A stretch of 38,824 bases of DNA from Methanomicrobia archaeon (lineage in GTDB: Archaea; Methanobacteriota_B; Thermococci; Methanofastidiosales; NM3): assembly GCA_030603445.1 (NCBI GenBank), contig JAUVXU010000015.1:1-38824 (forward strand), written 5' to 3'. Position 1 is the stretch's first letter. Each line of letters opens with the position of its first letter. The position numbers were made by a program, and so were the translations under genes. The notes below the pieces were generated by a model. That model ran no database searches and was not told where the DNA came from. It saw nothing but the letters and a program-made list of their open reading frames with translations. Positions 1 to 38,824 of the stretch are shown here, one piece after another.

Positions 1-1
1 C

Positions 2-394
2 ATTAGCGCACCTGCAAGGGAAATTCATGAACAGAGTTACATGGGATATACTTTTCCGTACATAGCAGAGCCAGAGGTTATAAAGTTCAACGGGATTGTG
101 ATAGCTGGAACTCCAACTACAATTATCAAATTTAATGCAATTACAAACACTCAAACAGGAATCTTAATAGGCCCCGGATCTAATCCAACATTAACAATAG
201 AAAACAATAACATATATGAGAATGACTTTAATTTTTGGTCCAATGTAGCGATTATTATTGATGCTTCAGACAACTGGTGGGGAACAACTAATCTGAACGA
301 GATAGATGAAAAGATTTGGGATTACAATGATGATCCAAGCTTAGGCAAGATAAACTATGTTCCAATATTGAATCTATCGATTAAAGAAAAATGA
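2..394 (+). CDS. C-terminal end of a right-handed beta-helix (NosD-like) surface protein, 5' partial
   Basis: The frame is open from the first full codon of the window, so the gene begins upstream; the first ATG at 41 is probably internal. The 130 visible residues show short strand-rich repeats with Asn ladders (for example IENNNIYEND) and then the NWWGT motif followed by a D-x-x-P-S-x-G-x-I-x-Y-x-P ending. That ending is typical of archaeal parallel beta-helix repeat proteins (NosD/CASH domains), which are usually exported and lie at the cell surface. No membrane anchor follows the P-I-L ending, so any anchor must be elsewhere in the protein. Function cannot be stated further from this fragment. 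Confidence 0.7.
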   Translation: MSAPAREIHEQSYMGYTFPYIAEPEVIKFNGIVIAGTPTTIIKFNAITNTQTGILIGPGSNPTLTIENNNIYENDFNFWSNVAIIIDASDNWWGTTNLNEIDEKIWDYNDDPSLGKINYVPILNLSIKEK

Positions 395-774
395 TTATAA
401 TAAAAAAGTAAACAAAAATTTTCGCGAGATTTCGTAATTCTTCATTCTTTTTGGCTACCTTTTGTATCGTACTCGTACCGACAAAAATAAAAAGAATATT
501 TTAACACTTCCCGGTTCCTACAATCATTATAGCTATTGAATGATGCTCTTCTTATGTTGAATCATGAGTAACTAAAAAACGTGAACTTAGTTTTGGTAAG
601 ATACATTATCCACCTTTCCAGAAGATACAGACACTTATGTAATATCAAAAATTACTGAGAGAAAAAGTCTAAACGTAGGAGAAACTAAAATTGACACCTC
701 GGTCTCTTGTGAACCATTTAGACTAAATCCAGAAAACAAGCATGTTAAATTGAAAAATGTTTTTTCACTATTTC
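395..774. other. Intergenic region with a possible gene remnant
   Basis: AT-rich stretch of 380 bases with no complete gene. On the plus strand a frame is open from 600 to the TGA near 818 and encodes a plausible, non-repetitive peptide (includes FPEDTDTYVISKIT), but it has no start codon before 777 and runs into the ArsR gene on the other strand. It may be the decayed end of a lost gene, or chance. No RNA gene or repeat was recognised. Confidence 0.3.
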
Positions 775-1146
775 CTATGAAAAGATTTCCTTCAATTTTT
801 TACATTCCACAAATCTGACATTGTGTGGGCATGTTATATTGTCATTTTGTAACATGAAATACAAAACACACATGACTGGCATCTTCTTTAACGTGTATAT
901 GCGTTGTTTTCCGTTCTTTTTGCATTCAACTATCTCATATTGTTTCAATTTTGAAAGTTGGTGAGATATCGCAGAAATTGACATATCCAACTCTATAGAA
1001 ATTTCAGATACCGTTCGTGGAGACTGCCATAGAAAACGGATGATACGTAGTCTGTTCTCATCAGACAATGTAGAAAAGAGTGATGCTAGTTCTTGTTCCA
1101 CACAATTGAATAAGCATTCAAATATAAATATCTTTCTACAAAACAT
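775..1146 (-). CDS. ArsR/SmtB-type winged-helix regulator, probable metal sensor
   Basis: 123 residues, the usual size for this family. The core (about residues 19-90) has the ArsR fold pattern: LFSTLSDENRLRIIRFL, then a recognition-helix region with SISAISHQLSKLK, then the beta-wing. Cysteines lie near the N-terminus (C3, C11, C15) and in the C-terminal tail (MCVLY, ITCPHN, VECKK), which suits a thiol-binding metal or redox sensor. It lies 43 bases after the copper ATPase gene on the same strand, so control of that ATPase is the natural inference. A TATA box at 1175-1184 stands about 30 bases before the ATG, so the gene probably also has its own promoter and a leaderless message. The ligand is not known. 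Confidence 0.75.
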   Translation of the reverse strand: MFCRKIFIFECLFNCVEQELASLFSTLSDENRLRIIRFLWQSPRTVSEISIELDMSISAISHQLSKLKQYEIVECKKNGKQRIYTLKKMPVMCVLYFMLQNDNITCPHNVRFVECKKLKEIFS

Positions 1147-1174
1147 GTTTTTTAGCAGATTATTGAATTTGGCT

Positions 1175-1184
1175 TTTTATATAA
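1175..1184 (-). promoter_or_regulatory. TATA box of the ArsR-type gene
   Basis: On the minus strand this reads TTATATAAAA. Its centre is about 33 bases from the ATG at 1146, the spacing expected for an archaeal leaderless transcript. It lies in the gap after the copper ATPase stop codon. Confidence 0.5.
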
Positions 1185-1189
1185 CATCT

Positions 1190-3532
1190 TCATTTCTTTA
1201 TTTTAATCCCCCTTAATAATAATGAATTGCTTACAACCGAAACAGACGAGAATGACATTGCAAGTGCTGCGAATTCAGGTCTCATAGTAAGCCCAAAACT
1301 GCTAAAGAGGCCTCCTGCAATAGGGATCATCAGGACATTATAAAAGAGCGCCCAGAACATGTTTTGCTTAATCTTGGAGTATATCTTTTTAGATAGAATA
1401 AGGGCGCCTGGCACATCAGTAATGTCATTTCGCACCAAGACTATATCTCCTGACTCTATGGCAATATCAGACCCGGAACCTATGGCTATACCGATATTTG
1501 CCTGAGCTAGTGCAGGGGCGTCATTTATGCCGTCTCCTACCATTGCCACGTTCTTTCCATTTTCCTGAAGCTTCTTTACCTCGTCTGCCTTGCCTTCCGG
1601 CAACACTTCTGAGATGACGTTCTTTATGTTCACAGAATCTGCTATTGCCACAGCAGCAGCCTTGTTGTCGCCAGTTAGCATCCAGGAGGACACCCCCATC
1701 TTGTCAAGTGCCCAAACAGCCTGCCTGGCTTCAGGCCTTATTGTGTCAGAGACCAAGATCCATCCCACGTATGCAGAGTCTTTTGCTACATGAACAACGC
1801 TCTTTTCCTCGTGCTCTTGGAATTTTGAACTCCCCTCTACAGGAACATATACTCCTTGTTCTTCCATGAACCCTTTGCTGCCAAGAAAGAACGTATCTTT
1901 ATTGCGGCGTGCTATAACGCCCTTGCCGGGCACTGTATGAAAATCCTCGAATTCCTGAAAAGACAGCCCGAGCCTACTAGCGCCATTAACAATAGCATCT
2001 GCAAGAGGGTGTGAGGCCATTTGCTCTATGCTTGCGGCAAGGGCAAGCGCCTCATGGGACGAGAACTCCTCCACTTGAGGATTTCCTGTGGTCAGTGTCC
2101 CTGTCTTGTCGAAGATAACTGTTGTGACGTTGTGGGCGTTCTCAAGCGCCTCCCCGCTCTTTATGAGTATTCCGTTGCTAGCACCAACGCCGGCCCCGAC
2201 TGTAAGGGCCGTAGGCGTTGCTAACCCCAAAGCGCATGGGCATGCAACAACAAGTACTGCAATCATCCTGGTGAGCGCGAATATGAATGTGGAATCAAAC
2301 ACGAAGTACCACAGTGCAAATGCCGCTATAGCTATTATTACAACAGCAGGTACAAAGAACGATGAGACGCGATCGGCAAATCGCTGGATAGGCGCCTTTG
2401 AACCTTGTGCCTTCTCGACAAATGTGATTATCTGGGATAGCATTGCATCTGCGCCTATGTTTGTTGCACGTATCCTTATATAGCCGTTTTTATTGATGGT
2501 GCCCCCAAAGACCTCGGATCCCACCGGTTTCTCTACAGATATGGGCTCTCCTGTTAGCATTGATTCATCGACCGTTGAGTATCCATCTATTACTATGCCA
2601 TCCACCGGAACCTTCTCCCCTGGTTTAACTATTATGATATCATCCTTGCGTATGAACTCTATTGGAACCTTCACCTCTTTCCCATCACGTTCTATTATGG
2701 CATATTTGGCCTGAAGCGCCATAAGCTTTTGCAGCGCCAGGGATGTTTTACCCTTCGTTATTTCCTCCATCATCTTTCCAAATAGAACGAATGAGAGTAT
2801 CATTGCCGTAGTTTCATAAAAGAGCAGCCCATCATAGAGGAAAGTTGACCCAACAGAGTAAAAATATGCAGCAGATGTTCCCATTACGACAAGCACATCC
2901 ATGTTGGCAGACCCGCTTCGAAGCGAGTAGTATGCCCCCCTATAAAATGAATATCCTGATATAAACTGGAGTGGTGTTGCCATTAAGAACAACAGATATG
3001 GCTTGTACAAGATATCAGAAAAATGCGTTATGGCAATAATGGGTATTGAAAGTGCCAGTGTGAATATCAAAATATCCCTATATGACGTCTTTTTCTTCGC
3101 TTCCTCAGTCCTTTGTCCATAGAGGGCCTTATAACCAAGACCTTGTACTACGTCACTTATCTCTGCATCGCTTATGATTAATGGATTATATGACACAAAT
3201 GCCTTCTCGCTTGAGAAGTTCACGTTAAATAACAAAATGCCATCCTTTTTTGTAAGATCGTTCTCTATAGATAGCGCGCAGTTGGCACAATGCATGCCTT
3301 CTATATCAAAAACGATCTGCTTCTCCTTAACAGCGTATCCAAGTTTTCCTATTGTCTCAGTAAGTTTTTTCCCAGAGATAACATCAGTATCAAACACTAA
3401 ATTGGCGGTGTTTGATGAGAAGTTAATGGTGATATCAAGAACGCCTGGCATAGCAGCCAATGTCTTTTCTATAGAAGCAGCGCAGTTGGCACAATGCATG
3501 CCTTCTACTTGAATTATGGCTTCTCTTTTCAC
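1190..3532 (-). CDS. copA: Copper-transporting P1B-type ATPase
   Basis: 780 residues, full length for a CopA-type heavy-metal ATPase that pumps Cu(I) across the membrane at the cost of ATP. Two N-terminal heavy-metal-binding domains carry GMHCANC at residues 11-17 and 79-85. Then follow membrane helices, the actuator motif TGEP near residue 330, the transmembrane metal site ACPCALG near residue 430, the phosphorylation site DKTGTLT near 476, and the hinge motifs TGDN and [10 protein letters not shown]. The CPC motif and the two CxxC domains indicate Cu(I)/Ag(I) rather than zinc. The start is GTG with GGGTGA just upstream, 4 bases after the NifB-like gene, so it is co-transcribed with the genes before it. 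The ArsR-type gene follows. Confidence 0.93.
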
Positions 3533-3536
3533 CTAC

Positions 3537-4415
3537 TCACCCATGAAAATACTCCGAAGTTGCTCCTTTGTCATGGTGTTCTTTTCCTGGCACGCCGACA
3601 GAATCCGCCCTGCACTGGCGACAAAGTCTGAATTGTTGTATATACTGCTCTGCAATTTCTCGCGCAGCCTTTAGATCATCGCAAGTAGGTGCATCTAGGT
3701 CCTTGAATCTGTTGACCGGGATCAAAGGTATGATGTTCATTATCCACGCGCCTCGTTCTGATGCCTCTTGTGCTATGCGTTCTATCTCTTTGGCATTAAT
3801 GGATGGTATGAGAACCGTATTTATTTTGACAGGTATGTCCATGTCGTATGCAAGCTCGATGCCTTTTAGCTGGTTGGAAGTTAGGATCTTTGCACCATCC
3901 ACGCCTTTATGCACAACACCGTCATGAAATACCCATTCCGTCACCTGCGACACTATATTAGGATCGATGCCATTTATTGTAACTGTAATGCTTCCTACCC
4001 CGTATTCGTGCAACAACTCTATCTTTTCTGGCAGGAGAAGACCATTTGTAGCAACACATTTGTGTAGGTCGGGAAACTCATTATTGATCAACTTGAACGT
4101 TTCGAAAGTCTCGTCATTAAAAAGCGGCTCTCCAGGACCTGCTATGCCGACAACTTTTAAGGTCTTGTGCTCTTTTATGGCTTCCTTGACTTTATGAATC
4201 GCTCCGGAGGGTTTTAGAAGATGCGAGTACGCCCCCGGCCTATACTCACATTTATTCTTGGTCCTGCTGCAAAATTTGCATTGTATATTGCATTTCGGGG
4301 CAACTGGAAGGTGTATGCGTGCAGTTTTAAAGTGCGCTTTTTCACTATAACATGGGTGCACGCTCAGTAGGTGGGAGAATTTCGACCCGAGATTTTCCCA
4401 ATTCTTATTTTTCAT
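3537..4415 (-). CDS. nifB: NifB-like radical SAM protein
   Basis: 292 residues. The N-terminus has the NifB signature HPCYSEKAHFKTARIHLP followed by the radical SAM cluster motif C42-x3-C46-x2-C49. The C-terminus ends with CRQCRAD, also typical of NifB, whose extra cysteines bind the additional iron-sulfur clusters. NifB family members build the NifB-co precursor of nitrogenase cofactor. This one lacks a NifX-like C-terminal domain, as do many archaeal stand-alone forms. No nifHDK or other nif genes lie in the window; the neighbours are a flavodiiron protein and a copper ATPase, with gaps of 7 and 4 bases. Whether it serves nitrogenase or another cluster-building path cannot be told here. Confidence 0.75.
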   Translation of the reverse strand: MKNKNWENLGSKFSHLLSVHPCYSEKAHFKTARIHLPVAPKCNIQCKFCSRTKNKCEYRPGAYSHLLKPSGAIHKVKEAIKEHKTLKVVGIAGPGEPLFNDETFETFKLINNEFPDLHKCVATNGLLLPEKIELLHEYGVGSITVTINGIDPNIVSQVTEWVFHDGVVHKGVDGAKILTSNQLKGIELAYDMDIPVKINTVLIPSINAKEIERIAQEASERGAWIMNIIPLIPVNRFKDLDAPTCDDLKAAREIAEQYIQQFRLCRQCRADSVGVPGKEHHDKGATSEYFHG

Positions 4416-4422
4416 ATCCTGC

Positions 4423-5607
4423 CTACTCCTTTACCTTCTTGGCAAACTCTTTGCCAAACTCCCTGCATTTCTTGATCTCTTCAATTGTTGGCACCCATTG
4501 AAGTTCAAGTGGGTCCGATACTACTTCAATGCCTGCCTGCTCTACAAGCTCTTGGGCTGATGCACATGCGCCCCCGCCCCATCCATATGAACCAAAACAG
4601 GCCCCTATCTTTTTTTTGGGTCGCAGTCCCTTAAGATATGTCAAAAATCCACCGACAACAGGGAACATTCCGTTGTTTAGTGTCGGTGTCCCAACAAGGA
4701 TGCCTCTGCTGTCAAGCAGTTCTTTTATGATATAACTGTTATATGTATCACGGATGCGAAGTAGTTTTACCTCAACACCTTCTTCAACAATTCCTTTGGA
4801 AATGCCTTTTGCCATTTTCTCAGTAGAACCCCACATGGTGTCGTAGACTATCACCACTTTGTCCTTGGACTCTCCTTGCGACCACATAGCATACCATTCT
4901 ACTACTTGAAGGGGATTATCGCGCCAGATAAAACCATGGTCCGGAGCTATCATCTCGATCTCTATTCCCATAGACTGCACGTTCTCGATAAGCTGCAGTA
5001 TAAGGGGGCTATACAACCAAAGAATGTTTGCAAAGTAATCACCTGCTGTCTCATGCAATAAAGATTTATCAACCTCGTCGTCGAATCTGTATGATGACGC
5101 ATAATGTTGCCCAAATGCATCGGATGAGAACAGAACCTTGTCCTCTACAACGTAGGTAAACATGGAGTCAGGCCAGTGCAGCATTGGGGTCTTTATAAAA
5201 GAGAGTGTTTTTTTCCCAAGCGAGAGTGTATCGCCACTATCGACAGTATTTATTTTATAAGAATTTCCAAAATGTTTTATAAGCTCATTTTTTCCCTCTT
5301 TTGTAGCAAGGATCTTTGCATTTGGCATCATCTTGACAACTTCAGGAAACGATCCAGTATGATCCATCTCAACATGATTTACAATTAAATAATCTATCTT
5401 TTCTAAATCAACTATCTCCCTTACATTATCTATAAGTTCATCCAAGAACTGCCTCTTGACAGTATCTATTAAGGCTATCTTCTCGTCTACTACCAGATAT
5501 GCGTTATAGGTTGTTCCATCTGGAGTTTTGTAGCCATGAAAATCACGGATGTTCCAATCAACTACCCCGACCCAATAGATGCCTTTCTTTAACTCTAAAC
5601 CTTTCAT
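4423..5607 (-). CDS. fprA: F420H2 oxidase-type flavodiiron protein (FprA)
   Basis: 394 residues from the chosen ATG; a GTG nine bases further up is possible, but AGGTGG is ideally placed for the ATG at 5607. The N-terminal metallo-beta-lactamase domain carries the diiron motif H78-x-E80-x-D82-H83, and further His/Asp ligands are seen in LHWPD and PDHGF. The C-terminal third is a flavodoxin domain with the FMN loop YDTMWGSTEKM and GTPTLNNGMFP. In methanogens this family reduces oxygen to water using coenzyme F420H2. It is the second gene of a probable operon that begins with desulforedoxin, an arrangement that suits oxygen or nitric oxide defence. Electron donor specificity is inferred from the family. 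Confidence 0.88.
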   Translation of the reverse strand: MKGLELKKGIYWVGVVDWNIRDFHGYKTPDGTTYNAYLVVDEKIALIDTVKRQFLDELIDNVREIVDLEKIDYLIVNHVEMDHTGSFPEVVKMMPNAKILATKEGKNELIKHFGNSYKINTVDSGDTLSLGKKTLSFIKTPMLHWPDSMFTYVVEDKVLFSSDAFGQHYASSYRFDDEVDKSLLHETAGDYFANILWLYSPLILQLIENVQSMGIEIEMIAPDHGFIWRDNPLQVVEWYAMWSQGESKDKVVIVYDTMWGSTEKMAKGISKGIVEEGVEVKLLRIRDTYNSYIIKELLDSRGILVGTPTLNNGMFPVVGGFLTYLKGLRPKKKIGACFGSYGWGGGACASAQELVEQAGIEVVSDPLELQWVPTIEEIKKCREFGKEFAKKVKE

Positions 5608-5686
5608 ATGCCCCACCTAAAAATAATATAATGCAAAAAGAATAAATTTTTGATAGAACAAGATATTTTAGCTAAACGAATAATTT

Positions 5687-5803
5687 TTATTCACTCAACC
5701 TCATCTTTACACCGCAGCAAACGAGGGTTCCCCCTCCAGACTTCACCACTTTAACTTCATTTCCACATATGTCGCAAATATATGTTTCTCCTTCTTTTGT
5801 CAA
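5687..5803 (-). CDS. Desulforedoxin-type small iron protein (38 aa)
   Basis: A complete 38-residue gene starting with TTG and preceded by GGGGTGG at good distance. The translation contains ICDICGNEVKVV and then GGGTLVCCG, which gives the CxxC...CC pattern of desulforedoxin and of the N-terminal domain of desulfoferrodoxin; four cysteines bind one iron. The length matches free desulforedoxin (about 36-38 residues), so this is not a truncated superoxide reductase. It lies 79 bases before fprA on the same strand and could feed electrons to it or take part in oxidative-stress defence. The TTG start is supported by the ribosome binding site and the fit to family length. Confidence 0.8.
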   Translation of the reverse strand: MTKEGETYICDICGNEVKVVKSGGGTLVCCGVKMRLSE

Positions 5804-5827
5804 TTAGTCCACCCCTATATATCTGTT

Positions 5828-5847
5828 AACACAAAATACATTGTGTT
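5828..5847. promoter_or_regulatory. Palindrome in the desulforedoxin-fprA promoter region
   Basis: AACACAA at 5828-5834 and TTGTGTT at 5841-5847 form a perfect 7-bp inverted repeat with a 6-base spacer, 25 bases before the TTG start. A weak TATA-like element (GTTATAATTG on the minus strand) lies about 30 bases further up, so the palindrome would overlap the start of transcription. It may be the operator of an oxygen- or redox-responsive regulator; no regulator is identified. Confidence 0.4.
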
Positions 5848-5979
5848 GTAATCTTATGTTAGCAATTATAACTTTATTAACGTATCTGAAAGTTATGAAG
5901 TAGAAATGAACACTTTATATTCTTATCTAAAAAAGCCAAGAAATGTCAAAAAAAGAGAATAAAAAGTAGAGACATATAT

Positions 5980-6522
5980 CTATTCTGTTAATTTAATACG
6001 TGTCCACTTTTCTTTTGCCTCAAAGTTTCCAACAGGGGTATGAATCGTTACAAATATCGTGCCATATTCTGCATCACTTGCTATTGTTGTGATATCATCA
6101 AATAAAACTTTTATACCTCCACTAAAGAATATATTACCATCTTTCCAATTATCGATTGTGCCTGTGCCACTATAAACTAAACGTGGATCAACGCTTTGAT
6201 AGTTAATATCATAATCAGACGTATAAATTTTTATATCAACGTTAAGTGTTATGTCGTCCCATTTTACTGTTTCATCGTTTGCATCCCTCAAAGCAGGATA
6301 AATTATTATCCCATCATCTTCGGCATCAGCATCCCAACTATCTGTACGTGACATGACATCTGCGTATGTTACTGTATCAAACTGATTCGTGGGTGCTGTT
6401 GTTGTTGGAGCAGAAGTTGTGCCTGCTGCTGTTGTTGCTTCGCTACCTCCTTCCCCGGTGCATCCAGCAAAAAATGGCAATAACAAAACAATAAATACAA
6501 GGACTAATATCTTCTTATTAAT
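5980..6522 (-). CDS. Secreted lipoprotein of unknown function, probable ATT start
   Basis: About 180 residues. The frame encodes a classic lipoprotein signal: NKK, a hydrophobic run of Leu/Val/Ile/Phe, then FFAGC with the cysteine to be lipidated, followed by a Thr/Ala/Ser-rich linker (residues about 25-50). The only ordinary starts in frame, such as TTG at 6486, would cut off most of the signal peptide. ATT at 6522 lies just after GGGGTGAT and restores it, so ATT appears to be the start; a frameshift or base error is the alternative. The mature part is rich in Asp and beta-type segments and resembles no family I recognise. It is probably displayed on the outer face of the membrane. Confidence 0.65.
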   Translation of the reverse strand: MNKKILVLVFIVLLLPFFAGCTGEGGSEATTAAGTTSAPTTTAPTNQFDTVTYADVMSRTDSWDADAEDDGIIIYPALRDANDETVKWDDITLNVDIKIYTSDYDINYQSVDPRLVYSGTGTIDNWKDGNIFFSGGIKVLFDDITTIASDAEYGTIFVTIHTPVGNFEAKEKWTRIKLTE

Positions 6523-6678
6523 TTTATCACCCCTTTTATTTCATAAATTAGACATATTATTAAATTTTGCGTTTTATTAGTCGTTAAAATCAATCTTTAT
6601 TTAACTTTTGAATATTAATGTATAAACTGTCATAAAAACGTTATTAAGTAATAGTATCAACAGATATAATGAACATAT

Positions 6679-7011
6679 ATGGCGCCAGATATTGAAAATA
6701 AAAAAAGAGGATATTCCTGGTATAAGCACCATGCATGGGCATCCTTAGCAATGCTAACTATATTTTTGACAGTGACGCGTTTTTTTCCTACAATACCCTA
6801 TATAGTCATCATCCCTGTGGTGATCTTACTATGCTGCTATGCCATAATCGCAATAATTTTTACCTACAAACGCAATGTGGAAAATGTGGTGCACGCTGAT
6901 ACTAACAAAAACGCCCCAAGCGCCTACGCGCCAAAAGAAGATAAAAATATAATAAAAATGGAAAAAAAGAGATTAAAAGCTGAAACAAAGGCAAATAAAA
7001 AAGCCAAATAA
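6679..7011 (+). CDS. Small membrane protein with lysine-rich tail, unknown function
   Basis: 110 residues. A short N-terminal segment ending KKHHAW-like in character (YSWYKHHAW) precedes two hydrophobic segments, about residues 20-37 and 40-62, separated by a Pro-containing turn. The C-terminal 40 residues are rich in Lys, Ala and Glu (KKRLKAETKANKKAK) and should lie in the cytoplasm. It is read away from the lipoprotein gene, with AT-rich divergent promoters between them. No ribosome binding site is evident, so a leaderless message is possible. No family recognised. Confidence 0.55.
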   Translation: MAPDIENKKRGYSWYKHHAWASLAMLTIFLTVTRFFPTIPYIVIIPVVILLCCYAIIAIIFTYKRNVENVVHADTNKNAPSAYAPKEDKNIIKMEKKRLKAETKANKKAK

Positions 7012-7085
7012 AACACGCTTACAAAAGCTATGTCAAATATCGCAAAAGAATATAGAATAATGTATGCAAGATAATGGCAAGTACA

Positions 7086-7310
7086 TTATACGCCTATAAC
7101 TTCTTTTACTTCGGGTATGGCTTTCTTTAGCTCAGCCTCGATTCCCATCTTAAGGGTGATTTGTGACATAGGGCAGCTGCCGCATGCACCGGTAAGTCGC
7201 ACAAATACTTTTCCCGTTTCCTCTTCGACATTCACAAGCTCAACGTCGCCGCCATCAGCCTGAAGCATAGGGCGGACCATATCCAATACTTCCTTTACTT
7301 TATCTTTCAT
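7086..7310 (-). CDS. NFU-domain (NifU C-terminal-like) iron-sulfur carrier
   Basis: 74 residues, consisting only of the NFU domain. The line [15 protein letters not shown] and the cluster-binding motif CGSCPMS (CxxC) are diagnostic. Such proteins hold a [4Fe-4S] cluster between two subunits and hand it to target enzymes. In a genome with as many iron-sulfur proteins as this window shows, a carrier of this kind has an obvious use. It is a single gene, convergent with nothing nearby and read away from the aminopeptidase gene. An upstream AGTGAT may be the ribosome binding site. Confidence 0.88.
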
Positions 7311-7406
7311 AAAAAATCACTTCTGTATAGAAGAAAGGTTCAAAGCTATTATAAAGGTTTCTATTGTAATTATTAACATATACTAGTACATAGGGGAATG
7401 TGTTAA

Positions 7407-8846
7407 ATGACTGGCCAAAAAAACGATTTTACCCTGCCAAGGATGTCTGTATGGAACAAACTTGAAGAAAATGACCTACAAGACATAGAAATGCTTGTAA
7501 AAAGCTATAAAGAATACCTAAACAATGCAAAGACCGAAAGGGAGGCTGTAAGCGTCACTGAGGCTATGGCACTTATGAATGGTTTCGTTCCTATCGAGGA
7601 GATCGAAAGAGAACACAAGAAAAACCCGTCAACGCCACTTGCTGGAAAAAAGATCTATGTAACAAACAAGAACAAGAACATATTGCTAGCAATTATTGGT
7701 TCAACCCCCATAACCGAAGGATTCTCCTTAATAGCATCCCATATTGACTCCCCCAGATTGGACCTTAAACCAAATCCTCTTATAGAAAAAGAAAAACTCG
7801 CCCTCCTAAAAACACACTACTACGGAGGGATAAAAAAATACCATTTTGCAAACATCCCTCTGGCGCTTCATGGGGTAATCTTCACAAAAGATGGGAGAAA
7901 AATAAACTTGTCACTTGGAGAAAAAGAGGATGACCCTGTCTTTACAGTTAATGATATTCTAATACATCTCTCAAAAAAGGTCCAGTACGAGAGGAAGACG
8001 CCAGATGTCATAAAAGGAGAGGAATTAAACATACTTTTCTCAAGCATCCCGCTTCCGGAAGGGGATAAGAAGAAGAGAGTAAAACTAATGGTGCTTGATA
8101 TTCTAAATGCAGCATATGGAATAACTGAGGAGGATTTGGTCTCTGCAGAAATAGAAGCAGTGCCGGCAGGCAAAGCACGCGATGTCGGTATGGATAGGAG
8201 CATGGTAGGTGCATATGGGCAAGATGATAAAATATGCGCATTCTGCTCCCTTGCAGCATTATTTGACATAAATACCCCCCTTGCTGAAACTTCTGTAGTT
8301 CTAATGGCAGACAAGGAAGAGATTGGCAGCGAGGGCAATACATCTATGCAAAGCAACTTCTTTAAGTTGTCCATCGCACGCCTCATAGCTTTACAGGAAG
8401 AATACAATAGCCTAAAACTCATGAAGTCGTTTATGGGCTCCAGAGCGATCTCAGCAGACGTTAGTGCTGCGATAAATCCAAACTTCCCGGAAGTGCACGA
8501 TCATAACAACGCCCCTCGATTAGGATATGGCATCGCCATAACAAAATACACAGGAAAAAATGGAAAGTATAACACTAACGACGCCAATGCAGAGCATTTG
8601 TATTCCGTCAGGAACATCTACAACGAAGCAGGAATTATATGGCAATCAGCAGAACTTGGAAAAGTTGATGAAGGTGGTGGCGGGACCTTTGCTAAATTCC
8701 TGGCAAAGCTTGGTATTGATATCATAGATTCCGGGCCAGCGCTACTCTCAACACATTCAACTTTTGAGGTATCATCAAAAGCAGACATCTTGATGACAAA
8801 AAAGGCATATAAAGCATTTATGCTTTTTGAAAAAACAAAAAAGTAA
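7407..8846 (+). CDS. M18-family aspartyl aminopeptidase
   Basis: 479 residues, the normal length for bacterial-type and archaeal M18 zinc aminopeptidases, cytosolic enzymes that remove N-terminal acidic or neutral residues from peptides. The metal and catalytic motifs are in order: SHIDSPRLDLKP at residues 111-122 (His and Asp ligands), GMDRSMVGAYGQDD near 260, DKEEIGSEG near 304 (Glu pair), and LLSTHSTFE near 452 (last His ligand). All needed ligands appear present. The gene stands alone, with the convergent flavin-binding protein gene ending 5 bases after its stop. Confidence 0.9.
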   Translation: MTGQKNDFTLPRMSVWNKLEENDLQDIEMLVKSYKEYLNNAKTEREAVSVTEAMALMNGFVPIEEIEREHKKNPSTPLAGKKIYVTNKNKNILLAIIGSTPITEGFSLIASHIDSPRLDLKPNPLIEKEKLALLKTHYYGGIKKYHFANIPLALHGVIFTKDGRKINLSLGEKEDDPVFTVNDILIHLSKKVQYERKTPDVIKGEELNILFSSIPLPEGDKKKRVKLMVLDILNAAYGITEEDLVSAEIEAVPAGKARDVGMDRSMVGAYGQDDKICAFCSLAALFDINTPLAETSVVLMADKEEIGSEGNTSMQSNFFKLSIARLIALQEEYNSLKLMKSFMGSRAISADVSAAINPNFPEVHDHNNAPRLGYGIAITKYTGKNGKYNTNDANAEHLYSVRNIYNEAGIIWQSAELGKVDEGGGGTFAKFLAKLGIDIIDSGPALLSTHSTFEVSSKADILMTKKAYKAFMLFEKTKK

Positions 8847-8851
8847 GATGC

Positions 8852-9232
8852 CTACATCCCATAGGGGAATGCCTCTTCCAGCTTGACGAGTACTGCATAG
8901 TTTGCAGGAGGTAGTTGAGGCATCTTCTCTTTTAAAGCTGCTGATATCTTCTCAAAAATCGGACCGGAGTTCATAAGTGTTGCTTTTCCTTTTAGCTGGC
9001 AACCGCGCCTTGTGTCCTTGTCAAGTACGTAAAGTGCAATATTTGGGTTTTCCTTGAGATTGTCAACAGTATGGGGCGATGCTATCTCTGCAAAAACGAT
9101 GGTATCATCATCAATGATAGAGACACTTCCCTTCGGAGACACATTTGGCACCCCATCCTTTGAGCTTGTTGCAGCGTATACAAGGTGCTCTTTATTTATT
9201 AATTCCTTTATAGACTCATTCATCACAGACAT
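8852..9232 (-). CDS. Pyridoxamine 5'-phosphate oxidase-like flavin- or F420-binding protein
   Basis: About 126 residues. The split-barrel pattern of the PNPOx-like superfamily is seen: LVYAATSSKDGVPNVSPKGSV near the start, then DTIVFAE, VDNLKENPNIALYV and GCQLKGKATL. Members bind FMN, heme or F420, and many of this short type are uncharacterised. Two starts are possible; GGTG lies at better distance for the second ATG (9232) than for the first (9238). The substrate cannot be assigned. The gene is read toward the aminopeptidase gene and stands alone. Confidence 0.75.
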   Translation of the reverse strand: MSVMNESIKELINKEHLVYAATSSKDGVPNVSPKGSVSIIDDDTIVFAEIASPHTVDNLKENPNIALYVLDKDTRRGCQLKGKATLMNSGPIFEKISAALKEKMPQLPPANYAVLVKLEEAFPYGM

Positions 9233-9311
9233 TTTCATGCACCGCTATATCATTGTGATATTATGTTTAAGTATATTGTGATATCAGCTTTATAGAAGAG
9301 ATTATACTTAT

Positions 9312-9809
9312 CTACCACATATATTTTTCCTTGGCCCATATCAAAGAAAGTTCTGCCTTAGATTTTTGTGATGCCTCGCCTCTCGGATAGCCTAATGTTA
9401 AGAGCGCAACCACTTTCTTGTCATCTGGAACGCCGAGTAGCTGTTTTATCTTCTCCCCTTCAAAGGCGCCTATCCAACATGTTCCAAGCCCAAGTTCCAC
9501 AGCCTCTAAAACTATGTGTTCAAATGCTATTGCCAAATCTATATCTGCCCACTTTGTAACAGCAGGGTCCACCACGCCCACAATAACAACGGCAGCCTCG
9601 GCTACGCAACTCTGATTGTTGCATGCATTAACAAATGCAGGATCTTTACCCGGATTCTCAATTACAATATACTTTCTGTGATGCAGATTTCTTGCAGATG
9701 GCGCTAGTCGTGCCGCTTCTAGCAATTGTTCCAGCACGTCAGGGGGCACGGGATCTTTAGTATAACTTCTAACACTGCACCTTTTTCGTATTGTTTCCAT
9801 AACTTCCAT
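9312..9809 (-). CDS. Nitroreductase-family FMN oxidoreductase
   Basis: 165 residues, a short member of the family. The N-terminal METIRKRCSVRSYTKDPVP and EAARLAPSARNLHH segments supply the phosphate- and flavin-binding Arg and Ser residues, and LGLGTCWIGAF near residue 115 is the second FMN-binding signature. These dimeric enzymes reduce nitro compounds, quinones or other acceptors with NAD(P)H, or are used for special reductions. AGGTAA precedes the ATG at good spacing. The physiological substrate is unknown. It is a monocistronic gene between the PNPOx-like and Hjc-like genes. Confidence 0.85.
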   Translation of the reverse strand: MEVMETIRKRCSVRSYTKDPVPPDVLEQLLEAARLAPSARNLHHRKYIVIENPGKDPAFVNACNNQSCVAEAAVVIVGVVDPAVTKWADIDLAIAFEHIVLEAVELGLGTCWIGAFEGEKIKQLLGVPDDKKVVALLTLGYPRGEASQKSKAELSLIWAKEKYMW

Positions 9810-10024
9810 AAGATTACCTACAAAATATTGAATCTATGGTGTTTTATGTTTATTCCTTCCCATAAAGACACGCCCATAAATACCATAAAACAATATATGT
9901 TTGTCTTATTTATAAAAAAAGGTAAGTACAATATAAAATTACGGGAAAAGTAAACAAACACATTATATATGAATATGGTAACAGTGAGAATATAGTCTTA
10001 TGCGAACGCCACAGGAGAGATAAA

Positions 10025-10384
10025 ATGACATCAAAGCAAAAACAGAAGGGATACCGCTATGAAAAGAAAACTGAAGAATACCTAAACGCTATCAAGGGAG
10101 TAAATGCCAAGCGTTCGCTCGCATCAGGGGCATATGGAAAGTACATCGAGGAGCTAGACGGTGACGTAAGGGCGAAAATACACTCTTCTGTATACAAAGT
10201 AGAATCAAAGGCACGTAGCAAAGACTTTCCTAAATGGATGGAACAAGCCTTCACGCAAGGGGATATAGTCTTTTTTTGGAAACCTCGTTGCAATCCTGTT
10301 GTGGCAATGCCATACGAAATGTTCAAAAAGCTTATTGAAGGAAAATTTAAAGCAGAAGAAACTTGCGAAAAAGAGACTATTTAA
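10025..10384 (+). CDS. Hjc-like PD-(D/E)xK nuclease, possible Holliday junction resolvase
   Basis: 119 residues, close to the size of archaeal Hjc. The N-terminal KGYRYEKKTEEYLNAI gives the conserved Glu, SLASGAYG and ELDGDV supply the Gly/Asp region, and KVESKAR supplies the E-x-K of the PD-(D/E)xK active site. Hjc cuts four-way DNA junctions as a dimer. The fit to the motif pattern is good, but the sequence is divergent and another nuclease of the superfamily is possible. GGAGAGAT before the ATG is a good ribosome binding site. It is convergent with the tRNA-Glu gene. Confidence 0.65.
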   Translation: MTSKQKQKGYRYEKKTEEYLNAIKGVNAKRSLASGAYGKYIEELDGDVRAKIHSSVYKVESKARSKDFPKWMEQAFTQGDIVFFWKPRCNPVVAMPYEMFKKLIEGKFKAEETCEKETI

Positions 10385-10439
10385 TTATAAATCAAAGCGC
10401 CAATATTTTATCTACCACCATAGATGCTTGAAGAATACG

Positions 10440-10517
10440 TGGTGCTCCGACCGGGATTCGAACCCGGGTCTCAGCCTCGAGAGGGCTGGATGATTGGCCG
10501 GACTACACTATCGGAGC
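10440..10517 (-). tRNA. tRNA-Glu (anticodon CUC), CCA encoded
   Basis: The minus strand folds into a full cloverleaf. The acceptor stem is GCTCCGA paired with TCGGAGC, the anticodon stem CAGCC/GGCTG closes the 7-base loop CTCTCGA (anticodon CTC), the variable loop is 4 bases, and the T arm is CCGGG-TTCGAAT-CCCGG. The discriminator A is followed directly by CCA at 10440-10442, so the 3' CCA is encoded. No intron is seen. Confidence 0.95.
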
Positions 10518-10551
10518 ACATATTAATATTAGAGCGATTATGTAAAAATGT

Positions 10552-11931
10552 TTATAAAGTTTTCGTTTCCTTAATCTGATTTTTTAATCGTGTTAAATCA
10601 CACTTAAACCATATATATCCAACTGCTGCGGATATCACGTCCCCCAATACTATTGCCCACCATACAGAAGCTACTCCATAGTTTCGTACCTGTGTCAGGT
10701 ACAGCGCCAGTGGAACAGAAACAAGACCGGACCGCAAGATAGCAAGGAGAAATGCAGGATATCCTTTTCCTATGCCCTGAAAACCTGCAGCAGACAACAA
10801 AGACAATGGCAACACGATGTAAAACGGAGACAAAATACGTAGATATTCCCTCCCAATAGATAGCACCCCTGCCTCATCCGTGAAGATACGCAACAATGGC
10901 AGGGGAAATAAAAAGAACACAATCGTGCAAATGCACATAAATATCACTAGAACTTTTAGTGAATACTGCATTATAACATCTATCTTGTCCATCTGTTTTG
11001 AGCCTTTAAAAAAACCAACAGCAGACACAAAGGCCCCTGAAAGTCCTATCATTGGGAGAAAAACTATGGACTCCACCCTAAAACCAAGGCCAAAAGCAGC
11101 CAGGGCGTCTCGGCCATATGGGGCCAATATATCGTTAAGAAAGAACAACGATAACGACATTGCAATCTGTGCCATAGATGCAGGGAATCCGACATCGACA
11201 ATCTTCCTTAATATATGAAAGTTGAATGAGAAGTGGCGCAGATTAAATTGTACAAAGCTTTTATTTTTTATCAAAAGCGTGTAACAAATCAGCAGCGTAA
11301 CTATGGAACGGGATAGCACTGTAGCTAACGCAGCACCAGAAACGCCCCATCCAAATGTAAAAATAAAAATCGGATCAAGGATTATATTTAATATGGCCGC
11401 AAAACCCATAAATATCATCGGGCGTTTTGTATCCCCCTCCCCCCTTAATATCGAGTTCGAGATGATGTTGAGGAAGATAAATATGGAACCTGTCATTATT
11501 ATTCCAAGATAGTCTAATGCAAGAACTGAAACTTCCTGTGGCGCCCCAATAGCCCCAATAATGCTCTTAATGGATAATAATCCAACACATGTTGTGAACA
11601 CGCCGCTAACAACTGCCAACAAGAGGGCATGTTCAGCCGCATTGTCTGCATCAACGAACTTTTTTGCCCCTATGGAGCGGGAGATAAGGGACTGTGCACC
11701 AATCCCGAATCCTCCGCCAAGGGCGATTATAAACATTTGAAAAGGAAATGCAAGACTCAGGCCAGCTATTGCACTTGCCCCAAGCCGCCCGACAAAAATC
11801 GTGTCAACTATATTAAATGCAGTATGCAAAATAAATGCGAGTATCATTGGGATTGCCATTCTCGACAATCCTTTGGTGGGGTGTTTGTTAAGCAGGGCAA
11901 AATGTGTATTTGTTACTTTGCGTTCTTCCAT
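10552..11931 (-). CDS. MATE-family multidrug/sodium antiporter
   Basis: 459 residues from the chosen ATG, standard for a 12-helix MATE exporter. The frame stays open 42 codons further up, but that extension overlaps the Pus10 gene and is not hydrophobic in the family pattern; GGTG before the ATG at 11931 supports the shorter form. Family features are MAIPMILAFILHTAFNIVDTIFVGRLG at the first helix, GFGIGAQSLISRSIGAKK in the second region, and the repeat of the same pattern in the second half. Such proteins expel cationic drugs or flavins in exchange for Na+ or H+. The substrate is not predictable. The gene is divergent from pus10. Confidence 0.85.
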   Translation of the reverse strand: MEERKVTNTHFALLNKHPTKGLSRMAIPMILAFILHTAFNIVDTIFVGRLGASAIAGLSLAFPFQMFIIALGGGFGIGAQSLISRSIGAKKFVDADNAAEHALLLAVVSGVFTTCVGLLSIKSIIGAIGAPQEVSVLALDYLGIIMTGSIFIFLNIISNSILRGEGDTKRPMIFMGFAAILNIILDPIFIFTFGWGVSGAALATVLSRSIVTLLICYTLLIKNKSFVQFNLRHFSFNFHILRKIVDVGFPASMAQIAMSLSLFFLNDILAPYGRDALAAFGLGFRVESIVFLPMIGLSGAFVSAVGFFKGSKQMDKIDVIMQYSLKVLVIFMCICTIVFFLFPLPLLRIFTDEAGVLSIGREYLRILSPFYIVLPLSLLSAAGFQGIGKGYPAFLLAILRSGLVSVPLALYLTQVRNYGVASVWWAIVLGDVISAAVGYIWFKCDLTRLKNQIKETKTL

Positions 11932-12036
11932 TCTTACACCACACCATGTGTGATGGCGTAACAGTGGTTTAAAAGAGTTTGTGCCAAAGGGGAAAAGGAG
12001 AAAAATCTTTAAAAAGAAGCCTATGCATCCCTTTCT

Positions 12037-13125
12037 ATGGACAAAGAGACACCCCATCTTTGCGCAGAATGCGCAAGCAGATTAGGTCTTACACAATATG
12101 AAAGCAAAGAATGTGATCTTTGTGGCGGTATTTTGCAATTAACTACGCTTCTAGACAGTGTATCTCCTATATTTGAGTACTCCACATTCAGTGTTGGTGT
12201 GGTACTGCCCAAAGAGATACTACAAAAAGAAGCAGAGCTTGTTTCTATGTATAAATTACGCAGTGTAAGGGGGATAAAGACCGAACTAAACAAAAAAACA
12301 AGGGAATACTTAAAAAAACGTTTAGGCAAAGAAGCAGACATAGAGGATCCCGACGCCATATTCGAAATAAACTATGTAAAACAACGTGTGTTCTACAGGA
12401 TAAAATCTCTGACAATTAGCGGAAGGTATAACAAATATGATCGGGGCCTGCCCCAGACTAAATGGTATTGCAAGAGCTGCAGAGGAAGAGGTTGCAAGAA
12501 ATGTAATTTTCTTGGAAAAATGTACCCAACTTCTGTGGAGGAAATAATTGCTGCCCCATTGTTGGAGGCAACCCATGGAAAGATGACGCGATTCCATGGT
12601 GCTGGCAGAGAAGATATAGACGTGCAAATGCTAGGGGATGGGCGACCTTTCGTAATTGAAATACTAAATCCAAAAGTACGTACATTAGACCTTGAAGTTA
12701 TGCAATCAAAGATAAACGAGGACAAGAGAATTCATGTCACATGTTTATCAGCATGCACAAAGCCTTTGATTGAAAAGTTAAAAAATACGAAATATAAGAA
12801 AACTTACATCGCTTACCTAGACAAAAAACTAACATTAGAAGAGATTTCTAAAATTGAAAAAGAATTAACTACTGAAATAGAACAAAGAACGCCTATTAGG
12901 GTTTCTCATCGAAGAAGCGATAAAATAAGAAAGAGAAAAGTTTATAAAGTAATAGGAAAAAATAATAAAACTACAGAACTTGAAGTATACTGCGATGGCG
13001 GCCTTTATATAAAAGAACTCATATCAGGAGATAAAGACCGTACAATACCAAGCGTATCTAGTATCCTTGAAAAGCAGATGCTCTGTAAAGAATTAGATGT
13101 AATCAAGATCCACTGTGATATCTAA
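12037..13125 (+). CDS. pus10: tRNA pseudouridine synthase Pus10
   Basis: 362 residues, somewhat shorter than the roughly 390-430 usual for archaeal Pus10. It makes pseudouridine 54 and 55 in the T loop of tRNA. The N-terminus has a four-cysteine zinc site (C9/C12 and C27/C30 region, CAECAS and CDLCGG). The catalytic part has GRYNKYDRGLPQTKW, a CKSCRGRGCKKC zinc-like insert, SVEEIIAAPLLEATHG, and the catalytic Asp in GREDIDVQMLG. It heads a cluster with L21e, RpoF, DUF655 and KsgA, an arrangement common in Euryarchaeota. The short THUMP-containing N-terminal part accounts for the reduced length. Confidence 0.92.
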   Translation: MDKETPHLCAECASRLGLTQYESKECDLCGGILQLTTLLDSVSPIFEYSTFSVGVVLPKEILQKEAELVSMYKLRSVRGIKTELNKKTREYLKKRLGKEADIEDPDAIFEINYVKQRVFYRIKSLTISGRYNKYDRGLPQTKWYCKSCRGRGCKKCNFLGKMYPTSVEEIIAAPLLEATHGKMTRFHGAGREDIDVQMLGDGRPFVIEILNPKVRTLDLEVMQSKINEDKRIHVTCLSACTKPLIEKLKNTKYKKTYIAYLDKKLTLEEISKIEKELTTEIEQRTPIRVSHRRSDKIRKRKVYKVIGKNNKTTELEVYCDGGLYIKELISGDKDRTIPSVSSILEKQMLCKELDVIKIHCDI

Positions 13126-13144
13126 AGATTCCAGGAGATATTTT

Positions 13145-13441
13145 ATGACACTTAGATCCAAAGGATTTAGAAGCAATACTAGAACAAAACTCTCAAAAAA
13201 AAGGAGAGATAGGGGTCTATTCCCCATAACGAGATCCCTCGTTACCTTTGAAATTGGTCAAAAGGTCCACGTAGTATTGGAACCATCAGTCCACAAAGGT
13301 ATGCCACACCCGAGATTCCATGGAAAAACTGGAGTAGTCGTGGAGAGGAGAGGAAGAAGCTACTTATTAGAAGTGCGAGAAGGTGACGCCAAGAAGATAA
13401 TCATATCTAGGCCCGAACATCTCAAAGCACAACTGCAGTGA
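13145..13441 (+). CDS. rpl21e: Large-subunit ribosomal protein L21e
   Basis: 98 residues from the ATG at 13145, matching the family length; the frame extends ten codons up into pus10, but GGAGA lies correctly before this ATG. Diagnostic segments are SKGFRSNTRTKLSKK at the N-terminus, VHKGMPHPRFHGKTG in the middle and RGRSYLLEV after it. It is part of the 50S subunit and is highly basic, as expected. It is followed by rpoF after 4 bases, so the two are certainly co-transcribed. Confidence 0.96.
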   Translation: MTLRSKGFRSNTRTKLSKKRRDRGLFPITRSLVTFEIGQKVHVVLEPSVHKGMPHPRFHGKTGVVVERRGRSYLLEVREGDAKKIIISRPEHLKAQLQ

Positions 13442-13445
13442 TGGT

Positions 13446-13784
13446 ATGATTGGAAAAAAGATAATCGACGATAAATATATAACTCAATCTCACGCAAAAG
13501 AGATATTGGGGAAAAGAGAAGAAGTTGGTGAGCTTCTCTATGAACAAAAAACAGCGCTAAATACGATGCAAAAGTTCACAAAGATAAGCTCTGAGCAAGC
13601 AGAAGAGATGATGACAAGACTTGCAGAAGAGGTTCCCCGGATAAAAGTAGAAAATATAATTAAAATCATAGATTTGATGGCACAGGACAAAGAGGACTTA
13701 AACGTCATTTTCTCAAAAGAAAGAATTATACTCACCGAAGATGAAATTACAAAGATAGTAGATATAGTTGCCAACTACCGTTAA
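13446..13784 (+). CDS. rpoF: DNA-directed RNA polymerase subunit F (Rpb4-like)
   Basis: 112 residues, the normal length. With subunit E it forms the stalk of archaeal RNA polymerase. Family features are the N-terminal THAKEILGKR-type helix (SHAKEILGKREEVGELLYEQ), the central helix ISSEQAEEMMTRLAEEVPRI, and the C-terminal HRDC-like part ending LTEDEITKIVDIVANYR. It sits in the conserved position between L21e and DUF655. The spacing to both neighbours is 3-4 bases. Confidence 0.93.
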   Translation: MIGKKIIDDKYITQSHAKEILGKREEVGELLYEQKTALNTMQKFTKISSEQAEEMMTRLAEEVPRIKVENIIKIIDLMAQDKEDLNVIFSKERIILTEDEITKIVDIVANYR

Positions 13785-13787
13785 TTA

Positions 13788-14375
13788 TTGAATCGGATGA
13801 GGTGGGAAATTATAAATCAGAAAATATTTGAAAGTGAGGCTATCGTCATTGATTACCTTCCTAATGGACATTATGGCGATGACACACCTTCATATAAAAG
13901 ATCTCCAATCGCCCAGATAGTAGGTGTTAACTTCTTCTCTCTTTTGGAAGTAGTGCCAAAAGAAGAGCTTGCCCCACATGACGTGGTCTTTGTAGGCAAG
14001 GGGGATAGAGATAAAGTGTCCCATGTTAAGCGCAGGATAATGTTTGATGAGCTTACCTCTTTTGGAAAAACAGAAATTGAGAGCATCCTTGAAGAAATAG
14101 TTACCTCAAAAGAAGACAAATTTGTAAATTTCTTCAATACTACTAACCCGATATCAATACGCTCGCATAAGCTTGAACTCCTGCCCGGTGTAGGAAAAAA
14201 ACTAATGAAAGAGATCCTTAAAGAGAGGGACAGGGAACCATTCAAAAGCTTTAAAGACATTCAAGAACGCATATCCTCAATGCCTGATCCAGCCCACATG
14301 ATTATAAAACGCATAATTTCAGAGCTAAATAACGAAGACAGATACAAAGTATTTGTCAATCCAATGGCGAGATAA
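13788..14375 (+). CDS. DUF655 protein (OB-like plus helix-hairpin-helix)
   Basis: 195 residues. The first 80 residues form a small beta-rich domain with EAIVIDYLPNGHYGDD and the segment PHDVVFVGKGDRDKV. The middle holds a helix-hairpin-helix, LELLPGVGKKLMKEIL, followed by a second helical unit FKSFKDIQERI. DUF655 proteins are found almost only in Archaea, always near rpoF and ksgA, and probably bind RNA or DNA; a ribosome-linked role is inferred from the neighbours only. The first in-frame start is TTG at 13788, three bases after rpoF; ATG at 13797 is an alternative. Confidence 0.9.
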   Translation: MNRMRWEIINQKIFESEAIVIDYLPNGHYGDDTPSYKRSPIAQIVGVNFFSLLEVVPKEELAPHDVVFVGKGDRDKVSHVKRRIMFDELTSFGKTEIESILEEIVTSKEDKFVNFFNTTNPISIRSHKLELLPGVGKKLMKEILKERDREPFKSFKDIQERISSMPDPAHMIIKRIISELNNEDRYKVFVNPMAR

Positions 14376-14405
14376 ATTTATAATCTTTCCTTTACTTCTT
14401 TTTAT

Positions 14406-15203
14406 ATGTTCAACGACCCGCGGCGCATACTAAAAAAGTACGGTCTTGTGTCCAAGAAATATTTGTCCCAGAATTTTTTAATTTCACCAAAAGTAGTGAA
14501 TAAAATGGCATCTTTTGCACACGGCACGGTGCTTGAGATAGGCCCAGGTTGTGGAACCCTAACTGATGAACTGTCTAAGTTGGCAGATAATGTGATTGCT
14601 ATTGAGAAAGACCCTAAACTAGCGCATATACTCGAAGAGGAGTATGCATGGGACAATGTTGAAATAATAAATGCAGATGTGCTTGAGACTACGCTTCCAA
14701 ACTTTGATGTATGCATATCATCGGTCCCTTACTCAATATCCTCTCCGCTTATATTCAAGCTGCTAGAATGCAAATTCGAATATCTCGTTCTCCTTCTTCA
14801 AAAGGAATTCGCACAAAAACTCACAACAATAAACAAACCCTCACGACTTACCATAATGGCAAACAGCTATACAGACACCAAAGAAGTGCTACACGTGCCC
14901 AGGACAAAGTTTTTTCCATCTCCTAAGGTAGACTCGACAGTTGTGCAGATGCTGCCAAACAAGAAGATTGTAATAGATGAATCATACAAATCCACAGTCC
15001 TCTCGCTCTTCACCCATAAAAGAAAGACCGTAAGAAACGCACTTATCGACGGAAGGGAAATATTTAACAAAGACAAGAAGGAAATAAAAGAAATTGTGGC
15101 CACTGTTCCATATGCAGATACAAGAGTAATGGATATAGATGTTTATAAAGCCAAGGAGATATCCTCCTTTATCTCAAATATTATAAACGACAAAGATGGG
15201 TGA
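14406..15203 (+). CDS. ksgA: 16S rRNA (adenine-N6)-dimethyltransferase RsmA/KsgA
   Basis: 265 residues, typical length. It dimethylates two adjacent adenines at the 3' end of 16S rRNA during small-subunit maturation. SAM-binding motif I is VLEIGPGCGTLTDEL (residues 52-66), the acidic residue after strand 2 is in AIEKD (E77), and NADVLE (residues 89-94) holds the adenine-binding Asp. The catalytic motif, normally N-L-P-Y, reads S106-V-P-Y here with SISSP following, so the usual Asn is a Ser. The start at 14406 follows a TTTATA box by about 10-20 bases and may be leaderless or reinitiated. It is followed directly by the next gene of the cluster. Confidence 0.92.
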   Translation: MFNDPRRILKKYGLVSKKYLSQNFLISPKVVNKMASFAHGTVLEIGPGCGTLTDELSKLADNVIAIEKDPKLAHILEEEYAWDNVEIINADVLETTLPNFDVCISSVPYSISSPLIFKLLECKFEYLVLLLQKEFAQKLTTINKPSRLTIMANSYTDTKEVLHVPRTKFFPSPKVDSTVVQMLPNKKIVIDESYKSTVLSLFTHKRKTVRNALIDGREIFNKDKKEIKEIVATVPYADTRVMDIDVYKAKEISSFISNIINDKDG

Positions 15204-15208
15204 AAATA

Positions 15209-15766
15209 ATGGGGATAATAGAAGAAGTTAAAGAAAGGGCTAGTGCGGTGCCGGGTATTGTTTGTGTTAGGGTACTTACTGAAGAAGAAAAAATCAAGAC
15301 AAGAAAACTTGAAAAGATGGCAGAAGAAAACGGTGCTGCTGGTGGGCTTATGGACTTCGTAAACGAAGGTGTTTGGGCCGCACTTGATAAAGAGCATGTA
15401 TTGCTTATTGTGGCAGATAATGATCAGGGATTTCGCGACCCGCCTGAATCATGGACACTTATGGTGGACGAGGAAAAGAACGTGATAGGGGAATGGTTGC
15501 CCAAAAACAAGATTGATGAATTCAAAAAAAAGAAAAACGTCCAGTTCATAGGTGATGATTTTGTGTTATACACTGACAGAAAAAGAGTTGGGAGAAGCTA
15601 TTTTCTTCTTCCTGCAATGCCTTTTCCAGAACTAGAATCTGTCAAGAACATAAAAAATATAACTAGTGGCAGCGTATCCCCTCCAGCAGATATGTACCTG
15701 AAAAAACTAACAGGCATAACAGAAAATTATTGGACCATACTTGTGGGATTTGACAAAGATGATTGA
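15209..15766 (+). CDS. Conserved-looking protein of unknown function next to ksgA
   Basis: 185 residues from ATG at 15209, with GGGTGA five bases before it; a GTG at 15200 overlapping the ksgA stop is less likely. The protein is soluble and mixed alpha/beta, with no cysteine cluster, nucleotide-binding loop or membrane segment. Notable parts are GIVCVRVLTEEEK, a Gly-rich GAAGGLMDFVN, VLLIVADNDQGFRDPPESW and GDDFVLYTDRKRVGRSYFLLPAM. Its last codons overlap the DUF2098 gene, so the two are made from one message and may act together. I do not recognise the family. Confidence 0.65.
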   Translation: MGIIEEVKERASAVPGIVCVRVLTEEEKIKTRKLEKMAEENGAAGGLMDFVNEGVWAALDKEHVLLIVADNDQGFRDPPESWTLMVDEEKNVIGEWLPKNKIDEFKKKKNVQFIGDDFVLYTDRKRVGRSYFLLPAMPFPELESVKNIKNITSGSVSPPADMYLKKLTGITENYWTILVGFDKDD

Positions 15767-16025
15767 AAAAGGAAAATATGCACGTTATGTCAATACGGGA
15801 ACTGTAGGAAAAGTAGTCGAATTCCTAGAAGAGGATGGCAGGACTTACGCTTTATTGGACAGCACCGATCTTTACTATGATATTGACTACCTTGAAGAAG
15901 CAGAAGAACCTATTGTAAAGAAAACGGAAATAAAAACAGATATAGAATCAGACAGACAATCCCAAGAAGCCCTTATGGATAGTGTTGCCTCAGGTGAAAT
16001 GAGCGAAAATATTGGCGGAGGCTAA
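15759..16025 (+). CDS. DUF2098 protein, methanogen-associated
   Basis: 88 residues from the ATG at 15759, which overlaps the stop of the previous gene (ATGATTGA). The N-terminal half, KGKYARYVNTGTVGKVVEF followed by RTYALLDSTDLYYDIDYLE, matches my memory of DUF2098, a small beta-barrel-like family found mainly in methanogenic archaea. The C-terminal half is acidic and looks unstructured. The role is unknown; translational coupling to the preceding unknown protein suggests a shared function. Its presence is one of the signs that the organism is a methanogen or a relative. Confidence 0.72.
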   Translation: MIEKGKYARYVNTGTVGKVVEFLEEDGRTYALLDSTDLYYDIDYLEEAEEPIVKKTEIKTDIESDRQSQEALMDSVASGEMSENIGGG

Positions 16026-16597
16026 AACAACGAGTCTAAAGCCGCCATAGCAGCAAGCTGTGCCATACGCTTGCTCTTACCGCCCCCAATCACTAAAATA
16101 TCTCCCTCATGAAAATTAAATGCATCAAGTATTGTTGCAACATCTTTCGGATAATCCCTTTCAATATCTAAAAATCCTGGTGGCATATGCAACTTACCAT
16201 CCTTATAAATAAGGATCGTTGCTCCATCACCCCCTATCTTTATCGCTTCGTCACGCTGAACAAGACCGTTTGTGACCTTCTTTGATGCGCCTCTTGCAAT
16301 TATGCAAAAACCATATGGCCCAATGCAAAGATAATCTATATCTAGAAATGATGCAAAGACAAAATAAGGTTGCTTAGAAAGAAATACCTTTCCTTTCTGT
16401 GTGATTACCTGCCCATTTGATGTGGATTCGATGTACTCGCTAGCAATCATTTTCTTGAGGATTGTACGAACAGAGCACTCTGTAAGTTCCACTTCACTCT
16501 TTAGTAAATGCCGCCCGATTGGGCCTTTTGTGGAGATTAATTCCAACACACGATATAAATCATAAATGTGATAGTTAGGTTGAGGACCAACACCCAT
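16022..16597 (-). CDS. Winged-helix protein with C-terminal nucleotide/ligand-type domain (DUF4443-like)
   Basis: 191 residues from the ATG at 16597; the frame is open 22 codons further up. A TATA-like element (TTATTTATCATATAC) about 28 bases before 16597 fits a leaderless start there. Residues about 10-75 form a winged helix: YRVLELISTKGPIGRH, then SEVELTECSVRTILKKM, then EYIESTSNGQVITQKG. The C-terminal domain contains GPYGFCIIARG, GGDGATILIYKDGKLHMP and GDILVIGGGKSKRMAQLAA. I recall archaeal DUF4443 proteins as similar, but this is not certain. It is probably a transcription regulator with a small-molecule sensor. It is convergent with the DUF2098 gene. Confidence 0.6.
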   Translation of the reverse strand: MGVGPQPNYHIYDLYRVLELISTKGPIGRHLLKSEVELTECSVRTILKKMIASEYIESTSNGQVITQKGKVFLSKQPYFVFASFLDIDYLCIGPYGFCIIARGASKKVTNGLVQRDEAIKIGGDGATILIYKDGKLHMPPGFLDIERDYPKDVATILDAFNFHEGDILVIGGGKSKRMAQLAAMAALDSLF

Positions 16598-16675
16598 GCA
16601 AGTTTTCTTGTTTGTATATGATAAATAATTTATGGTAAACATGTCTTCATATGTGCAAAGCATCTGTATATTGTG

Positions 16676-17704
16676 TTATGAGAAAAGCTTATTGCCTATT
16701 CTTGAAGCTATTGTGTATGTGTTATCTTGCTTTCCAAAATGCTTTCTGTTTGCTCGCCAGACGTCTATTTCACTAATGTCTGCGCTCACAACCTTCTTTT
16801 TCGACTGTAATACTTTATCTAGCATATAAAATATCTCAGAAGACGAAAGTCCCTTATAATATATGAATATGTCGACATATAGGGCATTACGCGATCCTAC
16901 ATCCACATCTACGGATACGTGCAAAGAGGAGCAGTCCAATGACGATATGTCAAAAGCGCGAGGGTTAGCCTTAATCTTCTCTTTTGGGATAATAGTAACC
17001 CCAAGGTCTTCATAATGATGATAAAACTCAACAAACTTTTCAACACGCTCATCCTTTATCTTTGCAGTCTTGTTCGAGGGGTAATCTGATACACCTGCAA
17101 CAATAATATTGTTAGGTTCCACCAGCCCGTCATTTATAAGCTTGAACAAGAAAGAATCAGCGTTAAAGCTTTCAGTACGGCCAAATATGAATGGATCATT
17201 TTTATCAAAATTGGATGAAGGATTTGTATCTATATCATACTGGATTAGCCCACAGCGATAACTTGGAAGTATCCCGTCAAAATGACTATCAAAAACAACG
17301 ATTCCGCAATCTTCTTTTCCATACTGTTCACATGAGCGCAGGATAGACGCAGCAGCTACAGAGTGGTCAACAGCTATCATAAGTGAACGTTTGTTGTTTG
17401 CAGACTCATCAAGAAATTTTTTAATGGCCATTGTATACTCCCAACAACCGTCACAATCTATAAAACCCACATAGTTCTCTACTGTGCACATGAAAAGTTC
17501 TTCCTCATTAGGAATAGGTGTAAGCCATGATTCAACAGGAAAGTTCCCCAACAATTTTTTATTAAATGAAAACTTTGAACACAACGCCGAGTAAGGGTCT
17601 GTATAACCTAATGCCGACCGTTTAGTAACATCATGTTTGCGCCTTACGACTTCTTCTCGTTCATCAGGATCCAAAGGTACACCGAAAACTAAAATATCTT
17701 CCAT
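16676..17704 (-). CDS. Ureohydrolase (arginase/agmatinase) superfamily protein, divergent
   Basis: 342 residues from ATG 17704; a TATA box (ATTTATATTAGG) stands about 30 bases before it, so the message is probably leaderless and the longer frame is not used. The metal ligands of the family are all visible: His in AVDHS, Asp-His-Asp in FDSHFDG, and Asp-x-Asp in SVDVDVG. The usual GGDHS and DxDxxDP contexts are altered, and the substrate-binding EPGG-like loop is not present. It may hydrolyse a guanidino or formimino compound, or have another substrate. The N-terminal FGVPLDPDEREEVVRRKH is typical of archaeal relatives. It stands alone. Confidence 0.65.
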   Translation of the reverse strand: MEDILVFGVPLDPDEREEVVRRKHDVTKRSALGYTDPYSALCSKFSFNKKLLGNFPVESWLTPIPNEEELFMCTVENYVGFIDCDGCWEYTMAIKKFLDESANNKRSLMIAVDHSVAAASILRSCEQYGKEDCGIVVFDSHFDGILPSYRCGLIQYDIDTNPSSNFDKNDPFIFGRTESFNADSFLFKLINDGLVEPNNIIVAGVSDYPSNKTAKIKDERVEKFVEFYHHYEDLGVTIIPKEKIKANPRAFDISSLDCSSLHVSVDVDVGSRNALYVDIFIYYKGLSSSEIFYMLDKVLQSKKKVVSADISEIDVWRANRKHFGKQDNTYTIASRIGNKLFS

Positions 17705-17910
17705 ATGGTAGGAAAAGGAATACCTAATATAAATATTTTCCATAGATAGCAGCACTGATTCATGTGTGTTCAATATACAAGTATTTGGATTTTAGGAAAT
17801 TTATCTTTTGTAAAGAACAATAACAGGATTCCAGTAAAACATGGTAATTACGTATGGTGTTCACCAATAGGTTTAAATATTTATATTATATCCATAATAT
17901 AGGTGTTATT

Positions 17911-18366
17911 ATGGATGATTTAGACAAAAAAATTCTCAACATATTACAAGATAATGACAAAACCCCTTACTATGAAATCGGAAAGACGTTGGGGGTTGGT
18001 TCAACGACTGTGCACTCACGTGTCAAAAAATTGATTGAAAAAGGCGTTATTATCAGATTTTCAGCTGTTGTGGACCCAAAAATGGTGGGATATACTGCCT
18101 GCAAGATGGTTGGACTTACTGTGCAAGCAGATAAGATAGAAGAAGTTGCAGAGAAAATCTCTATGTTTGATGAAGTCACAATGGTGGGTACTACAGGCGG
18201 GGATCATGACATAGTCATGGAGATTATAGGATCTGACGATCGCTCCATAGGAAGATTCTTGAATGAAAAAATAAAAACAATAGATGGTGTAAAATCCGGA
18301 ATTGGAATGATGCATATCTCTACATTCACAGAGATATACAAACACGGGCATAAAATAAAATTTTAA
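17911..18366 (+). CDS. Lrp/AsnC-family transcription regulator
   Basis: 151 residues, the usual length. The N-terminal helix-turn-helix reads DDLDKKILNILQDNDKTPYY, then TLGVGSTTVHSRVKKLIEKGVI. The C-terminal RAM domain reads KMVGLTVQADKIEEVAEKI, VTMVGTTGGDHDIVMEI and GVKSGIGMMHISTF. Lrp-type proteins form octamers on DNA and respond to amino acids or related metabolites. ATG 17911 follows AGGTG at good distance and a TATA-rich stretch; the frame further up is non-coding in character. Targets are unknown; it is convergent with the iron-sulfur flavoprotein gene and shares 4 bases with it. Confidence 0.9.
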   Translation: MDDLDKKILNILQDNDKTPYYEIGKTLGVGSTTVHSRVKKLIEKGVIIRFSAVVDPKMVGYTACKMVGLTVQADKIEEVAEKISMFDEVTMVGTTGGDHDIVMEIIGSDDRSIGRFLNEKIKTIDGVKSGIGMMHISTFTEIYKHGHKIKF

Positions 18367-18944
18367 TTGCCTGCCTGAATTTTTAGTAGAGTGTCCACAA
18401 TGCGCTTTCCAAGCTCATTTGCACTCTTTATGGCATCTTCATTAGTTTTTGCATCATCCTTTCCAGCAGCGTATACCATAAGTCCAAGACCTGGCACTCC
18501 GCCATTACTAACTACTAACATCTTATTTGTCAAAAAGAATGAATCAATAGAAGCAAGTGTGTTGAAGTGTCCCCATTTCCATGCTACAGCAACAGAAGCC
18601 CCTACTTTATTTTCCAGCGATTTTCCCTGCTTCCACATTACCCGTTCCCTATCGATAAGAGATTTTATTTGGGCAGTAACGTTTCCAAAATAAACAGGAG
18701 AACCCATCACTATACCATCAGCCCCCTGCATCTTTTCGAAGAAGAAAGCTGCATCATCATCAAACTTACATTTTTTGTGTTCAGTGCAGTAATCGCACGC
18801 CTCACATGGTTTTATTTCTTTTTCTGCAACAGATATTAACTCTATTTCAGCTCCTGCTTCATTTGCGCCCTTTAGCACTTCGTCAATAATAAAGTCTGTA
18901 TTACCATCTTTTCTTGGGCTACCAGAAATACCAAGTATTTTCAT
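18363..18944 (-). CDS. Iron-sulfur flavoprotein (Isf-like NAD(P)H-type FMN reductase)
   Basis: 193 residues. The N-terminal MKILGISGSPRKDGNTD is the FMN phosphate loop of the flavodoxin-like NADPH-FMN reductase family. The compact cysteine motif CEACDYC...C (CxxCxxCx5C, residues about 47-59) is the unusual [4Fe-4S] site of archaeal iron-sulfur flavoprotein. GSPVYFGNVTAQIKSLIDR is a further family signature. Methanosarcina Isf reduces oxygen and peroxide using ferredoxin electrons, so a protective or electron-transfer role is likely. The gene is single and has an AT-rich upstream region. Confidence 0.87.
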   Translation of the reverse strand: MKILGISGSPRKDGNTDFIIDEVLKGANEAGAEIELISVAEKEIKPCEACDYCTEHKKCKFDDDAAFFFEKMQGADGIVMGSPVYFGNVTAQIKSLIDRERVMWKQGKSLENKVGASVAVAWKWGHFNTLASIDSFFLTNKMLVVSNGGVPGLGLMVYAAGKDDAKTNEDAIKSANELGKRIVDTLLKIQAGN

Positions 18945-19156
18945 ATAATCACCTTGTTTACCTTATTAAAGATGTATAAATATATTCCCATTATAATATA
19001 TAATCTAAGGGAAAGTTCATATAAAATAATAAGCGTTTTTTTTTGCGTTTATGCTCTTTTACAATCTTAATATTAAAAGTATATACCATATAAATAATAT
19101 ATTTATCTCTAATAATGTAAAATATACTATAATATTATACAATTAGATAAAAAATA

Positions 19157-19166
19157 TTACCTAAAA
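19157..19166. promoter_or_regulatory. Candidate operator upstream of the substrate-binding protein gene
   Basis: TTACCTAAAA here is the reverse complement of TTTTAGGTAA at 21129-21138, before the divergent regulator and permease genes; the match extends to CTTTT(T)AGGTAA. It lies just before a TTTATAAA box (19175 region) and about 50 bases before the ATG. It could be the site of the XRE-type regulator. Only two copies are seen, so this is tentative. Confidence 0.3.
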
Positions 19167-19213
19167 AGAAAAAATTTATAAAGACAACAAAAACACCAAA
19201 TGTAGTGAACACT

Positions 19214-20422
19214 ATGAGATCAAAACAATTTAGCATAATTGCCATACTAATTATCAGCATAATGTTGGTCGCAGGTTGTATCAACGATTCTAATGATGAT
19301 GACACATCGCCCCAAGTAGAGATAGTGTATATGTCTGGCTGTGGTACAATGCCATCAGCATTAGCAAATAATCAGTTGGACGCATACATAGCTTGGCAAC
19401 CCCTTGTTTCAGTAGCTGAGGTAGGCAACATAGGAAAGGTCATAGCATATTCTGAAGAACTGCCGCCGGAAGGAAAATGGGAGAACCACCCTTGCTGTGC
19501 TCTTATTACCTCCAATAGTTTTGCTAATAACAATTATGATGTCGCAAAGTACCTGACCATGCTTATGATAGTTGCAGACCAGTATATACAGGAAAACCCG
19601 ATATCGTCTGCACACTACTGCGCTGATTGGTTGTTTGGGGGCGGAGATCTAACATTTGGAAATATTACAGTAGATTCAAAAGAAGTTGAAGAAGCATCGA
19701 TACAGACCATAAAATTTGTATCAGAGCCAAGTGAAAAGTGGATAAATGATGTAGTTAGCTTTGTTCATTCTGTAGAAGAGGTAGGTTTAGTTACAGACAA
19801 GTTAGCTGGACTTGATGATGCAGCTATAAAGGATGCTATTTTCTATTTAGATATATACAATGATGCCAAGGAGGAACTAAACACGATGAATTACCTTTCC
19901 CAAGATTTGAGCACAAACAACGTTGCTAATGTAGCATTTGGATACTTGCCTTCAGATCACGATGCACCTCTCTTCGTTGCAGCGTATGATTGGGAATATT
20001 TCAAGGATACCTACGGAATATACCTTTATCCGATAAAACCTGGTGCAAACGGAGAATACAAGCTTATTGTGAATGAAAATGAAGTAGCACGAATACAACT
20101 AATTGAGTTCGCAGCAGGTTCTGCAGCTATGACAGCAGCAAGCCAGGGAAATGTGGACTATTGTATAATTGGTGTTCCGCCTGCAATACTATTTATGGAC
20201 CAGGGATCGCCAGTAAAAATAATATCGCCCCTTCAGACGGAAGGTTCTGGCGTAGTCGTGCCAATTGACGCTCCTTTTGATGATTGGGATGGTTTTGTTG
20301 ATTGGATAAACGAGATGCATAAACAAGGCAAAACTGTAAAAATAGGTGACCCAATGATTGGCTCCATTCAAGACATAATGCTAAAAATAGCATTGAAAGA
20401 ATCGGGAATAGAAATAAAATAA
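19214..20422 (+). CDS. ABC transporter substrate-binding lipoprotein, SsuA/TauA/NrtA type, lobes in swapped order
   Basis: 402 residues from the ATG; a GTG nine bases up is possible. The lipoprotein signal ends in MLVAGC with Cys22. The first part after it (about residues 35-230) has SALANNQLDAYIAWQPL, HPCCALITSNSF and a long helical stretch, which in the SsuA/TauA/NrtA family belongs to the second half. The last part (about 235-402) has VAFGYLPSDHDAPLFVAA, the VDYCIIGVPPAILFMDQG segment and SPVKIISPLQTEGSGVVV, which normally begins the mature protein. So the order of the two halves appears reversed. It would bind the ligand outside the membrane and deliver it to the permease encoded at 21344. 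The ligand may be a sulfonate or similar; this is inference. Confidence 0.8.
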   Translation: MRSKQFSIIAILIISIMLVAGCINDSNDDDTSPQVEIVYMSGCGTMPSALANNQLDAYIAWQPLVSVAEVGNIGKVIAYSEELPPEGKWENHPCCALITSNSFANNNYDVAKYLTMLMIVADQYIQENPISSAHYCADWLFGGGDLTFGNITVDSKEVEEASIQTIKFVSEPSEKWINDVVSFVHSVEEVGLVTDKLAGLDDAAIKDAIFYLDIYNDAKEELNTMNYLSQDLSTNNVANVAFGYLPSDHDAPLFVAAYDWEYFKDTYGIYLYPIKPGANGEYKLIVNENEVARIQLIEFAAGSAAMTAASQGNVDYCIIGVPPAILFMDQGSPVKIISPLQTEGSGVVVPIDAPFDDWDGFVDWINEMHKQGKTVKIGDPMIGSIQDIMLKIALKESGIEIK

Positions 20423-20562
20423 AATCTTCCCTTTCTCTTCTTTTTTAGGATTTTGTTAACTATCGTCCATCGAAAGGGCGAGTAATTTCCTATTTTATCA
20501 TATAAACAGAGGCCAACTCCATAGATAATGTTAGACACTTCATGCTTGGATTATAAGAAAAA

Positions 20563-21087
20563 TTATCCCAATACCTTATGTGCGGCCCTTTTAATGGCGT
20601 CCTCTAAAGCAAATTTTGGCATCATAGTCACAACCGGGACCTTGACCATTTTATCGATAGTTGGCGACACGATAGGTGCGCAAACTATGGCTTGTGTTCC
20701 CGCACGTTCTGCGTTAACTGCTGCAATGATCGCATCTTCCATTGTAGAAGCAGGATATTCGCGTATTGTATATGTCATGTCTTCCACTTTGATATATTTT
20801 TTTGGCAATAATGTCGAAAGAACTGATCTTGCCGCAATGACTGCTATAAACGGTTCACTAGTTACATTCTCCAATTTCTTTAAAGCTAGTAAAATATCCC
20901 GTATAGCTTTAAGCGTTGGTTCCCTGTTTCCATCGAAAATTTTATACAAAGTACTTTTTGGAACATTTGAATAATCTGCAAAACTTGAAATAGACATATG
21001 ATGTTCATTATATATAGTTTCTTTAAGTGCCCCAATAAATCTCTCCTGGGGGAGAGATATCGAGTTAAGTACATCGTTATAGGTCAT
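20563..21087 (-). CDS. XRE-type helix-turn-helix regulator with ligand-type C-terminal domain
   Basis: 174 residues. Residues about 10-70 form an XRE-like DNA-binding domain: ISSFADYSNVPKSTLYKIF, then PTLKAIRDILLALKKLE. The C-terminal 100 residues form an alpha/beta domain with STMEDAIIAAVNAERAGTQ and VPVVTMMPKFALEDAIKRA, which resembles the sensor part of PrpR-like proteins. Proteins of this build are known to me from methanogen genomes but without assigned function. It sits between the binding-protein gene and the permease gene of one ABC importer, on the other strand, so it most likely controls that importer. GTGGTAA is a fair ribosome binding site. Confidence 0.7.
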   Translation of the reverse strand: MTYNDVLNSISLPQERFIGALKETIYNEHHMSISSFADYSNVPKSTLYKIFDGNREPTLKAIRDILLALKKLENVTSEPFIAVIAARSVLSTLLPKKYIKVEDMTYTIREYPASTMEDAIIAAVNAERAGTQAIVCAPIVSPTIDKMVKVPVVTMMPKFALEDAIKRAAHKVLG

Positions 21088-21128
21088 AAAATTACCACAT
21101 TTGTATATTAAAAAATTAATATTTATAC

Positions 21129-21138
21129 TTTTAGGTAA
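21129..21138. promoter_or_regulatory. Candidate operator between the divergent regulator and permease genes
   Basis: TTTTAGGTAA, matching in inverted orientation the motif at 19157-19166. It lies about 40 bases before the regulator start and is followed by an AATATATAA box for the permease direction. Auto-regulation by the XRE-type protein is the simple reading; evidence is limited to this pair. Confidence 0.3.
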
Positions 21139-21343
21139 AAAATATATAACATGAAGGAAAAAACCAAAGAAAGATTTTTAAATCAACAAAAATATGCAGT
21201 TGTGTTCAAAACTAAATTATAAAAATAAAAGGGAGAAACATTGATTTTTTCCAATATTAAAGAATATAATACAAAAAAAATTAGCCAAACACAAATATAT
21301 TCATATTATTGTGCAAATTATATCTTATTAACGGGGTGCTTAA

Positions 21344-22111
21344 TTGAATCGCAGGATAACAAAAATTGTACTGCCCATAGTTATAATAATAAGTTGGGAA
21401 CTTTTAGCAATATATATAAACAATCCTTGGAAACTGCCACAATTAGGTAGTGTGATATCTATACTCATACACCCAACTAATAATCTACTTAGCACTGGGT
21501 CGTTAATTGATAACAGCTATTATTCCCTGCTTCGCGTTGTGTTAGGTTTTGGATTAGGGTGTATTATCTCCATTCCATTAGGTATAGTTATGGGGTGGTA
21601 CAAACTGTTAGGTGACCTTTTTGATTATGTAATAGAACTTTTACGCCCCATACCCCCCTTAGCATGGATACCACTCATTTTAGCCTGGGTAGGATTAGGA
21701 TTGAGGTCCGCTGTTTTCATAATATTTATCGGGGCATTTTTTCCAATACTAATCAACACAATAGAAGGAGTGAAAAGCGTCAATAGCGCGTATATAGATG
21801 TTGCAAAAACGTTTAATGCAAAAGGTTATGATATTCTAAAAAAAATAGTTATACCTCATTCAGCCCCATATATCATAACAGGAATGCGCATAGGAATGGG
21901 TATTGCATGGATGTGTCTAGTCGCAGCAGAGATGATGCCTGGAATAGCACCTTCCGGGCTAGGTTATCTGATTTGGCAAGCAAATACAATAGGTCAAGTA
22001 TCCATCATCATTGCAGGCATAATATATATTGGCATCATTGGACTTGTGATAGACAGGAGTTTTAAATATCTGGAAACTCGACAATTTTCATGGAGAGATG
22101 TGAAGAATTGA
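21344..22111 (+). CDS. ABC transporter permease, SsuC/TauC type
   Basis: 255 residues with about six membrane helices. The family signature for contact with the ATPase is seen in VDVAKTFNAKGYDILKKIVIP (EAA loop; here shown in part by AKTFNAKGYDILKK), and LLRPIPPLAWIPLILAW and GIAWMCLVAAEMM are typical of taurine/nitrate/sulfonate permeases. The start is TTG with GGGGTG nine bases before it. It would form the membrane channel with the ATPase encoded 9 bases after. Its binding protein is encoded about 0.9 kb upstream across the regulator gene. Confidence 0.88.
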   Translation: MNRRITKIVLPIVIIISWELLAIYINNPWKLPQLGSVISILIHPTNNLLSTGSLIDNSYYSLLRVVLGFGLGCIISIPLGIVMGWYKLLGDLFDYVIELLRPIPPLAWIPLILAWVGLGLRSAVFIIFIGAFFPILINTIEGVKSVNSAYIDVAKTFNAKGYDILKKIVIPHSAPYIITGMRIGMGIAWMCLVAAEMMPGIAPSGLGYLIWQANTIGQVSIIIAGIIYIGIIGLVIDRSFKYLETRQFSWRDVKN

Positions 22112-22120
22112 GGTTATCTA

Positions 22121-22858
22121 ATGAACAAGCTAGAGATACAGCAACTTAACAAGACATTTGTCTCTGAAAAAAACAACAAAATAAATGTGATTAAAGATAT
22201 GAACTTTGCCGTCAAAGAAGGCGAATTTCTCTGTTTACTTGGCCCCAGCGGATGTGGCAAGACAACGTTGCTACGCATAATAGCGAACCTAGAAAATCCA
22301 ACCTCAGGAATCGTAACATGGGATCAAAATTCGATTCAACCTAAAATCGGATTTGTGTTCCAAGAGCACTCTCTTCTCCCATGGAGGACTGTATATGGAA
22401 ATATTGCCTTTGGTTTGGAACTGCTTGGGAAAGAAAAAGAAGAAATTCAAAAAGAAATAAAAAGACTTATAAGTTTTGTAAATCTGAAAGGATTTGAAAA
22501 TTCGTATCCGAGGGAACTATCTGGCGGAATGCAAAAAAGAGTAGCTATTGCAAGGGCTTTGGCAGTTAACCCAGATATTCTTTTAATGGACGAACCATTC
22601 GTATCGCTTGATGCACAAACTAGGAACACGTTGCAAAAAGAGCTTGTAAAGATCTGGAAAAAAACAAATAAAACAGTAATTTTTATAACCCATAATGTTG
22701 ATGAAGCAGTGTATTTATCTGATCGCGTTCTTATCCTAACACAACGACCCACATCCATAAAAGCAGAGGCAAATATATTGTTGCAACGACCAAGAGACAG
22801 GACAAGTATAGACTTTATTAATATTAGAAAAGATATTCTATCAAAAATGAACTATTAG
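22121..22858 (+). CDS. ABC transporter ATPase, SsuB/TauB type
   Basis: 245 residues, complete. The Walker A motif is GPSGCGKTT (residues 43-51), the Q loop is in FVFQEHSLLPWRTVYGNI, the signature is LSGGMQKR, Walker B is ILLMDEPF and the switch is ITHNVDEA. The LLPWRTV segment after the Q loop is characteristic of the nitrate/sulfonate/taurine importers. AGGTTAT before the ATG gives the ribosome binding site. It powers the permease encoded directly before it, and the AIR-synthase-like gene follows after 10 bases. Confidence 0.92.
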   Translation: MNKLEIQQLNKTFVSEKNNKINVIKDMNFAVKEGEFLCLLGPSGCGKTTLLRIIANLENPTSGIVTWDQNSIQPKIGFVFQEHSLLPWRTVYGNIAFGLELLGKEKEEIQKEIKRLISFVNLKGFENSYPRELSGGMQKRVAIARALAVNPDILLMDEPFVSLDAQTRNTLQKELVKIWKKTNKTVIFITHNVDEAVYLSDRVLILTQRPTSIKAEANILLQRPRDRTSIDFINIRKDILSKMNY

Positions 22859-22868
22859 TGGTGTTTGC

Positions 22869-23843
22869 TTGTTAGAAAAAATTATTAAAGAGATAAGAAA
22901 CTACGAAGGTGTTACGAGAAAGAACCCCATCTGCACACTAACAAATTGTTTCCATGATATCGATAACTTCGGGAAAACCATAATCTCATTTGGGGATGAC
23001 AGCGCTGTGTTAAAGTCAAATGGAAGCTATATGCTCTTTGCAGCTGATGGAATATGGTCCAAACTTATAGAAAACGACCCAGTTTGGGCAGGATACTGTG
23101 CCGTGCTAGCAAACGTAAATGACATATATGCTATGGGTGGAAGGCCACTAGCACTAACAAATGTTATGTCATCAAAAGACACGGCCAAGTGCCCGGAAGT
23201 CGTTGAAGGCATTGCCCAAGGTTGTAAGAAGTTCAAGGTTCCCATGGTGGGTGGACATCTCCATCCCCATACTACCGTTCTTTCTCTTTCAATCTCTATT
23301 GTTGGCGAAGCCAAGAAATTACTCACATCATTTGATGCAATCCCCGAACAGGACATTCTTCTTGCTATAGATATCACAGGAGAACAGCACAAAACATTTC
23401 TCAATTGGGATTCCACTAGTATGAAGACATCAGATGTTGTTATAAGTCACTTAGAGCGAATGGTGGAAATAGCTGAACGTGGTCTGGCCACTGCAGCAAA
23501 AGACGTGTCTAATCCAGGAATACTTGGAACGATAGGTATGCTTCTTGAGACATCTGCCGTGGGTGCCACAATAAATATAGATGCAATACCCCGTCCAGAA
23601 ACAGTTGATTTTATCGACTGGTTAAAGATGTACCCTGGGTTTGGATTTATTATAACATGTGCAAAGGAGAACAGCAAGGAGATCCAATCTATTTTTAAAG
23701 AAGAAAATATTGTATGTGAAATAATAGGGTCAATAAACGAGGGTTCGAACATGATTCTAAAAATGGGAAATGAAAAAAAGATATTGTTTGACTTTTCAAA
23801 AGATATCATCACGGGGATAACAAAAGATTCTCTTCCTAAATAG
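22869..23843 (+). CDS. AIR synthase-related protein, methanogenesis-marker-2-like
   Basis: 324 residues of the PurM/ThiL/SelD superfamily, enzymes that use ATP to activate a carbonyl or phosphate. Seen are FGDDSAVLK near residue 40 (ATP-phosphate binding), FAADGIW, the ANVNDIYAMGGRPLAL segment, and GGHLHPH near residue 124. This subtype resembles the AIR-synthase-related family called methanogenesis marker 2 or the sll0787 family, whose reaction is unknown. The start is TTG after GTGGTG. It follows the ABC transporter ATPase by 10 bases, so it probably acts on the imported compound or is produced with it. The last 8 bases overlap the convergent SLC13 gene. Confidence 0.75.
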   Translation: MLEKIIKEIRNYEGVTRKNPICTLTNCFHDIDNFGKTIISFGDDSAVLKSNGSYMLFAADGIWSKLIENDPVWAGYCAVLANVNDIYAMGGRPLALTNVMSSKDTAKCPEVVEGIAQGCKKFKVPMVGGHLHPHTTVLSLSISIVGEAKKLLTSFDAIPEQDILLAIDITGEQHKTFLNWDSTSMKTSDVVISHLERMVEIAERGLATAAKDVSNPGILGTIGMLLETSAVGATINIDAIPRPETVDFIDWLKMYPGFGFIITCAKENSKEIQSIFKEENIVCEIIGSINEGSNMILKMGNEKKILFDFSKDIITGITKDSLPK

Positions 23844-25632
23844 ATATTATCTGAAACAATTTTCCAATAATAAAGTAGGCAACAGTAGACCATGCAAAAA
23901 TTGCAACAACATCAAGTAAGATTCCAATCTTGGCCATTTTTTCTATCTTAACATAGCCTGTACCAAAGACTATAGCATTAGGCGGGGTTGCGACAGGCAA
24001 AGCAAACACCAAGGAAGTGGCAACAGCAGCGCATATCATGAAAGCTGTTGGGTCCTTGTTTATAGCAGAACCCAAAGCAAACATGATTGGCATAAGCATA
24101 GCCGCAGTTGCAGTATTTGATGTCACCTCTGAGAGTAAAACCGCCATAGTAACTATTAATAATATAAGCAAAAGCATTGGCACATTAGCAAAAAGAGTGA
24201 GGTATGATGCTATCCAAGATGCCATTCCTGTATTTGCGATAGCCTTACCAAGCGTCAGACCCCCTCCAAAGAGTATCAAAGTCCCCCAGGGAACATATTT
24301 CTCTGCAGCCTTCCAGTCCATTGTAAACTTCGCCTTTTTAAAGTCAACTGGAAGCAAAAATAATAAAATTATTGCAAATATGGATATGGTACTATCGTGA
24401 ACCCAAGAGAAATATCCTCCAAACCAGCTGGACCATCCCAATAATAAAGTAGTATTTCCTATCGAGATAGATGATCGCGTCGCCCATGCGATCGCAGTAA
24501 AAACAAATACTAACAACGTATTTCTCTCACCAACAGATAAAGGTCCTAATTGTTTCATGCTCTCCTTAATTATATCTTTGCCACCACCTATCTCGTCAAT
24601 CTCGGGAGGCGACCTCCACAAGATATAACGCCAGGCAAGAGGAAGGAAAATAATCATCATTGGCAGACCAATACGAATCCACAATGCAAAAGTTATTTCT
24701 TTACCTACTAGCTGTGAAATGAATCCTGCAGCAATGCCGTTTGGTGGGGTTCCAATCAATGTTCCTAGGCCCCCTATAGATGCTGCATACGCTATAGACA
24801 ACATCAGTGCAAGGCCAAAACTACTTTTTCCAGGACGAAGATTCGATTGGATAAGCACCGCAAGCGCCACTGGCATCATCAATGCTGTCGTGGCAGTATT
24901 TGATATCCACATCGAGAGAAAAGCGGTTGAAATCATAAAACCTAGGATCACACGAGATGGTTTTGTACCAAAAATATTCAAGATTGTATAGGATATTCGT
25001 TTGTCAAGACCCCATTTCCTAATTGATGCGGCTATAACGAAACCGCCCAAAAAAAGGAAAATAAGATAATTTGAGTATTGTTCGAATGCAGAGAAATAAC
25101 TTGGATATAAAGAATAACGATAATTGCTTACACGCAAAAGAGGAAACAAGACCATTGGAATAAGTGCGGTCACTGTTACTGGAATAGCCTCTGAGATCCA
25201 CCACAATGCCATCAAAAGGGCTATTGCAAGCACGTATTTTTGTGCTTTTGCCTGGCCCATGATAAGGTCGTATAAAGATTGTGGGGCATTGTATGCTGAC
25301 TTAGAAGCAAAAGATTGGTAAGAGCTTTCAGATATCATTGTTGGGGCTTTTTTAGCTGTAGAAACGTACACTGTACGAGAATACTCCAAAAATTCTTCGA
25401 ACGTTTCCTCGTTCACAAGACCGAATTCAGCTGCTATTAGCGTATTGGTATCCTCGGGCAAGTAATTCTGCAAAACTTCAAACCCACTTCTATTCATAGC
25501 TGAGGGAGATGGCACCAAAACAACTATAAAAAAAACTATAATTCCAAGAAAAAGACCAATTTTATGAAAATTAAACTTTCTTTGTAAAATGTTTTTCTTG
25601 CCGCTCTTTCTACTATTTTGTTGTAAACGCAC
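23836..25632 (-). CDS. SLC13/DASS-family sodium-coupled anion transporter
   Basis: 598 residues, longer than the usual 450-500. The family motifs are clear: WWISEAIPVTVTALIPMV, SNTATTALMMPVALAV, the GTLIGTPPNGIAAGF loop and SEVTSNTATAAMLMP. These SNT motifs line the sodium- and substrate-binding sites. Between the first membrane segment (about residues 25-45) and the core (from about 130) lies an 85-residue hydrophilic stretch that should lie outside the membrane and is not typical. Substrates of the family are dicarboxylates, citrate or sulfate. The start is GTG with AGGG before it. It is convergent with the ABC/AIR operon; a common role in anion uptake is possible. Confidence 0.87.
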   Translation of the reverse strand: MRLQQNSRKSGKKNILQRKFNFHKIGLFLGIIVFFIVVLVPSPSAMNRSGFEVLQNYLPEDTNTLIAAEFGLVNEETFEEFLEYSRTVYVSTAKKAPTMISESSYQSFASKSAYNAPQSLYDLIMGQAKAQKYVLAIALLMALWWISEAIPVTVTALIPMVLFPLLRVSNYRYSLYPSYFSAFEQYSNYLIFLFLGGFVIAASIRKWGLDKRISYTILNIFGTKPSRVILGFMISTAFLSMWISNTATTALMMPVALAVLIQSNLRPGKSSFGLALMLSIAYAASIGGLGTLIGTPPNGIAAGFISQLVGKEITFALWIRIGLPMMIIFLPLAWRYILWRSPPEIDEIGGGKDIIKESMKQLGPLSVGERNTLLVFVFTAIAWATRSSISIGNTTLLLGWSSWFGGYFSWVHDSTISIFAIILLFLLPVDFKKAKFTMDWKAAEKYVPWGTLILFGGGLTLGKAIANTGMASWIASYLTLFANVPMLLLILLIVTMAVLLSEVTSNTATAAMLMPIMFALGSAINKDPTAFMICAAVATSLVFALPVATPPNAIVFGTGYVKIEKMAKIGILLDVVAIFAWSTVAYFIIGKLFQIISI

Positions 25633-25894
25633 CCTACGCCCCCCTATAATCTAAAGATAAGTTACGGGAATTTAAAAATGTTTTTGGAATTTTTGTGTGA
25701 GGATTGTTAACAGTGCATCAAATGAAATAAATAGAAAATATTCAATAGGAATTAAGAATCGAAATAGAAGCAATCAGTAAGTCCTCTTTTAATCAAAAAG
25801 GCCGATAATCTTTTTGCTCAGAACATAAGGAAAAAAGAATCTTCAGAAAAGAAGACACCATATAAAAAGAAGAAATTATTAAAGAAAATAGAGT

Positions 25895-25975
25895 TTAGTC
25901 GCCCCAGTATAGGCCGCGCATTAGTATTGGAAAGATCCAAAACAGACCTAGTATTACAATATCTTTCTTACCCAT
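25895..25975 (-). CDS. 26-residue membrane microprotein, second tandem copy
   Basis: A complete 26-residue peptide that starts GKKDIVILG after Met, continues with a hydrophobic stretch (LFWIFPILM) and ends RGLYWGD. It is almost the same as the peptide encoded 2 bases upstream. Between the copies there are four synonymous codon changes and one amino-acid change (Gly for Ser at position 2), the pattern expected when protein sequence is under selection. One membrane helix with a charged N-terminus and an Arg near its end is predicted. No family recognised. It lies about 0.7 kb from the end of the Hdr operon on the same strand. Confidence 0.7.
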   Translation of the reverse strand: MGKKDIVILGLFWIFPILMRGLYWGD

Positions 25976-25977
25976 TC

Positions 25978-26058
25978 TTAGTCACCCCAGTATAGACCAC
26001 GCATTAGTATTGGAAAAATCCAAAACAGACCTAGTATTACAATATCTTTCTTACTCAT
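25978..26058 (-). CDS. 26-residue membrane microprotein, first tandem copy
   Basis: Same peptide as the next copy with Ser at position 2. AGGTG at 26064-26068 stands at correct distance from the ATG, and a TATATAAA box at 26092-26099 is about 35 bases up, so the pair has its own promoter. The stop codon is followed by only two bases and the next ATG, so both are translated from one message. The hydrophobic core with two Trp, one Arg and a terminal Gly-Asp suggests a single-span peptide, perhaps a subunit or regulator of a membrane complex. No function is known to me. Confidence 0.72.
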   Translation of the reverse strand: MSKKDIVILGLFWIFPILMRGLYWGD

Positions 26059-26091
26059 AGATACACCTATCCAAATATATAAAGATATTGG

Positions 26092-26099
26092 TATATAAA
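26092..26099 (-). promoter_or_regulatory. TATA box of the microprotein pair
   Basis: Reads TTTATATA on the minus strand, 34-41 bases before the ATG at 26058, with a good ribosome binding site in between. A second AT-rich element (26075-26084) lies too close to the gene to be the main box. Confidence 0.5.
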
Positions 26100-26179
26100 T
26101 GTTGTGGTATTATAATACCCTTATAATAACATAAGATACAATCTATGTGTTATCCAAAAAGAAAGAAATATGATAAAGA

Positions 26180-26296
26180 TCACTCTATATCACAATGTTC
26201 ACAGTACCACTCTTTCTGGTGGTTCCACTGATTTATATAATACTTCATTTCATTGCCACAATTAGGGCACATCATTTTCTCTAGCGTTTCCGCCAT
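26180..26296 (-). CDS. 38-residue zinc-ribbon protein
   Basis: A complete small gene with GGGAGGGAT, a very strong ribosome binding site, just before the ATG. The peptide has MMCPNCGNEMKYY near the start and WYCEHCD at the end, giving two CxxC pairs 20 residues apart, a standard zinc ribbon. The two knuckles are joined by YYINQWNHQKEW. Such free zinc ribbons are common in Archaea and often bind nucleic acid or a partner protein. The role is unknown. It is upstream of the microprotein pair on the same strand, separated by 121 bases with a promoter. Confidence 0.72.
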   Translation of the reverse strand: MAETLEKMMCPNCGNEMKYYINQWNHQKEWYCEHCDIE

Positions 26297-26570
26297 ATTA
26301 TCCCTCCCCTATTATATTAGTTGTTAAAACATATTAATTCTTCGTATGATTTGTGTAGTAAACTCCCATCCCAAGAGTTTGGATAACTTTTGCAATAATT
26401 GTGTGCTTAACACTTGGTATAGCATAACTCCTGTTACTAAATAAACACTGTTGCACAATATACTAAAAAGATTTTTGAAAAATGCATAGTAAAGATACTA
26501 AGCAAAAACAAAATAATTAACTATTCATCCACCAACCTTTTTGACAGACGTTTTTCTTGCTAATAAATCT
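26297..26570. other. AT-rich intergenic region, no gene seen
   Basis: About 270 bases between the zinc-ribbon gene and the Hdr operon terminator. No open frame with a ribosome binding site, RNA gene or repeat was found. The promoter of the zinc-ribbon gene must lie in the first 80 bases. Confidence 0.5.
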
Positions 26571-26607
26571 AAAAAATAGAAAAAAATAAAAAGAGAATGG
26601 AAAAAAA
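26571..26607 (-). terminator. Oligo-T terminator of the Hdr operon
   Basis: On the minus strand, directly after the hdrB stop codon, there are four T-runs of 5-7 (TTTTTTT, TTTTT, TTTTTTT, TTTTTT) with few interruptions and no stem-loop. Runs of T alone stop archaeal RNA polymerase. Confidence 0.6.
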
Positions 26608-27489
26608 TTATTCTTTGGATCTCTTTGCTTTCTTGATCTTCTTCTCAAGATCACGTGTCGAGACCATATGTGTATGCATTGCCAGATGCTTCGGTCTGAC
26701 ACCAAATGCCAGCCCAATAAGCTCGCTCAAATGCAGGATAGGAATCTTGTATTTTTTCAGTTTTGCCTGGCCCTGATCAAGCTGCAGATGACAAAATGGG
26801 CAAATATTAAGCATGCAGTCAACATTTGCCTCCTCTACATTTCCCAGCTTCTCATCAAGTATCTTTAGTGAAACATCCTCTGCACCACTCCAAACGCCTC
26901 CGCCAGCACCGCAACAAGAAAGCTTATTCTTGAAATCAACACTCTCGCAACCTAAAGCCTCAACTATATCTTCGACAATATGTGGTGCTTCAGGATTTAA
27001 ATCTGGATGTTTAGCGGAAGGGCGCAAATAGTGGCACCCATAGTGAATAGCAACTCGCAAACCAAGATCAAGCTCCTTATTTTCCTTCAATTTATCTAAG
27101 GACTCGTGAAGAATATCGGCAAAGTGGTATACTTCAGTATTGCCATCGTATGAAAGACCAATCTTACCCAGCATCTCATTAACAAATTCCTGATTTTCCT
27201 TGCTCTTCTTAAACATCTCATTAGCTTCCCACAGCGAACCATAGCAACCGTTGCAAATAGTAAGAACATCCACATCGTCCTGACTAGCCATGACTATGTT
27301 GCGCACGCCAAGTGTCATATGAGTATTTCGGTCATATCCCCTAAATACTCCTGGAGCAGGGCAGCACGAGTACTTGTGGTCAAGCAACTCTATACCAATT
27401 TTATCAAACACTATGCGCGTTGATTTCTCTATTGAAGGATACATGTTCTTTGAGATGCAGCCAGGGAAAAGCGAATACTTGTTCTTCAT
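26608..27489 (-). CDS. hdrB: Heterodisulfide reductase subunit B-like (HdrB)
   Basis: 293 residues, the usual length. HdrB holds two non-cubane [4Fe-4S] clusters that cleave the CoM-S-S-CoB disulfide or a related substrate. Both cysteine-rich CCG domains are intact: C11, C42-C43, C79 and C82 (FPGC, SCCPAPG, CNGC) and C152, C192-C193, C230 and C233 (YGC, SCCGAGGG, CPFC). The C-terminal tail after residue 265 is Lys/Arg-rich and longer than needed. It starts directly after hdrC (no gap) and is the last gene of the operon. Other CCG-domain substrates are possible because the operon encodes more than one such protein. Confidence 0.92.
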   Translation of the reverse strand: MKNKYSLFPGCISKNMYPSIEKSTRIVFDKIGIELLDHKYSCCPAPGVFRGYDRNTHMTLGVRNIVMASQDDVDVLTICNGCYGSLWEANEMFKKSKENQEFVNEMLGKIGLSYDGNTEVYHFADILHESLDKLKENKELDLGLRVAIHYGCHYLRPSAKHPDLNPEAPHIVEDIVEALGCESVDFKNKLSCCGAGGGVWSGAEDVSLKILDEKLGNVEEANVDCMLNICPFCHLQLDQGQAKLKKYKIPILHLSELIGLAFGVRPKHLAMHTHMVSTRDLEKKIKKAKRSKE

Positions 27490-28002
27490 TTATTGCTCAC
27501 CATCCTTATTCTCTACAAGCTTAAGAATTCCCAGTTCATCAATTAGCTTCGTGAAATCCTTAAGGTATTTCTCGTCATGCGCCAAATCATCGGGTCTTAT
27601 CGGAAGGCCTATGATGGATCTGATCTTCTCAACCTCTGGGCTAAGAGGAAATCCATCGCCCTTATCACGGAGTGATTTGATAGCCGTAACATGCAGCGGG
27701 GGAAAATTATGGTCTCCTTTCCTGACAGCCCGATTTCTAAGGTATATAACTGCTTCTGTTGTATCAACACCTTTTGGACAACGCTCTTGGCAGTTGTAAC
27801 AAGTAGTACAATACCAAAGAGAAGGATCATCCTTTAGATCTACGCCATCCTGAGCCAGGTGGATAAGTTCCCGTATTCTTATTCTAGACTGCCTGCCTGC
27901 AGGACAGCCTGCAGTGCATTTTCCACATTGTACGCAGCTTAGGATTTTACTATCTTCTAATATTTTCTTGAACTGCTCTATCTCATATGGGTCTTCGCTC
28001 AT
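27490..28002 (-). CDS. hdrC: Heterodisulfide reductase subunit C-like (HdrC)
   Basis: 170 residues, typical. Two [4Fe-4S] sites are visible: C23-x2-C26-x2-C29-x3-C33 and C65-x2-C68-x2-C71-x3-C75. HdrC passes electrons from HdrA to the active site in HdrB. It overlaps the preceding HdrD-like gene by four bases (ATGA) and adjoins hdrB, so translation is coupled on both sides. No membrane segment is present, so this is the soluble HdrABC type, not the membrane HdrDE type. Confidence 0.92.
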   Translation of the reverse strand: MSEDPYEIEQFKKILEDSKILSCVQCGKCTAGCPAGRQSRIRIRELIHLAQDGVDLKDDPSLWYCTTCYNCQERCPKGVDTTEAVIYLRNRAVRKGDHNFPPLHVTAIKSLRDKGDGFPLSPEVEKIRSIIGLPIRPDDLAHDEKYLKDFTKLIDELGILKLVENKDGEQ

Positions 28003-29972
28003 TCTTCCACCCCCATGGACTCCATGAGAAGATTTAGGATATCTACAACAGGTATGTGATCTGAATTGTCCCCTAGATTAAGCTCACAAAATGGACATGC
28101 TGAAACCACCATATCTGCACCTTTCTCTTGAGCCTCTTCCATCTTCTTCTTTGCAAGGTTATTGGCCATGTCTGGTTTGGCTGACTTTACGCCACCGCCA
28201 GCACCGCAACACTGTGCCTGTTCTTTTTCCTTATCAAAAGTTATAAGTTCAATCCCTGGGACTGTCTCGATAATCTCTCTCGGGATATCGTAGTATCCAA
28301 ACTTCCTTCCAAGATGGCAGGGATCATGGTACATGACCTTCTTCTTAACAGCTTTTAGTGGAAGTTTTTCAATATGTTCTTTTACAATATCCGTTATATG
28401 CAGTATATTAAGGCCTTCATAATCCTTCTTAAGCGTTGCATAGCAGCCGGAGCAAGAACAAACAACTGGTCTGTCTTTGAGAATCTCTGTGTTCTTTTTG
28501 ATTAGCTCTGATAAGTCATGCCCTGTTCTCTTCATAACAGAACCACAGCACACAAGCCCTTCAGGAATTTCCCATTCAATGCCCAACATATCGAGAATCT
28601 TTGTAGTCGCATTAAACACATCATCTCTCCTATATAAAGCGACACAGCCTGGGTAGTAGATGTACTTCGCCTTGGGATTTGGCTTTGACTTGGATTCCTT
28701 CTCGGCAAACACATTGCCAGTTTTTGCTATAGCTTTCGCAATCTTTTCATGTTTCTCTGGACCAAGACCCATATTTACAAGTTCCTTTCGGAACTCTTCC
28801 ATCAAACCTGAAGTGTCATGATGGGTCTTACATACCTCTGTGCAGTTCTTGCATGTAGTACAAAGGAATGCCTGCTCCAGAAGGTCGTCGTCTATATACT
28901 TTGTAACATCCTTCTTAATTTCAAGGGGTTCAAGGAATTTTCCTGCAGATTCTGGAATGTCATAATCCTTCTCCTCCTTGAATGGGTCATAAACGCCCAG
29001 CGCATATCCTACCACTTGGTCAAATCCAAGTATCTTGATGTCGTCTAGTGCCTTTGCATCCTCATTGTCCAACTCAAAGTGTATACAATCGAGATGTATG
29101 GAACATTTGGTGCATGCAGTAACCAAGTATTCTGCGCCAGATGCCTTTGCTTCCTCAAGGCGTGCCCTTCGCACGTCGCGCGAGTATCTATTACAGTTAA
29201 GCCACGCTGAAACTGAGCAGCATATAGCATCTTCGCGGACATTTTCCATCTCCCTAAAGTCAGAAGCCTTTGCTAGAACCTCTCGTGGAGCGTCATATAT
29301 TTCATTGTAACGGCCATACCTGCATGGATCATGGTATGTGGTCTTCAGATCCTTTTTGACAAATTCAGGATTTTGTTGTTGAACAAATTCAAGGAAAGAT
29401 ACAACATCCAAGCCGTATATGTTCTTGAACATATGGTAGCCTTCGGCACAGCTAACAACGATCTTCTTTCCCTTAAGCTTCTTCATCATCTCTTCTTTTA
29501 ATACCTCAAATTCATCAAGAGCACCAGAGAAGTAGATATCATGCCCGCAGCACCCATAGACTATTTCTGGCTTGAAACCTAGTTTGTTAAGAGAGAGTAC
29601 AGCGGCCTTCGCATTGCCGCTGTAGTTGGTATCTCTTTGAAGCAATGTATCAAAGAGGGCCGCACATCCGGGGAAATAAACAATGTCATTCCCTTCTTCA
29701 ACACCTTTTAGCCACCCTTGTGTCTCGGCCATGCCAGAGAGTTTGGACGCTAATCTAAACACGTCGCGATGAGAACCCTTTATTTCTCCTTTTTCATCTT
29801 TTATGTAGCGTGCGATACGCACCACTTTCTCCAAATTAAGCTCCGTAGGACACGTTGATGCACAGAGTTTGCATGTTGCACACTCCGCAGTATCCCCAAT
29901 CTCACAGCTGCCCTGTAGCTTAGTCTCTGTTACTTCCTTGGCTTCAGTCTTCTTGATCTTATCTACTGACAT
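27999..29972 (-). CDS. Tandem HdrD-like protein with four CCG half-sites
   Basis: 657 residues, about twice a normal HdrCB unit. The first half has a ferredoxin-type CATCKLCASTCP, then CCG domains with FPGCAA, YGCCGHD, YHDPCRYG, AICCSVSAW and ACTKC. The second half repeats this: CTTCKNCTEVC, YPGCVAL, VCCGSV, CSGC, YHDPCHLG, QCCGAGGG and CPFC. In the first half, one domain reads CCS in place of CCG, so one cluster site may be altered. Each half carries only one clear ferredoxin-like motif, not two. The protein would hold several non-cubane clusters and could reduce a disulfide or hold electrons between partners. It overlaps the previous gene by 10 bases. Confidence 0.85.
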   Translation of the reverse strand: MSVDKIKKTEAKEVTETKLQGSCEIGDTAECATCKLCASTCPTELNLEKVVRIARYIKDEKGEIKGSHRDVFRLASKLSGMAETQGWLKGVEEGNDIVYFPGCAALFDTLLQRDTNYSGNAKAAVLSLNKLGFKPEIVYGCCGHDIYFSGALDEFEVLKEEMMKKLKGKKIVVSCAEGYHMFKNIYGLDVVSFLEFVQQQNPEFVKKDLKTTYHDPCRYGRYNEIYDAPREVLAKASDFREMENVREDAICCSVSAWLNCNRYSRDVRRARLEEAKASGAEYLVTACTKCSIHLDCIHFELDNEDAKALDDIKILGFDQVVGYALGVYDPFKEEKDYDIPESAGKFLEPLEIKKDVTKYIDDDLLEQAFLCTTCKNCTEVCKTHHDTSGLMEEFRKELVNMGLGPEKHEKIAKAIAKTGNVFAEKESKSKPNPKAKYIYYPGCVALYRRDDVFNATTKILDMLGIEWEIPEGLVCCGSVMKRTGHDLSELIKKNTEILKDRPVVCSCSGCYATLKKDYEGLNILHITDIVKEHIEKLPLKAVKKKVMYHDPCHLGRKFGYYDIPREIIETVPGIELITFDKEKEQAQCCGAGGGVKSAKPDMANNLAKKKMEEAQEKGADMVVSACPFCELNLGDNSDHIPVVDILNLLMESMGVEE

Positions 29973-32242
29973 ATTTCCACCATCCTCTTAGCAGCTGCTA
30001 CAAACTTGGGACCTTCTGCCGAAGACATATTGAAAAGATTGAGTTTATGTCCTCCAACACCCATTATATCGAGAGATTTCTTAGCAAGAGCTACTTTCTC
30101 CTTTGCCTGAAGGTTGCCATCTATATAGTGACATTGCCCCTCAAGGCATGCGGCTAAAAATACGCCTTTTGCGCCTTTATAGAATGGATATAGCATATGT
30201 TGCATCGTCACACGACCAGAACAAGGCACTCTAATTACCTTTATCTTTGGGCTTATCTTTGCCTTTGCCGTACCTGCTAGATCGGCCGCATTATAACCAC
30301 ACTGGTAGCATGAGAAGGCAATTATGCTATCTCTATCCGAAGCAAGAATACCATCAATCTGTCTTGTTATCTGATCCTCTGTATAGAGCGACAGATCTAT
30401 AGCACCAGTTGGGCATGTAACAGAACATTTACCGCAAGACTGACAAGACACATCAAGTACCTTGTAGAACTCGCCGGTGGTCTCTATAGCATCGTAGACG
30501 CAGTTATCTGCACATGTACCACATTTGATACACACTTCTGGATTGATTTTAGATGTAACAAGCTCTATCTCTATCTCCGGGTCTTTTAGGAATGTTGCAA
30601 TCCTTGAAGCAACCATCCCTGCATCAGTTATACATTCTTGAATAGGTTTTGGAGATTCTGACGTGCCTGCTATATAAATACCCTTATTTGCAGTGTCAAC
30701 AGGGGCTATCTTGACGTGCACCGGTGCAAGGAAGTTGTCTGCACCAGACACAAGATGTATAATAGTCCCCATATCACGAGTACCTTGAGAAGGTATCAGG
30801 CCAGTTGAAAGAACTACTAAATCCGCCTTTATCGCCTTTGGTTCGTTGGCAAAAGTATCCTCTACTCTAACAATAAGATCCTCGCCGTCAGGGACTATTT
30901 CTGACACGTTGCCGCGCAAATATTTTATGCCCATCTCACGTGCCGTATCGAAAAACTCTTCATAACCCCTTCCAGCAGTTCGCATGTCAATATAACACAG
31001 TGTAATATCCATCTCGGGATTCTCAGCTTTTATGAGTCGCGCATTCTTAGTAGCATACATGCAACATATCTTTGAACAATATACATTGTGCCTCCTGTCA
31101 CGCGACCCTGCACACTGGACAAACAACAGGTGCTTTGGCTTCTTCCCGTCCGAAGGTCTTAATATCTCACCTTCAGTTGGTCCTGATGGGACTTTAAGAC
31201 GCTCAAGCTGCAGCCCAGTTATGACATTTGGATGCTCCAGGTGGTACTCTGTGTTGGAAAGATCCACAAGATCGTACCCAGTTGCAACGACAATTGCACC
31301 CACTGTGAGTTTGAACTCGCGTGGTTCATCATCATACATTATCGCACCAGCCTTGCAAACGTTCTCACAAGTACCACATCGTATACATGAATCACGCTCT
31401 ATCCTGTTCTTAAGAGGCACTGCCTGAGCCATTGGTTTGTAAATTGCGGCCCTTAGGCCCATTTCAAGATCCCATTCGCTCCAGACCTCTACAGGACAAT
31501 GTGTCGTGCATTCCCCGCAAGCAGTGCATTTTGTCTCATCGACGTAACGTGGTTTCTTTACAACCGTGGCAATATACTCGCCAGCTCTGCCCTTTACCTC
31601 GGTAACCTCCGAGAGGGAGAATATGTCTATGAGAGGATTCATAGCAACATCTGCTAGCAGTGGTGAACCAGTACACATTGCACAATCGTCAGTTGGGAAA
31701 ATCCTATCGAATCTGACCATATTTCCTCCTATGGTCTCTTTCTTTTCCACCATATTCACATGAAATCCCTTATCGGATAACTCAAGAGAAGCATGCATTC
31801 CAGCAATGCCTCCACCAATTATCAAAACGTCCTTTGTAACAGAGACTTTTGTTGTACCAATGTCTGTAAGCAGTTTTGCTTTTTCAATAGCACCATTGAT
31901 GATTGCCTTGGCCTTCTCTGTTGCCTCCTCTTTGTTTGGGGTAACCCATGCACACTGTTCCCTTATGTTCGCAAACTCCCATTTGAATTGATTCATCTTC
32001 TCGCCTATACATGCCTGGAAGATGCCTCCATGATGTTTAGGGGAACATGATGCAATAACAACGGAATCTAGGTTCAATTCTTCTATCTTCTCTTTGATTA
32101 GATTCTGACCAATCTCAGAGCATAAAAACATAGTATCAAATGCGATAACGCCTTCTTTTTTATTGAAGTACTCAGTCAGTTCGGGGACATGTACATATCC
32201 ACCGATATTGTTACCGCAAAAGCAAATGAAAACTCCAATCAT
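29963..32242 (-). CDS. HdrA-MvhD fusion (QmoB-like flavin electron-transfer subunit)
   Basis: 759 residues, close to QmoB of sulfate reducers. An N-terminal HdrA domain (FICFCGNNIGGY) is followed by an FAD site GGGIAG at residues 143-148, the HdrA-type Cys region DDCAMCTGSP at 185-193, ferredoxin sites at C239-C249 and C286-C296, and two more near 570-625 (CIKCGTCADNC, CQSCGKCSVTC). Residues about 640-759 are an MvhD domain with AFSCYQCGY, CSGRV and CLEGQCHY, which binds a [2Fe-2S] cluster. HdrA is the bifurcating flavin subunit in methanogens. The fusion lets electrons pass from MvhD to FAD in one chain. It overlaps the previous gene by four bases. Confidence 0.9.
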   Translation of the reverse strand: MIGVFICFCGNNIGGYVHVPELTEYFNKKEGVIAFDTMFLCSEIGQNLIKEKIEELNLDSVVIASCSPKHHGGIFQACIGEKMNQFKWEFANIREQCAWVTPNKEEATEKAKAIINGAIEKAKLLTDIGTTKVSVTKDVLIIGGGIAGMHASLELSDKGFHVNMVEKKETIGGNMVRFDRIFPTDDCAMCTGSPLLADVAMNPLIDIFSLSEVTEVKGRAGEYIATVVKKPRYVDETKCTACGECTTHCPVEVWSEWDLEMGLRAAIYKPMAQAVPLKNRIERDSCIRCGTCENVCKAGAIMYDDEPREFKLTVGAIVVATGYDLVDLSNTEYHLEHPNVITGLQLERLKVPSGPTEGEILRPSDGKKPKHLLFVQCAGSRDRRHNVYCSKICCMYATKNARLIKAENPEMDITLCYIDMRTAGRGYEEFFDTAREMGIKYLRGNVSEIVPDGEDLIVRVEDTFANEPKAIKADLVVLSTGLIPSQGTRDMGTIIHLVSGADNFLAPVHVKIAPVDTANKGIYIAGTSESPKPIQECITDAGMVASRIATFLKDPEIEIELVTSKINPEVCIKCGTCADNCVYDAIETTGEFYKVLDVSCQSCGKCSVTCPTGAIDLSLYTEDQITRQIDGILASDRDSIIAFSCYQCGYNAADLAGTAKAKISPKIKVIRVPCSGRVTMQHMLYPFYKGAKGVFLAACLEGQCHYIDGNLQAKEKVALAKKSLDIMGVGGHKLNLFNMSSAEGPKFVAAAKRMVEICQ

Positions 32243-33399
32243 AACTCAATCGCCTCCGCAACAAGTTCCATTACATCCTTCATTTCAAGTTTTGAATCTT
32301 TTTGTTTGATGCCATCAAGCAGGTTCTGGTAACAAAATGAACATGCACTAGTGATGACTTTGGCACCTGTCTCTTCTGCCTGCTCAAGACGATTTGAAGC
32401 CAGTTCTGTTGCACGGTCCGGATAAGCGGTCTTTGCACCGCCACCAGCACCACAGCACCATGAATTCTCCTTGATGAACTTCATTTCCTTAAACTCCAGG
32501 CCAGGTATTGCCTTAAGCACCTCACGAGGAGATTCATAAATCTTACAATGCTTCCCAAGATGGCATGGATCATGGTAAGTCACAATCCTATCGACATTCT
32601 TGTCAAGCTTCAATGTTCCGTCCTTGATAAGCTGCTCAACATACTCTACCGCATGCATAAGCGTTGGTTTGACCTCCCCTACGCTTTTGTATGCATTCTT
32701 GAATGTGTTGAGGCAACCTGGACAAGAGAACAGGACTATCTCAGCACCAGAGTTATTTACATCCTCGATGTTGCGCTTTGCAAGATTTTCAAAAATGTCC
32801 GGGTGCCCAATACCTCGTACTGTACCTCCGCAGCATTTCTCTTCTTTTCCCAATACTCCGATATCCACGCCAGCCTTCTTGAGCACATTTATGACACTTT
32901 TTGTCATTCCCCATAACCTGGAATCGAAAGTAGCTGTGCAACCAACATAGTACAACACTTTTGCCGGATCTTTATTTACGTCCTTAACATCGAGTTTTTT
33001 GTACCATTTTCTTCGGGCAGAACGGGGTTGCAGCCACGGATTATCGTAACTAAGCAGACTTTTTACAAGCGTATCGTGCTTTTTGTTCTCATGCCCTGCT
33101 TTTACAGCCTCTGCACGAAGCCTAAGTATTGATGATAAAGGATCAACTTCCCACGGGCAAAGTATCTTGCAGGTAGAGCATGTAGTACAGTTCCAAATCT
33201 CATCTGAATTAAAGATCCTGTCCTTTAGGCCAAGCTGTGCCATACGCATAAGCTTCCTGACCCTGTACTGAGAGACTATTCCTGCAGGACATCGGGCCGT
33301 GCAGGTACCACACTGGAAACACTTCTGGAAGTTGTCAGTAAGATCTTCTGCAAGCTTCTTTGAGAACTCCAAATCCATCTCTTTTTCTTTGATGGTCAT
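32239..33399 (-). CDS. hdrD: HdrD-like protein (HdrC-HdrB fusion)
   Basis: 386 residues, near the normal size of HdrD. Two N-terminal [4Fe-4S] motifs, C27-C30-C33-C37 and CTTCSTCKILCP near 72, are followed by two complete CCG domains: YVGC, KCCGG and SCPGC, then YHDPCHLG, WCCGAGGG and SACSFC. HdrD unites the roles of HdrC and HdrB and is the catalytic subunit in membrane HdrDE, but no HdrE-type cytochrome gene is nearby. It begins one base after the MvhD gene and ends inside the start of the HdrA-MvhD gene. The substrate could be CoM-S-S-CoB or another disulfide. Confidence 0.9.
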   Translation of the reverse strand: MTIKEKEMDLEFSKKLAEDLTDNFQKCFQCGTCTARCPAGIVSQYRVRKLMRMAQLGLKDRIFNSDEIWNCTTCSTCKILCPWEVDPLSSILRLRAEAVKAGHENKKHDTLVKSLLSYDNPWLQPRSARRKWYKKLDVKDVNKDPAKVLYYVGCTATFDSRLWGMTKSVINVLKKAGVDIGVLGKEEKCCGGTVRGIGHPDIFENLAKRNIEDVNNSGAEIVLFSCPGCLNTFKNAYKSVGEVKPTLMHAVEYVEQLIKDGTLKLDKNVDRIVTYHDPCHLGKHCKIYESPREVLKAIPGLEFKEMKFIKENSWCCGAGGGAKTAYPDRATELASNRLEQAEETGAKVITSACSFCYQNLLDGIKQKDSKLEMKDVMELVAEAIEL

Positions 33400-33400
33400 T

Positions 33401-34147
33401 TTAGTCCCTCCTCTGATATATCATATAATTATCCTTTTCTCCTGCTGTTTCTAGCACAAGTTTCTGAGTGAGGGATAATATGTGTCTCCACAATCGCAAC
33501 TTGTCTATGCCTGTGGCTTCTGAGATTTCAGGGACTGTCATAGATTTGTTTTTATCGACTGCCTCCATAATCTTCATGCGCTCGATCTCCTCTTTTGCTA
33601 TGTCGTGCATTGCCTGAACATATCGTTCTTCCTCTATTTCTCCCTCCTCAAAAGCACGTTTTGTTGAACCAAGCACTATCCTGAGCCTCGAGCCTTCAAT
33701 CGCACCTTTCAAGAGTTTGAGTTTTTGTTGATACTCTTCTGGAAGAGGGCCTAATTCTCTGATTTTATCAGTAAAGTCGTTGACCACTTGGGCGAATCTT
33801 TCTCCTTCTGATGCAGATACCCATTCTATCATTAGCCTATTCTCGTCCAATCCAAGATCCTTGAATAGGTCTTTCATTAGATCCATTCGCCTTTTAGTCT
33901 CGTAATTACCGCTAATGTAGTGGCAATCCCCAAAATGGCATCCTAGTATGCATACACCATCAGCACCATTTTGCAGTGCTTCGATCATGAAAGTAGGTTC
34001 CACCCTACCTGAGCACATCACACGTATGAGGCGCATATTGGGCGCATACTGTATACGTGAGGTACCGGCAAGGTCGGCGCCAGCATAGGAACACCAATTG
34101 CACGTGAAAGCAATGATATTAGGTTCAAATTTTTCTTCTTCTGCCAT
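33401..34147 (-). CDS. mvhD: MvhD-type [2Fe-2S] protein with C-terminal winged-helix domain
   Basis: 248 residues from ATG 34147, which has GGGGGTG seven bases before it; the frame runs 11 codons further up into hdrA but this is the better start. Residues about 8-130 are a full MvhD domain: FTCNWCSYAGADLAG, MCSGRVEP and LGCHFGDCHYISGNY. MvhD links hydrogenase or dehydrogenase to HdrA. The extra 110 residues include a helical linker rich in Glu/Arg and a helix-turn-helix-like end (MTVPEISEATGIDKLRLWRHI). No MvhA or MvhG hydrogenase gene is in the window. The tail may serve as a protein contact rather than DNA binding. Confidence 0.88.
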   Translation of the reverse strand: MAEEEKFEPNIIAFTCNWCSYAGADLAGTSRIQYAPNMRLIRVMCSGRVEPTFMIEALQNGADGVCILGCHFGDCHYISGNYETKRRMDLMKDLFKDLGLDENRLMIEWVSASEGERFAQVVNDFTDKIRELGPLPEEYQQKLKLLKGAIEGSRLRIVLGSTKRAFEEGEIEEERYVQAMHDIAKEEIERMKIMEAVDKNKSMTVPEISEATGIDKLRLWRHILSLTQKLVLETAGEKDNYMIYQRRD

Positions 34148-34148
34148 T

Positions 34149-37100
34149 TTAAGCACCCCCTGCCTTATCAATAACAGCACGTATCTGTTCTGTTATCTGA
34201 TTGTCAGTGTAGTGTGGCATTTTAATCGCAAACTGTGGACATGCTGAAGCGCATGTACCGCACCCTTTGCACAATGCCTTGTTGGACTGTGACTTCCCAT
34301 CGTCGATTATCATCGCGCCGTAAGGGCACAAACTAACACAAATTCCGCACCCGATGCACTTCTCCTCATCAACATCGCTTACGATTGCATCGCCCTTTAC
34401 TTTCTTCTGGAAGATTGGCACTGCTGCACGCGATGCTGCCCCAACTGCTTGGGCTACTGTATCTGCAACACCCTTGGGTGAATGGGCGCTACCACAGACA
34501 TACACACCATCTGTTGCAAAATCAAGAGGCCTTATTTTTGCATGCGCTTCTAAAAAGAATCCTCCTACCTTTGACATCGGGACCTTTAGCATAGATGCTA
34601 TATCCTCGGACTTGTGGCCCTCTGTCGGTGTTGTGAGTACGAGAAGATCTGGTTCGAATTCGATATCTTCGCCAAGAAGCATGTCATGCACTGTTAGTGT
34701 CACTTTGTCACCGTCAACAGTTACTCTTGGTTTATCTGCCTTTTCATATCGCAGGAACTTGACGCCATGATTTTCCTGGACGTCGACATAGTATTCCTCC
34801 TCTCCCTTGCCAAATGAACGCATATCTCTAAATAGGATAAAAATATTAGTATCTGGAGCTAGCTTACTTACTGCCTTGGCATTTCGTAGCATAGTGCCAC
34901 ATCCTACCCTACAACAGTATGTACGTCCTGTATCCTCTCTGGATCCTGCACAAGACACCATGAGTATTTCTTTTGTACCTTTTGGCAGTTTACCGTTCTT
35001 TAGCATCTCCTCTAGCTCAAGTTGTGTGATTATCTTCTTTGATTTTCCGTATTCGTAGATCCCTGTAGGGTCTATCTCCTCGCTACCAGTTGCAACAATT
35101 ATGGTGCCTATCTTTAGTTTCTTATCTTTGCCCTTGAATGATACTTCATAGTTACCGATATATCCAGAAATGTCTTCTAATTCTGAATTTAGCATGACTT
35201 TTATCTTTTTTTGTGCGTTAACAAGCTTCACCGTTTCGTCTACAAGCTTACCGGCATCGATATCACTTGGGTATAGTGTCGTGAGTCTGTTAAGGATCCC
35301 GCCAAGTTTATCTGTCTTCTCAACTAGGTATACCTTGATTCCTGCCTCTGCAAGAGCAATAGCAGAGTTCATACCTGCGATGCCGCCGCCAATTACCAAA
35401 GTACTGCCCTCAACATCTATCTCGCCTTGTCCTAATGCTTCAAGTAATCTAGACTTAGCAACGGACATGCGGACTAGTTCTTTTGCCTTTTTGGTTGCAG
35501 CAACTTCATCATGTGAATGCACCCATGTACACTGATTTCGGATGTTTGCCATATCAAAAAGATATTTGTTAATGCCGACCTCTCTAATCGTATCTTGGAA
35601 CAGGCCTTCGTGTGTGCGAGGTGTGCAAGCAGCAACTACAACGCGGTTTAAGTTCTTTTCCTTGATAGCTGTTTTAATCTTTAATTGGGCATCTTGAGAA
35701 CATGCAAACATAAGCGTATCAGAATGTTCCACATTTGGAAGAGAAAGTGAATATTTCGCTAAATCATCCACATCCATGTACCCTGCGATGTTCTTACCAC
35801 ACTTGCATACAAATACGCCAATGCGTGGTTCGTCATCAGAAGATATTATTATCTCTTCTATCTCCTTTTTTGGCTTAATTTCTGGTTTAGGTAATATGTC
35901 CATTACCCGTGCAGAAGCTCCAGATGCCTGTGCAACAGAATCCGGGATATCCTTTGGTGCTTGTGAGCAGCCAGCAAGGAATACGCCAGACCGTGACGAT
36001 TCCATCGGAGCAGAAACAATTTCGGTCTCACGGAAGAAACCATTTTCATCAATATCTACACCAAGTACTTCTGCAAGTGCCTTGTTTGAAGCAGCCGGAA
36101 GTATTGCCGATGAGAGTACAAGAAGACCTACGGTCTCTTGCTTAATATCGCCAGTATATGTATCTTCATAACGAAGAGTTATATCTCCATTTTCCTCCTC
36201 AAATGCCTCAGCAGGCCTTCCCCTGATATAATTAACGCCTATCTCGCCTGCCTTATTATAATACTCTTCAAATTCTTTTCCATACGCTCTTAGGTCCATG
36301 TAAAATATGTATGGTTCAATAGTTGGGTTGTGTTCCCTTGTAACCAATGCCTCTTTAGTTGCATACATGCAACAAACACGTGAACAATATGGATTTCCAA
36401 GCCTATTACTTCGCGAACCGACGCACTGTATCCACCCTATCTTTTTCGGTTCCTTTTCATCAAACGGTCGCTTTATGTGTCCTCGAGTCGGTCCTGAAGC
36501 TGACATTAAACGCTCATACTGGATTGCAGTAATTACGTTTTTGTACTTTCCATAACCATACTCTGTCCTCATATCAGGTTCTAGTACATCGTAGCCTGTA
36601 GCAACAATCACTGCTCCAACATTTACTTCTTCGATCACTTCTTGTTGCTCAAAGTCTATGGCATCTGCAAGACAAAACTTTACACAGTTGCCACAGATAC
36701 CTTTTGTAAAATGTAAACACTTGTCTTTATCAATAGTTGCAATTAATGGTGATGCCTGTTCAAAAGGTATGTATATTGCTCTACGTTTTCCCATTCCATG
36801 ATCAAACTCACTATCTACCTTGCTAGGGCATTTCTCCAGACAAGTACCACATCCTGTACACTTGTCTTCAATAACGTATCTTGGTTTCTTTAGTATTTTG
36901 GCCTTGAAATTACCCACCTTTCCATCGAGGCCTACGACTTCCGAATATGAATATAATTTTATATTAGGATGTCGTGACGTCTCTACCATCTTTGGAGCCA
37001 ATGTGCACATAGAACAGTCATTAGTTGGAAATGTCTTGTCCAACTTTGCCATTGCCCCGCCAATAGAAGGTGATTTTTCGACAAGATACACACTAAAGCC

Positions 37101-37175
37101 CTTGTCAGCAAGATCCAGTGATGCTTGAATGCCGGTTATTCCAGCCCCAATAACTAATACACTGCTTTCCTTCAT
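34149..37175 (-). CDS. hdrA: Tandem HdrA-like flavoprotein (1008 aa)
   Basis: First gene of the operon. The first half has the FAD loop GAGITG (residues 10-15), the HdrA cysteine region NDCSMCTLAPKM (C54, C57) and ferredoxin motifs CTGCGTCLEKC and CGNCVKFC. From about residue 452 a second HdrA begins with GVFVCKCGKNIAGY; its FAD loop GGGIAG is near 597, but the cysteine pair after it is missing (LTTLYPSDIDAG). The end has two ferredoxin sites, CIGCGICVSLC and CKGCGTCASAC, near 940-980. So there are two flavins, only one with the full HdrA site. AGGTG before the ATG and the TATA box at 37237-37249 support the start. It probably splits or joins electron pairs between MvhD, HdrD and ferredoxin. 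Confidence 0.92.
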   Translation of the reverse strand: MKESSVLVIGAGITGIQASLDLADKGFSVYLVEKSPSIGGAMAKLDKTFPTNDCSMCTLAPKMVETSRHPNIKLYSYSEVVGLDGKVGNFKAKILKKPRYVIEDKCTGCGTCLEKCPSKVDSEFDHGMGKRRAIYIPFEQASPLIATIDKDKCLHFTKGICGNCVKFCLADAIDFEQQEVIEEVNVGAVIVATGYDVLEPDMRTEYGYGKYKNVITAIQYERLMSASGPTRGHIKRPFDEKEPKKIGWIQCVGSRSNRLGNPYCSRVCCMYATKEALVTREHNPTIEPYIFYMDLRAYGKEFEEYYNKAGEIGVNYIRGRPAEAFEEENGDITLRYEDTYTGDIKQETVGLLVLSSAILPAASNKALAEVLGVDIDENGFFRETEIVSAPMESSRSGVFLAGCSQAPKDIPDSVAQASGASARVMDILPKPEIKPKKEIEEIIISSDDEPRIGVFVCKCGKNIAGYMDVDDLAKYSLSLPNVEHSDTLMFACSQDAQLKIKTAIKEKNLNRVVVAACTPRTHEGLFQDTIREVGINKYLFDMANIRNQCTWVHSHDEVAATKKAKELVRMSVAKSRLLEALGQGEIDVEGSTLVIGGGIAGMNSAIALAEAGIKVYLVEKTDKLGGILNRLTTLYPSDIDAGKLVDETVKLVNAQKKIKVMLNSELEDISGYIGNYEVSFKGKDKKLKIGTIIVATGSEEIDPTGIYEYGKSKKIITQLELEEMLKNGKLPKGTKEILMVSCAGSREDTGRTYCCRVGCGTMLRNAKAVSKLAPDTNIFILFRDMRSFGKGEEEYYVDVQENHGVKFLRYEKADKPRVTVDGDKVTLTVHDMLLGEDIEFEPDLLVLTTPTEGHKSEDIASMLKVPMSKVGGFFLEAHAKIRPLDFATDGVYVCGSAHSPKGVADTVAQAVGAASRAAVPIFQKKVKGDAIVSDVDEEKCIGCGICVSLCPYGAMIIDDGKSQSNKALCKGCGTCASACPQFAIKMPHYTDNQITEQIRAVIDKAGGA

Positions 37176-37236
37176 GTATTACACCTATATTTTTTTAGTA
37201 AATTCCGAAAAACTATGCTTAACCCTCTTGTTATAA

Positions 37237-37249
37237 GCACTTATATACC
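37237..37249 (-). promoter_or_regulatory. TATA box of the Hdr operon
   Basis: Minus strand reads GGTATATAAGTGC. It is 62-74 bases before the hdrA ATG, so the message would start near 37215 and carry a leader of about 40 bases with AGGTG near the ATG. It overlaps the stop codon of a small frame (37241-37378). Confidence 0.6.
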
Positions 37250-37378
37250 GGGAAGAGAAGAAAATCTAAAATTAGAAAAATCAATAGCCATTCTTTTATT
37301 TAGCTTTAACGTGTTTTCCACTGTGCTCCCCCCTAAAAAAATGTTAACAAGTTTGCTTTTCTCTAAGTAAGAAATCAA
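37241..37378 (-). CDS. Possible 45-residue small protein upstream of the Hdr operon
   Basis: A TTG start preceded by GGGGGAGGT, a near-perfect ribosome binding site six bases away, with TTTATAAA about 30 bases further up. The frame of 45 codons is free of stops and ends inside the Hdr operon TATA box. The peptide is basic and mildly hydrophobic (SYLEKSKLVNIFLGGS at the start). An internal GTG also has GGGGGG before it. It could be a real small gene, a leader peptide controlling the operon, or chance in a purine-rich stretch. No family recognised. Confidence 0.4.
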   Translation of the reverse strand: MISYLEKSKLVNIFLGGSTVENTLKLNKRMAIDFSNFRFSSLPGI

Positions 37379-37568
37379 GCAATTACCTCCCCCTATATTT
37401 TTTGATTTATAAAGTTTTCGTAACTATTTGAACCAAATATTCTGTGCTTAATCCTTAATTTCATAATATACTGGTGCCTTGTGCATATGATTGAAATTAT
37501 AAAAAGAATTCAAAGTCATATTTATAGTTGAATAGTTGTTCAATTATTTAAATGTTTTGGTAATATGA
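37379..37568. other. AT-rich spacer before the insertion remnant
   Basis: About 190 bases with no gene seen. It holds the ribosome binding site and TATA-like element (TTTATAAA region, near 37410) of the possible 45-codon gene. Nothing else recognised. Confidence 0.4.
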
Positions 37569-37838
37569 GCTTTGCACATAAAGCACCCAATTGAACATAA
37601 AGTCCTAAAAAGTGAACATAAACTTACGTTCACTTTATCCCTGCCCCCCTTCCATGAACTTTTATTGTCATTATTTCAATGTTAATTCAAATGCATGTCG
37701 CACAAATAACATCATGAAAAAGGCATTTCCCCAAGCTTTCGCAGAAGAGTGTAGGGGATGTCAGCTTGCATCCGGTGCGCATGGCAATGTGTCCTGTGTG
37801 CAAATGAACATAAACTTTTGATAGTTTATGTGCAAAGC
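37569..37838. mobile_element. 270-bp internally deleted IS200/IS605-type element (MITE-like)
   Basis: The stretch is bounded by perfect 14-bp inverted ends, GCTTTGCACATAAA at 37569-37582 and its complement at 37825-37838. Near each end there is a hairpin: AAAGTGAAC/GTTCACTTT at 37609-37636 with a 10-base loop, and ACATAAACT/AGTTTATGT at 37808-37831 with a 6-base loop. Between them lies a decayed 3' end of a TnpB gene. Subterminal hairpins are typical of IS200/IS605 elements; the inverted ends are less usual for that family. The element looks like a deletion derivative that needs a partner transposase to move. Confidence 0.55.
37681..37805 (+). pseudogene. tnpB: Remnant of tnpB 3' end
   Basis: The frame gives IMKKAFPQAFAE and then shifts by one base relative to the intact copy at the right end of the window, where the same region reads IIKKAFPKAFAEGIEDV followed by HPVRMAM. 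DNA identity with the inverted copy is high across the whole stretch, so it is a recent but decayed fragment of the same element. It cannot be functional. Confidence 0.65.
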
Positions 37839-37907
37839 CATAATCACCACAATTCTTATAAGTATAATCCAGCACTTTTAAAAGTAGTTATTCTCGAAGT
37901 GAAAAAT

Positions 37908-38663
37908 ATGAAGTTATATGGATATCTTGTTTCAAGCAAGAACAGAATAAAAATATTAAAGGCTATGTCCATTGATATACCCAAAAAAAGCAAGAGCATA
38001 GCTAAAGACACTGAGCTTTCCTGGCAAACGACTTCTGCAGAATTAAACAATCTACTAAAAGTAAAGGTAGTTGAAAAGATAGGCACTGGCTACCTACTTA
38101 CCGAGAAAGGATACTTTTTGATAACAAGGATATCCTCACTTCCTTCTTTTGATAATTGGGTATTAGAAGATTTTGTAAAAACCCACCAAATTCATAAAAT
38201 CCCTTCAATGATACTCAAAGATTTTGGTATCTGGGAACAAATAGATTTCAAGGGGGTCTTGCCAACTGACTACCTGGCCACCGAAAAGGAATCAATCCTA
38301 AGCTGCACTCGCCAATATCGTGCGATAACGCCAAATGTTATCAAAATAGACCTCCCCTTAATAAAAAATAAAATAAACACGATCCCCATTAAGTTCATCT
38401 ATTCTAAACAAAGCATAGAAAATGAAGGAGCAAAAGAATATATTGAAGAACAGATAGACCACAATATACAAATCCGTTTTGTTGATATAGAGAATATGTA
38501 CATCATGGGCAGGATACTTGATGTACGCGAAGCACATATTTCTTTTAGAACTAAACAAAGAGAATTTGATTTCAAAAACTATATAGTTGGAGATGATGAA
38601 GAATTCGTCTTCTGGTGCAGACGTAACTTCCATTACCTCTGGGAACAGGGCGTACCTTACTAA
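37908..38663 (+). CDS. FilR1-like winged-helix regulator
   Basis: 251 residues from ATG 37908; the longer open frame reaches into the insertion remnant and is not real. The N-terminal winged helix reads LVSSKNRIKILKAM, DTELSWQTTSAELNNLL and GYLLTEKGYFLI. The C-terminal part, with KIPSMILKDFGIWEQ, TRQYRAITPNVIKI, then YIMGRILDVREAHISFR and FVFWCRRNFHYLW, fits the output domain of archaeal FilR1/DUF1724-type regulators from methanogens. It is read away from the Hdr operon and separated from it by the 270-bp element, so it may control hdrA or be a chance neighbour. It is bracketed by inverted copies of the element end. Confidence 0.7.
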   Translation: MKLYGYLVSSKNRIKILKAMSIDIPKKSKSIAKDTELSWQTTSAELNNLLKVKVVEKIGTGYLLTEKGYFLITRISSLPSFDNWVLEDFVKTHQIHKIPSMILKDFGIWEQIDFKGVLPTDYLATEKESILSCTRQYRAITPNVIKIDLPLIKNKINTIPIKFIYSKQSIENEGAKEYIEEQIDHNIQIRFVDIENMYIMGRILDVREAHISFRTKQREFDFKNYIVGDDEEFVFWCRRNFHYLWEQGVPY

Positions 38664-38676
38664 AAAACAAAAACCG

Positions 38677-38824
38677 GCTTTGTACATAAACTATCAAAAG
38701 TTCATGTTCATTCACACGTATGGCACATTGCCATGCGTACTGGATGCAAGCTGACATCCTCTATCCCCTCTGCAAAAGCTTTGGGGAATGCCTTTTTTAT
38801 TATGTTGTATGCAGCGTTCACGTC
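38677..38824 (-). mobile_element. 3' end of an IS200/IS605-type element, inverted relative to the left one
   Basis: Begins with GCTTTGTACATAAA, which matches the left element's end with one change, followed by the hairpin ACATAAACT/AGTTCATGT at 38684-38707. The DNA from here to the window end is an inverted copy of 37684-37838. The element continues beyond the window. Confidence 0.65.
38708..38824 (-). CDS. tnpB: TnpB-type RNA-guided nuclease of an IS200/IS605 element, C-terminal 38 residues
   Basis: Only the last 38 residues are in the window; the gene enters from the right. They begin DVNAAYNIIKKAFPKAFA and end in HPVRMAMCHTCE, the standard end of archaeal TnpB (OrfB) proteins, where DVNAA follows the RuvC-III aspartate. 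The stop is followed by the element end and hairpin. The frame is intact here, unlike the left copy. In this family the 3' region also encodes the guide RNA, which would lie at 38677-38760 and beyond, read on the minus strand. Confidence 0.75.
   Translation of the reverse strand, partial: DVNAAYNIIKKAFPKAFAEGIEDVSLHPVRMAMCHTCE

Follow-up and report, generated by a model that had tools for sequence, protein, structure and literature searches.

Two tandem 26-codon genes on the minus strand of an archaeal contig are confirmed, by comparison with their copies, as being under purifying selection at the protein level. The contig, hereafter the window, spans 38,824 bp and is C7 of a genome labelled G000, which is 1.62 Mb in size and 96% complete. 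The genes belong to a family that also contains longer secreted proteins and that shares the hexapeptide GLYWGD. The family probably acts at the cell surface. It is tentatively proposed, at somewhat less than an even chance, that its members are lineage-restricted, co-regulated surface peptides in which GLYWGD is an envelope-docking motif; short forms would carry it tethered to the membrane, long forms as two heads.

The two adjacent frames (Table 1) are exactly as the preliminary description of this DNA had them: both lie on the minus strand and they differ at one residue (S/G at codon 2) and by synonymous changes at codons 14, 20, 21 and 25. The start codon of gene 2 is found 2 nt past the stop of gene 1. 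That description also placed a ribosome binding site and a TATA box ahead of the genes, which is correct for gene 1, but gene 2 has no such pair of its own, only a GGTGA within the codons of gene 1 that probably serves as a Shine-Dalgarno sequence for coupled translation. A GGTG-type Shine-Dalgarno sequence precedes the family members whose upstream sequence was inspected.

Table 1. Positions of the gene pair and its signals in the window, and of a further gene preceded by the operator
Feature	Position	Strand	Basis or remark
Microprotein gene 1, 26 aa, MSKKDIVILGLFWIFPILMRGLYWGD	25978..26058	-	ORF
Microprotein gene 2, 26 aa, MGKKDIVILGLFWIFPILMRGLYWGD	25895..25975	-	ORF
GLYWGD motif codons, gene 1	25981..25998	-	pattern search
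GLYWGD motif codons, gene 2	25898..25915	-	pattern search
GGTGA in last (Gly-Asp) codons of gene 1	25982..25986	-	read from sequence
Shine-Dalgarno AGGTG, gene 1	26064..26068	-	read from sequence
TATA box TTTATATA	26092..26099	-	read from sequence; 6 bp downstream of operator
Palindromic operator GGTATTATAATACC, GGTAN6TACC family	26106..26119	.	first base 61 bp upstream of gene 1 start codon
Small membrane protein with GGTATNNNNATACC upstream	L063 1185-1439 (G000:C24); also G001:C17, G003:C178, G004:C14	- (L063)	

For the window pair alone, the probability that at least four of five changes are synonymous by chance is 0.009, so the earlier claim of strong evidence for coding was overstated on that basis; it stands once the other copies are added. 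A whole-genome search of G000 found five further tandem copies with 83 bp per unit (G000:C5:7722-8134, L006), and the sister species G001 has two copies of the 26-aa gene on contig C12, giving gene 1 a family of seven copies in G000 and two in G001. Four independent pairs show 22 synonymous and 5 non-synonymous changes (P about 5e-11), which supports the selection at the protein level that had been claimed. The variable columns of the seven G000 copies are distributed 6/1/15 over the three codon positions, and the dN/dS of gene 1 is 0.03-0.11 against copies of its own genome, where computable. The protein of gene 2 recurs without change in copies 2 and 4 of the C5 array, whose genes differ from it by 5 and 8 synonymous changes and no others. 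The 2-nt gene spacing is also kept throughout the array. Every other reading frame has internal stops in the copies, and among the relatives checked for frames broken while DNA similarity persists none was found; the frame is either kept or the gene is cleanly absent. Because of the extra copies in both species, the ratio of substitutions and the stops in other frames, the 26-aa frames can be considered established as real coding genes, as far as comparative genomics reaches.

The 83-bp units could also be read as a repeated RNA or DNA element in which the frames are incidental. Such an element is hardly conceivable given the bias to third codon positions, the stops in the other frames, the protein-level homologs at other loci and of other lengths, and the lack of an RNA family match (an Rfam scan of the window gave no match except a tRNA). 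Neither the 26-aa nor the 89-aa form described below matched a family in Pfam (E<=0.01), PHROGs, NCBIfam or PADLOC (E<=0.1), in line with the earlier remark that genes this short are usually missed.

Conservation in the peptides is highest in the C-terminal hexapeptide. Of 18 occurrences, 17 read exactly GLYWGD and one GFYWGD, a count that leaves out three further one-mismatch matches and that comes from the five family genomes, partly incomplete, on which the whole comparison is based. The motif is retained while the flanking sequence diverges. Homologs of greater length were found on G001:C14 (89 aa, secreted, MNKRSLLVFGLFWALLVPIVSAGAVACDGLYWGDSI...ITSGLYWGD, with the motif just after the signal peptide and again at the C-terminus), G003:C129 (72 and 86 aa, the first read from a TTG start) and G004:C25 (82 aa, ending in GFYWGD), and G002 has a C-terminal long-form fragment at a contig end. 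Three full two-motif forms are built up by MxxxxxxVxGxFW, a stretch of small residues resembling a signal peptidase site, GLYWGDS, a variable linker and a terminal GLYWGD. AlphaFold2 predicts a confident helix at residues 3-33 of the long form and disorder after residue 36. The N-terminal helices (MxKKxxxVxGxFW) are homologous between long and short forms. The short forms are hydrophobic, as expected of the membrane peptides first described, and they should be uncleaved signal anchors because they keep the start of the long forms without the cleavage-like stretch.

On G004:C2 a large secreted surface protein has one further GLYWGD in its linker. The sequence of this protein lacks its start, and Pfam returned no match for it. 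Its syntenic counterparts on G000:C45 and G001:C2 have CWB2-like domains and no motif, with the same membrane winged-helix gene adjacent. The pairing of a secreted CWB2-like surface protein with a membrane-anchored winged-helix (DUF7343) protein is conserved (L128, L129 and L045), accompanied by a histidine kinase in G000 and G001, and this neighbourhood is possibly a surface-sensing system.

Long and short forms occupy the same chromosomal sites. The first site has the order HdrB, a zinc-ribbon microprotein, a variable gene and a sodium/anion symporter (permease); the variable gene is the 26-aa pair in G000 and the 89-aa secreted form in G001, and in G002 the long-form fragment adjoins the symporter. 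At the second site, downstream of a transaldolase, G001 carries a 26-aa pair, G003 two long forms and G004 the 82-aa form, and in G000 the gene is cleanly absent. Since the gene differs in length between genomes at both sites, the long and short forms replace one another. The simplest reading is that shortening occurred twice, because long forms are found in other genera and in two of the three genomes of the pair's own genus at the first site. In the C5 array the five genes encode two peptide types in the order B-A-B-A-B, which suggests that an A-B pair was duplicated and perhaps that the two peptide types interact.

The zinc-ribbon microprotein of the first site (38 aa, CPNCGNEM...WYCEHCDIE; window 26180-26296, minus strand) lies between the pair and HdrB. 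It is syntenic in G001 as a 42-aa protein (L025 about 5940-6070, plus strand) and has only weak profile matches, to HVO_2142 and Zn_ribbon types, below the cut-offs. It is a weak relative of the Haloferax zinc-finger microproteins of the HVO_2753 type, which resemble the GLYWGD peptides in being conserved archaeal microproteins but differ from them in that the peptides have no zinc site.

The pair does adjoin a genuine Hdr operon (HdrA, HdrB and others), as had been stated, and the neighbourhood is conserved in G001. The suggestion drawn from this location, that the peptides are small subunits of a membrane complex with the neighbouring heterodisulfide reductase, is not supported. It is very improbable because most of the loci (G000:C5, G001:C12 and those in G003 and G004) are away from Hdr and because an 89-aa secreted protein takes the Hdr-adjacent site in the sister species. 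The pair is furthermore equipped with an operator and a TATA box of its own, GLYWGD turns up in the large secreted surface protein as well, and conserved genetic linkage to hdr genes was not found. The Hdr-type cluster itself (window 26608-37175, minus strand) encodes HdrB, an HdrA of 759 aa, HdrC/TfrB-like and VhuD-like proteins, and another HdrA-like protein (1008 aa) in which three stretches match HdrA.

The family is small and appears to be restricted to the NM3/Nuwarchaeales lineage among the genomes scanned. Of 115 genomes of the phylum, only the five family genomes have exact GLYWGD followed by a stop; the single other match, in Thermococcus, was out of frame and due to chance. A profile search of the order with the long form gave nothing beyond the family members. 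A DNA pattern for GLYWGD-stop, which needs a G at the second position of the codon before the motif and thereby covers part of the possible contexts, was run against 84,980 species genomes and gave only chance matches outside NM3-lineage contigs. It matched 25 contigs, of which four were real (three NM3-lineage genomes) and 21 were chance or out-of-frame; a single viral match was likewise rejected as chance. The family NM3 (Nuwarchaeales) consists of methyl-dependent hydrogenotrophic methanogens within Methanofastidiosales (PMC9635834).

The family genes share an operator. The exact palindrome GGTAN6TACC is present in six of seven family promoters compared with 4 of 234 background ORF upstreams (P = 2e-10), a background that includes some regions overlapping the family promoters. 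The seventh promoter, of the first G003 gene, has the palindrome with one mismatch. In four promoters the first base of the operator is at about -58 to -61 with the TATA box of Table 1 6 bp downstream, the spacing seen for the window pair being repeated in G001:C14, G003:C129 and G004:C25. The short-form arrays G000:C5 and G001:C12 have the operator at -83 and share an identical site, GGTACACATATACC. A site just upstream of BRE/TATA suits an activator. The stricter pattern GGTATNNNNATACC gave 13 sites in the five genomes and its reversed-pattern control 11. It was rejected as a genome-wide regulon marker since this total is not clearly above the control, so only sites conserved at orthologous promoters were used: four of the 13 are family promoters and four precede an orthologous small membrane protein.

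That small membrane protein (84-95 aa, no known family) is encoded beside a YcaO in four genomes. The YcaO was considered as a peptide modifier and dismissed, as it is the McrA-thioamidation YcaO (TIGR03266). The DUF7343 membrane regulator was likewise set aside as cognate regulator; G000, G001 and G004 have one clear full-length relative each, and nothing ties it to the operator. On G001:C15 (L116 6296-7372) the operator GGTATTGTGATACC precedes the gene for a 358-aa secreted repeat protein, possibly a further member of the regulon, and the gene that follows looks by eye like a bactofilin plus membrane helices.

With regard to function, the hydrophobic N-terminus starting with KK, the probable signal peptide of the long form and the motif at both ends of a disordered chain point to display outside the cell, and this together with the gene for an S-layer protein (TIGR01564, PF05124) adjoining the C5 array is why an envelope-docking motif is favoured. 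The short protein would insert as a single N-in/C-out signal-anchor helix, leaving its tail (R)GLYWGD exposed on the outer side. The long form, with its homologous and probably cleavable signal peptide, would be a short, probably disordered secreted chain with GLYWGD at both ends, so that it would constitute a two-headed version of the same ligand. GLYWGD would then be the functional part, a short linear motif docking on an envelope partner, an S-layer or S-layer-associated protein, which the short form might tether to the membrane while the long form might bridge two partners. Tandem copies would raise the dose, and the operator upstream of BRE/TATA would switch the family genes together with the other conserved small membrane protein.

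Docking is consistent with the purifying selection, the retention of the motif between diverging flanks, the exchange of long and short forms at two sites, the shared operator and the GLYWGD-bearing linker of a secreted protein whose syntenic counterparts have CWB2-like domains. On the other hand, the hydrophobic run of the short form extends over about 14-15 residues, little for a full transmembrane helix if the arginine does not snorkel, and the neighbouring S-layer gene is a single locus in one genome. Archaeal S-layer and surface proteins (TIGR01564/PF05124; CWB2, PF04122) share the probable cell-surface location of the family, are encoded next to the C5 array and, in the case of the CWB2 type, have one motif-bearing protein standing in their place. 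The GLYWGD peptides differ in having no S-layer or CWB2 domain (PF05124/TIGR01564 was not found in them by Pfam or NCBIfam), and the association is only suggested.

The main rival to docking is a peptide signal, a reading we consider unlikely. A membrane protease would cut a hydrophobic leader away from (R)GLYWGD, or from a C-terminal peptide of slightly greater length, a sensor or importer would read it, and the long forms would be two-copy precursors. The short forms are K-rich hydrophobic precursors with a conserved C-terminal peptide, as judged from sequences and alignment, and thus have the architecture of the streptococcal SHP precursors of the SHP/Rgg systems (20-26 aa, K-rich start, hydrophobic core and conserved short C-terminal segment). 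The strict conservation of the hexapeptide and the tandem copies fit a signal, the members in G000:C5 and G004:C25 have histidine kinase genes nearby, and the DUF7343 protein lies beside the motif-bearing surface protein of G004. However, the surroundings of the genes yielded neither an Rgg-like receptor nor a peptide importer or dedicated protease. The scan for Rgg/RRNPP receptor domains, negative among the neighbouring ORFs scanned, covered part of the neighbours, and a receptor could be encoded elsewhere. Unlike SHP, the archaeal family has the motif also in secreted proteins of 72-89 aa, right after the signal-peptide cleavage site, and in the linker of a large surface protein, and the kinase/DUF7343 neighbourhood is kept where the surface protein has no motif. 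Marginally less probable still is the fuller version, an archaeal peptide signalling system whose mature part is GLYWGD. Its precursors would be the short proteins, encoded in many copies, and the long ones with two copies of the motif; the system would have a palindromic operator for its regulon, and the sensor would be either membrane-anchored or of the two-component type.

Tandem genes for small hydrophobic peptides are also typical of type I toxins (Ibs, Ldr) and phenol-soluble modulins, and the C5 array has an integrase gene about 4 kb upstream of it. It is nevertheless improbable that the genes amplified in tandem encode a type I-like toxin or a secreted peptide with antimicrobial or membrane activity, because no immunity or antitoxin gene was recognised, there was no antisense RNA or family match (Rfam, PADLOC or PHROG), the tail is strictly conserved and polar-ended, and the two-headed long forms have long unstructured linkers. 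The region upstream of the array (L006 2637-3464 and 3665-6040) encodes a phage-type integrase and a large PAS/GAF histidine kinase.

The family shows that comparative genomics alone can prove tandem 26-codon genes, absent from family libraries, to be coding. It is an unusual case in which long secreted and short membrane forms interchange at shared chromosomal sites, and in which one six-residue tail is common to membrane microproteins, two-headed secreted peptides and one surface protein. The tail and one operator together define a small regulon of what are probably surface components in the NM3/Nuwarchaeales methanogens.
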